From Pseudanabaena sp. PCC 6802 (GTDB lineage Bacteria; Cyanobacteriota; Cyanobacteriia; Pseudanabaenales; Pseudanabaenaceae): a stretch of 64,000 nucleotides of DNA. Each line of letters begins with the position of its first letter. Position 1 is the stretch's first letter. The position numbers were made by a program, and so were the translations under genes. Positions 1 through 64,000 of this stretch are shown piece by piece. The notes below the pieces were generated by a model. The model worked only from the letters and a program-made list of their open reading frames with translations. It was not told the origin of the DNA and ran no database searches. The stretch is taken from positions 1,061,966 through 1,125,965 of the forward strand of contig NZ_KB235914.1 in assembly GCF_000332175.1 (NCBI RefSeq), written 5' to 3'.

Positions 1-555
1 CCGATCTATATTTGGGATGACTTCGGTATAGTTTGCCCCCGAAACATCAGAAACAGCAATGATTTTACGATCTTCCTCGGTCAAGCGGCGATCGCTATTT
101 GTATCGGCTTTGACCGCAACATACCAAAGCCCTAAGGCTTGGACTAATTTACCATCCCGATCGTTTTTGCCAAACTTCTCAGCCCGAATAAAAAGGGAAT
201 TATTCTTGGGAACGAGACGAATCGCCGATTTATCCTTGACATTCAGAATCAAGTAATTGGTCGTCGAAGATGCACCCTTGGTATAGTAGCCGCGATCGCT
301 TTCCTGTGCCAGTACTATGGCTCCTAAAAGATAGGGGGTACCCTCAATATTTTCAAACGCACCCAAACCTAACTTATTACTCTTGAGCGATGAATTATTA
401 GAATCGGTAAGAATAACGTTACTAATACTGCGATCGCGAGTCGAGTACTTATAAATCTGATAGGCAACATACCCCATCAAACCGATCAGCAGAATGCCTC
501 CCACAAAAACAATAAGCTTATTCACTACATGGATTGGGTCGGGACGATGGCTCAT
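1..555 (-). CDS. Hypothetical membrane-anchored protein, C-terminus cut off by the window edge
   Basis: The reading frame is open from an ATG at 555 to the window edge, so about 185 N-terminal residues are visible. After a short basic N-terminus (MSHRPDPIHVVNK) there is one hydrophobic segment at about residues 14-32, consistent with a single membrane anchor. The rest reads as a soluble extracytoplasmic domain. Near the visible end, DTNSDRRLTEED resembles a calcium-binding EF-hand loop (Asp/Asn/Asp spacing), but no second loop is visible. I do not recognise the family, and its C-terminus lies outside the window. A decayed Uma2 gene lies on the other strand just upstream. Confidence 0.75.
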   Translation of the reverse strand, partial: MSHRPDPIHVVNKLIVFVGGILLIGLMGYVAYQIYKYSTRDRSISNVILTDSNNSSLKSNKLGLGAFENIEGTPYLLGAIVLAQESDRGYYTKGASSTTNYLILNVKDKSAIRLVPKNNSLFIRAEKFGKNDRDGKLVQALGLWYVAVKADTNSDRRLTEEDRKIIAVSDVSGANYTEVIPNIDR

Positions 556-593
556 ACTGAGAAGTATTTGTAAATTTTGTTTTCGATTATAGT

Positions 594-844
594 CTAGTAG
601 TTGAAGTCGATATAACGAGTTCGTCGCGATCGCGCTTAAATATTTACAAAGCGATGGGCTTACCAGAAATCTGGCGTTACAATCACCAGGGCTTGAAGAT
701 TTTGCAGTTATCTCTGGGGAATATGTAGAGTGCGAAGGTAGCTTGACATTCCCATTTCTTTCCACTGAAACTCTTGAAAGACTCCTCGAACGAGGCAAGC
801 AATCGAAAAATCACAACAATCTAATTCAAGAGTTACGCACTTGA
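594..844 (+). pseudogene. Uma2-family (DUF820) endonuclease remnant, 5'-truncated and frameshifted
   Basis: Translating from 594 gives LVVEVDITSS, then IYKAMGLPEIWRYN and GLKILQLS. This is the typical C-terminal half of Uma2 proteins, including the conserved VEVDITS and GLPEIWRY blocks. At about 716-719 the frame must shift by one base to continue with GEYVECEGSLTFPF and on to the stop at 842-844. The N-terminal hundred or so residues are missing. This is therefore a decayed gene with one indel. The 119-residue frame on the opposite strand (708-1067) covers it and is most likely a shadow. A full-length Uma2 gene is present at 23850-24470. Confidence 0.85.
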
Positions 845-898
845 TTGCAAAATCAGAAGAACCCACATAAGGCTTACCCTCAATAACTACCCAAGCCG

Positions 899-926
899 CC
901 CCATCAAGGCGATCGCCTTGATGGGG
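899..926. repeat. Perfect 28-bp palindrome centred on a HIP1 octamer
   Basis: The bases from 899 to 926 read identically on both strands (14-bp arms, no loop), with GCGATCGC in the middle and CCCCATCAAG at the outer left. In RNA it would fold into a near-perfect stem. It lies between the Uma2 remnant and the 3' end of the small secreted protein gene, so it could act as a bidirectional stop or processing site. It lacks the T-run of a standard terminator. Confidence 0.7.
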
Positions 927-1008
927 ATGACAGATTAGGGATTTGCTCAGAAATAAAATACCAGCGCCTACGGTTGGGACATTATTTGTTGGCAATTCCC
1001 TTAGCATT

Positions 1009-1362
1009 TTAATGCTCGTTCGCAAAGAATTGAATTGCGTTGGTAACCGAACCGAGATATTCTTCATCCTCTAAGGTCTGAGCAGGTAGTTTGTTCTCAT
1101 TTACTGCTGCTTGTACGAGGCTTTTAGCTGTAACTTTGCCAGACCGCAAATCGCTGGTAAACTGCCCAGAACTGGCAATTCCACTTTTTTCAAAGTACCC
1201 TTGATAGGCAAGGAAAACAAGATTGAAGGGCTTTAACTCAGGGCTAGACATTGCCACGTACCGAATAGATGGATTCGCCCCGATCGTTTGGGCATTGACG
1301 GTTGGAACTGCTGATGCAAGTAGTACTAAAACTGAAAGACTGCTAAGAAGAAGGCGTTGCAT
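1009..1362 (-). CDS. Small secreted hypothetical protein
   Basis: This 117-residue protein has a clear Sec signal peptide: basic MQR, a hydrophobic run LLLSSLSVLVLLASAV, and a likely cleavage after VNA near residue 24. The mature part contains AYQGYFEKSGIASSGQF and SLVQAAVNENKLPAQTLEDEEYL. I associate this pattern with small conserved cyanobacterial proteins of unknown function (a helical 'open loop then LPA' motif). It has no cysteines and no catalytic motif. It is monocistronic: the upstream spacer to the tRNA nucleotidyltransferase gene is about 150 bp and carries HIP1 sites. An exported, presumably periplasmic, location is inferred from the signal peptide. Confidence 0.75.
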   Translation of the reverse strand: MQRLLLSSLSVLVLLASAVPTVNAQTIGANPSIRYVAMSSPELKPFNLVFLAYQGYFEKSGIASSGQFTSDLRSGKVTAKSLVQAAVNENKLPAQTLEDEEYLGSVTNAIQFFANEH

Positions 1363-1510
1363 AGTATAAACTCCCTGTGTTGCTGGTTGTTTAGTAAATT
1401 CGATGGCTACTAGAATGCATTAACAAACTGAGTTAACCCCGATCGCTATATGAGAGTTCGTTCAGAATTTGCTAAGAAACCCGATCGCGATCGTTTCCGG
1501 TTTGAAAGGC

Positions 1511-4216
1511 TTAAGGTAGAGGAAACTGCTGTGTTATAAATGACTCAGCTTCAGTTACAGTCGCGATCTTCCCATCCAGTACTTGCTCTCGCAGCGCATT
1601 GAGCATGGTTTGGTAATGCCGTCCTGGTTTATAGCCCATGCGCTTCAGGTCTTGACCGCCAAGGGGCATTTTCATCAAATTCCATTCTCTCAAATAACGA
1701 TATAGCAACCTGCAACTGACAGGCGTAGCAACTATTGCTAACATAACCACCTCGGTCGCGCTCGCTCGCTCCAGCAATCTCACCACTTGACTGGGTGATA
1801 AATTAGGCGTGAGTTGAGGTAAGAGGCGATCGCTCAAGTTGCGGAAATTTGCCAATCGATGTAACCCTGCTTGATTGAGATGTAGCCGCTTGGCGATCTC
1901 TACTGGGTCTGGATGAGGAGCGCTTGGCTGCGCCCCGCAAGCTAATGCAAATTCCAAGCGAACTTGCCAAATACTATGACGTTCTATCTCGCTATAGAAA
2001 CGGGCAAAATGATATAGCCACGAGCCTAAACGTCTTAGTTGCCAAATCAATTCTGGAGAAAGCTGCAGATCTGGATGCAGGTAGTGTAATGCCCCCAGAT
2101 CGTCTAACTGTTGTAGGGCTGCAATCCAATCTTTAGACTCCAGGACGTAACGGAACTCCTGCTTCAGTCTGGTATTTTGATATGCCCATATGCCTTTGCT
2201 GTTGTAGCCTTTGATTAACTGACTGGCGGATTGAGCGTATTCTCTTGTACGTGGGTCGAGATGGAATCCCAAACGCACGGCAAATCTGACTGCACGTATG
2301 ATGCGAGTCGGATCTTCGATAAAGCTATTGGGATGTAAAATGCGAATCGTGCGATTCTCCAAATCTTCTAGACCGCCGAAAAAGTCGAGGATTTGCCCCG
2401 CTCGATCGCCATTCAAACGTAAAGCCAGGGCGTTAATCGAGAAATCGCGCCGATAGAGATCCTGCTGGATCGAACTGGCTGCAACCTCTGGCAAAGCCGC
2501 TGGATAGGGATAGAATTCCGTGCGCGCAGTTGCAATGTCAATCCACAAACCATCCGACCAGGTAAGTGCTGCCGTCTGAAACTTTCCGTGAATTTCCAAT
2601 TTAGTTTTGGGATAAATCGATTGCAGCGATCGCGCTAGTTTGACACCCCAGCCTTCCAAATCTTTGCCGTTACCAACCAGGGGATGCTGGCCGTCAACAA
2701 CTAGATCGAGATCGTCAGTGGCTAGATTTAACAACAAGTCTCGTACAGCACCCCCCACCAAATACAGTTGCAATTGCATCCGATCCGCTGCCAGAGCAGC
2801 CTGCTGTAAAATATCCCAATAGCGAGGAGCGAGCAGGTTGTGCAGTTGCACCTGCAAGCGATCTCGTACCTGAGCGATCGGCTGGGGTTCCGAGCTGAGT
2901 TGATGGAGGTGGCGCAATACATCCGTGCGCGTGACGATACCCACTAACTCATCATTGTCCAGAACTGGCAACCGTCCAATATCCCATCTCAACATCATGT
3001 TCTGAATTTCAGATAGAGGTGTTTGCGGCGCGATCGTCCGCACCGTAGTAGCCATGTATCCCCTCACCGGCGCATGACCAAACCCATGATGTAGAGCCAA
3101 ATCGAGATCGCGTCGCGAAATCACACCTACCAGTCGATCCTGCTCGTTCACCACCGATAGACCAGAGTGGCCGTAGCGCAACAAAACTCGCTGTGCTTCA
3201 TCGATTGTGGTATCGGGTCGAATTGTACGTACGGGTGAAGACATCAGCATTTGGGCAACAACTACCTGGGGAACGCGATCGCTCAGAGCCTGTTCGATCT
3301 CAGCCGCCAGTACCTCTAAATTTACGGGTCCGTCAGCGGTGACTTTCAAAGATGCCGACGCTGCTAAAGCATGACCGCCTCCACCATAGCGCTGCATCAG
3401 GGTATGTAGTTGCGCAAAGTCGTGGCGCGATCGGGCAATCATGCTAATCCGATCTACTTGCTGGGCGATCGCGATCAGGATATCAACTTCAGCGATCTCC
3501 ATCAGGTGCTCGACCACTCCGGATAAACCAGTGATAAACTGCTCGCGTTGCAAAGGCCACACAGCAATTTGATATCCCTGTACGGTTTTAGTGCGTGCCG
3601 GTAATTCTGCCAATCCCTGCGTCAATACCTCCTGCATCAAAGGCGACATGGCATGGTCAATATAGGTGGCTAACACCTTGAGATTTACACCCTGCTGCAT
3701 CAGCCATGCCAGAGCGATCGCATCCCGTGCTGTCGTATGGGCAAATGTGAGCGAACCGGTATCGACATGTATGCCTAACGCTAGGGCTGTAACTTCAAAG
3801 GGAGTAAGCTGAATCGCTTGCGCTTGCAAGCGCTCGACAATCAAAGTACAGGTCGATCCAACTGGTTCTACGCACCGACTTGAGACATTAAAAGTACTTG
3901 CATCCGATTCGGAACTAAGGGGATGGTGATCGTAAATATGTACTTCCACTCCTGGTTGGGATAGCCATTCAGCAGCTTTTCCCAAGTAGCTGGGCGATTG
4001 CGTATCGACAAGTATAGCGCGCTTAATGGATGCAGGATTGACCGATCGCATCTCGATTAGAGGATATTCATCGCGATACAGGGATAAAAATTCCCGCACA
4101 GGTACTTGCATACCACCCGTAAGCACGATCCGTGCCCCTGGGTACAGCCTTGCTGCACCCACTGCGGCACCAAGTGAATCAAAATCCGCCGTAGCGTGAC
4201 AAAGAATTATATCCAT
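1511..4216 (-). CDS. tRNA nucleotidyltransferase fused to DHH phosphoesterase and CBS domains
   Basis: About 901 residues. An N-terminal DHH domain (residues about 1-300) shows HATADFDSLGAA, VDTQSPS, IYDHHPLS and a DHHA1 motif RYGGGGHALAAS. Two CBS domains follow (about 310-440, including GLSVVNEQDRLVGVISRRDL). A class II poly(A) polymerase/CCA-adding head follows, with VGGAVRDLLL, the catalytic DDLDLVVDG, RDFSINALAL and the EDPTRIIRAVRF template motif. The fusion occurs in cyanobacteria and Aquifex-like lineages, where the nucleotidyltransferase completes the CC or A part of tRNA 3' ends. Which bases this one adds cannot be read from sequence. The start is the ATG at 4216; a TTG one codon upstream is also possible. 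Confidence 0.9.
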   Translation of the reverse strand: MDIILCHATADFDSLGAAVGAARLYPGARIVLTGGMQVPVREFLSLYRDEYPLIEMRSVNPASIKRAILVDTQSPSYLGKAAEWLSQPGVEVHIYDHHPLSSESDASTFNVSSRCVEPVGSTCTLIVERLQAQAIQLTPFEVTALALGIHVDTGSLTFAHTTARDAIALAWLMQQGVNLKVLATYIDHAMSPLMQEVLTQGLAELPARTKTVQGYQIAVWPLQREQFITGLSGVVEHLMEIAEVDILIAIAQQVDRISMIARSRHDFAQLHTLMQRYGGGGHALAASASLKVTADGPVNLEVLAAEIEQALSDRVPQVVVAQMLMSSPVRTIRPDTTIDEAQRVLLRYGHSGLSVVNEQDRLVGVISRRDLDLALHHGFGHAPVRGYMATTVRTIAPQTPLSEIQNMMLRWDIGRLPVLDNDELVGIVTRTDVLRHLHQLSSEPQPIAQVRDRLQVQLHNLLAPRYWDILQQAALAADRMQLQLYLVGGAVRDLLLNLATDDLDLVVDGQHPLVGNGKDLEGWGVKLARSLQSIYPKTKLEIHGKFQTAALTWSDGLWIDIATARTEFYPYPAALPEVAASSIQQDLYRRDFSINALALRLNGDRAGQILDFFGGLEDLENRTIRILHPNSFIEDPTRIIRAVRFAVRLGFHLDPRTREYAQSASQLIKGYNSKGIWAYQNTRLKQEFRYVLESKDWIAALQQLDDLGALHYLHPDLQLSPELIWQLRRLGSWLYHFARFYSEIERHSIWQVRLEFALACGAQPSAPHPDPVEIAKRLHLNQAGLHRLANFRNLSDRLLPQLTPNLSPSQVVRLLERASATEVVMLAIVATPVSCRLLYRYLREWNLMKMPLGGQDLKRMGYKPGRHYQTMLNALREQVLDGKIATVTEAESFITQQFPLP

Positions 4217-4895
4217 CAACCCAGAGTCATAGTCATGTAAGTAATCTCCGGCGATCGCTATATTGACGATAAAGCGATCGTAGCAGAGGCAGCGCAGAAA
4301 ATTACATACATCAGGGTAATAAGCAATTACGCCAGCAGCGATCGCGCTGGAAAGATCGAGTAGAGGTAGCGATCGAGACGCGATCGTTTACGATCCTTGC
4401 CAAATAGCTGCTTACTTCTCATCAATCGCTTCCACCATCCATCTCTTCATGTTGGTTGAAAGCTAGCAAAAGAGTAGTAAACGATTGGTAAAGGAATAGT
4501 AATGGAATCGTAAAGACATCAAATTTGCTGCATGTGGAAATCTGTGGGGCATCAGTTAAAAATATCGAGAAGCCAGCGAAGACGAAATATCAAGGAGAAA
4601 GTTTCTGAAGTATAAATATATTTAAAATAATCATTGTATGGAATGGCAAAACCGCCTTTCTACAAGGTTTTTATGATTTAATCGCGATAAGGAGCGATTG
4701 CTTTTTCCAGGAATCATCTATTCCTTAAGGAAGATGTGAAGGGATCCGCTACTGAGAAATAATGACTCCCAGTTTGGCAAGCTAGCAATCTTCATTTGCT
4801 CAATGTCAACATTTCATATTAGTGGGAACACACTTGTGTTATAGAGATTTGTTCGGTGTCTTTATGCCACCCACTTTTGTGAAATACGAATTAGG

Positions 4896-4975
4896 TAGCT
4901 ATCTGATTCAAATAAAAATCTAACTGAGCGATCGCAATCTCTCTTTCTAAATTCAGGATCGCTCGTTAGATAGCT
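4896..4975. repeat. Competing inverted repeats in the gene-free region
   Basis: The arm at 918-933 of this kilobase (4918-4933, ATCTAACTGAGCGATC) pairs with 4957-4971 (GATCGCTCGTTAGAT) with a single bulged base and a 23-nt loop. A second arm, TAGCTATCT at 4896-4904, pairs perfectly with AGATAGCTA at 4967-4975. The two right arms overlap by the AGAT bases, so the two stems exclude each other. This is the geometry of a switch or of an unannotated small RNA. No protein-coding frame explains it. Confidence 0.6.
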
Positions 4976-5080
4976 AAACAGCATGACGGCATGCCCTTGA
5001 GCATTGCTGCACCACCTTAAAAGAACACTCCTCGGTTAGTGGAGGTTAAGTCACACCCACTAACATTACAAGTTGCGAGG

Positions 5081-5117
5081 ACAAACTCTGAAACTCTAAA
5101 CTTCGTTCTGAGTTTGT
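5081..5117 (+). repeat. Hairpin in the leader of the CAP/RTX gene
   Basis: ACAAACTCTGAA (5081-5092) and TTCTGAGTTTGT (5106-5117) pair with one mismatch around a 13-nt loop. The hairpin is 123 bp upstream of the ATG of the CAP/RTX protein and is not followed by a T-run. It may be part of the leader or an operator; which one is not determinable here. Confidence 0.5.
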
Positions 5118-5240
5118 GCGGTCAGTTCGCATGGGAAATTTGCTCGATCGTAATTAGCGCTTGCAAATCTCTGCACCAAGGCTTAGCCGAACGCTATTCC
5201 ATTTGCAAATTCTGAAATTACTTTTGAGGAATGAAAAGTT

Positions 5241-6389
5241 ATGACAACAAACGCTAATTTTGTCAGCGAAGTGCTGAGACTTACGAATGAATTCCGCGCT
5301 CAAAATGGCTTGCCCCCGCTTAAGTCGAACGCGGAGCTGCAAGCCTCAGCACAGGGACATTCTCAAGACATGGCATCAGGCGACTATTTTAGTCACACTG
5401 GCAAAGATGGCTCTTCACCCTGGGATAGAGATAAACGGGTTGGTTATGCTGCCAACAGCATGGGCGAAAACATCGCAGCCGGTCAAACTACTCCCCAAAT
5501 CGTCGTTCAAGGATGGATAGATAGTCCTGGACATCGCGCTAACATGCTAAATCCCAGCTTCACCGAGCTGGGAGTTGGCTACTATCTCCTGGAAAATGAC
5601 ACTGGGAGTGTAAATTACAAGCACTACTGGACTCAGGAATTTGGCAGCGGCGATACCGATCCAAGTAGCAATATACCCCCCGGTTCAAATTCAAATCCGA
5701 ACCCGAACCCGAATCCAAATCCGAACCCGAACCCAAACCCAAATCCGAACCCAAATCCGAACCCAAATCCGAACCCGAACCCAAACCCGAACTCAGATTC
5801 AATTATTACAGGCACGAATGGAGATGATACCCTGAAGGGTGGATCCCGTGACGAGTATTTCTATGGATTGAGCGGTAACGATCTGATCCGGGCTGGGGGA
5901 GGTAAAGACCTCATCTACGGTCAGAGAGGGAATGACACCCTCTATGGTGAAGATGGAGCCGATCTCCTGATTGGCGGCAGCAATAAAGATCGCCTTGTTG
6001 GTGGTAATGGCGACGACCTTCTGCTTGGCACTAGATGTGTTTCCGACCCAGGAAATGGTCGAGGAGAGATAGATGTCCTGACTGGAAATGCTGGTCGCGA
6101 TCGCTTTAGCTTAGGTTTGAGCAATAACCCGAAAGCCTTTTACGATGACGGCAATTCTTCATCCTCAGGATCTAAAGACTATGCTTTGATTACTGACTTC
6201 AGTCTTAAGGATGGGGATGTCATCGATCTTAAAGGTTCGGCAGGCGACTATCGCTTGAAGGCTTCTTCTAGCGGATTACCCAGTGGCACTGGCATCTTCC
6301 TCAAGAACTCAGGAGAGGATGAGCTGATTGGAATTGTCCAAAATGTCGATTCGCTCTCCCTGACAAGCCCAGCATTTAATTTTGTTTAA
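5241..6389 (+). CDS. Secreted CAP-domain protein with (Asn-Pro)n linker and RTX calcium-binding tail
   Basis: 382 residues in three blocks. Residues about 8-135 form a CAP/SCP-PR1 domain: EFRAQNGLPPL, HSQDMASGDYFSHTG, MGENIAAG and WIDSPGHRANMLNPSFTELGVGYY supply the His/Glu/His cavity residues. Residues 152-184 are an uninterrupted Asn-Pro repeat. The C-terminal half carries about six RTX nonapeptides (GTNGDDTLKGG, GNDTLYGEDGADLLIGG, GGNGDDLLLG), which bind calcium and mark type I secretion. There is no Sec signal peptide, as expected for that route. GAGGAA at about 5225 precedes the ATG. Bacterial CAP proteins have varied or unknown roles. I infer an extracellular or surface-attached protein that folds outside the cell with calcium. 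No type I transporter genes are adjacent. Confidence 0.88.
   Translation: MTTNANFVSEVLRLTNEFRAQNGLPPLKSNAELQASAQGHSQDMASGDYFSHTGKDGSSPWDRDKRVGYAANSMGENIAAGQTTPQIVVQGWIDSPGHRANMLNPSFTELGVGYYLLENDTGSVNYKHYWTQEFGSGDTDPSSNIPPGSNSNPNPNPNPNPNPNPNPNPNPNPNPNPNPNPNPNSDSIITGTNGDDTLKGGSRDEYFYGLSGNDLIRAGGGKDLIYGQRGNDTLYGEDGADLLIGGSNKDRLVGGNGDDLLLGTRCVSDPGNGRGEIDVLTGNAGRDRFSLGLSNNPKAFYDDGNSSSSGSKDYALITDFSLKDGDVIDLKGSAGDYRLKASSSGLPSGTGIFLKNSGEDELIGIVQNVDSLSLTSPAFNFV
5694..5792 (+). repeat. Tandem AAYCCN hexamer repeat encoding Asn-Pro
   Basis: Thirty-three codons alternate Asn (AAT/AAC) and Pro (CCG/CCC/CCA), giving 16.5 Asn-Pro units with only synonymous variation. The repeat is open in several other frames, which explains the low-complexity antisense frames that can be called there. 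It forms a stiff linker between the CAP and RTX blocks and is prone to length change by slippage in 6-bp steps that keep the frame. Confidence 0.9.
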
Positions 6390-6459
6390 GATTAAATGCC
6401 GTGGTTAAGGTTAATAAGTAAGCATGGATCAATCTTCTTTAACGTCAGTTCTACAGACC

Positions 6460-6747
6460 TCATGTTTCTTTAGATTCTTTCCCAAATAGCTGCTTGCCGC
6501 CCAAAAACCACCATAACTGAGCGCTAATTAGGGCAACCCCTCCCACCGTAACTGCAATTTTGAGTGCGAGGGGTTGCTCAATACGCCGAAATTGATTTAA
6601 CGGAGGACTAGATTGATGCGATCGCAAACTCGATCGCGCATCCATCTCCTGAGACATCCCAGTCCCGAATATTGCTGATGGTGTTGCAAATAATATTAAG
6701 AATAATCCAACCCCAATACCTGTAATGTTGCGCATACTGTTTTGCAT
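6460..6747 (-). CDS. Small membrane protein in the copper ATPase operon
   Basis: This 95-residue protein has two hydrophobic stretches, IGVGLFLILFATPSAIF near the N-terminus (anchor or signal) and IAVTVGGVALISAQLWWFL at about 62-81. A polar, basic loop separates them (SLRSHQSSPPLNQFRR). It starts 19 bp after the stop of the copper ATPase gene on the same strand, so it is almost surely co-transcribed with it. It has a single Met-rich patch (GMSQEMDAR) and no CxxC, so direct metal binding is not evident. I do not recognise the family. From its position I infer an accessory role in copper efflux. Confidence 0.75.
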   Translation of the reverse strand: MQNSMRNITGIGVGLFLILFATPSAIFGTGMSQEMDARSSLRSHQSSPPLNQFRRIEQPLALKIAVTVGGVALISAQLWWFLGGKQLFGKESKET

Positions 6748-6766
6748 GGACTAACTCCTGAGAAAT

Positions 6767-9103
6767 TTAGCGAAAGAGAGAAGGACGGAAATTGCGCAGG
6801 CGCAGGGCATTTGTGACGACCGAAACTGAACTAAATGCCATCGCCGCCCCAGCGATAATGGGGTTGAGCAATAGTCCAAACGTGGGAAAGAGAATCCCTG
6901 CGGCAATGGGAATGCCCGCTACGTTGTAGATAAAGGCAAAGAAAAGATTTTGCTGGATATTGCGGATCGTGGCGCGGCTGAGTTGAATGGCCGTCACAAT
7001 GCCTTGCAGATCGCCTGAAATGAGGGTGATATCGCTAGCGGCGATCGCCACGTCCGTCCCCGTACCGATCGCCATACCCACATCCGCCTGCGCCAGCGCT
7101 GGAGCATCATTGATGCCATCTCCCACCATTGCCACCAGTTTACCTTCTGCTTGTAATGCCTTTACTTGCATCGCTTTTTGGTCGGGGCGGACTTCAGCAC
7201 GCACCCGCTTAATTCCAATTTCGCGGGCGATCGCGTCGGCAGTGGCTTGATTATCACCCGTTAGCATCACTACTTCAATTCCCATTTTTTGTAAAGTGCT
7301 GACCGCAGAGCAGGATGAAGGTTTTAAGCGATCGGCAATCCCAATTAAGCCGATCGCTCGTCCATCGATCGCCACCCATACAACCGTTTTGCCGCCAGTT
7401 TCCCAAGCCGCTTGATATTCCAGCAGCGATTGCGTGTCAACCCCCATTTCATCAAACCAGCGGCGCGTTCCCACCTGTACTAGAGACTCATCTACTTGAC
7501 CCTGCACGCCGCTACCCGCGATCGCGAGGAAATCCGTCACTGCCATCCAATTGGAGCCACTATTAGATTCATGAGCTGGCGCGATCGTGTTGGCATATTG
7601 CACGATCGCCTCTGCTAGGGGATGTTCGGAATGGCGCTCTAGTGCTGCTATCAGTTGCAATAGATAATTTTTGTCGTGCCGATCGTCCGGTACAGCCCAA
7701 AAATCTGTCACTGAGGGTTTTCCCTGGGTCAGCGTTCCGGTTTTATCGAGTACGATGGTCTGAATTTTATGGGCTAGCTCCAGACTGGTGGCATCTTTAA
7801 TCAGAATGCCGTTGGCTGCGCCTTTACCAGTGCCCACCATCACGGATGTTGGTGCTGCCAGCCCCAAAGCACAAGGACAGGCAATAATCAGCACTTCCAC
7901 CGCCGTAATCGTAGCCAGCGTCAGATTTCCCATGACATTAAACCAAATCACAAATGTGCCGATCGCGATCGCGATGACCGCAGGCACGAACCATCCCGTC
8001 ACCCGATCGGCTAAACGTTGAATAGGAGCCTTGGAACCCTGCGCATCCTGAACGAGTTGCACGATCTGCGCCAGCACCGTATCTTTCCCAACTCGCCGCG
8101 CGCGAATTTGCAAACTGCCAGTTTTATTCAGCGTTGCCCCAATTACTTCATCTCCTACCTTTTTCTCAACGGGAATGCTCTCGCCCGTCACCATCGACTC
8201 GTCAACCGTGGAATAACCAGCGATCGCTTCGCCATCTACAGGAATTTTCTCCCCTGGTCGCACCAGCACGACATCATCTATTTGCACTGCCGCAATAGGG
8301 ACATCAACTTCTTGGCCGTTGCGAATCAGTCGGGCGGTTTTGGCTTGCAATCCCATCAGTTGCCGAATTGCTTCCGAAGTTTCCCCTTTAGCGCGATTCT
8401 CCAGCAATTTCCCCAAGAGAATCAGTGCAATCACGATTACGGCTGCCTCGTAGTAAACTGCAGGTTGCAAACCCTGCGCTATAAAGAAACCGGGGGCGAT
8501 CGTAACGGCGAGCGAATACAGGAAAGCCGCACTTGTTCCTAAAGCAATTAGGGTATCCATCGTTGCGGTGCGGTTCTTAAAGGCTTTCCAAGCGCCGATG
8601 TAGAAAGAACTCCCGCCCCAAAACTGAATTGGAGTCGCGAGAAGGAGTTGCAACCAGGGATTGTGCAGCCAGCCAGGGATAAACGGCAGCGACAATCCCG
8701 TCATCATCGGCAACGAACCGATCGCTAAGATGGCACCAATAAAGGCTCCCAGAGCGACCTTGCGCGTCAAACCTCTTTGTTCGGCTAAGCGCACCGTCCT
8801 TTCTATATCCTCAGAATCGATGGCACTGGCCTCTAGCAAAATGGCGCGATATCCGGCTGCTTCGACTGCTTGTTGCACGATCGCAGGATCGGTTTCTCGG
8901 GCGTTATATGTAACTGTCGCCTGTTCTAAGGCAAAGTTGACATTACCGCTAACTACACCCTTAACTTCGCGAATGGCTGACTCAACCCTGTTAGCACAGG
9001 AAGCACAACTCATGCCCAACAGTTTTAGAGTAATGGTGGGTAGGCTTTTTGTCCGATCTGCGGCTCCTGGTTTGGCACTGTAACTGGCGGCTGTCTGTCT
9101 CAT
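6767..9103 (-). CDS. copA: Copper-translocating P1B-type ATPase
   Basis: 778 residues. There is one N-terminal heavy-metal-associated domain with GMSCASC (Cys33, Cys36), then eight predicted membrane segments. Other landmarks are the actuator TGES ([11 protein letters not shown]), the metal-site CPC in [11 protein letters not shown], the phosphorylation motif DKTGTLT, HP in [10 protein letters not shown] and the hinge [24 protein letters not shown] and the C-terminal [16 protein letters not shown] match the P1B-1 (Cu+) signature of Asn/Tyr and Met-x-x-Ser-Ser. It exports Cu(I) (possibly Ag) across the cytoplasmic or thylakoid membrane using ATP. Its ATG overlaps the stop of the MerR regulator by 4 bp, so the two are translationally coupled. 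Confidence 0.95.
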
Positions 9104-9546
9104 CTACTCTGAACCTCCATGCTCATGCTTCTCTGTAAATTCGGACAAATTTCACCCGATCGCGATGCTGCAGGAGTCCAATCGCTCAATAACTCCCCGA
9201 TCTCGGCACGCAGGGTTTCTAATTCCTGGATGCGGCGATCGATTTCAACGAGCTGCCGTTCCAGTTTTTGCTTAATTTCATCGCAAGGAATATTGCCGCG
9301 ATCGTACACCTGGAGAATTTCTGCAATTTCTTGCAGGCTTAAGCCCAACTTTTGCAGCTTTTTAATTGAGGTCAGGCGCGCGATCGCCTCGGGAGGGAAT
9401 AAACGAAATTTGCCCTCGGTTCGACCGGATGACTTCAACAGGCCGAGTTCTTCGTAATAGCGAATGGTCTTAATCGGCACGTTGCTCAGTTCTGCGACCT
9501 GTCCGATTTGCAGTAACGTTTGGGCTTGCGCAATTACAGCTACCAT
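9100..9546 (-). CDS. MerR-family metal-responsive regulator of the copper ATPase operon
   Basis: 148 residues. An N-terminal winged helix-turn-helix ([27 protein letters not shown]) is typical of MerR proteins, followed by a long dimerisation helix (about residues 80-120, [22 protein letters not shown]). Cysteines occur at about residue 88 ([11 protein letters not shown]) and in a C-terminal ICPNLQ, the positions where CueR/CadR/PbrR-type sensors bind metal. The C-terminal tail is short. The gene is first in the operon, directly downstream of a MerR-type promoter, so it autoregulates. Copper is the likely signal because the target gene is copA, but Zn/Pb-type sensors look similar. Confidence 0.9.
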
Positions 9547-9586
9547 AGTTTCCTTGGGAATTGTTCAAACTCGCTCGACTACATTA

Positions 9587-9618
9587 TTTTTACACTCTCC
9601 AGTCAACTGGAGAGTCAA
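9587..9618 (-). promoter_or_regulatory. MerR-type promoter with perfect dyad operator
   Basis: Read on the minus strand, TTGACT (9613-9618) and TAAAAA (9587-9592) form -35 and -10 boxes 20 bp apart, the overlong spacing that MerR proteins correct by twisting DNA. The 22-bp perfect palindrome at 9594-9615 (ACTCTCCAGT arms) fills the spacer. It lies 48 bp upstream of the merR start. This arrangement directly supports metal-induced expression of merR-copA and the small membrane protein. Confidence 0.85.
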
Positions 9619-9832
9619 GCAGCGATCGCATTTAATTTTGTACTTAATGTTTCGATCCTCATACTTCTAGGTTGGCAATGCCCACCATACCGCCAATACT
9701 TCAATTATCCCCAACTAATACAGAGATAAGCTAGATCGATCTCAAGGGTGATATTAAAACGTAGTCATTACGACTATGATTTATACAGAATAGAATTGTT
9801 CAATATAATGCAATTACTTGGGAAGTCAAACT

Positions 9833-10438
9833 ATGGCAACAGAAATATTAAGCCGTCCCCAATCGACACAAGAAGATCGACGTGGTGTCAAGATCGTCGG
9901 CATTGGCGGTAGTCTTCGAGCTAATTCGCATACATATCAGGCATTAAATCTAGCCTTGCAAAAGGTAGCAGCGATAGGTGCAAATGTGGAATTACTGGAT
10001 TTACGCGAGCTAAATCTCCCGCTATGTAATGGCGACAGCGACTATACAGATAATCCCCAGGTAATGCACCTGCGCCGCACCGTTACTCAGGCCGATGGCA
10101 TCATCCTTGCTACGCCCGAGTATCACGGCAGCGTCAGCGGCGTGCTGAAAAACGCACTCGACTTGATGAGCTTTGACGAACTGTCAGGTAAAGTCTTCGG
10201 CCTCATCAGCGTTCTGGGTGGAGAGCATAACAGCAATTCCCTCAACGATCTGCGCACGATCGTGCGGTGGGTACACGGTTGGGTAATTCCAGAACAAATT
10301 GCGATCGCTAAAGCCTGGCAAGCCTTCGATAGTCAGGGCAATCTCAAAGATACCAAACTCGACCAAAGATTTGACAAGTTCGCCCACAGTCTGGTGACAA
10401 ATACCGCCAAACTCAGAGGGATAGAGATTAGCAGTTAG
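9833..10438 (+). CDS. NADPH-dependent FMN reductase family protein
   Basis: 201 residues of flavodoxin-like fold. GIGGSLRANSHT is the FMN phosphate loop (consensus GSxRxxS), TPEYHGSVSGVLKNALD is the flavin-ring-binding motif (consensus PEYNxxxxxxLKNAID), and LISVLGG follows. Family members reduce FMN with NAD(P)H for partner monooxygenases, quinones or azo compounds. ArsH-like relatives act on organoarsenicals. The substrate here cannot be told. I prefer the ATG at 9833 (GGGA upstream) to a TTG at 9818. It is transcribed away from the copper operon, with the MerR promoter more than 200 bp away, so copper control is not obvious. Confidence 0.88.
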   Translation: MATEILSRPQSTQEDRRGVKIVGIGGSLRANSHTYQALNLALQKVAAIGANVELLDLRELNLPLCNGDSDYTDNPQVMHLRRTVTQADGIILATPEYHGSVSGVLKNALDLMSFDELSGKVFGLISVLGGEHNSNSLNDLRTIVRWVHGWVIPEQIAIAKAWQAFDSQGNLKDTKLDQRFDKFAHSLVTNTAKLRGIEISS

Positions 10439-10442
10439 CTTC

Positions 10443-10474
10443 CAGCAGCCAGGTCTTCAATCCTGGCTATGCTG
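10443..10474. terminator. Bidirectional hairpin between convergent genes
   Basis: AGCCAGG (10447-10453) pairs with CCTGGCT (10462-10468). An outer CAGC/GCTG pair (10443-10446 with 10471-10474) extends it past a 2-nt bulge. It sits directly after the flavin reductase stop and covers the last codons of the convergent glucosyltransferase gene. There is no long T-run, so its strength as a terminator is uncertain. Confidence 0.55.
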
Positions 10475-11531
10475 AGGCGGCAAGGATATCCAAGAACCAC
10501 TGTTCGAAGCGATCGCCCAGTGCCTGCAACGAATATTGCGTGTCGGCTTGACGGCGGCAGGCGTATCTATTAATGCGTGGCAGCGATTCCACCGCTTCGC
10601 ATAGCCCTTCTATGCTATCCGGTTCCACCAGAAACCCGGTCTCTCCGTGGCGCACAATTTCGACGGAGCCGCCTCTGGCGTAACTAATCACGGGTACGCC
10701 GCAGGCGAGCGCTTCGATCGCCACATTCCCAAATGCCTCTACCCACTTCGGTGTCATTAATAGTGCCTGACACTTACCCAAAATAGCTTGTAGTCCTTCC
10801 GTGGCATGGAATCCCAAGTAGTTTAATTTTGCTTTGGGATGATCTTTCTGGACGTTATGCCAGTAGTCCTCATCCTGCATTTTACCCAGGATGTTAATCT
10901 CAAGACCCGTTTCTTCTGAAACCGCTGCCGCATCTTCCAATCCTTTTTCCGGCGAGATGCGAGCTACCCAGGCTAGCTGTAGCTCTGGCTCAGCACAAAA
11001 ATCATAGGCGTTGATATCTATCCCACTATCTAATATACGAAAGTCAGCCAATCCTTCAAAGGTATGGGCTTGGGTGCGGGTATAAACTCCCAAAGTGCCA
11101 GGATGGGAATGGGATACTTGAGCGATCGCCAGATCGATGCAGTCCAGGAGCGAACCCATACTGACAAAGTGGGCGATCGGCGTGTAAAAAAATGGTGTTA
11201 GATAAAATGGCAGCCAGTCGTAGGCAAAATTGACAATCAGGTTGTAACTATTTTGCATAGTGCGAGCGTATGCCCACATATTCGTCAATACCGAGTTACT
11301 AGGGAAACTCACCGGATCGGTACGGGATTGCTGCTGCGCAAAACTATGGACTTCGCCAGGAATAGTAACGATTGGAATAGTCTCCGACTGAGAACCCACA
11401 CAGGCAGCCAGATGGACTGTATGCGATCGCCGCATCAATTCCATCGCCACATTTTGAATGGTCAGTTCCACACCGCCACCAATACCAGAACTAAATGCCC
11501 CTACAGGAGTTGAGATAAATAATAGCTTCAT
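10467..11531 (-). CDS. GT4-family glycosyltransferase, likely UDP-glucose:tetrahydrobiopterin glucosyltransferase
   Basis: 354 residues of GT-B fold. The N-terminal FISTPVGAFSSGIGGGVELT loop and the block NFAYDWLPFYLTPFFYTPIAHFVSMGSL closely resemble the Synechococcus elongatus BGluT enzyme as I remember it. The C-terminal half has ARISPEKGLEDA (donor site), LMTPKWVEAFGNVAIEALACGVPVI and the GT4 E-x7-E motif. The reaction would transfer glucose from UDP-glucose to tetrahydrobiopterin; a different pterin or lipid acceptor is possible. Its ATG overlaps the stop codon of the upstream antitoxin-like gene by 4 bp, so the two are translationally coupled. Confidence 0.85.
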   Translation of the reverse strand: MKLLFISTPVGAFSSGIGGGVELTIQNVAMELMRRSHTVHLAACVGSQSETIPIVTIPGEVHSFAQQQSRTDPVSFPSNSVLTNMWAYARTMQNSYNLIVNFAYDWLPFYLTPFFYTPIAHFVSMGSLLDCIDLAIAQVSHSHPGTLGVYTRTQAHTFEGLADFRILDSGIDINAYDFCAEPELQLAWVARISPEKGLEDAAAVSEETGLEINILGKMQDEDYWHNVQKDHPKAKLNYLGFHATEGLQAILGKCQALLMTPKWVEAFGNVAIEALACGVPVISYARGGSVEIVRHGETGFLVEPDSIEGLCEAVESLPRINRYACRRQADTQYSLQALGDRFEQWFLDILAASA

Positions 11532-11749
11532 AGAGAACCGATAATTTCTTGTTTGACCTCATACCATAACTTACCGAAATTCGGATGCTGCTTGTAAACA
11601 AGCAAACGATTGTCTAGCTCTTGACATTGTGCCTCTGTTAATTCAACTTTGCTGGGATCGGCAGCAATACTCTCCCAAATACTTTCAATTAGCTCGAGTC
11701 GTTCTGAGATACTAAGTTCTAAAATTTGATTGAGTAATTGGGGTGCCAT
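11528..11749 (-). CDS. Putative addiction-module (CHP02574-type) antitoxin, without a toxin gene
   Basis: 73 residues. The N-terminal LLNQILELSISERLELIESIWESI and the tail of charged residues match the short 'addiction module component' family (TIGR02574). These are normally encoded just upstream of a RelE/ParE-like toxin. Here the next gene on the strand is a full-length glycosyltransferase whose start overlaps this stop. No toxin-sized frame is present on either side, so the antitoxin appears orphaned or re-purposed. The upstream gene is an LCP protein on the same strand, with 28 bp between them, so all three may form one transcript. Confidence 0.8.
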   Translation of the reverse strand: MAPQLLNQILELSISERLELIESIWESIAADPSKVELTEAQCQELDNRLLVYKQHPNFGKLWYEVKQEIIGSL

Positions 11750-11777
11750 AGCCTTACTGAGATATACCCGATTTGTT

Positions 11778-12773
11778 TTAGTTAGCGATCTGGAAATTAC
11801 TATTGATAATTCTCACGGAATCATCGGGATCGGCAATCCAATAGCTGGTGTTGAATTCGTAATCGGCACTCGGTCTGCCGGGTAATGTCAGAGTTTTGAT
11901 GCTATTTGGTTTTAACGTCAGGCTAAATGTTGATAAGGCGATAATTTCATCCGTATTGAGATCGGTGTCGATGTACTGGCGCATTGTATCTGCTAGCTGA
12001 GGCAATCTGAATACAAGCCAGGGATCGGATAGCTTTTTCTCGATCGCTTTTAACAAGATTTGCTGCCGTTTGATGCGTCCGATGTCGCCTTCTTCATCGT
12101 GACGAAATCTAGCAAATCCTTCGGCTTGCTTGCCGTTCAGCGTTTGCACGCCAGGTTGCAGATCGATACTGAGTTTTTGGGTTTTGTCTTCGTAGCGCAT
12201 GCGCTTAGGTACGTTAACTTCCACGCCGCCAAGCGCGTCGATTAAAGCCACTAAGCCTGACGTATCAACTCTGGCATAGCGATCGATCTTAACGTTGTAG
12301 AGGTTCTCTTTGACGGTGGCGATCGCTAAATTACTCCCACCAAACACATTGGCAGCATTAATTTTTTCCACCCCATACTGCGGAATCTGCACCTGGGTAT
12401 CGCGGGGAATTGATAATAGGCGCAGCGATCGCGATGTGGGATCGAATCTAACCAGGAGCATCGTATCGCTGCGTCCGTTAAATGCCTCTGGGGAGTTAGG
12501 CTTAGCATCCGGTACGCGATCGATACCCATAATCAAAATTTGATATGGCTGGGACAATTTGCGTCCTAAGCCCTCCACAACGATCTCTTGCAGGCTGCGT
12601 CCCCTAATTAGCCCGCCCCAGTCAAATGAAGTCAAGGGAGCCAACCTGGCGAGCATAATGCCCGCTGTTACAGAGATCGTAAAGGCGATCGCAAGCAATA
12701 CTTTCCCAAAGCCAAAGCGACGACGCGGACGCTGCTTGATCCCAGTATTTTTTCTACTTAAAGTCTTTGTCAT
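11778..12773 (-). CDS. LytR-CpsA-Psr (LCP) family cell-envelope ligase
   Basis: 331 residues. A basic cytoplasmic N-terminus (KQRPRRRFGFGK) is followed by one membrane segment at about residues 24-44 (VLLAIAFTISVTAGIMLA), placing the rest in the periplasm. The LCP core is clear: ILIMGIDR, GRSDTMLLVRFDP, LLSIPRDTQVQIP, the KINAANVFGG block, ALGGVEVNVP and FARFRHDEEGDIGRIKRQQ, with the conserved Arg/Asp residues. LCP proteins transfer polyisoprenyl-linked glycopolymers to peptidoglycan or, in cyanobacteria, possibly to other envelope polymers. The neighbouring sugar-nucleotide and glycosyltransferase genes fit an envelope role, though they lie on different transcripts. Confidence 0.9.
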   Translation of the reverse strand: MTKTLSRKNTGIKQRPRRRFGFGKVLLAIAFTISVTAGIMLARLAPLTSFDWGGLIRGRSLQEIVVEGLGRKLSQPYQILIMGIDRVPDAKPNSPEAFNGRSDTMLLVRFDPTSRSLRLLSIPRDTQVQIPQYGVEKINAANVFGGSNLAIATVKENLYNVKIDRYARVDTSGLVALIDALGGVEVNVPKRMRYEDKTQKLSIDLQPGVQTLNGKQAEGFARFRHDEEGDIGRIKRQQILLKAIEKKLSDPWLVFRLPQLADTMRQYIDTDLNTDEIIALSTFSLTLKPNSIKTLTLPGRPSADYEFNTSYWIADPDDSVRIINSNFQIAN

Positions 12774-12882
12774 CCTGATGGGAAGCTAAATGTTGTTGCA
12801 TAAGATGTTGTCAGCTCGCCTGTTGGTTCTATAGATTTCAATCCGCAGCTAAATCTGGCATTGGCTCAGTTGCACGTTTCAG

Positions 12883-12910
12883 TTACACATTGCCCCCGCC
12901 TCTTTATAAT
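12883..12910 (+). promoter_or_regulatory. Candidate sigma-70-type promoter for the sugar nucleotidyltransferase gene
   Basis: TTACAC (12883-12888) and a perfect TATAAT (12905-12910) are 16 bp apart, and transcription would begin some 45 bp upstream of the ATG at 12963. The rest of the 189-bp divergent spacer to the LCP gene shows nothing else I can name. Confidence 0.5.
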
Positions 12911-12962
12911 TAATTCACAATACTACGTTCACATTAATTCACTATAACCTCAGGCAACAATT

Positions 12963-13919
12963 ATGCAAGCAGTAATCATTGCGGGTGGTAAGGGCACGCG
13001 CCTCAGACCGCTAACCTATGGGTGCCCAAAACCTATGTTGCCTTTACTAGATCGGCCTTTTTTAGAATGGATGATAGAGCGCTGTCGGACGGCAGGCATT
13101 ACCGATATTTTGCTCAACGTTCACTATCAAGCGCAACAGGTGCAGTCCTACTTTGAAGATGGCGATCGCTTTGGCGTAAAAATTCGCTACATTGAAGAGT
13201 CCACTCCTCTAGACACGGCTGGTGCTATAAAGCTGGCCGAGCCATATTTTACGGGAGAATCATTGCTAGTCTTCAATGCCGATATCCTCACCGATTTAGA
13301 CCTGCAAGCTGTCATAAAGTTCCATCGCGATCGCGGCGCAGCCGCAACCCTGACGCTTACCCGTGTCAGCGATCTTACCCCATTTGGTCTGGTGGAATTG
13401 GGCGATGATTCTCAGGTACTGGCATTCCGCGAAAAACCTACACCGGAGCAGGCGGTAGTCTTTATGGAAAAGGGGATCGACACGATTAATGCTGGTACGT
13501 ATGTCTTAGAACCAAGGATTTTCGATTCCTACGTGGTTGGAGAACCCCTCAGTTTTGAACGGGTTGTATTTCCGGGAGTGTTAGAGCAGGGCTACAAAAT
13601 GATGGGGTTTATCTGGGATGGCTATTGGTTAGACCTGGGTACGCCCGAAAAATATTGCCAAGCACATCAGGATATTTTGGAGGGTAGAATGCCCTACGAT
13701 TTAGCTGCTACTGCAACTTCACCTGCACCCGGAGTGTGGGTTGCCAGGACTGCTACGGTCGATCCCGCTGCTCGGTTGATTGCCCCCTGTTATGTCGGCG
13801 ATCGCGCGGCGGTAGGCACTGATGCCCATATTCCCGCCAATACGGTGGTTGGCGCGAACTCGATAGTCAACCGCCCTATCAGCGCGGGCATCTATTCCCA
13901 AGGCTCGATCTTGATTTAG
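12963..13919 (+). CDS. NDP-sugar pyrophosphorylase (mannose-1-phosphate guanylyltransferase-like)
   Basis: 318 residues. The N-terminal nucleotidyltransferase domain has the signature AVIIAGGKGTRLRPLT and PKPMLPLLDRPFLEWM. FNADILTDLD is the metal-binding Asp, FREKPT carries the sugar-phosphate-contacting Glu-Lys, and GTPEKYCQAHQDIL closes the fold. The C-terminal 60 residues form a short left-handed beta-helix (ATVDPAARLIAPCYVGDRAAVGTDAHI). It joins an NTP to a sugar-1-phosphate. GDP-mannose is a frequent assignment for this type, but the sugar and base are not certain. It precedes the pseudouridine synthase gene by 12 bp and is probably co-transcribed with it. Confidence 0.88.
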   Translation: MQAVIIAGGKGTRLRPLTYGCPKPMLPLLDRPFLEWMIERCRTAGITDILLNVHYQAQQVQSYFEDGDRFGVKIRYIEESTPLDTAGAIKLAEPYFTGESLLVFNADILTDLDLQAVIKFHRDRGAAATLTLTRVSDLTPFGLVELGDDSQVLAFREKPTPEQAVVFMEKGIDTINAGTYVLEPRIFDSYVVGEPLSFERVVFPGVLEQGYKMMGFIWDGYWLDLGTPEKYCQAHQDILEGRMPYDLAATATSPAPGVWVARTATVDPAARLIAPCYVGDRAAVGTDAHIPANTVVGANSIVNRPISAGIYSQGSILI

Positions 13920-13931
13920 GCACGACAACAT

Positions 13932-14657
13932 ATGGCGGAGCGCCTGCAAAAAATTATTTCCCGTTTTGGCATTGCTTCGCGGCGCGAAGCCGAGCAAATG
14001 ATTCTGGCATCGCGGGTACGGCTGAATGGCACGATCGTGACTGAACTTGGCATAAAAGCAGATCCAGCCAGCGATCGCATAGAAGTTGACGGTAGGTTAA
14101 TTAACCAGGCGCGTTCTCCCCAAAAAATCTATTTACTCCTAAATAAACCTGTGGCGACGATCTGTACCCGTCGCGATCCGCAGGGCAGGCGAACCGTGCT
14201 GGACTTGCTGCCACCGCAATACCAACATCTCTACCCAGTGGGGCGGCTTGACTATAACAGCAGCGGAGCTTTACTTCTGACGAATGATGGTGACTTTGCT
14301 AACAGCCTCGCCCATCCCCGCCACCACATAACTAAAACCTATGAAGTGTGGGTGCGCGGTCAGATCGATCTCGAGGTACTGCAAATCTGGCAGGCTGGGG
14401 TTGAGTTAGATGGCAGGTTAACCCTACCCTGCGAAGTGACAGTTTTGACGCGAACCTCAGATCGCACCCAGTTGCAGATCGTGCTAAAAGAAGGGCGCAA
14501 TCGCCAGATTCGCCGTATCGCCGAGCAGTTAAATCATCCAGTTATGGCATTACATCGCGTGGCGATCGCTGAAATTAACCTCGGCAACTTACCTGTAGGG
14601 AAATACCGCCACCTCACTAAACCAGAAGTCCAGCAAACTGGATGGCTGATGGGATAA
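13932..14657 (+). CDS. RsuA/RluB-family rRNA pseudouridine synthase
   Basis: 241 residues. An S4 RNA-binding domain occupies residues 1-60 (ERLQKIISRFGIASRREAEQMI). The catalytic domain has the motif PVGRLDYNSSGALLLTNDG with the essential Asp, NKPVATICTRRDP, KTYEVWVRG and KEGRNRQIRRIAEQL. It isomerises a specific uridine in ribosomal RNA; the RluB/RsuA branch modifies 23S helix 89-90 or 16S U516 type sites. Cyanobacteria usually have a single member of this type, so I leave the target open. It lies 12 bp after the sugar nucleotidyltransferase gene. Confidence 0.92.
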   Translation: MAERLQKIISRFGIASRREAEQMILASRVRLNGTIVTELGIKADPASDRIEVDGRLINQARSPQKIYLLLNKPVATICTRRDPQGRRTVLDLLPPQYQHLYPVGRLDYNSSGALLLTNDGDFANSLAHPRHHITKTYEVWVRGQIDLEVLQIWQAGVELDGRLTLPCEVTVLTRTSDRTQLQIVLKEGRNRQIRRIAEQLNHPVMALHRVAIAEINLGNLPVGKYRHLTKPEVQQTGWLMG

Positions 14658-14690
14658 AAGCACGGTTAAGATTTGTGGCATAATAGGGCT

Positions 14691-14850
14691 GTTCGTAAAA
14701 AACGGCTGTAGCTGGAATCTGTTACGAACACGCCGAGGGGCGCTCGGTGTCAGGACGCGGAGACCTCTGCGATCTGCAAGTCAGTGAAGCGTTAAGCCCG
14801 CACTGTATGCGTAGCATTAGTGACGGGAGTCGTCACTCTAGTTTGGAGTG
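14691..14850 (+). ncRNA. Highly structured leader or small RNA upstream of rodZ
   Basis: At least five stems are visible in 160 nt: GTTCGTAA/TTACGAAC (14691-14698 with 14722-14729), CCGAG/CTCGG (14733-14737 with 14743-14747), CGCGGAG/CTCTGCG (about 14756-14770), GTGACG/CGTCAC (14820-14825 with 14831-14836) and CACTC/GAGTG (14834-14838 with 14846-14850). The last two share CAC at 14834-14836, so they exclude each other. The final stem covers the GGAG that would be the ribosome binding site of the TTG start at 14858. This suggests a translation-controlling leader. Alternatively it is a remnant of the right end (guide-RNA region) of an IS200/IS605-type element; I recall similar words there but cannot verify this. 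No matching Rfam family is recalled with certainty. Confidence 0.6.
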
Positions 14851-14857
14851 AAGCTAG

Positions 14858-15871
14858 TTGAGTGCTGTGAATACTAATTCTAACCAGTCAAGTAAATTAG
14901 CCGAGATCGGAGCGCAACTCAAACAAATGCGCGAGTCAAAGCGCATGTCTATTAGTCAAGTTACGGCGAAAACCCTAATCGCAGAGCGCCATTTGCGGGC
15001 GATCGAGGAAGGGAATCTGGATTCGTTACCCGAGCCGATCTACGTCCAAGGATTTATTCGCAAGTACGGTAAGGCACTAGGTCTAGAGGGTTTAGCAGAG
15101 GATTTCCCAGTGACCAGCGAACCAAGCCCTCAAAACTGGTCTAGTTCCCCTGCGGCGGAGCTAAGACCATTGCATTTGTACGCGCTCTATATCCTGATCA
15201 TTGCTGGTGCGGTGAGTTTGCTGGCATCACTCCTGAACCCATTGTCTAACAATCGCGTCAACGAAGGTCAGACAAATCTGAGTCCATCAGCAAGGGTTGC
15301 TACCAATGCAGGTCAAGGGAATCAGGCTAAGCCCAAACCAACACAAGGCCCAACCGTGGCGACTAAGCCTGCTCCTAAGCCAACCCCTGCCCAACCTAAT
15401 GCCCAGTCTAATGTCAAACCTAAGCCTAATGCTCCCACTAATGCTCAAGCATCTAACGATAGCAACTGGGCTGACTTTAGCAATCTAGTTAATGCCAGCA
15501 GTAACGTCAATCCCGCCTTCAATTTCTCAGGAGATAAGCCTGTCAACGTCGGGATTGCCATGACCAATCAGTCATGGTTGCGCGTAACTGTAGATGACAA
15601 GATTGATTTTGAAGGCATTCTATCAGAAGGTACGCGTAAATCCTGGTCTGCAAATCAAAGTATCGTGGTTCGTGCTGGTAATGCAGCGGCTGTATCTGTT
15701 ACTTTTAACCAGACCCCTTCCAAGGTATTGGGTGCCGAAGGTGAGGTAGTAGAGCAGACATTTGACAAAAACAAGCAGACTAACACTTCTGAGAGTTCAG
15801 ATAGCAACAATACCACTCCTACTACCAGTCCATCTGACAATACACCAACCGCCCCCCGATCGCCCCAATAA
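14858..15871 (+). CDS. RodZ-like cell-shape protein
   Basis: 337 residues. The cytoplasmic N-terminus holds a helix-turn-helix of the RodZ type (LAEIGAQLKQMRESKRMSISQVTAKTLIAERHLRAIEEGNLDSLPEPIYVQGFIRKYGKALGL region, about 13-78). One membrane segment follows at about 105-128 (HLYALYILIIAGAVSLLASLL). Then comes a Pro/Asn/Thr-rich periplasmic linker (130-210) and a C-terminal DUF4115-like beta domain (SWLRVTVDDKIDFEGILSEGTRKSW). RodZ links the MreB cytoskeleton to the wall synthesis machinery. The likely start is TTG at 14858, preceded by GGAG inside a hairpin; a GTG at 14867 is the alternative. Translation may therefore be controlled by the upstream structure. Confidence 0.85.
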   Translation: MSAVNTNSNQSSKLAEIGAQLKQMRESKRMSISQVTAKTLIAERHLRAIEEGNLDSLPEPIYVQGFIRKYGKALGLEGLAEDFPVTSEPSPQNWSSSPAAELRPLHLYALYILIIAGAVSLLASLLNPLSNNRVNEGQTNLSPSARVATNAGQGNQAKPKPTQGPTVATKPAPKPTPAQPNAQSNVKPKPNAPTNAQASNDSNWADFSNLVNASSNVNPAFNFSGDKPVNVGIAMTNQSWLRVTVDDKIDFEGILSEGTRKSWSANQSIVVRAGNAAAVSVTFNQTPSKVLGAEGEVVEQTFDKNKQTNTSESSDSNNTTPTTSPSDNTPTAPRSPQ

Positions 15872-15891
15872 ACGAATTGGCAATTGTAGCT

Positions 15892-16386
15892 CTAGTTACC
15901 TTGTCTTTGTCCTTTGGCAAAATCTTCGGGGTTGAGGTTGGACAGAAATTCACGAAAGGCACGGCGTTCGGCTTCATCTGCATCTTGATCTACAGGTATG
16001 GATGCCTCTGAAATTACTTCCTCAACTACCCAGATCGGACAGTTAGCTCTTAATGCCAAGGCGATCGCGTCGCTAGGTCGAGCATCGATTTCCTTAACCG
16101 TATCCCCCTGTTTTATGCTCAGTACTGCAAAAAAAGTGCTATTTCTCAGCGAATGAATGACAACTCGCTCGACTTTCAGCGACCACGCATCCAGTGCATT
16201 AATCAACAGATCGTGGGTCATAGGGCGGACTGCTGGCTTGGGATCGAGCGCTGTAACTATAGCTTTGGCTTCGGCCTCACCAATCCAAATCGGTAAAGCG
16301 CGGCGATCGCCTGCATCCCGCAACAAAACAATCGGATTACGACTGACAGCATCAATAGCGATCCCAGCAACCTTCATCTCAATCAT
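15892..16386 (-). CDS. Bifunctional nuclease (BFN/DUF151) family protein
   Basis: 164 residues. The protein matches the BFN domain along its length: VAGIAIDAVSRNPIVLLRD, LPIWIGEAEAKAI, RPMTHDLLINALDA, STFFAVLSI and the strongly conserved DARPSDAIALALRANCPIWV. Members have been reported as combined RNase/DNase enzymes in plants and Thermotoga, but in cyanobacteria the role is not settled. The C-terminal tail (EAERRAFREFLSNLNPEDFA) resembles a UVR-type helix that often follows this domain. It is convergent with rodZ, with only 20 bp between stops, so their transcripts probably overlap. Confidence 0.88.
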   Translation of the reverse strand: MIEMKVAGIAIDAVSRNPIVLLRDAGDRRALPIWIGEAEAKAIVTALDPKPAVRPMTHDLLINALDAWSLKVERVVIHSLRNSTFFAVLSIKQGDTVKEIDARPSDAIALALRANCPIWVVEEVISEASIPVDQDADEAERRAFREFLSNLNPEDFAKGQRQGN

Positions 16387-16741
16387 CGCAGTTATGCCTC
16401 TTGCACGTAGCTAGACTTGACACTAAGAACTTTCCCCTGAATGTGGGACATCACAATATGCTTTACGTTCCCATTTCTTCGGTTGGATAGTATGCTCTCG
16501 TGATGGTGAATTATATCACCCCAGATTATTTAATCTGATGAGTACTTATCCCAAGACAGCAATACTGTCACAGGGGGCGTTTAAGTCGATTATAGCTCGA
16601 TTATAGTAGTGCGGAAGTGACAGAAATCATTAGTAGGACTAGCATTATTGCTATAGACGATCGCGCCTGTGCTAAGTTAGGAATCTGCAAGGCAATGCCC
16701 CATACTACTAATTACTTAAATTTATTACCGCTACAGTATTT
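16387..16741. other. Divergent spacer between the BFN and metG genes
   Basis: The 355-bp spacer must hold both promoters. An 11-bp tandem duplication (TCGATTATAGC twice, 16586-16606) is visible, but I see no T-box, riboswitch or coding remnant. Confidence 0.5.
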
Positions 16742-18313
16742 ATGACCCACGAACCGGTGGCTTTGACAACGCCACTCTACTACGTTAATGATTTGCCACA
16801 CATTGGTAGCGCCTATCCAACTATAGCTGCCGATGCTTTGGCTCGCTTTTATCGCTTAAAAGGACACCCTACCCTATTCATTACGGGCACGGACGAACAC
16901 GGTCAAAAAATCCAACGGGCAGCCGAAAAGCACGATCTTACGCCTCAGGAGCATTGCGATCGCGTAGTAGCATCATTTAAAGCGCTCTGGAAAAAATTAA
17001 ATATTCGCTACGATCGGTTTTCCCGCACCACCGATCCCCGCCATCACGCGATCGTCAAAGAATTCTTCCAACGCGTCTATGATGCTGGCGATATCTACCT
17101 TAGTCAGCAAACAGGTTGGTATTGTGTTGGTTGCGAAGAATTTAAAGAAGAAAGAGAACTGCTTAGCGATCGTCACTGCCCTATCCACACTAATATCAGT
17201 TGCGAGTGGCGAGATGAAGCCAATTACTTTTTCCGACTATCTAAGTACCAAACTCAGCTAGAAAAACTGTACGAGGAGCAACCGGACTTTATCCAGCCAG
17301 AAAGTCGGCGCAATGAAGTATTAGGCTTTGTTAAGCAAGGTTTAAAGGACTTTTCGATTTCCCGCATCAACTTAGATTGGGGCTTCCCAGTCCCGCTCGA
17401 CCCATCGCACACGATCTACGTCTGGTTTGATGCCCTTTTGGGGTACATTACTGCCTTATTAGAGCCAGATGCTGAGCCTACTTTGGCAGCAGCGGTCAAG
17501 TATTGGTATCCCATAAATCTTCATATTATTGGTAAAGATATACTGCGATTTCATGCAGTTTACTGGCCTGCCATGCTAATGTCTTCAGGTTTGCCAATTA
17601 CAAAGCACGTATTTGGGCATGGTTTCCTGACTAAGGACGGCCTCAAAATGGGCAAAACATTAGGTAATACAATAGATCCATACGACCTGGTAGATCGCTA
17701 TGGTGCCGACGCAGTTCGGTATTACTTTCTGAAGGAAATCGAGTTTGGTCGAGACGGCGATTTCAATGAGGAAAGGTTTGTGGCGATTTTGAATGCGGAT
17801 CTGGCTAATAGCTTGGGTAACCTCCTGAACCGCAGTTTGGGTATGGCCGCCAAATATTGCCGACAGGAAGTACCCGCCTATGGTGCTAGCAGTGTATCGC
17901 ACCTGATTGAACCCGTAATTCGGTTGGCCTCAAACCTGGGCGATCGCGTTAGTCAGGCGTATATGAGCTTGGACTTTCGGCAAGTCTGCGAAGAGATCCT
18001 GTCACTTGTGTGGAGTTGCAACAAGTTAATTGACGATGCCGCACCCTGGCAGCTTTATAAGGCTGGCAAGCAGGATGAGGTTAACGCTTTAATTTACGCA
18101 TTATTAGAGGCTATTCGGATAACCACTTTTTTACTTTCACCAATTACCCCGAGTTTAAGTCAAGCAGCTTACCAACAGTTAGGGTTAGAGTTTAGCGAAA
18201 CTCAGCCCCCTATATGGGAGCACTCTACATGGGGAATACTTAGGCCAGGCAGCCTGCTGCTTAAGCCCACTCCGGTTTTTGCTCGCATAGAATCAGCAGT
18301 AACCACCAACTGA
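16742..18313 (+). CDS. metG: Methionyl-tRNA synthetase
   Basis: 523 residues, a class I synthetase. The ATP-binding HIGH motif appears as HIGS at residues 20-23 (PHIGSAYPTIAADALARFYRLKG). ITGTDEHGQKIQ is typical of MetRS, and the KMSKS loop is KMGKT (about 302-306, GLKMGKTLGNTIDP). The connective peptide keeps only one Cys pair (CVGCEEF) with HCPIH further on, consistent with the one-knuckle MetRS type common in cyanobacteria. An anticodon-binding helical domain fills the C-terminus. There is no C-terminal tRNA-binding (EMAP-like) domain, which is normal for the ~520-residue form. It charges initiator and elongator tRNA-Met. Confidence 0.95.
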   Translation: MTHEPVALTTPLYYVNDLPHIGSAYPTIAADALARFYRLKGHPTLFITGTDEHGQKIQRAAEKHDLTPQEHCDRVVASFKALWKKLNIRYDRFSRTTDPRHHAIVKEFFQRVYDAGDIYLSQQTGWYCVGCEEFKEERELLSDRHCPIHTNISCEWRDEANYFFRLSKYQTQLEKLYEEQPDFIQPESRRNEVLGFVKQGLKDFSISRINLDWGFPVPLDPSHTIYVWFDALLGYITALLEPDAEPTLAAAVKYWYPINLHIIGKDILRFHAVYWPAMLMSSGLPITKHVFGHGFLTKDGLKMGKTLGNTIDPYDLVDRYGADAVRYYFLKEIEFGRDGDFNEERFVAILNADLANSLGNLLNRSLGMAAKYCRQEVPAYGASSVSHLIEPVIRLASNLGDRVSQAYMSLDFRQVCEEILSLVWSCNKLIDDAAPWQLYKAGKQDEVNALIYALLEAIRITTFLLSPITPSLSQAAYQQLGLEFSETQPPIWEHSTWGILRPGSLLLKPTPVFARIESAVTTN

Positions 18314-18515
18314 ATAAAAATATGTTAAGCTGTTAAGCACATATACTCAAAAATTTATTAAAAATATACTTATTTTAACAATTTGAAAAATTTTGGTTAT
18401 GCAGTCCTAGCGAAGTTTAGTTTTAGGATTAACAAATTTTAAAGCTGGATGGTAAGCGTTAAATCGTAAAAAACTTTGTCTAGTTCACTAAAGCCAACTT
18501 TATATAGGAAAAACA

Positions 18516-19121
18516 ATGTTAAATTTCGATCATAGCGATTCGGCTTTCACGCCCGAACAGGTCATGGAGAATCGAGGGCGAGTGGCCATCTTTATAGATG
18601 GCTCAAACCTCTTTTACGCAGCTTTGCAGTTGGGTATAGAAATTGATTACACCAAGCTCTTGTGGAGATTGACTGAAGGCTCTAGATTGCTAAGGGCATT
18701 TTTCTATACAGGTGTCGATCGCACCAATGAAAAGCAGCAGGGGTTTTTGCTCTGGATGCGCCGCAATGGTTACCGCGTCATTTCTAAAGAGCTAGTGCAA
18801 TTACCTGATGGGTCTAAAAAAGCCAACCTGGATGTGGAAATTGCGGTTGATATGATGGCTTTGGCAGGTTCGTATGACACTGCCGTCCTGGTTAGCGGTG
18901 ATGGGGATTTGGCCTATGCCGTGGACGCTGCTAGCTATCGAGGGGTACGGGTGGAAGTAGTCAGCTTGCGATCGATGACGAGCGATCACCTTATTAACGT
19001 CGCCGATCGCTATGTAGACTTAGAAGCAATTAAGGAAGACATCCAGAAAGTTTCAAAGCCTAACTCGGGCTACTCCTTTCGGCCAATGACAGGAATAGCT
19101 GCCCTCGATAGCGAAGGCTAA
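18516..19121 (+). CDS. LabA/DUF88-family NYN-domain protein
   Basis: 201 residues of PIN-like NYN fold. Acidic catalytic positions are visible in VAIFIDGSNLFYAA, KKANLDVEIAVDMMALA, TAVLVSGDGDLAYAVDAA and SDHLINVADRYVDL. The family includes LabA of Synechococcus elongatus, which affects circadian output. Biochemically NYN domains are expected to cleave RNA, but this has not been shown for most LabA homologues. The AT-rich spacer of 200 bp before the gene contains no other feature I can name. It is convergent with frr, and a weak hairpin (GAGTTCT/AGAACTC, 19128-19151) separates them. Confidence 0.88.
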   Translation: MLNFDHSDSAFTPEQVMENRGRVAIFIDGSNLFYAALQLGIEIDYTKLLWRLTEGSRLLRAFFYTGVDRTNEKQQGFLLWMRRNGYRVISKELVQLPDGSKKANLDVEIAVDMMALAGSYDTAVLVSGDGDLAYAVDAASYRGVRVEVVSLRSMTSDHLINVADRYVDLEAIKEDIQKVSKPNSGYSFRPMTGIAALDSEG

Positions 19122-19166
19122 TTTGGAGAGTTCTAACTAAGCTAAGAACTCGTTTAACTAAACAGT

Positions 19167-19715
19167 TCAGACAGTTGAAATTTCCTTTTCTTTCTCCGCC
19201 AGGATACGATCGACGTTCTTAATATATTTCTCTGTCAGCTTATCGATCTGATCGTGGAGTTTTTTGGCTTCGTCCTCGGATATTTCTTTAGCTTTTTCTT
19301 GCTTGCGCGTAGAGTCAATGGCATCGCGGCGCACGTTCCGGATTGCCACTTTGCCCTCTTCAGCTAATTTGGCAACGGTTTTTACGAGTTCTTTGCGACG
19401 CTCGGTAGTAAGTGGGGGGATATTCAGGCGAATACTACTGCCGTCATTATTGGGGGTTAAACCGACATCAGACTCAGCGATCGCGCGTTCGATTAGTGCC
19501 ATACTACTGCGATCGAAAGGTTGAATCGCGATCGTCGAGGCATCGGGTGTAGTCACGTTAGCTAAGGACTTTAATGGAGTTGGAGCGCCGTAGTACTCCA
19601 CCATTATCCGATCCAGCAAAGACGCGCTGGCTCGACCGGTGCGCACGGTATTAAAGTTTTGCTGCGTGGCTTCGACAGCCTTTTGCATGCGCGACTCAAC
19701 ATCAGTTAACTTCAC
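19167..19715 (-). CDS. frr: Ribosome recycling factor
   Basis: 182 residues. The RRF signature is complete: [59 protein letters not shown] and [14 protein letters not shown]. With EF-G it splits post-termination ribosomes. I set the start at the GTG at 19715 (protein [12 protein letters not shown]...). GGAGG lies 5 nt upstream, and the resulting length and N-terminus match other cyanobacterial RRFs. The ATG at 19730 would place the Shine-Dalgarno inside the coding frame. The gene then overlaps the end of pyrH by 14 bp, so translation is coupled. Confidence 0.92.
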
Positions 19716-20436
19716 AGGAACCTCCGACATAAGTACCTATTGATTCTCCCATGACAGCGCGGCGAATGTTACCAGGAACACAAAGATCGAAGACTACGAT
19801 GGGAATATTATTTTCCTTACAAAGTGTAAATGCAGTGATGTCCATGACTCGTAAGTCATCTGCTAGAACGCGATCGTAGGTAAGGTGCTGATAGCGCTTG
19901 GCATCGGGGTTGAGTTTGGGATCGCTGTCGTAGATCCCATCCACCCTGGTAGCTTTAAATATTACTTCAGCGTTGATTTCAGCACCGCGTAGAGCAGCAG
20001 TAGTATCGGTGGTAAAAAATGGATTGCCCGACCCTGCGCCAAAAATTACAACTAGCTTATTTTCCAGATGGCGGATAGCTCGGCGGCGAATATACGGCTC
20101 TGCTACTTCTTGCATGGCGATCGCCGTTAGTACCCGCGTCTGAATCGGATCGTCAAGGTGTTCTAGGGCATCTTGAAGGGTGAGCGCGTTCATGACGGTC
20201 GCAATCATGCCGATATAGTCAGCCGTGGCTCTATCCATACCAGCCGCCGCACCCTGCATACCGCGAAAAATATTACCGCCGCCAACGACAATTGCTACCT
20301 CTACGCCACTACGCACGATTTCCGCTATTTCGAGACTGATAGACTGCACGATAGCAGGATCTATCCCAAAGCTGCGATCGCCCATTAACGCCTCGCCGCT
20401 AAGCTTGAGCAGAATACGCTTATATTTAACGTTCAT
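19702..20436 (-). CDS. pyrH: UMP kinase
   Basis: 244 residues of the amino-acid kinase family. Landmarks are the N-terminal [24 protein letters not shown], the [18 protein letters not shown] block, [23 protein letters not shown] and [22 protein letters not shown]. It phosphorylates UMP to UDP, is a hexamer in bacteria and is normally activated by GTP and inhibited by UTP. It is followed immediately by frr, the usual bacterial pyrH-frr order. The 299-bp spacer upstream (20437-20735), divergent to cobA, shows no further gene. Confidence 0.95.
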
Positions 20437-20735
20437 AGTAGATGATGTAGCTTCCTTCGATTACCTGACAACCTTTGATTTCAAACCAATCAGTAACATA
20501 GAGGGTAGCTCATGTTAATTTGACACAATAAACCGACGCAACTTGGGTTTGCGTCATTAAAATTTTGTCCATCATAGATTAGCACCGATCGAGCGCTATC
20601 TTAAGTAAAAATTACTGGTAGTTAGTCGTGGGATTAGTACTGGTAGTGGTGTATCGTAGAGCACTATTCTTCATATTGGGGCATGATAGTTGTATAGACT
20701 GCATAAATCTATTGCATAATTTCAAATTACATTAA

Positions 20736-21500
20736 ATGCCGAAATCTGGCGATGCTGAGTATCTTGGTAAGGTCTATCTGGTAGGGGCTGGCCCAGGAGA
20801 CCCGGGGTTGATGACGCTAAAGGGCAAAGGGATCTTAGAGCTTTGTGACGTGGTAATCTACGATGCTCTGGTCAGTGCCGAAATTTTGGCTATGGTTAAC
20901 CCCATTGCGGAGCGGATTAACGCAGGTAAGCGGCGCGGCAACCATTCACTGCCACAATCGGAAACCACGCAATTGTTAATTGAAAAAGCCAGGCAACATG
21001 CCATTGTAGTCAGGCTGAAGGGAGGCGATCCGTATATCTTTGGGCGTGGGGGCGAGGAGATGAGCGACCTGATTGCGGCTGGCGTTACCGTGGAAGTGGT
21101 ACCTGGGATTACAGCAGGGATTGCGGTGCCTGCCTACGCGGGGATTCCGCTTACTCATCGCGGTTATAGCTCGTCGGTGACATTTGTGACAGGGCATGAA
21201 GCAGTGGGTAAATATCGGCCTCATGTTAATTGGCAAGCGATCGCTTGTGGCTCGGAAACCATTGTTGTTTACATGGGGTTGCACAACCTGTCCGAGATTA
21301 TTCAGAATCTGATTGACGCTGGCTTACCACCCCGCACGCCGATCGCGCTGATCCGCCAGGGTACGCGAGCCGATCAAAGCGAACTAGTTGGCAACCTGAG
21401 TAATATAGCGGATCTGGTCGCAGCTACAGGATTTGCTCCGCCCGCGATCGCTGTAATTGGCAAGGTAGTCGAGCTGAGGGATTTATTAGCGAGCGTTTAA
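20736..21500 (+). CDS. cobA: Uroporphyrinogen-III C-methyltransferase
   Basis: 254 residues. The methyltransferase motifs are clear: GKVYLVGAGPGDPGLMTLKG (first SAM site), YDALVS, RLKGGDPYIFGRGGEE, VVPGITAGIAVPAYAGIPLTHR, and TIVVYMG near the second half. It methylates uroporphyrinogen III at C-2 and C-7 to precorrin-2, the branch to cobalamin and siroheme. This is the single-domain CobA form, not fused to CysG functions or to HemD. Cobalamin is needed by the MetH enzyme encoded at 53758-57315. No cobalamin riboswitch is visible upstream. Confidence 0.93.
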   Translation: MPKSGDAEYLGKVYLVGAGPGDPGLMTLKGKGILELCDVVIYDALVSAEILAMVNPIAERINAGKRRGNHSLPQSETTQLLIEKARQHAIVVRLKGGDPYIFGRGGEEMSDLIAAGVTVEVVPGITAGIAVPAYAGIPLTHRGYSSSVTFVTGHEAVGKYRPHVNWQAIACGSETIVVYMGLHNLSEIIQNLIDAGLPPRTPIALIRQGTRADQSELVGNLSNIADLVAATGFAPPAIAVIGKVVELRDLLASV

Positions 21501-21585
21501 CTCAACCGCCACAGCCACCTTTAAGCGAAGAAAATGAGGTCTGGGCGAGAAGTTTGACCGCAGGTGCTTAGCCATAATTTTGGAT

Positions 21586-21692
21586 TTATAGCTATAGCCA
21601 ATAGGCTTAGGGCGGGGTGCAGGGGTGGAACCCCTGCGTGGGGGCGCAGCCCCTACACCCCCTGTCCTAACAGATCTGTCTGCGGCTATAAA
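21586..21692. repeat. Family A miniature palindromic repeat, copy 1
   Basis: The element runs from TTATAGCTATAGCC to CTGCGGCTATAAA. Its core has nested G/C palindromes (AGGGGTGGAACCCCT, TGGGGGCGCAGCCCCTA) and the diagnostic words GTCCTAACAGATCTGTC. Three further copies lie at 31036-31139, 34638-34740 and 49115-49214. Small frames called inside it are not genes. It occupies most of the spacer between cobA and the DHH gene. Confidence 0.8.
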
Positions 21693-21838
21693 TCACCCTA
21701 TTGGCTTGTTTTGATTCAGTGCTGGTTGGGGAATGATACTTACGCGATCTAGATTTTGTTACGATTTAGATCTAAACAGTTAAATCTTGACATATACGCT
21801 AACCAAGGAGTGTAAATACTACGAATCCCACCTACATT

Positions 21839-22603
21839 TTGTACCATGCTAATTGTTTTGATGGTTTCGGTGCGGCTTGGGCAGCGTGGAAAGCGTTAGG
21901 CGATCGCGCTACATATATTCCCGTCAAACATGGTAATCCTCCGCCGGAGGTGCCCGCAGATGCCAAGGTTTTCATTCTCGACTTTTCCTATCCCAAAGAC
22001 ATGTTGCTCGATTTGCAGCAGCGCGTGGCAGGCTTAACGCTGTTGGATCATCACAAAACCGCCCAAGAAGATCTATGCGGCCTGGATTTTGTCATTTTCG
22101 ACATGCATAAGTCAGGGGCAATGCTGGCATGGGAGTACTGGCATCCCGGTACGATCGTACCCGATCTGATTGCCTACATCAGCGATCGCGACCTGTGGCA
22201 GTTTACCCTACCCAAAAGCCGCGAGGTATTTGCAGCGATTTGCTCGTACCCAATGAACTTTCAGGTGTGGGACGACTTTGACATCGATACGCTCAAGCAG
22301 GAGGGAGCAGTAATTATGCGCCTCCAAACGCAATTGGTCAGTAGCATGTGCGATCAAGCGATCTTCAAAGAGATTGCTGGTTATCGCGTACCTGTGGTCA
22401 ATGCTTCTACCTTCTTTTCCGATGTGCCGCACGAATTGTGCTTGCGCTATCCCGACGCACCATTTGCGGCTTATTATTTCGATCGCGGTGATGGAAAGCG
22501 CCAGTGGGGGCTAAGATCGATTGGGGAGTTTGATGTCAGCGCTATTGCCAAGCAATTTGGCGGTGGCGGTCACCTCAACGCTGCTGGATTTACTGAAGGC
22601 TAA
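21839..22603 (+). CDS. DHH/DHHA1-family phosphoesterase
   Basis: 254 residues. HANCFDGFGAAWAAW, VFILDFSYP, LTLLDHHKTA and YISDRDLWQ are the metal-binding motifs of the DHH superfamily (related to oligoribonucleases/NrnA and GdpP). FGGGGHLNAAGF is the DHHA1 substrate motif. It probably cleaves small phosphodiesters or nanoRNA. The start is unusual: no ATG or GTG is in frame. The stated start is the TTG at 21839, but a strong AAGGAG (21805-21810) stands 10 nt before an in-frame ACG at 21821. Starting there gives the N-terminus xNPTYILYHANC expected of the family, so the original start may be a mutated ATG. It lies 28 bp before aroC. Confidence 0.88.
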   Translation: MYHANCFDGFGAAWAAWKALGDRATYIPVKHGNPPPEVPADAKVFILDFSYPKDMLLDLQQRVAGLTLLDHHKTAQEDLCGLDFVIFDMHKSGAMLAWEYWHPGTIVPDLIAYISDRDLWQFTLPKSREVFAAICSYPMNFQVWDDFDIDTLKQEGAVIMRLQTQLVSSMCDQAIFKEIAGYRVPVVNASTFFSDVPHELCLRYPDAPFAAYYFDRGDGKRQWGLRSIGEFDVSAIAKQFGGGGHLNAAGFTEG

Positions 22604-22631
22604 TTCCCGATCGCTGTTGCTTTGAGAAAAC

Positions 22632-23732
22632 ATGGGTAATTCTTTTGGACATTTGTTTCGCATAACTACTTACGGTGAGTCGCATGGCGGCGGCGTAGGT
22701 GTGATCGTGGATGGCTGTCCGCCACGCATAGAAATTAGCGAAGCCGAGATCCAGGTCGATCTCGATCGCCGCAAGCCAGGGCAAAGCAAAATCACCACAC
22801 CCCGCAAGGAAGAGGATCGCTGCGAGATTTTATCCGGTGTATTTGAGGGCAAAACCCTGGGTACGCCCATTTCAATCCTGGTGCGCAACAAAGATGCCCG
22901 CAGCCAGGACTACAGCGAAATGGCGACAAAGTTTCGCCCTTCCCATGCCGATGCCACCTATCAAGCTAAATACGGTATTCGCAACTGGCAGGGTGGTGGT
23001 AGAGCCTCTGCCCGCGAGACAATTGGACGGGTAGCGGCAGGCGCGATCGCCAAGAAAATTCTGCGCCAGTACGCCGGAGTCGAAATTGTCGCCTATGTGA
23101 ACCGCATCAAAGATGTAGAAGCCGCGATCGATCCCAACACGGTCACTTTAGAACAAGTCGAAAGCAATATCGTGCGCTGTCCCGATCCCGATGTGGCAGC
23201 CAAAATGATCGATTTAATCGAGCTAGTCCGTCGCGATGGCAACTCCATAGGCGGCGCGATCGAGTGCGTCGCCCGCAACGTTCCCGTTGGCCTGGGCGCG
23301 CCGGTATTCGACAAGCTAGAGGCAGACCTAGCCAAGGCGGTTATGTCTTTACCCGCAACTAAAGGTTTTGAAATTGGCTCTGGTTTCGCGGGCACTTTTC
23401 TAACCGGACGCGAGCACAACGATGAGTTTTACATGGAGGGCGATTCCCAAGGGGATGCACCTCGCCGCATTCGCACTCGCACCAACCGTTCTGGCGGCAT
23501 TCAGGGCGGCATTTCCAATGGCGAAAATATCCTGATCCGCGTCGGGTTTAAGCCTACCGCCACGATTATGCAGGAACAAAAAACCGTGAGTATAGACGGA
23601 GAGGACACCACGCTCACCGGACGCGGACGGCACGATCCCTGTGTACTACCCCGCGCCGTCCCAATGGTGGAGGCAATGGTGGCTTTAGTACTGTGCGATC
23701 ATTTACTCAGGCAAAAGGCAATTAGTAGCTAA
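22632..23732 (+). CDS. aroC: Chorismate synthase
   Basis: 366 residues. The protein matches AroC from end to end: [84 protein letters not shown] and [18 protein letters not shown], plus [18 protein letters not shown]. It converts 5-enolpyruvylshikimate-3-phosphate to chorismate with reduced FMN, the last shared step of aromatic amino acid, folate and quinone synthesis. The flavin and phosphate ligands (His, Arg, Ser in those motifs) are present. Confidence 0.97.
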
Positions 23733-23849
23733 ACAAGGGATATACGAGCGCATGTTTCGCCTGCAAGCAGCAAGTTACCAAGAGGAGCGCAGCAATACGA
23801 TTGATGGATAAAAAGAATATCCGACTCGTTCTGCATATTGGAATTATCC

Positions 23850-24470
23850 TCACCTGCTAGCTCGAAAAACCTGTTCGGCAGTCAGATGCAACTCTGGAAA
23901 AGTTGGAGATACTATTGGAGCATCGCCTTTAAATTGACACACTTGGTATTCCTCGTCAATTAATTGATGAACCGATATAGTAGGTTCCTTGGACTCTCCA
24001 ATAAAATTGCGTCCCCCCAAAGCTGCATAGTCAACGATCCAGTATTCGGGAATGCCCATTTCTTCATAGTCAGCACGTTTTTTAAAATAATCATCTCGCC
24101 AATTGGTACTCACAACTTCAACAATTAGCTTGACCGATCGCGCATTTTCAATAATCGATTCGCTTTCCCAACGCAATTCGGAGACAAGGGCTTCCCGATC
24201 TAAGACTATAATGTCTGGCTCGTAGCCAGATTTTTCACTGCTGGGTTTGACTATAGACTCTCTAGGGATTGTCCAAATTCCTCTCCTCCCAGCTTGAACT
24301 ATAGCCAGGATTAATTCCTCGATAAGGAAGCCAGTTACATTTGAATGTTTTCCCGTAGGCTTTGGCATCTCGACAATTACCCCATCATGCAGTTCATAGC
24401 GCACTCCAGTGTTGGGATACCACTCAATAAACTCTTCAAAGGTTACTGATGTCTTTAGAACTGGAACCAT
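23850..24470 (-). CDS. Uma2-family (DUF820) restriction-endonuclease-fold protein
   Basis: 206 residues of PD-(D/E)XK fold. VTFEEFIEWYPNTGVRYELHDGVIVEMPKPTGKHS starts the domain. The catalytic acids are in SGYEPDIIVLDRE and VKLIVEVVSTNWRDDYFKKRADYEEMGIPEYWIVD (the E-x-V...Y...K signature). Cyanobacteria carry dozens of such genes, often linked to transposition; their cellular role is unproven. The protein is full length, in contrast to the broken copy at 594-844. Confidence 0.88.
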   Translation of the reverse strand: MVPVLKTSVTFEEFIEWYPNTGVRYELHDGVIVEMPKPTGKHSNVTGFLIEELILAIVQAGRRGIWTIPRESIVKPSSEKSGYEPDIIVLDREALVSELRWESESIIENARSVKLIVEVVSTNWRDDYFKKRADYEEMGIPEYWIVDYAALGGRNFIGESKEPTISVHQLIDEEYQVCQFKGDAPIVSPTFPELHLTAEQVFRASR

Positions 24471-24551
24471 AAGCTATCTCGGGTGACTATTATAGTCTAG
24501 CGCGATCCTGAGAAAGCGATCGCGCTCCTCGTGCAGTCATCAGACAAAAGT

Positions 24552-26282
24552 CTAGAATAAAAAGTAACGTTGCGCCATTGGTAAACTGGTGGCGGGTTCG
24601 CAGATTAGCAGTTCGCCATCAGCGCGCACCTCATAGGTTTCTGGATCGACTTCCATCTGTGGCAAGGCGGTGTTTAGTTTCATATCCTGCTTGCTCAGTT
24701 GCCGCGTTCCCTCTACTGCCACGGTTGGTTTAGCTAGTTTCAGATGACTGAGGGTATCTCTTTCTAATGCCATCTGCGAGACAAACGTCAGAGAAGTTGC
24801 CGATCGTGCGCCACCATAACTGCCAAACATGGGTCGCATATGTACGGGCTGAGGCGTGGGAATACTGGCATTGGCATCGCCCATCTGCGCCCAGGCGATC
24901 GCGCCACCTTTGATTACCATTTCTGGCTTCACGCCAAAGAAAGCGGGTCGCCACAGACATAGATCGGCTAGTTTGCCTGCTTCGATCGAGCCGACATGCT
25001 GGGCGATGCCGTGAGCGATCGCGGGATTGATCGTGTATTTGGCAATGTAGCGCTTGGCTCTAAAGTTATCGTTTTGCGATGATGCTTCCACTGTCCCCGC
25101 TTGGGGAGAAGCGAGAAATCCGCGCTGCACCTTCATCTTGTGCGCGGTTTGCCAGGTGCGAATAACTACCTCACCTACTCGGCCCATTGCCTGAGAATCG
25201 GAGGAAATCATACTGAATGCGCCCAGATCGTGCAGGATATCCTCGGCGGCGATCGTTTCGCGGCGGATGCGCGATTCGGCAAAGGCAACATCTTCGGCGA
25301 TCGCGGGATCGAGGTGATGGCAAACCATCAGCATATCGAGATGTTCGTCCAGCGTGTTCAGCGTATAGGGGCGAGTGGGATTGGTAGAAGATGGCAGTAC
25401 GTTCGCCTCGCCGCACAGCTTGATAATATCGGGAGCGTGGCCGCCTCCTGCCCCTTCGGTATGGTAGGTGTGAATCGTGCGCCCCTTGAAAGCTGCGCGG
25501 GTTGTCTCTACAAACCCAGCCTCATTGAGAGTATCCGTATGAATTGCCACCTGGACATCGTAGCGATCTGCGACGCTCAAACAAGTATCGATCGCTGCGG
25601 GTGTCGTCCCCCAGTCTTCGTGCAGTTTCAGTCCCATCGCTCCTGCTTCGATCTGCTCCACCAGAGCTTCGGGCTTGCTACTGTTCCCCTTACCCAGGAA
25701 ACCTAAATTCATGGGGAAAGCATCGGCAGCCTGCAACATGCGATAGAGATTCCAAGGCCCAGGAGTACAGGTGGTGGCATTGGTGCCAGTGGCAGGGCCT
25801 GTGCCGCCGCCGATCATAGTGGTGATACCGGAAGCGATCGCGACTTCGATCTGCTGCGGACAGATAAAGTGAATGTGGCTGTCAATGCCACCAGCAGTGA
25901 GAATTTTTCCCTCTCCGGCGATTACCTCCGTGCCGGGGCCGATGATAATATCAATCCGATCTTGTATGTAGGGATTGCCAGCTTTCCCAATCTTGTAGAT
26001 CCGTCCGTCTTTAATGCCCACATCAGCCTTGACAATTCCCCACCAATCGAAAACGATCGCGTTGGTAATTACCACGTCTACGGCACCGCCAGCATTGGTA
26101 ATCGGCGATTGCCCCATGCCATCGCGGATGACTTTCCCGCCCCCAAATTTCACCTCATCGCCGTAGGTGGTGTAGTCCCGCTCTACTTCGATAAATAATT
26201 CCGTATCTGCGAGGCGGATGCGATCGCCCACGGTGGGACCAAAGGTTTCGGCATAGGCGCGGCGATCCATTCTGTAACTCAT
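24552..26282 (-). CDS. ureC: Urease alpha (catalytic) subunit
   Basis: 576 residues. The N-terminus [29 protein letters not shown] and the active-site blocks [14 protein letters not shown] (two nickel-binding His), [16 protein letters not shown] (carbamylated Lys) and [15 protein letters not shown] are intact. MVCHHLD carries the flap Cys-His and [13 protein letters not shown] the final Asp ligand. It hydrolyses urea to ammonia and carbamate as part of the (UreABC)3 complex. Here ureC is separated from ureB by two unrelated frames. ureA and the accessory genes ureD-G are not in the window, in line with the scattered urease genes of many cyanobacteria. Confidence 0.97.
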
Positions 26283-26287
26283 GTGTT

Positions 26288-26818
26288 TTACTTTCCTTTC
26301 AGGTGAAAAATATAGACAAAATCAATGCTACGGCGAATGCCGCTGCCAAAATAAATGTTAGAACTAGCAAATATGCCATCGGAAACAATGCGATCTTTAA
26401 AGGGGAGCAACACGGTTTCTATTAGCCTTGTCAAAGAATAACCAAACAGATCTTCAAAAGGAATATAGAACGACATTACACCGTAAGCTTTGTACGGTTC
26501 CTTAGTACTGAGAAAAACTGTGTCTCTCTTGAGATATCGATAAACGTAGAACTTTCCCTCAATAAACCCCTTCCAGCTTCTAATTATGGCTGCATCCTCA
26601 GTTGAAAATTCGCTGCCATGATTTTTCAAGAATTCGTCTATCAATCCAGGTGTTTGATATAGCTTGTCTCTGACTTTGCGACGCTCTTCAACGGGATAAC
26701 CATTAACATCAGCAGCAGTTTTGATGCCGGAAGTAATATGCAATTTATTGTTGACAAATGCCAATAACGGTTTAAAAGACCTGAAAAATTGCTCGATTTC
26801 TGTTTCTGGCAATTGCAT
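26288..26818 (-). CDS. Hypothetical protein inserted between ureB and ureC
   Basis: 176 residues from the ATG at 26818 (a TTG at 26830 is in frame). It is soluble, with no membrane segment or cysteine. Distinct blocks are [55 protein letters not shown] and [14 protein letters not shown]...[14 protein letters not shown] have seen the last block in uncharacterised bacterial proteins, but I cannot name the family. It lies 5 bp before the ureC start, so it is very likely co-transcribed with urease. Nothing in its sequence suggests a nickel or urease-assembly role. Confidence 0.75.
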
Positions 26819-26831
26819 AGTCAACCTCAAC

Positions 26832-26987
26832 CTAATTCGGCAAATAATCGGGATCTAAACTTTGTTCGATCGCAAATGGAGGTTCTAAAGGGAAAGTATC
26901 CATTGGTAAACCAGTTTCCAAAGGTGCCATTTTTCTGGCATTCTGATAGCATTCATCGAATACTGCCTCGATCGCTCTGTTAGACAT
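26832..26987 (-). pseudogene. C-terminal remnant of a DUF29-family gene, coupled to ureB
   Basis: This 51-codon frame begins with an ATG that overlaps the last codons of ureB (ATG at 26987, ureB stop at 26980). The encoded sequence includes VFDECYQNARKMAPLETGLP, then TFPLEPPFAIEQSLDPDYLPN. It matches my recollection of the C-terminal end of DUF29 proteins, which are abundant in cyanobacteria and normally about 150 residues. The N-terminal two-thirds is missing because ureB occupies its place. It could still be translated by coupling, but is best read as a truncated gene. Confidence 0.7.
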
Positions 26988-27291
26988 CCAGGCGATCGTT
27001 TACCAGGTTGTTAAAACCATATACTTCGCGGCTGCCCGCAAATGGTACCAGAGCTACTTCTTTCTCATCGCCTGGTTCAAACCGAACGGCTGTCCCGGCT
27101 GGAATATCCAGGCGCATTCCTTTTGTTACCTCGCGGTCAAACCTGAGCGCTGTGTTAACCTCGTAAAAATGGTAGTGGGAGCCGACCTGAATGGGGCGAT
27201 CGCCTGTATTTGCCACGCTGACGCGAATTTGCGATCGCCCTGCATTTAGCTCAATTTCACCCTTGGGCGTAATAATTTCACCTGGAATCAT
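26980..27291 (-). CDS. ureB: Urease beta subunit
   Basis: 103 residues, the usual length. [40 protein letters not shown] and [31 protein letters not shown] are the conserved UreB blocks. It forms the outer scaffold of the urease trimer with UreA and UreC. The gene precedes, on the same strand, the DUF29 remnant, the 176-residue hypothetical and ureC. Confidence 0.96.
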
Positions 27292-27414
27292 AAGCTATGT
27301 TTATTTATTCCTAGTTGGAACGGTTTAGTAGCCGTTTAGACTCATAACCTACGACAAGCTTGCCAGATTGGTTGTCAAAACGCAACTCCGGTTGACAAAT
27401 ATATTGCGATCTTC

Positions 27415-27924
27415 TCACTTGCTGGGAGAAAATTGTTGTAGAAGGAGTAGCACCTGGCTAATCTCAGCACGCAAGATCCCGATCTCGTTCTCAATTGTAT
27501 TGAGGCGCTCTATAACTAATGTTTCAAAATTACTAGTAGGTGCTACCTTTTGTGGTAGTGAAATGCTTATTTTCTCAACAAGGGTATCCCAACTCTTAGC
27601 CTTTACTCCAAAGTGAGATGTGGCTTCGCGTAGAGTTTTATATTTTTTCTTGAGGCGATCGACAGTATAAGTATTTGTTGCTTCAGGTAGCCGAGCTTGA
27701 TTTTCCAAATTTTCCTTTTCTAAGTCTTCCTCGACCATGTCAACCACTTCATCAATTAGCCTGTCATGGTTTTGAGCGATTTGAGCTGCAGCTCCTAAGA
27801 TACGTGAAGTAACCTTTATTTGCAGATCGGTTTCCTGTCTGAGTCGATCTGCAACTTTGCGAACTTGCTCTCCCAAAGTTTCTGTCTGCTGAAGATGCTT
27901 AATAGGTGATGTTTTAGAGTTCAT
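27415..27924 (-). CDS. Hypothetical coiled-coil protein
   Basis: 169 residues, mostly helical. Heptad-like runs occur at about 15-75 (GEQVRKVADRLRQETDLQIKVTSRILGAAA; LIDEVVDMVEEDLEKENLENQA) and at 130-165 (VIERLNTIENEIGILRAEISQVLLLLQQF). Between them, VDRLKKKYKTLREATSHFGVKAKSWDTLVEKI resembles a small helical DNA- or protein-binding motif. It has no signal peptide, membrane segment or cysteine. It is the second gene of a two-gene unit, 11 bp after the coiled-coil gene at 27936-28586, so the two probably act together. I do not recognise the family. Confidence 0.7.
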   Translation of the reverse strand: MNSKTSPIKHLQQTETLGEQVRKVADRLRQETDLQIKVTSRILGAAAQIAQNHDRLIDEVVDMVEEDLEKENLENQARLPEATNTYTVDRLKKKYKTLREATSHFGVKAKSWDTLVEKISISLPQKVAPTSNFETLVIERLNTIENEIGILRAEISQVLLLLQQFSPSK

Positions 27925-27935
27925 GAGTTCCTTTT

Positions 27936-28586
27936 TTATTCAGCAATAATCTCTCGAATTGCAAGCCAAATGCGCTTAAATTTCTGTACTAAGCCTATAG
28001 GATTATTACGCGGCTCATCTTCTACTGAATCAACCAGTTTTTGAATGCGATCCATACGCTCTGCTAGGTTATAGAGATGATCTACTGCTTCATCCTTTCT
28101 CTCTAATGACTCGTGTAACAGAACGGTCATTTCAGCAATTTCCTGTTTTAGCCGTTCGTTTTCTCGTTTGCGCCGAGTTTCCCATCCCTTGATGCCAGCT
28201 TTCGATTTCCTTTCAGTTTTAAGTTCTACTTGAGCTTCATTATATAGAGTCAAATATTTTGAACGTTCTGCATCTACCTCTTGATATCTAGTCAATAACT
28301 CAATTGCCTTTGTCTTCTCTTCCTCATAAAGACTAAGAGTTAACTGATAGCTTTCCTTTAATTGAGTAGCTTCCACCTGCAAAGTTTCAAACTTCTGCTG
28401 AACGTGAACGAGTTGCGTAGTAGCTTCCTCGCTTTCACGTACGCGTTGTTGCAACTCATCTCGCTGAGCGCGGACATTTTTTAATTGTTGGCTTAGTTCG
28501 TGAGGAGAAGAAGGCTCTTCTCGACGAGAACGAGGGTATTTCCTTTCATTATCGTAATTGTCATCTCGGCGATCCGATCTCCGCAT
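27936..28586 (-). CDS. Hypothetical coiled-coil protein with basic N-terminus
   Basis: 216 residues from the ATG at 28586. The first 30 residues are strongly charged and basic (MRRSDRRDDNYDNERKYPRSRREE). A long coiled coil follows (about 35-190: LSQQLKNVRAQRDELQQRVRE..., RLKQEIAEMTVLLHESLERKDEAVDHLYNLAERM), broken near 130 by KSKAGIKGWETRRKRE. That motif is a helix cap similar to plasmid-partition or KfrA-like coiled-coil accessory proteins; I only note the resemblance. The C-terminal IGLVQKFKRIWLAIREIIAE is amphipathic. It forms a pair with the gene downstream. Confidence 0.7.
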   Translation of the reverse strand: MRRSDRRDDNYDNERKYPRSRREEPSSPHELSQQLKNVRAQRDELQQRVRESEEATTQLVHVQQKFETLQVEATQLKESYQLTLSLYEEEKTKAIELLTRYQEVDAERSKYLTLYNEAQVELKTERKSKAGIKGWETRRKRENERLKQEIAEMTVLLHESLERKDEAVDHLYNLAERMDRIQKLVDSVEDEPRNNPIGLVQKFKRIWLAIREIIAE

Positions 28587-28645
28587 TATCTCTAGCCCCA
28601 ATCAACTTTCTAATTCACTCAAACAGCAAGCTCGATCGAAATTTA

Positions 28646-28758
28646 TATAGCGGTTTTCAGATCAGAAAGAGTAGGGGGTTTGGGGGCGTTGCCCCCAAGA
28701 AGGGGTTCCACCCCTTCACCCCAAAAATAAAACCCGTTCTCAAGTGAAAACCGCTATA
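28646..28758. mobile_element. Family B miniature element (MITE-like), copy 1
   Basis: This 113-bp palindromic element begins TATAGCGGTTTTCAG and ends GTGAAAACCGCTATA. Its core is made of TGGGGGCGTTGCCCCCA and AAGGGGTTCCACCCCTT stems. It has no transposase. The TA ends and ~14-bp terminal inverted repeats are typical of non-autonomous elements that use a TA target (IS630/mariner type); this origin is inferred. It sits between the coiled-coil pair and the debranching enzyme gene. Confidence 0.8.
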
Positions 28759-28868
28759 CTTGACTTAACTCTGACCAACTATTAATAGCTTACCCATTAA
28801 ATTTAGCCCGATCGTCTTGAATATACCCAAACATACAAAGAATATTGCAATGCGCTAAATATATAGGT

Positions 28869-30860
28869 TCAAGCCACATTGCCTACCAGTAGCCACGATC
28901 GCAATACCTCAGCTACAGTCCAGGCTTGAGCGATACAGCCGCGTGGAGTCATGGGGGCATCGCCGTCAAAGATTTCGCTGAGGCTGCCCATGCCGTGTGC
29001 CATGAGATGATTGGCCATTGGTTGTAAGAACGATCGCGCCCGATCTCGATCGCCATAAACTTTAAGGTGCGCCTGCACGAACGCACCGATTAGCCAGCCC
29101 CAGGTCGTACCCTGGTGATAAGCACCGTCGCGCTCGTACTGTCCGCCGCCGTAATAACCTTGATATTGTGGGTTCCCAGGTGCGAGCGATCGCAGTCCGT
29201 GGGAAGTCAGCAAAAAGCGGGCGCAGGTATCGACTACAGCGCGTTGCCGATCGGTTGTCAGTAAAGGTGTTGTAGGTAGGGATACCGCAAAAATCTGGTT
29301 GGGGCGCAACGTGTCATCGTCGCCAGTTGGACTATCCAGGACATCGTAGCAATAACCCTTAGACTGATTCCAGAAGCGCTGGAAACCTTGGGCGGTTTGC
29401 TCTGCCATCTGGGCATATTGAGTTTCTGGCTGCTCTAATTCCTTCGCGATCGCCGCCATTATTTGCAAAGCGTTGTACCACAGTGCATTGATTTCCACGG
29501 GTTTGCCCATACGAGGTGTAACCACCCAGTCACCCACCTTCGCATCCATCCAGGTCAGTTGCATGCCGATCTCGCCCGCATATATCAAACCATCGCGATC
29601 GAGATGGATGTTGTAGCGAGTACCGCGTCGGTGCCATTCGATAATCTCTTGCAGGGCGGGATAGAGTTCGCGTAACAGTTCGTCATCGCGCGTAGCAGCG
29701 TGATAGGCACGAATTGCTTCAAAGTACCAGAGCGTGGCATCAACGGTATTGTATTCAGGAGTCTCGCCTGCATCGGGGAAGCGATTGGGTAACATACCGC
29801 GATCCAGGTATCGCGCAAATGTGAGCAGAATCGAACGGGCGATTTCGGGGCGGCCTGTCGCCAGAGTTAATCCGGGCAGGCTAATCATCGTATCGCGCCC
29901 CCAGTCGCTAAACCAGTGATACCCCGCCAGAATGGTTTTACCATCGGGGCGATCTGGGATGGGACGACTGACAATAAACTGGTCGGCGGCTAGAACTAAG
30001 CGATCGATCCAAGCTGGTGTTGTCTTGGATGCTAAAGACAAATAGTTGGCGGCTTGCCAGCGCTTGAGCAGAGAGCGTTCGTAGGTGCGCTTCTCCTCCA
30101 AAGTAGTTTGGATCTGAAAGTTGGGTTGAGATTCCGTACTGGCGATAATTGTAAGGGATTCTCCCGGCTGTAAAGTTGCCTCAAAAGTAGCGACGTGCAG
30201 GTGATCTTCGCGATCGCGCAGACCTCGATAGCGTTCTATTGCCAAGTCAAACCCCCTATACCAATTGTGACAAATGCTGAGACTGCTGCGATCGCAAAAG
30301 AGATAGAATGGCACGGCTGTAGGGTCAGCAGTCACACAGACACCGCGATTGACTGGAATCGCTTGCATTTGCCAGCCTCCCACCGTATCGCTATGGTAGT
30401 CGCGATAGTTAATCAATGCTTTAATCGATATTGTTAGCGTTGTGCTGGCTCGATGTAGGTAATAGCTGATATAAGATGTATTTTTCCCCTGCTCCATCCA
30501 TATTCGCTTTTCCAAGAGAGCATCGGCGCAAGCATATCGCCAGGTTGGGATCGTGCCCTCAAGCGCAAAGCTTTCGATCTGAAGATAGCCGTGCGGATCG
30601 ACTACATCACCCACCCAACGATTGGTGTAGAGGCTATATTGCTGGCGATCGTACGAGACAGTTTCATCTAGCTTGGCAAGCAATAATGTTCGCCCCAGTG
30701 GCGGTTGCAGGGCGGCAACTAGCAAGCCATGATAGCGACGGGTCAGTAAGCCTGTGATCGTGCCGGAGGCATACCCACCAATACCGTTAGTAACCAACCA
30801 TTCCCGACTGGAGGCAGTGTTAAGATCGCCGCAAATTTCCCGTCCAAAGTTAACGCTCAT
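28869..30860 (-). CDS. Amylo-alpha-1,6-glucosidase (glycogen debranching enzyme, bacterial/archaeal type)
   Basis: 663 residues from the ATG at 30860 (MSVNFGREICGDL). The N-terminal beta domain has EWLVTNGIGGYASGTITGLLTRRYHGLLVA, the signature of the GDE_N family. The C-terminal (alpha/alpha)6 barrel carries ILAGYHWFSDWGRDTMISLPGLTLATGR, EYNTVDATLWYFEA (catalytic acid region), TWMDAKVGDWVVTPRMGKPVEINALWYNAL and YHQGTTWGWLIG. It removes alpha-1,6 branch glucose from limit dextrins during glycogen breakdown in the cytoplasm. It is distinct from GlgX-type isoamylases. No glycogen gene is adjacent. Confidence 0.93.
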   Translation of the reverse strand: MSVNFGREICGDLNTASSREWLVTNGIGGYASGTITGLLTRRYHGLLVAALQPPLGRTLLLAKLDETVSYDRQQYSLYTNRWVGDVVDPHGYLQIESFALEGTIPTWRYACADALLEKRIWMEQGKNTSYISYYLHRASTTLTISIKALINYRDYHSDTVGGWQMQAIPVNRGVCVTADPTAVPFYLFCDRSSLSICHNWYRGFDLAIERYRGLRDREDHLHVATFEATLQPGESLTIIASTESQPNFQIQTTLEEKRTYERSLLKRWQAANYLSLASKTTPAWIDRLVLAADQFIVSRPIPDRPDGKTILAGYHWFSDWGRDTMISLPGLTLATGRPEIARSILLTFARYLDRGMLPNRFPDAGETPEYNTVDATLWYFEAIRAYHAATRDDELLRELYPALQEIIEWHRRGTRYNIHLDRDGLIYAGEIGMQLTWMDAKVGDWVVTPRMGKPVEINALWYNALQIMAAIAKELEQPETQYAQMAEQTAQGFQRFWNQSKGYCYDVLDSPTGDDDTLRPNQIFAVSLPTTPLLTTDRQRAVVDTCARFLLTSHGLRSLAPGNPQYQGYYGGGQYERDGAYHQGTTWGWLIGAFVQAHLKVYGDRDRARSFLQPMANHLMAHGMGSLSEIFDGDAPMTPRGCIAQAWTVAEVLRSWLLVGNVA

Positions 30861-31035
30861 AGGTTTACCGCAGTAAAGTATTCGGTGCAGAATTGCCATT
30901 ATGCAACTAAAGCATCGATCCCAAAAAGTAGCACTATTAAGCCCAAAATGTCTCTTTTTTTGACAATTGATATTCGATTAAGTTGTTATATTCATGACTA
31001 TGATTTCAATCGGAATCTATCGCTTAATCTAGGAA

Positions 31036-31139
31036 TTATAGCCATAGACAGATCTGTTAGGACAGGGGGTGTGGGGCTGCGCCCCCACGCAGGGGTGAAA
31101 CCCCGGCACCCCGTCCTAAGCCTGTTGACTATAGCTATA
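31036..31139. repeat. Family A miniature palindromic repeat, copy 2
   Basis: The copy starts ATTATAGCCATAGACAGATC and ends CTATAGCTATA. It carries GTTAGGACAGGGGGTG and nested stems (GTGGGGCTGCGCCCCCAC; AGGGGTGAAACCCC). It is in the opposite orientation to copy 1. With copy 2 of family B it fills the spacer between the debranching enzyme and the GH5 gene; the rest of 30861-31630 shows no gene. Confidence 0.8.
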
Positions 31140-31370
31140 TCTATTGGTATTGGTTAATATTTTTTGCGTGCAGAATGTGGAATTTGTGCGGTTATATGGA
31201 CAATGTATAGAGCATTACCTGGAAAAATCTAAAGAGAGTGATATAAAGGTTATTGGGCAAAAGTTGGTATCTGATTTGCGGTTTACGTGCCAGCTCTAAG
31301 CACTGACTTTCAGCCCCCCAATGAGAGTTGAGACGAACTTTCTTATCTAACATAGACACTGCTTTGTCGC

Positions 31371-31483
31371 TATAGCGGTTTTCAGATGAAAACGAGAAGG
31401 GGGTTTGGGGGCGTTGCCCCCAAGAAGGGGTGGAACCCCTTCACCCCATCAATAAAACCCGTTCTCAATTGAAAAGTGCTATA
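31371..31483. mobile_element. Family B miniature element, copy 2
   Basis: 113 bp, from TATAGCGGTTTTCAGATG to CAATTGAAAAGTGCTATA, the right end diverging from the left (AGTGC for ACCGC). The G/C-rich double-stem core is as in copy 1. It lies 148 bp upstream of the GH5 glycosidase ATG, where it could affect that gene's promoter. Confidence 0.8.
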
Positions 31484-31630
31484 TACAAGGCCACGTTTTG
31501 TTGCACTTAGAAATTTTTAATCATTTCTTATGCTCAAGGGCTTTATGAAAAATATGCCTCTTGGCTATGTTTTCTACGGCTTGGATAGGAGCGTTGTAAA
31601 GGGAACTGCCAAAAAACTACAAGACGAAGT

Positions 31631-32803
31631 ATGACACCTTTTTTCGATTCCGCTAAACCTGACCCGCTAACCAACTATTTGCCTCCCACTTCCCTCCCTG
31701 ATGTTCCCGATTCTCGTTTAGCGATTTTAGCCCGAGGTGTTAACGTCAGCAGGTGGTTTGCAGGTGCCGCTAGCTTAAATCGTTTTAACAATTATCTTTC
31801 TGATGAGAATCTCAAATTTATTCGCGATCTGGGATTTAATCATATCCGCTTGCCAATTAATCCTAAGCTTTTGTTCCAAGAGGACAAACCGACCGAGCTT
31901 AATCCTGAGATGCTTCCATTTGTGGATAAAGCGATCGCGCGCATCCAAGTACATGGAATGGCAGTAATTGTAGACATACATCCCTGGGGTAAAGCCGGAC
32001 ATGAATTTCAAAGACGATTGATGGCTGAAGACTCTTTTGCCGATAAATTCACGCAGTTTTGGGGAGCATTGGCAAAACACCTTAGTACGACAAATCCAGA
32101 ACTAGTCTTTTTAGAAACGATTAACGAGCCGTTTCATTTCATTGGTAATGGCTCATCCTACGATCGAGCCACCGCAGACCGTTGGGAGAAGATCCAGGCT
32201 CAGATCCTGCACGTTATGCGTCAGAATGCCCCACAGCATACCCTAATTGCCAAAGCCCTTGGAGATGGCTACAAACCATTACTAGATTTAAAACCAGTTG
32301 CAGATGGAAATGTTGTCTATAATTTTCACTTCTACTCTCCATTTATTTTCACGCATCAAGGTGCCTCATGGGTTGATAGTTCCATCGCCTCGCTTGAAGG
32401 GGTTCCATATCCATCTACACTGGCTTCTGCTCAAGATGGGAACAAGGCTAAGCCTGACATATTAACCAATTACGTCAATAGGGGGAACTGGAACTCCGCA
32501 CGGATTGATTCGATCGTCAATCAAGTGGCTAGTTGGGCGTTGAACAATCAGGTACATGTTACAGCCAACGAATTTGGCGTGCTACGCAATTCTGCTCCTC
32601 ATAGCGATCGCCTTAACTGGTTTCACGATGTATCCACCTCTCTTTCCAGGTATGGGATAGGAGAAACCTTATGGAGTTATGAGGATCCTTTCGGTTTAAC
32701 CTATGTTGAAAATAAGCAGAAAATATTCGATCGAGGTGTTGCTGATGCGATCGGTCTGAAAACTGATTCGCTGCAAACCCCCTTAACCTTGTTCTCCCCC
32801 TAG
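31631..32803 (+). CDS. Glycoside hydrolase family 5 (cellulase-like) enzyme
   Basis: 390 residues of (beta/alpha)8 barrel. RDLGFNHIRLPINP, VIVDIHPWG, LVFLETINEPFHF (the NEP motif with the acid/base Glu), VVYNFHFYSPFIFTHQGASW and HVTANEFGVLRN (nucleophile Glu) are all intact. It probably hydrolyses beta-1,4- or beta-1,3-glucan. No signal peptide is visible, so it is either cytoplasmic or exported otherwise. A conserved stretch before the barrel (LAILARGVNVSRWF) resembles exo-beta-glucanase-like GH5 members. It is bracketed by miniature elements on both sides and by an insertion sequence downstream, so it may have been acquired with them. Confidence 0.87.
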   Translation: MTPFFDSAKPDPLTNYLPPTSLPDVPDSRLAILARGVNVSRWFAGAASLNRFNNYLSDENLKFIRDLGFNHIRLPINPKLLFQEDKPTELNPEMLPFVDKAIARIQVHGMAVIVDIHPWGKAGHEFQRRLMAEDSFADKFTQFWGALAKHLSTTNPELVFLETINEPFHFIGNGSSYDRATADRWEKIQAQILHVMRQNAPQHTLIAKALGDGYKPLLDLKPVADGNVVYNFHFYSPFIFTHQGASWVDSSIASLEGVPYPSTLASAQDGNKAKPDILTNYVNRGNWNSARIDSIVNQVASWALNNQVHVTANEFGVLRNSAPHSDRLNWFHDVSTSLSRYGIGETLWSYEDPFGLTYVENKQKIFDRGVADAIGLKTDSLQTPLTLFSP

Positions 32804-32812
32804 AAATATCTT

Positions 32813-32969
32813 ATACCAATTTAAATTGTTGTGGTTACGGATAGGGGGTGGGGGCAACGCCCCCAAGAAGGGGAGGCAGGGCGGTCTTGGGGGTTCCCCG
32901 CTAGAGCCACTGCCGTGTTCTACCCCTTCACCCCGTTCGATCTGTCGTATTTACTGTTCAAATTGGTAT
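32813..32969. mobile_element. Chimeric miniature element: family B core with different terminal repeats
   Basis: The core (AGGGGGTGGGGGCAACGCCC ... ACCCCTTCACCCC) matches family B. The ends are ATACCAATTTAAATTG and its complement GTTCAAATTGGTAT, not TATAGCGGTTTTCA. It also carries an approximately 50-bp insert (GGTTCCCCGCTAGAGCCAC) that is shared, almost identical, only with the copy at 38483-38638. It is 157 bp long and abuts the insertion sequence at 32972. Confidence 0.8.
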
Positions 32970-32971
32970 TA

Positions 32972-34457
32972 ACTGGAGTTTAGACTAAAAAGTGGTAAAA
33001 AGCAGCCAGCCATTGCAGACTGACCGCTTGATGATGGAAGCTGAAAAGACTATAAAATCAACAGCTTCATCATGATTAGTTTGGATAAACTTGAGCAATT
33101 TCGCAAGTACACGTACGAAATTATAGGGAACGGGAGAGATGCGCTGTTCGACTTGATGGATGCGGTACTGACGAGTCGGAGTGTTTCATCGTTTGTGGAA
33201 CTTTCGTTAAGCCCATTATTTCGGAGGGAGTGGTCGAGTATCTATGAAGCACTGCAAGATAGTCATCCTCCACGTGAAGACTTGATGAAGCAATACATAC
33301 AGCAAATGCCGGCAGCAGAGGTGACGATATTGGCGGGCGACCATACAGCCTGGTCGCGTCCCTATGCGGTGACATTACAAGAACGCACCTACGAACATCA
33401 ACCTCAACCGGGAGTAGGAAGCAAACCTGTTACGGTGGGGCAAGGATACAGCACAATTGCCTGGATTCCAGAGTCAGAAGGGAGTTTTGCCTTACCGTTG
33501 CGGCATGAGCGGATCACCAGTTTCGAGAACCCGATTCAGAAAGCCGCTAGTCAGTTACGCTTGGTTTGTGCGGAAATTCCTGGGACTGTGCTTTTCCTGG
33601 GGGATGGCGAGTATGGGTGCGCACCATTTTTGCAGCAAACAGCAGACATCCCGTGTATCAAGCTGCTCAGGCTACGCCCCAACCGGGTTCTGTATCATGC
33701 CCCAAAGGATTACGAGGGGCATGGGCGACCCCATAAGCATGGAGAGAAATTTAGCCTCAAAGACTCTGACACTTGGTCTATTCCCCAAGCAGACATCACA
33801 ATTGCAGAGCCTAAACTGGGACGATTGCAAATTCGTCGATGGCCAAACCTGCACTTAAAGCAAGCCGCAGACCATCCCTTTACACTCATTCTGGTCGAAC
33901 GTCTTGATATGCCTGAATCGAAACCCCTGTGGTTGATTTGGGTCGCTAAAGACGAGCCAATCTTGAGTGAGGTATGGCAAAAATATCTGCGCAGATTTGC
34001 CATTGAGCATTGGTATCGCTTGGTGCGTCAACGTCTCCATTGGACAATCCCTCAGCTTTCTACCCCTGCTCAGATGGAGACTTGGTCGGACTTGATGCCT
34101 TTACTTACTTGGCAATTGTGGCTCGCTCGTGAACTTGTCCAAGACTCTCCTCTGCCTTGGCAGAAACCGATGACTAAATTGTCTCCTGGTCGAGTTGCAA
34201 ATGCTTTTGCTTTAGTTTTGGTCAGGATTGGCTCTCCTTCCCCTGACCCTAAACCTCGCGGTAAGTCTCCAGGTTGGCCTCTTGGGAAAAAACGAACCCA
34301 ACGGATTCGTTATCCTACTGTCAAAAAACGCTATGCCAAGCCCCTCAAAAAAGCTTCCGCTGCAACTGCTTAGCTCAACTTCTTCCCTTTTATCCTCTCT
34401 CTCGCTAGTTTCTATCTAGCGAGATGCTTCTTGTTGCCTTTTAGTCTAAACTCCAGT
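32972..34457 (+). mobile_element. Complete IS701-like insertion sequence
   Basis: Terminal inverted repeats ACTGGAGTTTAGACTAAAA (left, 32972-32990) and its complement TTTTAGTCTAAACTCCAGT (34439-34457) bound a single transposase gene. The 4-bp ATTA flanks both ends (32968-32971 and 34458-34461), a probable target duplication. I found no GCGATCGC inside, unlike the rest of the window, which supports recent arrival. It landed exactly at the right end of the miniature element at 32813-32969. Confidence 0.88.
33072..34373 (+). CDS. DDE transposase of the IS701-like element
   Basis: 433 residues, apparently intact. Acidic catalytic residues are likely in ILAGDHTAWSRP (first Asp), TVLFLGDGEYGC (second Asp) and RFAIEHWYRLVRQRLHWT (Glu in the Y-x2-R-like block). 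This arrangement fits IS4-superfamily/IS701 enzymes. The C-terminal tail is basic (GKKRTQRIRYPTVKKRYAKPLKK), suited to DNA binding. It cuts and re-joins the element ends described for 32972-34457. Assignment to IS701 rests on fold motifs and the 4-bp duplication; IS4 relatives cannot be excluded. Confidence 0.87.
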   Translation: MISLDKLEQFRKYTYEIIGNGRDALFDLMDAVLTSRSVSSFVELSLSPLFRREWSSIYEALQDSHPPREDLMKQYIQQMPAAEVTILAGDHTAWSRPYAVTLQERTYEHQPQPGVGSKPVTVGQGYSTIAWIPESEGSFALPLRHERITSFENPIQKAASQLRLVCAEIPGTVLFLGDGEYGCAPFLQQTADIPCIKLLRLRPNRVLYHAPKDYEGHGRPHKHGEKFSLKDSDTWSIPQADITIAEPKLGRLQIRRWPNLHLKQAADHPFTLILVERLDMPESKPLWLIWVAKDEPILSEVWQKYLRRFAIEHWYRLVRQRLHWTIPQLSTPAQMETWSDLMPLLTWQLWLARELVQDSPLPWQKPMTKLSPGRVANAFALVLVRIGSPSPDPKPRGKSPGWPLGKKRTQRIRYPTVKKRYAKPLKKASAATA

Positions 34458-34468
34458 ATTAAGGAATA

Positions 34469-34570
34469 GGGTGCATCTTAAGTTTGTAGGTTCATACCCC
34501 CACCCATCCTCACCTTGCTAAGGGTGAGGTGCCAGAGGCGAGGGGGTAATTGCAAAACTGGGATGCTCTC
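34469..34570. mobile_element. Family C miniature element with 8-bp target duplication
   Basis: The imperfect inverted ends GGTGCATCTTAAGTTTG and CAAAACTGGGATGCTC (about 10 of 14 inner bases pair) enclose a stem CCTCACC/GGGTGAGG. AAGGAATA occurs immediately outside both ends (34461-34468 and 34571-34578), a clean 8-bp target-site duplication. The element is 102 bp, non-coding, and was presumably mobilised by a transposase elsewhere. Confidence 0.7.
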
Positions 34571-34637
34571 AAGGAATACAAAACCTACACGAGTAGGATT
34601 TATTCCCTACTTTTTCACAATTTCCATCTATGCTTCA

Positions 34638-34740
34638 TATAGTTGTAGACAGATTGGTTATTAAGGGGGTAGGGTCTACATCACCCAGGCAGGGGTAGAA
34701 ACCCTGCACATCGTCCTGAGCCTGTTAGCTATAGCTATAA
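34638..34740. repeat. Family A miniature palindromic repeat, copy 3 (degenerate)
   Basis: It keeps ATAGTTGTAGACAGATTGG, AGGGGTAGAAACCCT, GTCCTGAGCCTGTTAGCTA and the terminal ATAGCTATAA, but the central GC-rich stem has decayed. It lies between the family C element and the hypothetical gene at 34769. Confidence 0.65.
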
Positions 34741-34768
34741 AATTAAGAGCTACTACTAATTGTAGGTA

Positions 34769-35614
34769 GTGGTGAAGATCCCTTGCACATGGAGCTTAAT
34801 GCAATACCTAGTAACCACAAATAAGGATCGCGTTCCTAAAAATGCGCAAATTTTTGTAGTAGGCAATGCACCAGTAGGTTGGGTGCCAAAATCGGGGGAT
34901 TTTCATTGGAGTAGCGATCGCCCGCGTGAGCCTGGCGAATCGGATCGAGTAAAATCCGTTATCGCAGTAATGCCCACTCTGAAGTCCGGTTCGAGTGACA
35001 CAAACCTGCTGCAATACTTTCGTCGATCGCGAGCGAAGCAAGATCTAACGCAATTAAGGCAATGCCTCGTATCAACACAAGTAGCTTTTGATGCTTGCGT
35101 TGCTGCAACATGGTTGCAAATCGATCGGGAGCAACAAAAAGCCAATCGCGATCGCCTCATAGCTATTGGTTTGGATCGCGAACATCTGTCGGAGTATCCC
35201 GAACTTTTACCTCTGAGCAACTTTGCCTCACAAGTACGGGCTGCATTACGCCAGGAAGAGCTAAAACTTCTCGACAAAGTAGGAGAGCTATTGGGTGCTG
35301 CCGCTTTCTGGTCTGGGGGAACTGTGTGGCTAAAGCATCGCGAGCTTGAGGGTGAAATCACGCATATTCACATGAACGATCGCTGCGTGGAGGTGGATTG
35401 CGGTGCGGATGGAACGCACCTTGCCAATTATTGGGATACTACTTTCCCTAGCGATCGCTCGCGTTGGTCGGACTTTCAGACCGAAGCCCATGATTCCCTA
35501 GTGTTTAGAGTGCAAGCTGAATGGTTGATTGCCGCCTGCCGAGGCGATCGCCAGTGGCCGGGAAAAAAGGAGGAAATTGCGATCCCTCAATCTGAGTCAG
35601 AATCTCTATCTTGA
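34769..35614 (+). CDS. Hypothetical protein
   Basis: 281 residues from GTG at 34769; a later ATG at 34799 is a possible start. The N-terminal part contains NAQIFVVGNAPVGWVPKSGDFHW. The middle is helical (AFDACVAATWLQIDREQQKANRDRLIAIGL; RAALRQEELKLLDKVGELLGAAA). The end has WLKHRELEGEITHIHMNDRCVEVDCGADG, which looks like a small beta-barrel, possibly SH3-like. It has no signal peptide or membrane segment. I do not recognise the family. It is flanked by the repeat zone upstream and is convergent with the anti-sigma gene, with 18 bp between stops. Confidence 0.7.
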   Translation: MVKIPCTWSLMQYLVTTNKDRVPKNAQIFVVGNAPVGWVPKSGDFHWSSDRPREPGESDRVKSVIAVMPTLKSGSSDTNLLQYFRRSRAKQDLTQLRQCLVSTQVAFDACVAATWLQIDREQQKANRDRLIAIGLDREHLSEYPELLPLSNFASQVRAALRQEELKLLDKVGELLGAAAFWSGGTVWLKHRELEGEITHIHMNDRCVEVDCGADGTHLANYWDTTFPSDRSRWSDFQTEAHDSLVFRVQAEWLIAACRGDRQWPGKKEEIAIPQSESESLS

Positions 35615-35632
35615 GGAATCAGAGCTTGGCTT

Positions 35633-36388
35633 TTAGATTGTCCCACCAGCGACTCTTTTTCCGGTGGGTTCTAATGGTGCCGTGGCAGGACTTTGGGTAA
35701 CAAAGATACCTGTAGTTTTTGTCCCTTTTGGTGGCACTTGAGGCGGGTTGATACTTACAAATACGGAGCCATTAGTATCGGTATTAAACTCGCCACAAAA
35801 AATGGTTTGATTATTCTCCAGCGATAACCACAGGCGGTAGACTTCGCCCGCAGGTAATGATGGTAAATCCCTGAGAGATAGCACAACCTGCTGCCATTTC
35901 CCCTTTTGGAATAATAATGTCCCAGTGGAATTATTCTCTTGACCCGTAAGCGCGACCAGGCGACTATCATTCCTTTGCAGAAGCGCTGCCACTTTTTCCA
36001 CATTAGAACTCTGCGCTACGGACAACTCTTGCCTCAGGCGGAAGTTGTCAATGCCAAGTAAAACGGCGATCGCAGCTGCGATCGCCGCCACGATTTTGAC
36101 CCAGAGCATAGAGGGGCGATTGGTTATTGCTGCGCTAGACTGGCGGCGCAATACACTAGTAGCCGCAGCATCGAGCGTCTTTTGCCGCAGGCGATCGGGC
36201 GGTTGCATGGGAGGTGTACCGAATGAAATCATGCCCATGGTTTCTTGGAAGATCCTGAGTTCCTGGCGCAGTTCGGGATTTAGCAATAGCATGCATTCCA
36301 TGCGCTCCATTTCCTCTGGAGTGAGGTCTTCCAGTACATAGCCCGCCGCTAATTGTTGAAATTCTTCTGAGTATCTAGAAAGTGTCAT
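35633..36388 (-). CDS. RskA-type membrane anti-sigma factor
   Basis: 251 residues from the ATG at 36388 (GGGGG upstream). The cytoplasmic N-terminus (EFQQLAAGYVLEDLTPEEMERMECMLLLNPELRQEL) is the anti-sigma helical domain typical of RskA/SigK-type regulators. It lacks a zinc HxxxCxxC motif. One membrane segment follows at about 100-118 (MLWVKIVAAIAAAIAVLLGI). The periplasmic C-terminus is the RskA beta domain (VVLSLRDLPSLPAGEVYRLWL, GSVFVSINPPQVPPKGTKTTGIFVT). It should hold the sigma factor encoded 16 bp upstream at the membrane until an envelope signal releases it. Confidence 0.9.
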   Translation of the reverse strand: MTLSRYSEEFQQLAAGYVLEDLTPEEMERMECMLLLNPELRQELRIFQETMGMISFGTPPMQPPDRLRQKTLDAAATSVLRRQSSAAITNRPSMLWVKIVAAIAAAIAVLLGIDNFRLRQELSVAQSSNVEKVAALLQRNDSRLVALTGQENNSTGTLLFQKGKWQQVVLSLRDLPSLPAGEVYRLWLSLENNQTIFCGEFNTDTNGSVFVSINPPQVPPKGTKTTGIFVTQSPATAPLEPTGKRVAGGTI

Positions 36389-36404
36389 AATCTTTTCCCC
36401 CAAT

Positions 36405-36965
36405 TTATCCGCACATACCTTGTAACAGTTTTCTTAACGCGATAATGCCTTGGCGCGATCTATGCTTGACTACTCCCAAGGATAAATTTAGTTCCTGCGA
36501 AATTTTGGCTTGACTCATACCCTTGTAATAGTTCATTTCTAGAATCTGCCTATGCTCGGATGAAATTTGCCGCATTGCCTGCTGCACCGCCTCTTGGCAT
36601 TCCTCCATCGAAGCTTGCTCTAAAGGCATTGGATCTGATGATTCTTCCGTTACGGTCTTTTGCCAACGCTCCAGGAAATTTTTGGTGGTATTGCGCTTGC
36701 GGATTTTGTCTAGCGCGCGCGATCGCGTCAGTAAGCCTATAAAGCTTTTGAGCGACCCTCTAGACGGGTCGAAACTATCCTGCTGCCAAAATGTCACAAA
36801 TATATCTTGTGTTAGGTCTTCTGCCTCCTGAGAGTTGCCTAATATTTTATAAGCGACACTGTAAACCAGACCGACATAGCGATCGTATAGCACCTCAAGT
36901 GCTTTATGTTGCCCTGCTCTCAAACTCCGAACTAGATCGGCATCCGAGGAATCAGTTAATCCCAT
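36405..36965 (-). CDS. ECF-type RNA polymerase sigma factor
   Basis: 186 residues. Region 2 is clear (LEVLYDRYVGLVYSVAYKILGNSQEAEDLTQDIFVTFWQ), with DKIRKRN leading into the linker. Region 4 is ISSEHRQILEMNYYKGMSQAKISQELNLSLGVVKHRSRQGIIALRKLL. The start is taken as the ATG at 36965; a TTG at 36983 is in frame. It is transcribed first, with the anti-sigma gene directly downstream, the standard ECF arrangement. The pair resembles SigG and its partner in Synechocystis. No obvious ECF-type -35 GGAAC motif could be fixed upstream. Confidence 0.92.
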   Translation of the reverse strand: MGLTDSSDADLVRSLRAGQHKALEVLYDRYVGLVYSVAYKILGNSQEAEDLTQDIFVTFWQQDSFDPSRGSLKSFIGLLTRSRALDKIRKRNTTKNFLERWQKTVTEESSDPMPLEQASMEECQEAVQQAMRQISSEHRQILEMNYYKGMSQAKISQELNLSLGVVKHRSRQGIIALRKLLQGMCG

Positions 36966-37242
36966 ACAAACCAACCCATACAATTGTTTACGTACAACAC
37001 ACCTGTATCATATTGGGCAAAACTGACACTTTTCTCTTTGGAGATCGTAACTAATAGACCGGCAACCAGAGTAAATCTAGAAAGATTTCTTTAGAGATCG
37101 TAGTTAATATTAACAATTGCCTCTAAGCCACTCGATCGCAAGCAGTCACAACCCTAATGTTAGTACGCGATCGCTCGGAAGATGGATCGCTGTTTTTGCG
37201 CGTGAATTTGAGGCGATCGCGCAAGGATATAAGCAACAGCTA

Positions 37243-37869
37243 TTATTCAGTTAAATTCATTTGTCCGCGATAGCCTGTAATGAGACGATCGCCATTTTTG
37301 AGGATGTGAATTTCCATGCGATCGCTTGCCCAGGTGAGGCGATCGTGGAGTGCGGGGTTAAACAGGTGTACGCGTTGATTGCGGGAAGAAACCAGGGAGT
37401 CTGGAGCGTGAATTGCCAGCGATTCAACATAAGGGCCATCCACTAAAATATCCAGTTCCTGTAGCAATTCTCCAGCACCTGCTGGGGCGCGCGTTCCTTG
37501 TAGTTCTTCTAGTGTAAATCCGGTAAAGGACATCACATTCAGTCCATGTGCCTTCGCTTGACGGGCTAACTGTGCTAGAGCAGGAGCCTGCCAAAAGGGT
37601 TCCCCGCCAGAGAAAGTTACGCCTTCATTTCTGGGATTGCTCAGGATACTCTCCAGCAAGGCATCTACGGTAATTAGTTGATTCGTTTCAAACGGCCAAG
37701 AACCGGGATTGAAACAGCCAGGACATGCGCGCAAGCAACCCTGTACCCAAACTACAGCACGACATCCCGGCCCGTTTACCTCTGAGTTATCCACATATCC
37801 CATGATATTCAGATAACCAGGTGGAATCTCCATCAATGCCCGATCGGCTTTATTGCTAACATTTGACAT
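37243..37869 (-). CDS. Radical-SAM activase, NrdG-like
   Basis: 208 residues from the ATG at 37869, with GAGATGAG upstream. VVWVQGCLRACPGCFNP supplies the CxxxCxxC cluster ligands of a [4Fe-4S] radical-SAM enzyme. VTFSGGEPFWQAPALAQLA is the SAM-binding GGE motif. LNVMSFTGFTLEEL and LDILVDGPYVES match anaerobic ribonucleotide reductase activating proteins. No nrdD gene is nearby. It could activate a distant class III reductase or another glycyl-radical or radical-SAM partner. Confidence 0.85.
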   Translation of the reverse strand: MSNVSNKADRALMEIPPGYLNIMGYVDNSEVNGPGCRAVVWVQGCLRACPGCFNPGSWPFETNQLITVDALLESILSNPRNEGVTFSGGEPFWQAPALAQLARQAKAHGLNVMSFTGFTLEELQGTRAPAGAGELLQELDILVDGPYVESLAIHAPDSLVSSRNQRVHLFNPALHDRLTWASDRMEIHILKNGDRLITGYRGQMNLTE

Positions 37870-37993
37870 AGTCTCATCTCTTCGCAACTATTTAGTGTCA
37901 AGATGCACGATTCAGTTATGAGTCGTTGTTAGGGATAGCGGACAAAGCGCCATTGCTACGTCCGCTATTCCAATAACTATGATACTGCATTTA

Positions 37994-38455
37994 TTAACGC
38001 CGCCTGTTCCAACCTGCCCAAACTGGAATACCATCCTTGTCTCGCAAAGTCAGCACCCGATCGCCTTTTTTTACTTCTGCGGCAATCAGGGTTGGTTGTT
38101 CGCCAAATACTGTCCGCGAACCTTTTACCTCGACCGTGTCGTGCAACTGAATTTGAACTGCTCGATTGTCAATGTACCAGGCTGGGCCGAGATGAACTGT
38201 AATTTCCTCTCTGGTTTGAGTTCTCACTCGTAAATGAATACCGCCCGATATTTTCCCAAAGGTCGCAGTATCTACGCCGATTACCTCACCCTGAATGGTT
38301 TCAACGGTAGCAGGATCGTACGTTCGCCAGGACGGGTTTCCCATCCTCCAGCCACCACCTCTACCGCTGTAAGGCTGAGCAAATCCAAATGGAATAATTG
38401 CCAATGAACTGAACATCATGACCGCAATAACGAGTAAACTAAATTGCTTTTTCAT
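37994..38455 (-). CDS. Periplasmic protein with OB-like domain
   Basis: 153 residues from the ATG at 38455. It has a Sec signal peptide, KKQFSLLVIAVMMFSSLAIIPFGFAQ, with cleavage likely after FAQ. A glycine/arginine-rich stretch (PYSGRGGGWRM) is followed by TVETIQGEVIGVDT, GIHLRVRTQTREEITVHLGPAWYIDN and IAAEVKKGDRVLTLRDKDGIPVWAGW. This looks like a small OB-type beta barrel seen in periplasmic proteins annotated as 'DNA-binding' or DUF5666-like. The function is unknown. It lies downstream of sqr on the same strand but is separated from it by a family B element. Confidence 0.75.
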   Translation of the reverse strand: MKKQFSLLVIAVMMFSSLAIIPFGFAQPYSGRGGGWRMGNPSWRTYDPATVETIQGEVIGVDTATFGKISGGIHLRVRTQTREEITVHLGPAWYIDNRAVQIQLHDTVEVKGSRTVFGEQPTLIAAEVKKGDRVLTLRDKDGIPVWAGWNRRR

Positions 38456-38482
38456 AATGACCTCTATTAAGATTATGTGAGA

Positions 38483-38638
38483 TATAGCACTTTTCAATTG
38501 AGAATGGGTTTTATTGATGGGGTGAAGGGGTAGAACACGGCAGTGGCTCTAGCGGGGAACCCCCAAGATTGCCCTGCCTCCCCTTCTTGGGGGCAACGCC
38601 CCCAAACCCCCTACTTGTTCCGATCTGAAAATCGCTAT
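38483..38638. mobile_element. Family B miniature element, copy with 50-bp insert
   Basis: 156 bp, from TATAGCACTTTTCAATTG to TGAAAATCGCTATA. The core holds an extra block (AGTGGCTCTAGCGGGGAACC) where standard copies have only TTCCA. The same block is in the element at 32813-32969. The element lies between the sqr stop and the start of the periplasmic OB protein gene, 28 bp from that gene's ATG, so it may supply or remove its upstream signals. Confidence 0.8.
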
Positions 38639-38661
38639 AAATACAAGGGATTTGTAAAAGC

Positions 38662-39966
38662 TTAATGAATTAACTGATTCAGGTTGTAATCTTGCTTTAC
38701 GGAAAGAGGCTCCACTAGTGATAATCCCACGATGTGCAATCCCAAACGTTCAAACCAGGGAACGGCTGTACCAAAGCGCATTTTCATCAGAAAATATTGC
38801 TCGAAGGCTTTTTTCATCCAACCCACCCAAGTGCCTCGAATCGCTATGGAACGATGGCGTTTTCCTAAGATCGGATCGGGTAGCACGGGATCGGCTAGGA
38901 AGAGAATTCCGGTATTGCCAAAGTCTGCAAAGCAAATCGCTTCTAGAGTTGGAGTGACTAGCCGGGCAGAAATTGCACCTACTTCGATCGCAATGTTGTG
39001 CGCGACTGCCATTCCCATTGCTTCAGTCATCTGTCCGGTTTTGGGAACGCCCACGGGTAATGGAGTCTTCTCGGGTGGTTGAAGTTGTACGATTACACCC
39101 ACTGAGTAAATAGAAGGATAGTTGGGATGCTGGTAAGTAGGCAAAGTCGGCATAAATCCCTTTAGAGCCGTTAAGCCTGTGGTTTCCCTTAAAAATCGAG
39201 GGCCGCGAAAAGGTGGCAACAGCATGGAGTAGGCAAATGGTAGCGTCCGTCCATCTGCTAAATGTATCTGATTGGGTTCAATGGTGGCGATCGCAGTGTT
39301 ATCCATTACCTCTATATTGCGTTCTGCCATCAGTTCTGTAATGAGTTGAGCGGAGTTTGCCATGCCTCCAATGCCGAGATGTCCTGCATACGGTTCTGGC
39401 GTGACGAAGGTAATCGGTACGCGATCGCGCAGACCTAACTGCCGCAATTGATAATCGGCTAACAAGGCAAATTCGTAGGCGGGTCCAAAACAACTAGCTC
39501 CAGGCACGGCTCCAACAACCAGCGCGCCTGGATGCTGCAAGAACTCTTTCCATGCTACTTTTGCCATTTGTGCGTGGTGGGGATTGCAAACCGATTGCGT
39601 GTAACCAGTTTCAGGTCCCAATCCTGGCAGCGCATCCAGTGCGAGTTCCGGTCCAGGGGCCACAACCAGGTAATCGTAAGCGATCTCGGTTTCTCCTGCC
39701 CAAATCAATTGGCGATCGGGATCGAGTTTCTCTACTTTGGCTTCAACCCATTCAATATTTCGCGCAGTTAGCCGAGGCTTCAACTTAACCTGAATAGATT
39801 CCAGCGGAATTGAACCAAAGGCTACCCAGGGTAATGACGGGGTAAAGGTAAAGGTTGGTGCATTTGAGATAACTGTTACTTGATGTTGGCGAGGTAGGAG
39901 ATGTCGGAGTTCGTAGGCAGTTGGTAAACCACCCAAACCCGCACCAATTACGACAATATGAGCCAT
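38662..39966 (-). CDS. sqr: Sulfide:quinone oxidoreductase, type I
   Basis: 434 residues from the ATG at 39966. HIVVIGAGLGGLPTAYEL is the FAD-binding loop. The three redox cysteines known from Acidithiobacillus SQR are present at Cys127 (TQSVCNPHH), Cys159 (GASCFGPAYEF) and Cys345 (AICFADFG), all within the typical surrounding motifs. PPFRGPRFLRET, TTPLPVGVPKT-like PLPVGVPKTGQM and the C-terminal amphipathic region (MKKAFEQYFLMKMRFG) complete the match. It oxidises sulfide to polysulfide or zero-valent sulfur and passes electrons to membrane quinone. The gene follows an ArsR regulator by 19 bp; in Synechocystis and other bacteria such ArsR proteins sense sulfide or persulfide. Confidence 0.93.
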   Translation of the reverse strand: MAHIVVIGAGLGGLPTAYELRHLLPRQHQVTVISNAPTFTFTPSLPWVAFGSIPLESIQVKLKPRLTARNIEWVEAKVEKLDPDRQLIWAGETEIAYDYLVVAPGPELALDALPGLGPETGYTQSVCNPHHAQMAKVAWKEFLQHPGALVVGAVPGASCFGPAYEFALLADYQLRQLGLRDRVPITFVTPEPYAGHLGIGGMANSAQLITELMAERNIEVMDNTAIATIEPNQIHLADGRTLPFAYSMLLPPFRGPRFLRETTGLTALKGFMPTLPTYQHPNYPSIYSVGVIVQLQPPEKTPLPVGVPKTGQMTEAMGMAVAHNIAIEVGAISARLVTPTLEAICFADFGNTGILFLADPVLPDPILGKRHRSIAIRGTWVGWMKKAFEQYFLMKMRFGTAVPWFERLGLHIVGLSLVEPLSVKQDYNLNQLIH

Positions 39967-39985
39967 GGTGAAGAACCTCTTACAA

Positions 39986-40339
39986 TCAATTGGACAATGG
40001 CTGACGTAACGTTTCGAGTTGCTGGAGTTGCTGAGACTGCTCTCGCAGTCGAGATTCCAGCCCTCGGCAAACAAGTTCGCACAGATCGAAGATCGATGGA
40101 TCGGCAATGGCGTAGTACGCGCTAACTCCGTGAGGCTGGCGTTTGACCATGCCCGCCTGGGTAAGAATTTTCAAGTGTTTCGAGACGTTGGCTTGTCCTA
40201 ATTTAGTGGCATCCATAATTTCGGACACGTTTTTAGTGCCGGATCTAAGCGCGCATAGCACTTGTAAGCGGCTGAGTTCTGAAAGCACTTTGAAATAATC
40301 GGAGACTTGGGCGAGCGCAGAAGCAGAAAGTTCAGACAT
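39986..40339 (-). CDS. ArsR-family regulator of sqr
   Basis: 117 residues. The winged helix-turn-helix is standard: LSRLQVLCALRSGTKNVSEIMDATKLGQANVSKHLKILTQAGMVKRQPHGVSAYYAI. Cysteines at 29 (VLCAL) and at 87 and 91 (DLCELVC) stand near the positions of the two thiols of the persulfide sensors SqrR/BigR. Cys29 aligns well with the first of them, and the second differs by about one helical turn. This makes a sulfur-responsive thiol switch plausible but unproven. It lies immediately upstream of sqr on the same strand and downstream of a promoter that overlaps a palindrome. The neighbouring divergent gene is another ArsR. Confidence 0.92.
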   Translation of the reverse strand: MSELSASALAQVSDYFKVLSELSRLQVLCALRSGTKNVSEIMDATKLGQANVSKHLKILTQAGMVKRQPHGVSAYYAIADPSIFDLCELVCRGLESRLREQSQQLQQLETLRQPLSN

Positions 40340-40389
40340 AAAACTAAATGCAAGAAGAATTTTTTCGATCTGGGTTGCTTATTTTGGTT

Positions 40390-40419
40390 ATATTACTATA
40401 TAGTAGTATAATTGGTCAA
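40390..40419 (-). promoter_or_regulatory. arsR-sqr promoter with embedded ArsR operator
   Basis: On the minus strand TTGACC (40414-40419) and TAATAT (40390-40395) are 18 bp apart. The 12-bp perfect palindrome TACTATATAGTA at 40394-40405 lies in the spacer and overlaps the -10 box, with further imperfect dyad symmetry outside. This is the standard position for ArsR repression. Transcription would start about 45 bp upstream of the arsR ATG. Confidence 0.7.
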
Positions 40420-40573
40420 CTCAAAAATTTAACTGCTGATTATTGCAGGTAATTTGACGATTGGCTTGCTGAACTATTCAAGGCTGCGTTCGCAAGTTCA
40501 ACGTCCAAAGTTAGCCAATTTAGATAACCGATCTTTTTACATGAGGAGAATCGCAATCGATGGACAGTAAAGT

Positions 40574-40680
40574 TATAGCGGTTTTCAGATGAAAGCGAGA
40601 AGGGGGGGTGGGGGCAACGCCCCCAAGAAGGGGTTCCACACCCCAAAAATAACACCCGTTCTCAAGTGAAAATCGCTATA
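40574..40680. mobile_element. Family B miniature element, copy 5
   Basis: 107 bp, from TATAGCGGTTTTCAGATG to CAAGTGAAAATCGCTATA, with a 6-bp contraction of the second stem (GGGGTTCCACACCCC). It lies in the divergent region between the two arsR genes, 100 bp upstream of the second one. Apart from this element and the operators, 40440-40782 holds no gene. Confidence 0.8.
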
Positions 40681-40723
40681 GGAGTTGTTGAGAAGTGTCT
40701 AAGAAGTTCAAAGACGAGCGATC

Positions 40724-40742
40724 GCAATTCATTGCGAATTGC
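40724..40742 (+). promoter_or_regulatory. Candidate operator of the second ArsR regulator
   Basis: GCAATTC (40724-40730) and GAATTGC (40736-40742) form a perfect 7-5-7 inverted repeat about 40 bp upstream of the arsR2 start. ArsR proteins typically bind such imperfect 12-2-12 or 7-n-7 dyads. I cannot fix -35/-10 boxes around it, so the role is inferred from position. Confidence 0.4.
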
Positions 40743-40782
40743 TTGCCTGCTAGTTCCGGTAAAAATCTTCCCAATGTGAGAT

Positions 40783-41085
40783 ATGGAAATTGTTTTCAAC
40801 CCTGGCGAACTAGAGTTACTCGCAAGTCGATTTAAGATCCTGGCAGAACCTGCTCGACTGCAAATTCTAGCGACTCTCTGCGATCGAGAACTTACCGTGC
40901 AGGAGATTTGCGACTGCACTGGACTCCACCAGGGTAATGTCTCCAAACACTTACGACTGATGAAGGACACGGGTGTGGTGGCATGTCGTCGTGAAGGAAT
41001 ATGGCGCTATTACCGAGCGATCGATACCGAATTGTTGACGCTCTGCTTTTATCGGCAACAGTTACTCGAGCGGTTGAAAGGATGA
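40783..41085 (+). CDS. ArsR-family regulator heading the RND/permease cluster
   Basis: 100 residues. LASRFKILAEPARLQILATLCDRELTVQEICDCTGLHQGNVSKHLRLMKDTGVVACRREG is a complete ArsR winged helix. EICDCTG in the recognition-helix region resembles the alpha-3 ELCVCD motif, in which Cys-x-Cys binds arsenite or heavy metals (here Cys43, Cys45). Further cysteines are at about 33, 68 and near the C-terminus. It opens a run of eight genes on the same strand with short gaps. The presence of the Cys-x-Cys pair favours a metalloid or soft-metal signal; a thiol/sulfide signal remains possible because sqr lies next door. Confidence 0.9.
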   Translation: MEIVFNPGELELLASRFKILAEPARLQILATLCDRELTVQEICDCTGLHQGNVSKHLRLMKDTGVVACRREGIWRYYRAIDTELLTLCFYRQQLLERLKG

Positions 41086-41151
41086 CCGATATTCGATAGT
41101 AGGAGGAATTGGAATAATGCTGAGATATACTTCTTATAGAGAGGAATCAAG

Positions 41152-41688
41152 ATGAGATGTCGTACTCGAAGAATCTTTTCCTGGTGGCTCTTGTTGGGTG
41201 CGATCGCATTGGGCATTCTCTTGGGTTTAGGAATGCTGAACCCACCTGGTGCTGCCGCAGCCATCCGACAACTCGAAGAAGCACCGGGACAAATCGTTTA
41301 TCAGTCTCGCCAAACCCTCAAAGATTCGCATGGAAATAGTTGGCAGGCGATCGCGTTTAAGCGCATTCGCCCTAATGGGCAAACTAGCTTCGATCTGCGA
41401 CTGGTGGGTTTCCCAGATGTCGTTGAGATCGATCGCTCCCAACCGCTAATCTTAACCAGTGCATTGGGTAAAACATTAATCGCAATGGATGATTCCAGTC
41501 ACATCTTTACTGAAACCACCAAGCCCGAACCTAATGTCGGTCAATATGACCTTCAACCATTATTACCGCAACTGGAGATAGGGGTTCCTCTAAAGCTAAC
41601 GTTGCCCAGTCTAAGCGGTGAAGCTGCGATCTTGCCAGTCTCACCTTTGGCGATTGAAGAATGGCAAACCGTTGCCAACCTCGAATAA
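41152..41688 (+). CDS. DUF3122-family exported protein
   Basis: 178 residues. It has an N-terminal basic segment and hydrophobic stretch (RRIFSWWLLLGAIALGILLGLGML) ending in NPPGAAAA, i.e. a signal peptide or anchor. The mature part has IVYQSRQTLKDSHGNSWQAIAFKRI and FDLRLVGFPDVVEIDRSQPLILTSALGKTLIAMD, the pattern of the cyanobacterial DUF3122 family. Its function is unknown. AGAGGA precedes the ATG. It is the second gene of the cluster, 66 bp after arsR2. The location suggests a periplasmic or thylakoid-lumen partner of the efflux system. Confidence 0.8.
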   Translation: MRCRTRRIFSWWLLLGAIALGILLGLGMLNPPGAAAAIRQLEEAPGQIVYQSRQTLKDSHGNSWQAIAFKRIRPNGQTSFDLRLVGFPDVVEIDRSQPLILTSALGKTLIAMDDSSHIFTETTKPEPNVGQYDLQPLLPQLEIGVPLKLTLPSLSGEAAILPVSPLAIEEWQTVANLE

Positions 41689-41736
41689 TAGTTCCACATT
41701 ATCCCACTTTGTAAGAATCAACATGGAGAGAATTCA

Positions 41737-42132
41737 ATGGTAGACTTATTTTCACCCGAATGGATGCAAGCGTTTGGTAAACAGTGGAATGCCGAACCAG
41801 AGTTAGCAGACGCACTAGCTAAAATCCACTTTAACTCCGCGATCGGCTATGGCTTTGTGGACGATCCAGAGCCGATAGGCGTTCTTACGGTGCAGGAAGG
41901 GCGGGTTACTTCTGCAGGGGCGTACAACGAACAGCCTTTGAACTGGGATCTACGAGCCGATCTCCAAGACTGGGAGCAGTGGAAAACTAAGGGGTTGAAC
42001 ATGGTAGGGTTGGGTATGGCATATATGAGCCGTAAGCTGCAATTCCGAGTAGGAGATTACGCCGCTATGATTAAAGATCCTCGAATGGCGAGGCCATTTA
42101 TCAAATCATTTACAGTGATGAGTAGGGTATAG
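41737..42132 (+). CDS. SCP2 sterol-carrier-like protein
   Basis: 131 residues. FSPEWMQAFGKQWNAEPELADALAKIHFNSAIGYGFVDD, IGVLTVQEGRVTSAGAY and LRADLQDWEQWKTKGLNMVGLGMAYMSRKLQFRVGDYAAMIKDPRMARPFIKSFTVMSRV follow the SCP2/alkyl-sulfatase C-terminal fold, with a hydrophobic tunnel. Such proteins bind lipids or other hydrophobic ligands, and are cytoplasmic. No catalytic residues are known. A role as a carrier of a hydrophobic substrate for the RND pump is a guess from context. Confidence 0.75.
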   Translation: MVDLFSPEWMQAFGKQWNAEPELADALAKIHFNSAIGYGFVDDPEPIGVLTVQEGRVTSAGAYNEQPLNWDLRADLQDWEQWKTKGLNMVGLGMAYMSRKLQFRVGDYAAMIKDPRMARPFIKSFTVMSRV

Positions 42133-42165
42133 CGTGCGGTACCGTAGCCCTTCAAGGAGAAAACA

Positions 42166-43557
42166 ATGACATACAGTACCTCTGATAAATCAGTTGATGA
42201 ATCACTAGATAAATCAGTTGATGAACCGCTAGATAAATCAGTTGATGAATTGCTAGATGGATCGCTAGGTCGAACAGTTGATGAAGCGATTGATGGATCG
42301 ATCGAGCAAAAACAGCCTCCTTCGCCAAAGCCGTCACGGAAGAGGTGGGGGCTGTGGCTGGGAGGTGCATTGTTGCTAGCAGGCGGAGTTTGGGGTATTC
42401 TGCAATTCAACCGTTCGACCCATGCACCAGATGCTGTGTCCGTTCCTGCGATCGCAGTCGAGACCCTGACCGTTCGCTCCCAACCCATCGTTAGTACCCT
42501 GGAGCTTTCCGGTACGATTCGCCCTGTAGAGCAGGCAACCCTGTCAACGCGGGTGATGGGACGGATTACCCAGTTGTCTCTAGAATCTGGCGATCGCTTC
42601 CATAAAGGAGATATTCTTACCCGTATTGATGTTATGGATATGACTGCCCAAACCACTCAGGCGCAGTCGGCTGTTGCCCAAGCTCGGGCGGAAGTAGTTC
42701 GCGCCCAGGCAAGCCTGAACCAATTAAAGTCCCAAAAACTGGAGGCTGAGGCAGCCCTGCGATTGGCACAGATCGAACAGTCTCGGATGGCGCAACTGCA
42801 AGTCGAAGGAGTAGTCGCCCAATCTCGACTAGACGAGGCGAACACCGCCCTGGATACAGCCAGAGCTAGAGTCGCGCAGGCAGAAGCAGGTATCCGACAG
42901 GCGCAAGCTGCGATCGACCAGGCTCTCGCTGCGGTGAACCGAGCGGAGGCCAGCGTGACCTCAGCATCTGTAAGCGAAAGCTACGGAAAGGTAATTGCCC
43001 CCTTTGATGGGGTCGTGGTTCAGAAGCTAGCTTACGAAGGTGAAATGGCGGCTCCCGGTACGGCATTGCTGAAAGTCGAAAATCCAGACAAACTCCAGTT
43101 AGAGATTTCTGTACCTGAAGGGAACTTGCGTTTCGTGCGCGTTGGGCAACCAGTCAAAGTAAGGGTCGATGCTACCAATCGAGACATCAATGCTAAGATT
43201 CAACAAATCGTTCCGGCAGCAGACCCCAACTCCCGCAGTTTCCTGGTTAAGATCCCTCTGAGCAATTCTGCTAGCTCGATCTCTGGGATGTTTGGGCGAA
43301 TTGACCTGCCATTAGGCGAAAAACAGGAAGCAATTCTCATCCCTACCACCGCCCTGATGCAGCGGGGGCAATTACAAGGGGTTTATGTGGTGGAAACTAA
43401 CGAATCTCAAGCGATTGCTGTTTTGCGCTGGGTGAAAACCGGGAAAGTGCAAAATGGACGAGTAGAGATCGTGGCAGGATTGACGGCAGGCGATCGCATT
43501 ATTACCAATAACATCGCTCATATGGCCGACGGACAGCCTATCACTTTTAGCAATTAA
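42166..43557 (+). CDS. RND efflux pump periplasmic adaptor (HlyD/MFP family)
   Basis: 463 residues. The cytoplasmic N-terminus is an unusual acidic repeat (DKSVDESL repeated three times, residues 7-30), followed by a basic patch and one membrane segment (LWLGGALLLAGGVWGIL, about 60-80). The adaptor fold follows: RPVEQATLSTRVMGRITQLSLESGDRFHKGDILTRID (lipoyl half), a coiled-coil hairpin rich in Ala/Gln/Arg (about 170-260), GKVIAPFDGVVVQKLAYEGEMAAPGTALLKVE, and a C-terminal barrel. It should bridge the RND pump at 44906-48292 and an outer-membrane channel. No TolC-like gene is in the cluster. It is followed after 69 bp by the mini-thioredoxin gene. Confidence 0.92.
   Translation: MTYSTSDKSVDESLDKSVDEPLDKSVDELLDGSLGRTVDEAIDGSIEQKQPPSPKPSRKRWGLWLGGALLLAGGVWGILQFNRSTHAPDAVSVPAIAVETLTVRSQPIVSTLELSGTIRPVEQATLSTRVMGRITQLSLESGDRFHKGDILTRIDVMDMTAQTTQAQSAVAQARAEVVRAQASLNQLKSQKLEAEAALRLAQIEQSRMAQLQVEGVVAQSRLDEANTALDTARARVAQAEAGIRQAQAAIDQALAAVNRAEASVTSASVSESYGKVIAPFDGVVVQKLAYEGEMAAPGTALLKVENPDKLQLEISVPEGNLRFVRVGQPVKVRVDATNRDINAKIQQIVPAADPNSRSFLVKIPLSNSASSISGMFGRIDLPLGEKQEAILIPTTALMQRGQLQGVYVVETNESQAIAVLRWVKTGKVQNGRVEIVAGLTAGDRIITNNIAHMADGQPITFSN
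42184..42255 (+). repeat. Three in-frame 24-bp tandem repeats in the adaptor gene
   Basis: GATAAATCAGTTGATGAA followed by a variable CTA-ending hexamer occurs three times (42184-42207, 42208-42231, 42232-42255), and degenerates into GATGGATCGCTAGG. The unit encodes DKSVDE-x-L and is 24 bp, so copy-number change keeps the reading frame. It lies in the cytoplasmic tail ahead of the membrane anchor. Confidence 0.85.
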
Positions 43558-43626
43558 TCCACACGACCCATGACTTTTACTATCTAGAGTTGCTCGCAAG
43601 TTTTTATTCTATAAGGAGATTGAGAA

Positions 43627-43878
43627 ATGAGCGCGATCGAAGTTGAAATATTAGGAACAGGTTGTAAGAAGTGCCAACAATTGGCAGCAAATGCTAAAGA
43701 GGCGATTGCTAAACTCGGCATTGACGCTGAAGTAATACACATTACAGATGTAGTTGAAATCACTAAGCGGGGAGTCATGTCTACTCCAGCATTTGCAGTG
43801 AATAAGACCGTAATTAGCCAGGGGCAGATCGTTTCTCCCGATCGAATTCAGCAGCGCCTTCAGGAACTCATATCCTAA
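43627..43878 (+). CDS. Small thioredoxin-fold redox protein (CxxC)
   Basis: 83 residues. VEILGTGCKKCQQLAANAKEAI contains the CKKC active pair (Cys13, Cys16), and VMSTPAFAVNKTVISQG has the cis-proline loop. This is the short 'redox-active disulfide protein' family (TM0996/MTH895 type), often encoded beside ArsP/YraQ permeases. It has no signal peptide and is cytoplasmic. It probably delivers or reduces a thiol-bound substrate for the permease gene 20 bp downstream. Confidence 0.9.
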   Translation: MSAIEVEILGTGCKKCQQLAANAKEAIAKLGIDAEVIHITDVVEITKRGVMSTPAFAVNKTVISQGQIVSPDRIQQRLQELIS

Positions 43879-43898
43879 CCTAGTTAAGGAGTCAACTG

Positions 43899-44891
43899 AT
43901 GTTCGATCCGTTTTATCCATTTGACTGGCTTGCAACTCAACTGGTAGTGCAGTTATTTCGCTTGCCGATCGATTCTCATTTAGGGTCTAGTCTCCATTTC
44001 TTTTTCTATGACGTTCCTAAAGTGTTGACTCTGCTGATTGTCATCAGTTTTACCATTGGCACGATCGAAGGACTGCTACCACCGGAAAAGGTGAAAAATT
44101 GGCTCAGTGGGAAGCGCACAATTCTGGGAAATATCATGGCAGCAACAGTAGGGATTGTCACACCCTTTTGCTCCTGTTCGGCGGTGCCGCTATTCATTGG
44201 ATTGCTGGAAGGGGGCGTTCCGGTTGGTGTGACCTTCTCCTATCTAATTTCGGCTCCCATGACGAATGAAATTGCGATCGCCCTACTATGGGGATTGTTT
44301 GGCTTAAAAGTTACGCTCATCTACATTAGCTTTGGGGTGACTTTAGCCATCTTCTCTGGTTACATCATCGGACAATTAAAACTCGAGCATTGGGTTGAAC
44401 CCTTTGTCTGGGAGATGCAAAAGGTGCGATCGCTAGAAAATGTGAATGGCAATAGTCCATTGCCAACCCAAATCAATTGGAAACATGAATTTCAGCAAGG
44501 CTGGTACGCAGCTAGGGAAATTTTGCAAACAGTCTGGCTCTACGTTGTAATTGGGATTGGAGTCGGAGCTGTGATTCATGGACTTATTCCTACTGAGTTA
44601 GTCGTTCAATGGGCGGGGCGGGGCAACCCCTTCGCAGTCCCGATTGCTGTCCTCATTGGTGCTCCTCTTTATGCCAATATTGCGGGCGTTCTCCCGATTA
44701 CCGAAGCGCTGGTCAATAAAGGGATGCCCCTGGGGACGGTTCTGGCTTTCACCATGTCAGTCACAGCCATCTCATTCCCAGAAATGGTAATTTTGCGAAA
44801 AGTCCTATGTCCTCAGTTTCTCATTGTGTTTGCCAGTCTGGTTATTATTGGCATTATCACCATCGGATATCTGTTTAATGCTGTGATTTAA
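43899..44891 (+). CDS. ArsP/YraQ-type (DUF318) permease
   Basis: 330 residues with eight or more membrane segments. The hallmark is GIVTPFCSCSAVPLFIGLLEGGVPVGVTFSYLISAPMTNEI, with the Cys-Ser-Cys pair at residues 91-93. The symmetrical second half contains GAPLYANIAGVLPITEALVNKG. ArsP proteins export trivalent organoarsenicals; other members of the family are called copper or zinc exporters, or sulfur-compound permeases. The substrate cannot be read here. The order of mini-thioredoxin then permease is common, which suggests thiol-linked substrate handling. Confidence 0.92.
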   Translation: MFDPFYPFDWLATQLVVQLFRLPIDSHLGSSLHFFFYDVPKVLTLLIVISFTIGTIEGLLPPEKVKNWLSGKRTILGNIMAATVGIVTPFCSCSAVPLFIGLLEGGVPVGVTFSYLISAPMTNEIAIALLWGLFGLKVTLIYISFGVTLAIFSGYIIGQLKLEHWVEPFVWEMQKVRSLENVNGNSPLPTQINWKHEFQQGWYAAREILQTVWLYVVIGIGVGAVIHGLIPTELVVQWAGRGNPFAVPIAVLIGAPLYANIAGVLPITEALVNKGMPLGTVLAFTMSVTAISFPEMVILRKVLCPQFLIVFASLVIIGIITIGYLFNAVI

Positions 44892-44905
44892 GGATAAACT
44901 AAATC

Positions 44906-47900
44906 ATGAATAGCGAACCAAAGGGTCATCAACATGCCTCTCTGCAACATCATAAGCTAGGCTTCGTCGGTAACTTAGCCAAAAAATTTATCGACTCCAA
45001 ACTGACCCCACTAATTATCCTAATGGCATTACTGTTAGGAATTGGCGCAACTTTGATTCTACCACGGGAAGAGGAACCGCAAATTACCGTACCGATGGCA
45101 GATGTGTTCGTGCAAATGCCTGGAGCATCGGCAAAGGATGTCGAGCAGCGCGTCACCGCGCCGATGGAAAAGTTAATCAAGGAACTGCCTGGCGTGGAAT
45201 ACGTCTACTCTACTTCGCGCCCTGGATCTTCTCTAGTAATCGTGCGATTTCTTGTGGGACAGAATACAGAAGATTCTATCGTTCGGCTTTACAACAAACT
45301 CTACGCTAACTTTGACAAGATTCCCCCTGGCGCTTCGCAACCGTTGATTAAGTCCCGCTCGATCGATGACGTACCTGTTCTCACTCTGACGTTGTGGGGA
45401 GAGCAGGCTACTGGCGCAGAATTGCGACAAATTGCGACTCAACTGGACGAACAAATCAAGCAGATACCTGATGTTTCCGAAACTACGATTATTGGAGGGC
45501 AGAAGCGACAACTCCGAGTCGACCTCGATCCAATTCGACTAAATGCGTTTGGATTGACACCGCTCGAAATCTCGAAGGCACTTCAGTCTCAGAATACCGA
45601 ACTTGCTAGCGGTGCTTTAAGTAAAAATAATCAATCGTTTCTGGTCAGAACCCAAAGTTTTATCCGATCGGCAGTCGATGCCGAAGGACTGACGATCGCC
45701 GTTGCCAACAATCGGCCCGTCTATTTGCGGGATGTAGCAACGGTTACGGATGGCTTGGAAGAACCAGCTAGCTACGTATTTTTTGGGCGAGGAAGTACGC
45801 GATCGGAAGAACATAAAAACAAAAAGGAGCAAGCTACTGAAAATACTGGCGAAACTGAAGCTGTGACGATCGCGATCGCTAAACGCGGTGGAGCCAATGC
45901 CATTCAAGTATCTCATCGGGTTTTGCACAAACTGGAGCAGATCGAGCGTAATTACATCCCTAAGAACGTACATTTGACCGTTACTCGCGACTACGGCGAA
46001 ACAGCCGCCGAACGTTCTAACGAACTGCTGTTTCACATGGCCATCGCGATAGGTTCCGTCACTTTGCTGATGTGGGTTGCGATGGGCAAGAAAGAGGCAA
46101 TTGTCGTTGCAGTATCAATTCCCGTGACATTGTCGCTAACCCTGGCCAGCTTTGTTTTTTATGGATTTACGCTCAATCGGGTGACGTTCTTTGCTTTAAT
46201 CTTCTCGATTGGGATTCTGGTAGACGATGCGATCGTGGTCGTCGAAAATGTCGGTCGTCATCTGGAACTACCAGCAAATAAAACGCGCTTGAAACTATCT
46301 GCCAATCGCCGTCGCACCCTGAAACAGATCGTACTGGAATCTGTGGATGAGGTTGGGAATCCCACAATTTTAGCAACTGCGACAGTAATTGCGGCAATCT
46401 TGCCCATGGCTTTTGTGGGTGGCTTGATGGGACCCTATATGCGCCCAATTCCGTTGGGAGCTTCTGCTGCCATGATCTTTTCGGCACTGGTCGCCTTCAT
46501 TGTCGTTCCCTGGACGACGATGCGGGTATTCACTGGCTCCAGTCATGCCGATCGCGATCGCGCAGAAGATGTCCTGAGTCGAATGTATCGGCGCTTTATG
46601 TATCCTCTGGTGCATTACCCGAAGCGGGGAACGACTTTTTTGATCGCAACGGCACTAGCTCTAGTGTTGATTGTAGGCGGTTTGGCGGGATTTCGTTTAG
46701 TCATTCTCAAAATGCTACCCTTTGACAATAAGAGCGAGTTACAGGTAGTGATCGATATGCCTGAAGGTTCGACGCTCGAGCAAACTGCTAAAGTAACCAG
46801 AGAAATGGGTCAGTATCTTGTCACTATCCCTGAAGTAGTCCACTATCAAAGTTATGTCGGTACGGCTTCGCCCTATAACTTCAACGGCTTGGTGAGGCAT
46901 TACTTTTTACGCTCGGGATCGAATGTTGCGGATATTCAGGTGAACTTTTTGCCTAAAGGCGATCGTCACCTGCAGAGCCACGATATTGCCAAAACCATGC
47001 GCCCTAAATTGAAGGAAATTGCCGATCGCTATGGTGCGCGCCTTCAGGTCGCTGAAATTCCACCTGGCCCTCCCGTGCTGCAAACCCTGGTGACCGAAGT
47101 GTACGGCCCCGACTACAAAGAACAAATCGCCCTCGCCAAGCAAATTTATCAGTTGTACCGCTCGACCGATGGTGTAGTTGATGCGAACTGGTATGTAGAA
47201 GCGCCACAGACCGACTATCGATTGGCGATCGATCGCGAGAAAGCCGCGCTGAACGGCATTACTGCCGCCCAAATTTCAGAAGTCTTGCAAATGTCGCTTT
47301 CCGGTCAAAATGTCGGACTGTTACACGACGAAAATGCCCGCGAGGATGTGGCGATTCACTTGCGCTTCAGCCAGTCGAGTCGCACCAGTCTCGACGATCT
47401 GAAATCTCTTAATCTCAAGGGAGCGAGTGGGAATTTAGTGCCGCTGAGCGCGCTGGTAAAGACGGAAACTACCACGGCAGATACCAGTATTTATCACAAA
47501 AACTTGCAACCTGTCGTGTATATTTTGGGCGACGTTTCCGGCAGGGTAGAGAGTGCGGTCTATGCCATGCTCGACCTGCAACCAAAGATCGACAAGCTAA
47601 TTCCTGCGACAGGGGCAAAAATCCAGACCTACCTCACCGAACAACCCCAAAACACCGAAACCTATGCGATTAAATGGGATGGGGAATGGCAAGTCACCTA
47701 TGAAGTCTTCCGCGATCTTGGCATTGCCTTTGCAGTGGTAATGGTGCTGATTTACGCGCTGGTTGTGGGCTGGTTCCAATCGTTTACAACCCCATTGGCA
47801 ATCATGGTAGCGATTCCCTTCTCGCTGGTTGGAATTATGCCCGCTCACTGGCTGATGGGATCGTTCTTCACGGCAACCTCGATGATTGGCTTTATTGCTG

Positions 47901-48292
47901 GCGCTGGAATTGTCGTGCGTAATTCGATCATCCTCGTAGATTTTATCGAATTACGCCTGCAAGAAGGAATGCCCCTGGAAGAAGCCGTAATCGATGCTGG
48001 AGCAGTACGATTCCGTCCCATGTTACTAACTGCCGCCGCTGTAATTGTGGGATCGGCAATTATCCTAACTGACCCAATTTTCCAGGGATTAGCAATCTCA
48101 CTGATGGCAGGTGAAGTTGCATCGTTGCTGCTATCGCGATCTGCGGTTCCGATTCTTTACTATAAACTATGGCATCATCGAAAATCGAACTATAAGAATT
48201 TCGAGCGCGATGAGGGTAGCGAGACGATCGCTCGCCTCGCGCCATCATCCGATCGCCCGATCGGTTCATCATCTCAATACCCGTTAGAGTAA
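44906..48292 (+). CDS. RND-family efflux transporter
   Basis: 1128 residues with the AcrB-like layout: a membrane helix near 37-52 ([17 protein letters not shown]), then porter and docking loops, a central block of helices ([18 protein letters not shown]... [25 protein letters not shown], with the conserved Asp pair in helix 4 for proton transfer), and a second half ([36 protein letters not shown]). The early motif [30 protein letters not shown] marks the branch. It is neither a CusA-type HME pump (no Met triad is visible) nor a clear HAE1 drug pump. An unusual charged loop ([18 protein letters not shown], about 302-319) is present. It partners with the adaptor at 42166-43557. Confidence 0.93.
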
Positions 48293-48294
48293 TC

Positions 48295-48972
48295 ATGCAA
48301 CCCATCCATATCTCCTACTTCTCTGATGTTCTCTGTATTTGGGCATACATTTCTCAGATTCGTCTTGATGAATTGGTGACAAATTTTCAAGACAAGATTG
48401 CCATCGACTATCACTTCGTTTCGATCTTTGGCAACGCCCGCGAAAAGTTAGAAAATCGCTGGCGCGATCGCGGTGGTTTACAAGGGTATAGCGAACACGT
48501 TCGGGAGGTGGCAAAAAAATTCGACCATATTACCGTTCACCCTGATATTTGGACTAACGTTGCGCCGCCTTCATCAATGTCCTGTCACCTGTTTCTTCAT
48601 GCCGTTCAGTTACTCGAAATGAAGGGGATAGTCGAACCATCAGAAAAGATGTTCGAAAAGGCAACCTGGGCGTTTCGGGAGGCATTTTTTACCAAACTGG
48701 CAAACGTCTGCGATCGCGAGGTGCAGTATAAAATCGCTCAGGAGCTAGAGTTGCCGATCGCCGCCATCCAGGCTCAGATCGATAGCGGCGAGGCCCATGC
48801 GCTGCTATCTAAGGACTTTGAGCAGGCTAAAGAGCATACCGTTACCGTCAGTCCCACCCTGATTTTTAATGAAGGGCGACAACGGCTCAATGGGAATGTG
48901 GGTTACCGCGCGATCGAAGCCAATATTCGGGAGTTGCTGCACAATCCACCTGATGAAGCATCCTGGTGCTAA
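48295..48972 (+). CDS. DsbA-fold (FrnE-like) oxidoreductase with a single active-site cysteine
   Basis: 225 residues. IHISYFSDVLCIWAYISQIRLDEL aligns with the DsbA/FrnE active site, where CPWC is expected; only the first Cys (Cys14) remains, followed by IWAY. The alpha-helical insert and VTVSPTLIFNEGRQRLNGNVGYRAIEANIREL with the cis-Pro loop follow the family. A C-terminal Cys (SWC, Cys225) and others in the insert could substitute. There is no signal peptide, so it is probably cytoplasmic. It starts 2 bp after the RND stop, so they are coupled. Glutathione S-transferase kappa/isomerase-like activity is an alternative to disulfide exchange. Confidence 0.85.
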   Translation: MQPIHISYFSDVLCIWAYISQIRLDELVTNFQDKIAIDYHFVSIFGNAREKLENRWRDRGGLQGYSEHVREVAKKFDHITVHPDIWTNVAPPSSMSCHLFLHAVQLLEMKGIVEPSEKMFEKATWAFREAFFTKLANVCDREVQYKIAQELELPIAAIQAQIDSGEAHALLSKDFEQAKEHTVTVSPTLIFNEGRQRLNGNVGYRAIEANIRELLHNPPDEASWC

Positions 48973-48995
48973 CTATGCATCAACTCATTGTCTGC

Positions 48996-49108
48996 TATAG
49001 CACTTTTCAATTGAGAACGGGTTTTATTGATGGGGTGAAGGGGTTCCACCCCTTCTTGGGGGCAACGCCCCCAAACCCCCTACTCTTTCCGATCTGAAAA
49101 CTGCTATA
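48996..49108. mobile_element. Family B miniature element, copy 6
   Basis: 113 bp, from TATAGCACTTTTCAATTG to CTGAAAACTGCTATA. It begins 23 bp after the DsbA stop codon and is followed 7 bp later by a family A copy, so the two families are in tandem here. Its stems could act as a transcription terminator for the eight-gene cluster. Confidence 0.8.
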
Positions 49109-49114
49109 GCGCTT

Positions 49115-49214
49115 TTATCGCCGCAGACAGATCTGTTAGGACAGGGGGTGTGGGGGGCTGTTACCCGACACGCAGGGGGGGCACCCCGTCCTGAGCCAGT
49201 GGCTATAGCTATAA
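49115..49214. repeat. Family A miniature palindromic repeat, copy 4
   Basis: It runs from TTATCGCCGCAGACAGATC to GCCAGTGGCTATAGCTATAA with GTTAGGACAGGGGGTG as in copy 2. The central stem is altered (GGGGGGCTGTTACCCGAC). The start is 6 bp from the preceding family B element. Confidence 0.75.
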
Positions 49215-49271
49215 GTGGCATTTGGGACTAAAATCCAGTAATATTTATGCATTATGTAACTATGCTGAATT

Positions 49272-49715
49272 ATGCAATTTCAAACGCCAGCGCAAGAAGC
49301 TTGCTACGATAAGATTGCCCTGTGGATGCGGGAAATCTTTGGTAAATTTCCCTGTGCCAGACAAGATGTACCAGGATTAGGTCTGTTTATGGGATCTGCC
49401 CTGGTGGAAGTACTGATTTTTCCCTGGGGTGAGGACGATGCCACGATCAATGCTCGTTCCTATGTAGTTACAGATATCGAGCGGAAGCCAGATTTGATGC
49501 GGTTCTTGTTAGAGGAAAATGCCAGGATGATCTTTGGCGCGTTTGGACTTGATGTCAACGGCGATATCATTTTCGAGCATTCAATTGTTGGCTCCACCTG
49601 CGATAAGAAAGAGTTAGAATCCTCAGTACGCGCCGTGCTAGAAATTGCTGACGAATATGATGATAAAATTGTAGCCCAATGGGGCGGGCAGCGGGCGCTA
49701 GATCGGATCAGGTAA
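49272..49715 (+). CDS. YbjN-domain protein
   Basis: 147 residues. The compact alpha/beta fold of the YbjN/type III secretion chaperone-like family is suggested by FPCARQDVPGLGLFMGSALVEVLIFPWGEDDATINARSYVVTDI, MRFLLEENARMIFGAFGLDVNGDIIFEHSI and SSVRAVLEIADEYDDKIV. Cyanobacterial members are common and uncharacterised. It is monocistronic. Its stop overlaps the end of recG on the opposite strand by 8 bp, so there is no room for a separate terminator. Confidence 0.85.
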   Translation: MQFQTPAQEACYDKIALWMREIFGKFPCARQDVPGLGLFMGSALVEVLIFPWGEDDATINARSYVVTDIERKPDLMRFLLEENARMIFGAFGLDVNGDIIFEHSIVGSTCDKKELESSVRAVLEIADEYDDKIVAQWGGQRALDRIR

Positions 49716-52176
49716 AAATTGAACCACCTTGAAGGCGTTGATAGTGACGGTCGAATTCGGCCTTGAGTTGTGGGAAAGAATCCAACGTTGGGTCTTTTTT
49801 GATTATTCTCTCAGCAGCTTCTCTGGCAATTTGATAAATCTCTTGACGCGCAGCTTCATCGGACAGGCGATCGTCGATCGAGAAGCCAGAATGTCCCGAT
49901 TGCTCCGTACCCTCATCTTTACCTTTGCCGCGCATCTGAAAATCGCGCTCCGCGATGAAAAAACCATCTTGGGATTGTTCTAAAACTCGCAAGCGTTCCT
50001 GCGCAGCTTCGGTCTTGGAACCGCTCATCAGCAAGCAATAGGATTGGGCAGCACCGCGCCCTACACGACCGCGTAGTTGGTGCAACTGGGCTAAACCGAA
50101 TCGCTCGGCATGTTCGATCGCCATGACCGAGGCATTAGGAATATCAACTCCCACTTCTACTACGGTGGTAGCAACCAGAATTTGAGTTTTGCGATCGCGA
50201 AATTGCGTAATCGCCTCGTCTTTTTCTGCCGAAGTCATCTTGCCGTGCAATAAGCCCACCTGGAAGTTCGGAAAGACAATGCTCTGAAGATGCTCTCGCT
50301 CTTCAACGGCGGCTTTGACATCTTCCATTTTCTCTGATTCTTCTACCAGCGGTAACACCACATAAACCTGATGCCCCTTAGCGATTTCGCGACGCATTAG
50401 TTCGTAGGCATCGCGGCGCTGGCTGGGTCTGAGGATAGTTGTCTGGACGGGCTGACGACCAGGGGGGAGTTCGTCAATGATGCTGACATCGATTTCAGAG
50501 TTGGTGAGATAGAGCGTGCGGGGAATGGGCGTAGCAGTCATAATCAGGACATGAGGATCGACTCCTTTTTGGAGCAAGCGCGATCGCTGATCGCGACCAA
50601 ACCGATGCTGTTCGTCGATAACAACTAATCCTAATTGATTAAAATCTACACTATCTTGAATTAGAGCATGCGTGCCGATTACGAGCGGCAACTCCCCTGT
50701 TGCCAGTTGTCGGAGAATCTCCTTCCGCTTTGATGCCTTTGTAGATCCGGTAAGTAACTCTACAGGAAGGTTGAGCTGACTAAACCAATCGACAATTTTG
50801 CGATAGTGCTGTTCGGTTAGGACTTCTGTGGGAGCCATCAGCGCAGTCTGATAGCCTGCCTCGATCGCGCTCAAAAGCGCGTAAACCGCTACGATCGTTT
50901 TACCAGAACCGACATCACCCTGTACGAGGCGATTCATGGGGGTATCGCCTTGCAGGTCGCCGCGAATTTCCGCGATCGCCCGTTGCTGTGCCCCCGTGAG
51001 TTGAAAGGGCAGAATCTTGTCTAACTGCTCGATCAGTTGGCTTTGGGGGACAAAATGAATCGCTTGTTGCTGTTGTCGCCGATAGAGGGATACGAGGCGG
51101 CGATAGAAGTACTTATCGAATGAGAGGCGAGCGATCGCGGCATCTAATTTCTCGCTATCATCGGGATAATGTATCTGCGCTACGGCTGTGGATAAACCGA
51201 TGAGATTATAGTCCTGTTGCAATTTCTCTGGGACTGGATCGGGAAGTTTATGGGCAACTGGGAGGCATTGGATGGCAACGCGACGGATGAGTTCGGGGCT
51301 GACTCCTTCTGTGAGTGGGTAAATCGGCACGACACGACCAATCCGATCCGACTCAATTCTATCCTGGGTGTGTTCCAGGACTTCAATCTCAAATTGTTCT
51401 AACGTGAGACCGTATTTGCCGCGCTTGACCACGCCTGAAGCTGCCACCGTAGAGCCTTGAGGATATAAGCGTTTTTGTTGCTCTTGCCAGCCGCGATTGC
51501 TATAGCGCTTGCCCGTCCAGAAACGATTCAACTTGATCTGTCCCGTACGATCCCGCAAGATAATCTCGACAATGGTTAAATTGGGATTTTTGGGACTGGT
51601 AAAGCAGTTAAAGCGGTGGATCGTACCAATCACGGTGACGGTATCGCCGTCGTTCAGGTGGGTGATCGCGATCTGCCGCGCGTAGTCGATGTGATCGCGA
51701 GGATAGTAGTGCAGGACATCTTCTACCGTGTATAGTTCTAGACGCTCCAGTCTAGCAGCCACGTGCACTCCCACCCCTTCAACGTATTGCAGTGGCGTGT
51801 CAAGGGAGAGCGATTTTCTCGTAGTTGTGACTAGTGCCTCGGTTTTAGGTTTTTTCTCTTTTAGGGGTGGCGGGGAGGACTCAGCAATCTCGCGGCGGCG
51901 CACTTCGTAGAGCAATCGTCGGGTTTCCGCTACGAGATGCTGGCGATCGCCTAGAGGTAATTCGTTGTATTTGCTGTAGGCACTGGCGAGGGTATAGGCG
52001 CGATCGCGTTCGGATTGTTCCCACTGCTCGTCATCCACAGCATCTCCTAAGCTCTGGTGTAAAAATTCGGCGAAATAATATTGCTTGCCCTGCAAGTTAT
52101 TGAACCCTCTTTCTGCTTCCACAGTCAGAGCTTGTTGCAAGCGATTTATGTTTATGGATTCAGGACTTTCCATCAA
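49708..52176 (-). CDS. recG: ATP-dependent DNA helicase RecG
   Basis: 822 residues. The wedge/OB domain is at about 130-300 (LQYVEGVGVHVAARLERL; VTVIGTIHRFNCF). The helicase motor follows with LVQGDVGSGKTIVAVYALL (Walker A), VVIDEQHRFG (DEQH box), MTATPIPRT, QILVATTVVEVGVDIPNA and ERFGLAQLHQLRGRVGRG. The first 120 residues are an extension typical of cyanobacterial RecG. It remodels stalled forks and Holliday junctions. The gene is last in a minus-strand run with an aspartyl protease-like gene 14 bp upstream. Confidence 0.96.
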   Translation of the reverse strand: MMESPESININRLQQALTVEAERGFNNLQGKQYYFAEFLHQSLGDAVDDEQWEQSERDRAYTLASAYSKYNELPLGDRQHLVAETRRLLYEVRRREIAESSPPPLKEKKPKTEALVTTTRKSLSLDTPLQYVEGVGVHVAARLERLELYTVEDVLHYYPRDHIDYARQIAITHLNDGDTVTVIGTIHRFNCFTSPKNPNLTIVEIILRDRTGQIKLNRFWTGKRYSNRGWQEQQKRLYPQGSTVAASGVVKRGKYGLTLEQFEIEVLEHTQDRIESDRIGRVVPIYPLTEGVSPELIRRVAIQCLPVAHKLPDPVPEKLQQDYNLIGLSTAVAQIHYPDDSEKLDAAIARLSFDKYFYRRLVSLYRRQQQQAIHFVPQSQLIEQLDKILPFQLTGAQQRAIAEIRGDLQGDTPMNRLVQGDVGSGKTIVAVYALLSAIEAGYQTALMAPTEVLTEQHYRKIVDWFSQLNLPVELLTGSTKASKRKEILRQLATGELPLVIGTHALIQDSVDFNQLGLVVIDEQHRFGRDQRSRLLQKGVDPHVLIMTATPIPRTLYLTNSEIDVSIIDELPPGRQPVQTTILRPSQRRDAYELMRREIAKGHQVYVVLPLVEESEKMEDVKAAVEEREHLQSIVFPNFQVGLLHGKMTSAEKDEAITQFRDRKTQILVATTVVEVGVDIPNASVMAIEHAERFGLAQLHQLRGRVGRGAAQSYCLLMSGSKTEAAQERLRVLEQSQDGFFIAERDFQMRGKGKDEGTEQSGHSGFSIDDRLSDEAARQEIYQIAREAAERIIKKDPTLDSFPQLKAEFDRHYQRLQGGSIFT

Positions 52177-52190
52177 GAGATTCAGACAAC

Positions 52191-52634
52191 TCAGAGAATG
52201 GTTAAATAGGTATCAGTAGAGCTAATAGGCAAAAACTTTAGCGTTTGATGCTTCAGATCGATTTCAATGCCCAAAGTTTCGAGCGGAATTACACCCAATA
52301 GGGCATTTTTACCGCCAGGCAGTTCGAGACATTCAAACGTGCCTTCGCGATCGCCTAGAAATATTTTGGCATCTTGAAAGATGCGAGCTTTGCTAATGCC
52401 CGTTGCAGTGGTTACATCAACCTCTTTCAGCAGCTTTAAACCTAGCTTGGCGATCGCGTCAGATGGCAAGCATAACGTCGTCGCTCCCGTATCGATTAGT
52501 ACATCTTCTAGCACGATGGATCGGATTTGGTCGGGCGCGATCGTACCATCCTCAAACCGAATTTGGTCGGCACGATTGGTTATTGTTAGGGTAACCAGAA
52601 CTTTGCCCATTTCTTGTTCGATTGGTAGTGGCAT
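52191..52634 (-). CDS. Retropepsin-like aspartyl protease family protein
   Basis: 147 residues. VLIDTGATTLCLPSDAIAKLGL has the DTGA active-site motif of clan AA proteases. VTTATGISKARIFQDAKIFLGDREGTFECLELPGGKNALLGVIPLETLGIEID gives the flap and closing strand. The second half lacks a second DTG, so it would act as a homodimer, like viral retropepsin. A later ATG (MGKVLVTL) is a possible start. The cyanobacterial substrates are unknown. It lies between the DUF2442 gene and recG on one strand. Confidence 0.85.
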   Translation of the reverse strand: MPLPIEQEMGKVLVTLTITNRADQIRFEDGTIAPDQIRSIVLEDVLIDTGATTLCLPSDAIAKLGLKLLKEVDVTTATGISKARIFQDAKIFLGDREGTFECLELPGGKNALLGVIPLETLGIEIDLKHQTLKFLPISSTDTYLTIL

Positions 52635-52670
52635 TTCTACCTCCTCGCTCCCAACGGTGTTTCTGCATAA

Positions 52671-53123
52671 CTAGGATAACGCATTAACTTGCTTCCTAGG
52701 GCGACCGCCCTTTTTACCATTTTCCCGCGCCGCCTTTGATTTTGCCTTTGAGGTTGACTGCCCTCCTTTCTTACCCAATTCTGACATCCATATCTTTGTG
52801 CCGAAGATACCTGCCACAAGCCCTGGGATGCTAAAGTCTGCATCCAGGCTTTCCCAATGAACGCTGCTACCAGAAGCTGATATCCACACATCATCGAGCT
52901 GCTCTGGCGTAGCATTTTCTAGTCCTTGCGCTAATCGCGGCGGAAAGCTAAAAATTGCACCATTCTTTAATTTAATTGCGATCAGATCGGCAGAGCGATC
53001 GTAATGCACCGATTCAGCGCGAACCTCCGTAGCATTAGCTTTCTTTGCTGCGGTCTTCGCCTTTGCGATCTCTGCCCTTAGATTCTCTTCGGTCAGTTCT
53101 TTTTCCCAATTTGGAAATATCAT
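52671..53123 (-). CDS. DUF2442-family protein with AT-hook-like basic tail
   Basis: 150 residues. RAESVHYDRSADLIAIKLKNGAIFSFPPRLAQGLENATPEQLDDVWISASGSSVHWESLDADFSIPGLVAGIFG is a DUF2442 domain. The C-terminal tail is basic (KKGGQSTSKAKSKAARENGKKGGRPRKQ), with GRPRK like an AT-hook, so DNA or RNA binding is plausible. Its 5' end overlaps the DUF4160 gene by 89 bp in another frame. The pair DUF4160-DUF2442 recurs in bacteria and has been discussed as a toxin-antitoxin-like module; I know of no proof for this one. Confidence 0.82.
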   Translation of the reverse strand: MIFPNWEKELTEENLRAEIAKAKTAAKKANATEVRAESVHYDRSADLIAIKLKNGAIFSFPPRLAQGLENATPEQLDDVWISASGSSVHWESLDADFSIPGLVAGIFGTKIWMSELGKKGGQSTSKAKSKAARENGKKGGRPRKQVNALS

Positions 53124-53385
53124 GTATTTCTTGCCATTTATGCAATAGCATCTCCTGATTTGTGGCTACTAATTTCAATGCCTTGACTATGTCCTTATCG
53201 CTCATTGTCTCGTCGGCAACCACCACAGAAGGGCGTTCGGTTTCATTACCAATATTTATCTTTGCTTCTGTTTGGTTGGTGTCGTTCTTCCTGCCCTTAA
53301 AAACATGGACGTGGGCTGGCTCATGGTCGTTCGTGTAGATATAGACAAAGAGGTTGTTCTTTATATCTTCGAGTACTTTGGGCAT
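53035..53385 (-). CDS. DUF4160-family protein
   Basis: 116 residues. MPKVLEDIKNNLFVYIYTNDHEPAHVHVFKGRKND has the EPAHVHV motif of DUF4160 proteins. VVVADETMSDKDIVKALKLVATNQEMLLHKWQEIH follows. Unlike typical ~80-residue members it has a highly charged tail (KRTDRRESKGRDRKGEDRSKES), which is produced by reading through the start of the overlapping DUF2442 gene. It is the first gene of the run toward recG. It is probably the toxin-like partner, or a regulator, of the neighbouring protein; this is inferred from family habits. Confidence 0.8.
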   Translation of the reverse strand: MPKVLEDIKNNLFVYIYTNDHEPAHVHVFKGRKNDTNQTEAKINIGNETERPSVVVADETMSDKDIVKALKLVATNQEMLLHKWQEIHDISKLGKRTDRRESKGRDRKGEDRSKES

Positions 53386-53523
53386 AGATTAATAGCCTTA
53401 TTCCAGATTTTTTCTTCATAGACACACCCACCGCTAGACTACCTAATTGATTGGAAACACAGATCGTAGTATATCCGAACGCTTGGGTTTTTTCAAAAGA
53501 TTTAACCCGATATACCCCTACAA

Positions 53524-53640
53524 GCCCCTGCACTCATGTGCGGGCTAAGAGCTAAAACCCGCTAAAACGGGTTGAACAGCCCCCATCCATAGTCTGCTTT
53601 AGCCGACTTTAGCTTTGAGCCAAGAAATTGATTTCTTGGC
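53524..53640. repeat. Cluster of short palindromes upstream of metH
   Basis: The spacer 53386-53757 has no gene but holds several perfect or near-perfect hairpins. They are GCAC/GTGC (53527-53540 region), AACCCG/CGGGTT around a CTAAAA loop (about 53555-53572), and GCCAAGAAAT/ATTTCTTGGC with a 2-nt centre (53619-53640). The set resembles a degraded miniature element. I know of no riboswitch that fits. Confidence 0.55.
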
Positions 53641-53757
53641 ACCCGATCGCTGGACTCATGAACAAACCGCATCAAAATTAATGAGCAACACGTATATCGA
53701 CTAAACCAAGAAAATAGCTAAAATTAAAGATTAGTAACTTAAGTTGCAGTACCCGCC

Positions 53758-56700
53758 ATGACTAACCTTTTTCTCGAACGCCTTCATAGCAGCGATCGCC
53801 CCGTTATTTTATTTGATGGGGCAATGGGTACATCTCTACAAATGCAGAACCTAACTGCTGATGATTTTGGCGGAGCAGAGTACGAGGGTTGCAACGAATA
53901 TTTAGTCATAACCAAGCCTGAGGCGGTGGCTAAGGTGCATCGGGATTTTCTGATTGCGGGTGCCGATGTCATCGAGACAGATACGTTTGGCGGTACCTCG
54001 ATTGTTTTAGCAGAATACGATCTAGCCGATCGCGCCTACGAGTTGAGTAAAAAAGCAGCAGAACTAGCAAAATCCGTTGCAGCGGAATTTTCGACACCGG
54101 AAAAACCTCGCTTTGTTGCGGGTTCGGTTGGCCCTACAACCAAATTGCCTACTCTGTTGCACATCGACTTCGATCGCATGAAACACTCATTCATCGAACA
54201 AATCGAAGGTTTGTACGATGGCGGTGTGGATTTGCTCATTATCGAAACCTGCCAGGACGTATTGCAAATCAAAGTTGCCTTAAATGCTGTCGAAGAGGTA
54301 TTCAAGCGTAAAGGAACGAGATTGCCCGTCGTGGTCTCAATTACGATGGAACAGCAAGGCACGATGCTGGTTGGGACAGATATCAGCGCTGCTTTAACGA
54401 TTTTAGAACCATATCAGATTGACGTTCTCGGCTTGAATTGCGCCACCGGCCCCGATCGCATGACCGACCATATTAAGTATCTTGCCGAGCATTCCAAATT
54501 TGCCGTTTCCTGTATTCCCAATGCTGGGCTACCGGAGAATGTAGGCGGTAAAGCCCACTACCGACTCACTCCTGGCGATCTGCGCGGACATCTATCACAT
54601 TTTGTTGAGGATTTAGGCGTACAGGTAATTGGTGGTTGTTGCGGTACGACTCCGGCTCATATCAAAGAATTAGCAGAAATAGCCAGGACGCTTAAGCCCA
54701 AGCAACGGCATTACAACTACGAACCATCAGCGGCATCTATTTATAGTTCTCAACCTTACGTGCAGGATAATTCCTTCCTGATCGTGGGAGAGAGATTAAA
54801 TGCCAGTGGCTCGAAGAAATGTCGCGATATGCTGAATGCCGAGGACTGGGATGGTCTGGTGGCACTGGCGCGATCGCAGGTAAAAGAGGGTTCCCACGTT
54901 CTCGATGTCAACGTCGATTATGTCGGGCGTGACGGCGTGCGCGACATGCACGAACTCGTCTCGCGACTCGTTACCAATATCACGCTGCCCTTGATGCTGG
55001 ATTCGACAGAATGGGAAAAGATGGAAGCGGGACTGAAGCTGTCTGGAGGTAAATGTTTGCTGAACTCCACCAACTACGAGGATGGCGAACCGCGCTTTTT
55101 AAAAGTCTTAGAACTGGCGAAAACCTATGGGGCGGGTGTGGTGATCGGTACGATCGATGAGGATGGGATGGCGCGTACGGCTGACAAGAAATTTGCGATC
55201 GCTAGTCGCGCCTACGACCAGGCCACGCAGTTTGGCATTCCGCCCCACGAGCTTTTCTTCGATACGTTAGCACTGCCAATTTCTACAGGAATTGCCGAAG
55301 ATCGGCGCAATGCTGCGGAGACTATTGAGGCGAATCGTCGCATCAAAGAGGCGATGCCCGACTGCCATATTATTTTGGGGGTTTCCAATATCTCCTTCGG
55401 TCTGAGTCCTGCTTCTAGAGTCGTGCTGAATTCTGTCTTCCTGCACGAAGCTCAAAGGGCGGGGATGGACGCGGCGATCGTCAACCCCAGTAAAATCCTG
55501 CCTCTCAACCGCATTGAACCGAAGGAGCTAGAAGTAGCAAGGCAGTTAGTTTACGATGAACGCCAGTTCGAGGGTGATATCTGTACCTACGATCCCTTGG
55601 GAGAATTTACCACGCTGTTTGAGGGCGTGAGTACCAAGCGCGAGAAATCTGAGGACTTGAATTTGCCCGTCGAGGAAAGATTGAAACGGCATATTATTGA
55701 CGGCGATCGCATGGACTTAGAAAAACAACTCGCAGAAGCGCTCGAACAATATGCCCCATTGGATATCATTAATAATTTCCTCCTGGATGGCATGAAAGTT
55801 GTCGGCGAGCTATTCGGATCGGGACAGATGCAGCTACCGTTTGTGTTGCAGTCGGCAGAAACCATGAAGGCAGCAGTGGCCTATCTAGAGCAATTCATGG
55901 AGAAGGCCGAAGGTGCAAATAAAGGAGTTGTGGTCATCGCTACTGTCAAAGGCGACGTACACGATATTGGCAAGAATCTCGTAGATATCATTCTTTCCAA
56001 TAATGGCTATAAGGTAGTCAATCTCGGCATCAAACAGCCCGTAGAGAATATCATTAATGCCTACGAGGAACACAAAGCTGACTGTATTGCCATGAGCGGA
56101 CTGCTGGTTAAATCCACGGCATTCATGAAAGAGAATTTGGAGGAATTCAACAGTCGTAGCATTGATATACCTGTAATCCTTGGTGGAGCGGCGCTGACAC
56201 CTAAATTCGTACATGAGGATTGCCAAAATGCCTATAAGGGGCAGGTCGTGTACGGCAAGGATGCTTTCTCAGACCTGAACTTTATGGATGCCTACATGCC
56301 AGCTAAAGCTGCGGGTCAGTGGGATAATATCAAGGGCTTTTTAAACGGTCATGGAGAGGCATATGCAGCGACTATCTCTGCTTCTGCATCGACTAAAGCA
56401 GAAAAAGAAGCGATCGCAGCAGATAAGCCAGTTAAAGCAGATCTGCCTGAGGACACCAAACGTTCTGAATCAGTTGCGATCGATATTCCCCGTGCCACTC
56501 CACCGTTCTGGGGTACGCGCATTCTCACAGCCGCCGAGATTCCCTTGGAGGAAGTATTTTGGTATCTGGATCTGCAAGCCTTAATTGCCGGACAGTGGCA
56601 GTTTCGCAAGCCCAAGGAACAGTCCAGGGAAGAATACGATGCTTTCTTAGCAGAAAAAGTTTATCCCGTTTTGGAGGAATGGAAGCAGCGCATTATCGCC

Positions 56701-57315
56701 GAGCAATTGTTAGAACCAAAGGTCGTGTATGGATATTTTCCCGTCCAAACGGAAGGTAATGATGTCTATGTTTACGATCCTGCCCAGGTTGAAAAGCAGT
56801 CGCTGGCTGAACTAACCCCCATTCAGAGCTTTAAATTTCCTCGTCAGCGTTCCATGCGGCGGCTTTGTATCGCCGATTTCTATGCTCCCAAGGAGACTGG
56901 TATTGTCGATGTCATGCCGTTACAAGCTGTAACTGTGGGGCAGATCGCAACGGAGTTCGCGCAGCAGCTATTTAAAGCGAATCAGTATACTGATTACCTC
57001 TATTTCCACGGGTTGGCGGTACAAATGGCTGAGGCGCTGGCGGAGTGGGTACACGCTCGCATTCGCCGCGAATTAGGATTTGGAGCAGAAGATCCGAATA
57101 ACATCCGCGATGTTCTGGCACAGCGCTATCGCGGTTCGCGCTATAGCTTTGGCTATCCCGCCTGCCCCAACATGCAGGATCAGTATAAGCTTCTAGACTT
57201 GCTCGATGCCAAGCGCATCGACTTGATAATGGATGAAAGCGAACAACTCCATCCCGAGCAGTCTACCACCGCCCTGGTTGCCTATCACCCTGAAGCGCGT
57301 TACTTTAGCGCTTAA
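53758..57315 (+). CDS. metH: Cobalamin-dependent methionine synthase
   Basis: 1185 residues in the classic four modules. The homocysteine domain (about 1-325) has [20 protein letters not shown] and [11 protein letters not shown], the zinc cysteines. The pterin-binding domain (about 345-610) has [28 protein letters not shown] and [11 protein letters not shown]. The B12 domain carries DVHDIGKN (lower axial His, about 740-745) and [12 protein letters not shown]. The C-terminal AdoMet-activation domain has [28 protein letters not shown] and [18 protein letters not shown]. It transfers a methyl group from methyl-tetrahydrofolate to homocysteine. The linker at about 872-895 ([20 protein letters not shown]) is unusually charged. 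Confidence 0.97.
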
Positions 57316-57524
57316 GTTCTTTGTCCGCGCCCATTTGCCATCTCTCAAATACATCTATATTAGAGGTGACAGAGATAAGTCTCTCTATCTTTATATTTCC
57401 TGGGAAATCTATAATTTTTCTGGAGATTTCGGCTGATGCCTGACTTCAGCAGTAAACTGACGAAGTGCTAGAACAATTCAATGAAAATTTAGTAAATCTC
57501 TTTTTTTGTGGAGGATCTAAATCT

Positions 57525-57800
57525 ATGTCGCATTCTGAACTATACAAGGGCGATGCTAACGATGAAGTAAAGCAGCTCCAAACTATGTTGGGAATTAACG
57601 CCGATGGTATCTTTGGCGACCAAACCGAAGCGGCTGTGGTTAAATTTCAAAGCGAACAAAACCTCGATGCTGATGGTATTGTAGGTGCAATGACATGGGC
57701 TGCACTTGAAGCTAAAGCAGCTAAAACTGCCGCTAAGCCTGAAGCTGAAACTGGTGCATTTCAGGGCATGAGTGGCTTTGGTGGGGCTTTGGACAGCTAA
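57525..57800 (+). CDS. Small peptidoglycan-binding domain protein
   Basis: 91 residues from the ATG at 57525, with GGAGG 11 nt upstream (a longer in-frame version from 57465 is unlikely). It is essentially one PG_binding_1 domain: LYKGDANDEVKQLQTMLGINADGIFGDQTEAAVVKFQSEQNLDADGIVGAMTWAAL. An Ala/Lys/Glu-rich tail and GFQGMSGFGGALDS follow. There is no signal peptide, so if it binds peptidoglycan it must be exported by another route. Cytoplasmic relatives are known in cyanobacteria. A strong terminator follows. Confidence 0.85.
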   Translation: MSHSELYKGDANDEVKQLQTMLGINADGIFGDQTEAAVVKFQSEQNLDADGIVGAMTWAALEAKAAKTAAKPEAETGAFQGMSGFGGALDS

Positions 57801-57860
57801 ACTCGATCGCCACCAACTAAATGTTTTTGGCTTTATTCCTCTCAAAATTCCTATCCGGAG

Positions 57861-57905
57861 AAAAAGCGCAGAAGAGACTATTTGGTTTCAAATCTGTGCT
57901 TTTTT
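57861..57905 (+). terminator. Rho-independent terminator
   Basis: AAAAAGCGCAGA (57861-57872) pairs with TCTGTGCTTTTT (57892-57904 region) with one mismatch, and an inner ATTTG/CAAAT stem closes the loop. A T-run follows directly. It ends the peptidoglycan-binding gene about 100 bp before the kinase gene. Confidence 0.75.
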
Positions 57906-58002
57906 ACGTGTATGCCACCAGATGCATGAGATATATTGGTTTAAGCACGTCGATATCATTATCGATGCGCTAGATCGCGTAAGCTTAGGGGGTAGGTAGT
58001 CT

Positions 58003-60042
58003 ATGACGCTTAATTATCGAGCTGCTTTAGAGGGCGCAATCGATCGCTCTCCTCTCACAATCGCTCCAAGTGGTTTGGTCTTAGATGCGATCGCCCTTAT
58101 GAATGGTGTGCAGGACGACACAGGGGGGGGACCTAGCATAGGTTCGCGATCTGGTTGCGTACTCGTAGTTGAGGATAGACGTTTATTAGGAATATTTACT
58201 GAGCGGGACGTGGTGCGACTCATTGCTTCTGGTAGAGAGTTGGCTGCAGTGAAAGTTGCTGAAGCTATGCAACAGCCAGTAACCATCAAAGAATCTGAGG
58301 TTAAGAACATCTTCACAGCACTGTCGTTACTGCAACAGCACCGCATCAGTCATTTGCCTGTAGTGGACGATCGCGATCGACTAGTCGGTATTGTGACTGA
58401 GACCAGCCTATTGCAAGCATTAGGGATGGAGGCAATCGCAGGTACAATTGAGAATTTACCGCAGCAATCGCAAGAGCGCTTGACTGAACTAGAGCAAATT
58501 AACCAACAATTGTGCGATGAGGTTCTTTCTGGTCAATTGACAGCAGATTCTCTGCGATTTAGCCAGGAGCGTTTGCAACTGGCGCTAGAAGGATCTGGAG
58601 ATGGCTTATGGGACTGGAATATCAGTACGGGGGAAGTATATTTAAGTCCGAGGTGGCTGGAGATGCTGGGCTATGCAGCAGATGAGTTGCCTGGCGATCT
58701 AAGTACGTGGGACAAATTGATCCACCCAGAAGATAAATCCTGGGTTATGGATACGTTGAACGCTCACTTAAAAGATCGATCGTCTCCCTATGCCTTTGAC
58801 TATCGAATGCTGACTAAATCGGGTGAGTGGAAATGGATTGCTAATTTCGGTAAGGTTGTAGCCTACGATCGCGATGGCAAACCCTTGAGGATGGCGGGAA
58901 CCCACAGAGATATCAGCGATCGCAAGCAGATAGAGGAGTCGTTGCGAGAGAGTGATGAACGCTGGCACCTGGCATTACGCGGCAATAATGACGGGATTTG
59001 GGACTGGAACGTAAAGACAAATGAAGTCTTTTTCTCAGAGCGGTGGAAAGAAATGCTGGGCTATGAAGATTGTGAAATTGCCAACCACCTTGATGAATGG
59101 GCAAAACGCGTTCATCCAGACGATTTGGGTTGGGTAATGCAAGCCGTACAGGATCATTTTGCGAAGAAAACGCCATATTACAGTACCGAGCATCGGGTGT
59201 TGTGCAAAGATGGCACCTATAAATGGATTCTGGATCGCGGACAGGCTCTGTGGGACGAAGCGGGCAACGTGGTGCGGATGGCAGGCTCTCATACCGACAT
59301 CAGCGATCGCAAGCAAGCAGAGGAAGAATTAAGGCATCAAAGTGCAGAGCTGATGCGCTCTAACGCTGAGTTAGAGCAGTTTGCCTATGTTGCCTCCCAT
59401 GACTTGCAGGAACCCCTCCGCATGGTGGTCAGCTATCTCCAACTCCTGGAGCGGCGCTATAAGGACAAGCTAGATGCCAGTGCAGACGAGTTCATTGCCT
59501 ATGCAGTCGATGGTGCTAGTCGGATGCAAACTCTGATTAACGACCTGCTAGAGTATTCGCGCGTCAACACTCGCGCTCAGCCCTTTGTTCCGATCGATTG
59601 CGCTCAAGTTTTGGAGCGCGCTCTAACTAATTTGAAGATGGCGATCGCCGAAAGCAGTGCCGTCATTACCTGCGATCCCTTACCGAAAGTCATGGCCGAC
59701 CCTACCCAACTCGCGCAGTTATTCCAAAATCTGATCGGTAATGCGATCAAATTTCGAGGCGAACTAGCACCGCAAATTCATATTGGTGCAAAGCGCAACA
59801 GCGATCGCTGGGTATTCTCAATAAGCGATAATGGCATTGGGATCGAGCCGCAGTACGGCGATCGTATTTTTGCCGTCTTTCAGCGACTGCACAATCGCGT
59901 AAAGTATAAAGGTACAGGTATTGGTCTGGCGATCTGCAAAAAAATAGTAGAACGCCATGGGGGCAGCATTTGGGTTGAATCCGCGCTAGATCGCGGTTCA
60001 ACCTTCTACTTCACCATTCCCGATCGCACAGAAGTAACGTAG
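58003..60042 (+). CDS. Sensor histidine kinase with CBS pair and two PAS domains
   Basis: 679 residues. Two CBS motifs (about 15-150: [45 protein letters not shown]) are followed by PAS-PAC (about 185-305, [18 protein letters not shown]) and a second PAS-PAC (310-430, [18 protein letters not shown]). The kinase core is phytochrome-like: [16 protein letters not shown] with phospho-acceptor His466, NAIKFRG (N box), [15 protein letters not shown] and [18 protein letters not shown]. It has no membrane segment, so it is cytoplasmic. The CBS pair may bind adenine nucleotides. The next gene encodes an Rcp-like regulator, 10 bp away, the probable phosphate acceptor. Confidence 0.93.
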
Positions 60043-60052
60043 GAGCGAGCGC

Positions 60053-60499
60053 ATGGATAATAGTCCAGTTAGTAGGTTATTTGAGGTTTTATTAGTTGAG
60101 GACAATCCTGGGGATGCTAATCTCACCAAAATTGCACTCGAAGATGGCAAAATCCGCATCAATTTGCATACTGTTGAGGATGGGGTAGAAGCTTTAGAAT
60201 TTCTACGCAGGCAGGGCAAATATACCAACTGCGATCGCCCGGACTTGATCCTGCTCGATCTGAACCTACCCCGGAAAGATGGGCGGGAGGTATTATCAGA
60301 AATCAAGGCCGATGAAAACCTCAAACGGATTCCAGTAGTTATTCTCACTACTTCTCAGTCCGATGAGGATATTCTCCGAGCCTACAATCTTAGTGCGAAT
60401 TGCTATATCACTAAACCTGTAGATTTCGATCGCTTCGCTACAATTGTCAGATCGATTGAAGATTTCTGGTTTACTATCGTCAAGTTACCCTCAACCTAA
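60053..60499 (+). CDS. Single-domain response regulator, Rcp-like
   Basis: 148 residues. [35 protein letters not shown] with phospho-acceptor Asp69, [34 protein letters not shown] (Lys switch) make a complete receiver. The sequence is of the Rcp1 type that pairs with phytochrome kinases: extra C-terminal helix [16 protein letters not shown]. It has no DNA-binding output. It acts as a phosphate carrier between the two flanking kinases. Confidence 0.93.
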
Positions 60500-60507
60500 C
60501 CAACGCA

Positions 60508-62973
60508 ATGATGACAATCGTAAATCGTCCCATGCATGTCCTGCTGGTTGAAGATAACCCCGGTGATGCTCGCCTGCTAGAGGAGTTTTTGAGCGAGGTC
60601 GCATCAGTGCGATTCAATTTAACCCACGCCGACTGTCTGGAAAAGGCTGTAGCATATTTAAACGAGCAAAGCTTTGATGTCGCTATCCTCGATCTATCGC
60701 TCCCAGATAGTCAGGGATTAGAAACTTTTATCAAAGCTCGAACGCATTCTCCCACTACACCCATCATTGTATTGACGGGTTTGGATGATGAAATACTGGC
60801 AATTAAGGCGATGCAGGAGGGGGCGCAGGACTATTTAGTCAAGGGGCAAGTAAATGGCAACATGCTGGCTCGTTCCATGCGCTACGCGATCGAGCGCAAG
60901 CAAGCGGAATTGGCAAGACAGCAGGAAATTAAGCGGGAAAAATTAATCATCGCAATAGCACAACGGATTCGCCGATCGCTAAATCTAACTGAAATTCTCA
61001 ACACGACAGTTGGGGAAGTGCGGCAATTCCTCCAAGCAGATCGCGTGCTGATCTATCGGATATTGTCACATGGGGTAGGCAGGACGATCGCTGAGTCTGT
61101 TTTACCGGAATACCCAGCCATCCTGGGCATGTCATTCCCAGAAGAAGTACTCCCACTGGAATATCAGGAGTTATACCGTCAGGGGAGGATGCGCGCGATC
61201 GAGGATGTCAAAGCAGAGGATACGGGATTAACTCCCTGTTTGCTAGAGTTTGTCGAGCAATGGTGCGTCCGCGCTAAACTAACTACGCCGATTCTTGTGA
61301 ACGACTCTCTGTGGGGGCTATTGATCGCCCATCAATGCAGTCAGCCACGACAGTGGCGATCGCTTGAGATCGAGTTAATGCAGCAGTTGGCAACACAGTT
61401 AGGTATTGCGATCCAGCAGTCAGAACTCTACCAGCAAGTGCAGTCAGAACTCGCAGAACGGCGACAATCTGAGCAAGTCATCCGCGAACAAGCGGCATTG
61501 CTCAATATCTCCACAGATGCAATTTTAGTTCGGGATCTGCAACACCGTATCCTGTTTTGGAATAAAGGCGCAGAACGATTATTGGGATGGCTGGCAGATG
61601 AGGCGATCGGCAAAGATGCGAATCAAATTCTGTATAAAGAAATTTCCCCTCAACTGAAACAAGCTCTAAAGATAGTGATGGCCGAAGGTAAGTGGCAAGG
61701 AGAACTACACAAAGTCAGAAAAGATGGGAAAGAGATCGTCGTGCAAAGTCGATGGACATTGGCACGAGATGCCCATGGCCATCCTAAATCCATTCTCACG
61801 GTTGATACTGATATCACAGAAAAGAAGCAACTGGAAATGCAGTTCCTCCGCGCTCAACGCCTGGAAAGCCTTGGCACGCTTGCCAGCGGTATTGCTCACG
61901 ATTTGAATAATGTCCTCGCTCCGATTCTAGCAGCCTCCCAACTAATACAAGCAAAAGTACGAAAAGACGACCCAAATCGACGAATGCTAGAAATTATTGA
62001 AACCAGCGCCAAACGCGGTGCAGATCTGGTGAAGCAGGTGCTATCGTTTGCCAGGGGTGTAGAGGGCGATCGCGTACATTTGTCAGTCAAGTATTTGATT
62101 TCGGAAATAGAACAGATTGTCAAACAGACATTTCCTAAGTCCATCGATTTTTCTGTAGATATAGTCAAAAATCTTTGGGATGTCTACGGCGATGCCACGC
62201 AACTGCACCAGGTACTGATCAACCTGGTTGTCAACGCTCGCGATGCCATGCCCTCTGGAGGTAATCTATCCGTTGCTGCTGAAAATCTATTTGTAGATGA
62301 AAGCTATACGCGCTTGTATATCGACGCTCAAGTTGGGCGGTATGTTGCGATCGCGATTGCGGATACTGGTGTGGGGATCCCACCAGATGTGCTGGAGCGC
62401 ATATTCGAGCCTTTTTTTACAACTAAAGCCTTTGGTAAAGGTACGGGACTGGGTCTTTCAACCGTCCTTGGCATCGTTAAAAGTCACGGAGGCTTTATCA
62501 ACGTCTTAAGTCAAGTGGGTCAAGGTACGCAATTCAAGCTATTCCTGCCTGCGGTGCCTGCTAGCAAAATCTTCCCAACCGCAGAACCGGAGTTCCCCCT
62601 CGGGCAGGGAGAACTGATCCTGGTCGTCGATGATGAAGCGTCAATTCGCGAGACGATTGAGATGGCTTTGACAACGCATAATTACAGGATCGTCACCGCT
62701 AATAATGGGATAGAGGCGATCGCTCAGTACGTTGCACATCAGCAGGAAATTGCCGTTGTATTGATGGATATGATGATGCCAACGATGGGAGGCGAGACTG
62801 CAATTCGTACTCTACAAAAAATGAACCCACAGGTAAAGATTATTGCCAATAGTGGCGTAGCCTCAATGGAAGCATTAGCACAGACCACGGGTAATGGTAT
62901 ACGCGCCTTTTTACCCAAGCCCTGCACTACCCAAGAATTACTCACCACGATTCGTAAAGTCATTAACAGCTAG
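60508..62973 (+). CDS. Hybrid kinase: REC-GAF-PAS-HisKA-HATPase-REC
   Basis: 821 residues. The N-terminal receiver (about 9-130) has Asp62. A GAF domain (about 150-310) resembles cyanobacteriochrome/phytochrome GAFs: [23 protein letters not shown] and [37 protein letters not shown]. Its Cys244 sits at the canonical bilin position, but the following His is Leu. A PAS domain follows (about 325-445), then [14 protein letters not shown] with His464, [30 protein letters not shown] and a C-terminal receiver with Asp754 ([10 protein letters not shown]). It can form an internal phosphorelay with the preceding two proteins. It has no membrane segment. Confidence 0.93.
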
Positions 62974-63013
62974 TGCGTAGTGCGTGCTGCTACGAGGCGC
63001 AACGTGTCTTCGC

Positions 63014-63126
63014 TATAGCGGTTTTCACTTGAGAACGGGTTTTATTGACGGGGTGAAGGGGTGGAACCCCTTCTTGGGGGCAACGCCCCCAAACCCCCTT
63101 CTCGTTTTCATCTGAAAACCGCTATA
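63014..63126. mobile_element. Family B miniature element, copy 7
   Basis: 113 bp, from TATAGCGGTTTTCACTTG to CTGAAAACCGCTATA, the best-preserved copy with nearly perfect terminal repeats. It lies between the convergent kinase operon and the RibD-type gene, its right end directly abutting the latter's stop codon. Its stems could serve both as terminators. Confidence 0.85.
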
Positions 63127-63127
63127 G

Positions 63128-63949
63128 CTATACGATTTGATATCGCAAATACAACTCGTTGTCGTGGTGATAAATCGATTGCAATTGGAGATGCGGAAGA
63201 TTCTCGCCGCCCATACCACCCATACCATAACCATCACCTGCGATCGCCGTGATGTTCTCGATCCCGCCCACTAATCGCGGCGACACGGTCAAAAATATCT
63301 CATCGCTCCATCGCCGCGAAATCAGCGCATAATTCAGCGATGGTCCCCCTTCCACCAGGAGCCACTTAATTCTCAGCCGCTCGCACATAAAGTGCAGCAT
63401 GAATGCTAGATCTTCTCCTTGTCGATTTACATCTTTGGGCAATCGCACCACTTCCGCTCTTAAGCTCAAAGCCTCCTCTGCCTCCCGACTTGCCGATTCG
63501 CCCAGAAACACGACTCGGAGATTGCGATCGGCTTGCCAAAACCGATGGTCTAAAGGTAAATCGCCACTATGACTGACTACCATGCCCAAGGGTTGAGGTC
63601 GATTGGGAAAATCGCGCGATCGCTCTTCGCTGAGGTGCTCCGGCACGGTAGGGATAAATGGATCGACCCTCAGCGTCGCTCCTCCCACCAATACTGCATC
63701 CACCTGCGCCCGCAAGCGTTGCATGAGAAGGCGATCGCTTCTCGAACCCAATCCCTCTAACCCACCCGGACTGGTTGAGGCTTTCCCATCCACGCTAGAG
63801 ACCATATTAAATACGATGTAGGGTCTATGCAGCGCGCGATCGCCCTGCACAAAAGTTACACCTGTCGTAGGAAAAGCTAATTCGGCATGGGTATAGATCT
63901 GGTCGGAGGGAGTGGATTGGTTGGACGTAGTAAAAAGGCGATCGAACAT
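63128..63949 (-). CDS. RibD C-terminal (dihydrofolate-reductase-like) domain reductase
   Basis: 273 residues. PYIFNMVSSVDGKAS-like PYIVFNMVSSVDGKASTS opens the Rossmann-like domain. RLRAQVDAVLVGGATLRVD, LRIKWLLVEGGPSLNYALISRRWSDEIFLTVSPRLVGG and the final strands match the RibD C-terminal (pyrimidine reductase) family. The deaminase half of RibD is absent. Such stand-alone proteins reduce 5-amino-6-ribosylamino-pyrimidinone phosphate in riboflavin synthesis, or other substrates. The second role is possible because cyanobacteria usually have a separate fused RibD. It uses NADPH. The glycine-rich GYGMGGMGGEN near the C-terminus is unusual. Confidence 0.88.
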   Translation of the reverse strand: MFDRLFTTSNQSTPSDQIYTHAELAFPTTGVTFVQGDRALHRPYIVFNMVSSVDGKASTSPGGLEGLGSRSDRLLMQRLRAQVDAVLVGGATLRVDPFIPTVPEHLSEERSRDFPNRPQPLGMVVSHSGDLPLDHRFWQADRNLRVVFLGESASREAEEALSLRAEVVRLPKDVNRQGEDLAFMLHFMCERLRIKWLLVEGGPSLNYALISRRWSDEIFLTVSPRLVGGIENITAIAGDGYGMGGMGGENLPHLQLQSIYHHDNELYLRYQIV

Positions 63950-64000
63950 AAATTAATTCCATTTGCAAATTGCTCGTTGGCACGCCACAGGTAAGGGCAG

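Follow-up and report, generated by a model that had tools for sequence, protein, structure and literature searches.

The rodZ leader of Pseudanabaena sp. PCC 6802 as a probable relic of a non-autonomous IS200/IS605-family element carrying only an omegaRNA gene

The gap between rsuA and rodZ in Pseudanabaena sp. PCC 6802 holds a series of hairpins, one of which lies over the GGAG in front of rodZ, and this raises the question of whether the leader is a switch that evolved for rodZ or has another origin. An earlier note on this DNA had claimed the former, i.e., a translational switch acting as a riboswitch, as a thermometer, or by protein binding, and had named as a rival a TnpB-type guide RNA or IS605 right-end remnant that now serves as the leader. 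After comparing the window (the whole stretch of 64,000 nucleotides that was analysed) with related genomes, we consider it likely, with a probability of roughly 0.8, that the rodZ leader is what remains of a non-autonomous element of the IS200/IS605 family with an omegaRNA gene as its only gene, and not a dedicated rodZ switch.

Hairpins in the rsuA-rodZ gap

The features of the locus are given below; those of the RNA and the element are predictions.

13932..14657, + strand: rsuA-type pseudouridine synthase (S4 and PseudoU_synth_2; Pfam), the upstream neighbour
14653..14678, + strand: upstream block, about 80% common with the degraded copy at locus L020 (sequence comparison)
14679..14684, + strand: -10-like box CATAAT (where stand-alone copies have TATAAT-like boxes)
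14691..14729, + strand: H1, the 5' hairpin specific to stand-alone copies, with stems GTTCGTAA/TTACGAAC (outer) and CGGC/GCTG (inner) (covariation)
14730..14750, + strand: H2, hairpin ACGCCGAG/CTCGGTGT, corresponding to the AVGHPV codons of tnpB (covariation, tnpB comparison)
14755..14792, + strand: H3 domain, closed by ACGC (14755-14758) and GCGT (14789-14792) (alignment to model R2)
14797..14827, + strand: terminal hairpin, the IS605-type right-end hairpin or omegaRNA scaffold end (comparison, covariation)
14832..14836, + strand: right terminus of the element, GTCAC (conserved TGTCAC end in copies; empty-site boundary)
14834..14850, + strand: CACTC/GAGTG hairpin over GGAG (14845-14848), outside the conserved structure
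14837..14852, + strand: guide-equivalent, first 16 nt of the flank (guide length from PMC8612924)
14858..15871, + strand: rodZ (HTH_25 and RodZ_C; Pfam), start TTG 14858 or GTG 14867

The -10-like box starts 21 nt past the rsuA stop codon and the element ends 21 nt ahead of the rodZ TTG. Since the element fills nearly the whole gap, it lies almost certainly within the rodZ 5' UTR or promoter region. The start of rodZ is uncertain between TTG and GTG because homology with its relatives begins near residues 4 to 7. Truncation of rsuA by the element was considered and rejected, as rsuA ends normally and its C-terminus is comparable with that of relatives. The block at 14653-14678 (GGATAAAAGCACGG...) spans the rsuA stop codon, and L020, from another genome in which the family occurs, is an unrelated locus. 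A consensus promoter scan at the window copy found no full sigma-70 site, CATAAT being without a consensus -35.

The earlier note described two stems that share three bases and are therefore exclusive, and sequence inspection bore this out: GTGACG (14820-14825) pairs with CGTCAC (14831-14836), CACTC (14834-14838) pairs with GAGTG (14846-14850), and CAC at 14834-14836 is common to both. The second stem does cover the GGAG before the rodZ TTG, as had been claimed, and the mean unpaired probability of GGAG was 0.14, which is below 97% of 300 random flanks (as low in 3% of them). This occlusion depends on flanking bases, is borderline by chance and is suggestive at best. GTGACG is a segment of the 3' arm of the right-end hairpin of the transposon, whereas most of CACTC/GAGTG is flanking DNA past the element end at 14836. 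Neither of the competing stems is part of the conserved structure of the covariance family described below, and in an alternative-pairing covariation test the RBS stem was not conserved, consisting of flanking DNA that differs in every family copy. The 176-nt leader folded with -65.7 kcal/mol (z = -2.26), a moderate excess, with 4 of 200 shuffles as good; it is the sequence comparison between copies, and not the folding energy, that excludes a chance origin of the structure. A search of Rfam 15 gave no match at the gathering score in the leader region, and none up to E = 5. Elsewhere in this cyanobacterial window, Rfam recorded a full-length match of 89.3 bits to RF02514 (5' ureB small RNA) at 25841-26130 (+).

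If the leader had evolved as a switch for rodZ, with CACTC/GAGTG hiding the RBS and its competitor freeing it, both stems and the poorly accessible GGAG would find an explanation. However, a covariance model match to the leader was absent from all 29 other rodZ loci (rsuA lies upstream of rodZ in 25 of them), and relatives of the element adjoin unrelated genes (before ndhM, petD, and rplA) or are convergent to genes. We take this distribution to mean that there is no conserved link between the element and rodZ. With an RBS stem drawn from flanking DNA, no Rfam match, and homologues that occur as IS605 material unrelated to rodZ, the outcome that the earlier note had itself set against a switch, such an origin is very improbable.

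The RNA family and its relation to tnpB

Two loci without tnpB, L074 and L055, could be aligned with the window along the full 160 nt, the -10-like box and H1 included, and in all three sequences 12 of 12 H1 pairs were standard, though most differ among them. A covariance model built from these three (R1) found full-length copies in four genomes: 10 above 115 bits in G038, nine above 90 bits in G062, three above 75 bits in G109, and three above 70 bits in G248. The L074 copy was also found in Synechococcus sp. M44_DOE_062. Because R1 contained the window, a second model (R2) was built from 20 copies with the window left out. R2 matched the window at 14674-14835 with 119.7 bits (E about 2e-38, E-values being rough), the next best match in the 64 kb reaching 5.8 bits. 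Over 35 pairs in the 20 copies, 96% of cells were paired, going down to 31 to 48% when the structure was slid, and 15 pairs showed double-sided changes compared to 7.6 +/- 1.3 in shuffles (0 of 500 shuffles as high); the structure was partly drawn from the same sequences, which favours the proportion of paired cells but not the double-change count to such a degree. Window positions 14674-14836 are thus a member of a covarying structured RNA family. With a rigid DNA pattern, the genome collection returned only one already known copy and the viral contigs none, and a search of phages and plasmids turned up nothing but the tnpB right end on a single plasmid. A divergent sub-family (L127, L179, L184, L185, and L192) carries the H1 motif GAGAGTTTCCCTGATTT in place of GGAATCTG, the latter being the internal-loop motif at 14714-14721 in the window; one of its copies lies between rplK and rplA.

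By DNA search, the 44-base block at 14794-14837 was found again elsewhere in the own genome, and 35 of 390 cyanobacterial genomes had it as well. On a Chondrocystis plasmid, the right-end block is covered by a gene whose annotation reads 'ISSoc10, orfB transposase', and at many loci the block is the 3' end of an intact tnpB, whose stop is the TAG in TATGCGTAG. Because intact tnpB genes carry the block at their 3' ends, 14794-14837 is identified, by comparison, as an IS605-type right end, at which a TnpB omegaRNA terminates. The likeness extends further upstream: of the 23 pairs that make up H2, H3, and the right-end hairpin, almost all (22 to 23) were kept in 16 of 20 tnpB loci aligned to R2, and 18 to 19 in the other four. 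For H1, 0 to 7 of the 12 pairs could form at the 20 tnpB loci, GGAATCTG was present in none, and the corresponding tnpB DNA encodes the TnpB zinc ribbon. The tnpB-locus alignment was fitted to R2, so that these percentages lean towards the model, but the letters of H1 are plainly missing in most loci. H1 was accordingly rejected as a usual part of tnpB omegaRNAs. With a 23-pair core kept at tnpB loci and H1 missing there, the scaffold from H2 to the right end is that of an ordinary omegaRNA, and H1 with the -10 box is a 5' module seen only in stand-alone copies.

The rival named in the earlier note, a TnpB-type guide RNA or IS605 right-end remnant as leader, is therefore upheld in that the right end and the scaffold are common to tnpB genes; it was incomplete in that the whole 160-nt unit is a recurrent stand-alone mobile RNA gene. 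No tnpB coding sequence overlaps the window copy, for which reason we designate it a stand-alone variant, which probably works like a canonical omegaRNA rather than being one.

Ends, insertion sites, and the window copy

Both subterminal palindromic ends are present in family copies, which are mostly 220 to 340 nt long when standing alone. Nearly all full copies start with TTAGCT (read as TTAG and CT) and end with TGTCAC, and the hairpin that comes after TTAGCT is similar to that of the right end. A similar left-end hairpin stands ahead of other IS-type reading frames in G038. The copy at L112 interrupts a reading frame, and its empty site was recovered in G062 and G109, where GCGGATCAACTTAG and TTTTAATC are contiguous (TTAG directly followed by TTTTAATC) with no element between. 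On its right side the empty site is unambiguous; on the left it extends for only 14 nt, after which another stretch of ~930 nt follows in both genomes. In this one copy, judged against two related genomes, the insertion adjoins a short motif without target duplication. The ~930 nt found 14 nt left of the empty site (L204 and L208, in G062 and G109) are absent from G038.

No transposase or tnpB reading frame was found inside the window copy or the elements of its relatives. Ten TnpB queries detected no tnpB in the ~2-kb flanks of most copies (a few copies have short flanks), and L114 and L119 lie near an independent tnpB. In several copies (L111, L117, and L123) the last base coincides with the 3' end of a convergent gene; the right-end TCA supplies the TGA stop of that gene, whose original TAA may be represented by the TTA of the insertion motif.

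In the window copy the right end is present and a left-end hairpin was not recognised, so that this copy is probably immobile. It is the only full copy in its own genome, which also contains 16 tnpB matches, most of them with GIDLG / E / DRDxNA motifs, and six tnpA matches. A short right-end-type relic without the RNA body lies at L002 1446-1540 (own genome C5:876339-876433) and looks terminal-only. When the guide-equivalent 16 nt were searched against the own genome, one further site with 2 mismatches was found (a control pattern gave four), which does not exceed chance, and no second target next to a regulated promoter.

A single full copy with a lost left end and no conserved partner gene is also what would be expected of an inert fossil, transcribed at most by read-through and without effect on rodZ. 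We regard this as decidedly unlikely, given that the conserved stems have been kept in a sequence unlike all other copies, the -10-like box has been kept, and the element occupies nearly all of the space ahead of rodZ. A more active role has also been weighed, in which rodZ would be tuned by a host TnpB that binds the scaffold within its mRNA or cuts it there, the RBS being in guide position. The intact scaffold and the tnpB matches of the genome would suit such a domesticated, TnpB-responsive leader, as would the known processing by TnpB of RNA that lies upstream of its scaffold (PMC10278001), but the arrangement is not conserved at rodZ and we consider this role unlikely. Binding of TnpB in trans to the window leader, taken by itself, is possible. 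The fullest version of the idea, a cyanobacterial transposon family that would have a guide RNA as its sole gene, complete with own promoter and dedicated 5' hairpin, that would use TnpB and TnpA in trans, and of which one copy would have been domesticated so that TnpB loading on the rodZ leader tunes the gene, is likewise improbable.

For the favoured reading, a relic of a non-autonomous element, we propose the following course. Normally, the guide RNA of TnpB is excised from the tnpB message. Since a stand-alone element has no such message, a promoter of its own would be needed, and in mobile copies the RNA would be transcribed from this promoter, with its last ~16 nt, from flanking DNA, acting as guide. 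The RNA would then load TnpB supplied in trans, and the protein-less element would thereby be retained at its donor site, as full elements are by virtue of their TnpB. This scheme draws on ISDra2, whose TnpB binds RNAs of ~150 nt, in which the tnpB 3' end and the right end are followed by ~16 nt of flank, and cleaves the donor site, once vacated, beside its motif (PMC8612924); TnpB also makes its guide RNA from its own message by processing upstream of the scaffold (PMC10278001), and its activity favours element spread (PMC11870625). The window copy would have lost its left end, become immobile and been captured, the element promoter and RNA body becoming the rodZ promoter and 5' UTR. Supply of a promoter and 5' UTR is the simplest and most likely effect at rodZ; nothing in the evidence shows a role of the leader hairpins as a sensor.

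Significance and comparison with known systems

An element reduced to its ends and a guide-RNA gene that has a start of its own would illustrate how RNA-guided nucleases acting in trans can be of benefit to non-autonomous elements. Its stand-alone copies would be natural nuclease-free guide-RNA genes for testing acceptance by TnpB, and through such insertions host genes would acquire promoters and structured 5' UTRs in finished form, which seems to be the case at rodZ.

Stand-alone omegaRNAs have reportedly been seen for IscB, and these would be alike in that the guide RNA is encoded apart from its nuclease, whereas the scaffold is that of IscB there and of TnpB here. We know of no description of the IscB RNAs as bounded mobile elements. 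With the omegaRNA (reRNA) of TnpB, as in ISDra2 (PMC8612924) and the ISSoc10-like tnpB of cyanobacteria, the family shares a scaffold from the tnpB 3' end, the right end, and a guide position in the flank; unlike them, it has no tnpB, and H1 and its own start would replace processing from the tnpB mRNA (PMC10278001). The guide RNAs of TldR, the nuclease-dead TnpB repressors, are also TnpB-derived and located beside a host gene (PMC13418256), but at rodZ there is neither an adjoining TldR gene nor a second genomic guide target. In the literature, with key OMEGA papers incompletely covered, we found no description of stand-alone TnpB omegaRNA elements.

The closest anatomy is that of the palindrome-associated transposable elements (PATEs) of Haloquadratum, which are protein-less, related to IS605, and have near-terminal palindromes (PMC3119063). 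One of them, HqIRS71, has kept part of the C-terminal region of a tnpB-type transposase as non-coding DNA (PMC3119063). The family described here has the same protein-less, IS605-derived anatomy; it differs in its conserved covarying RNA gene, -10-like box, and dedicated 5' hairpin, and in occurring in cyanobacteria rather than archaea. By anatomy the family is PATE-like, and what sets it apart is a conserved RNA gene with a predicted start of its own.
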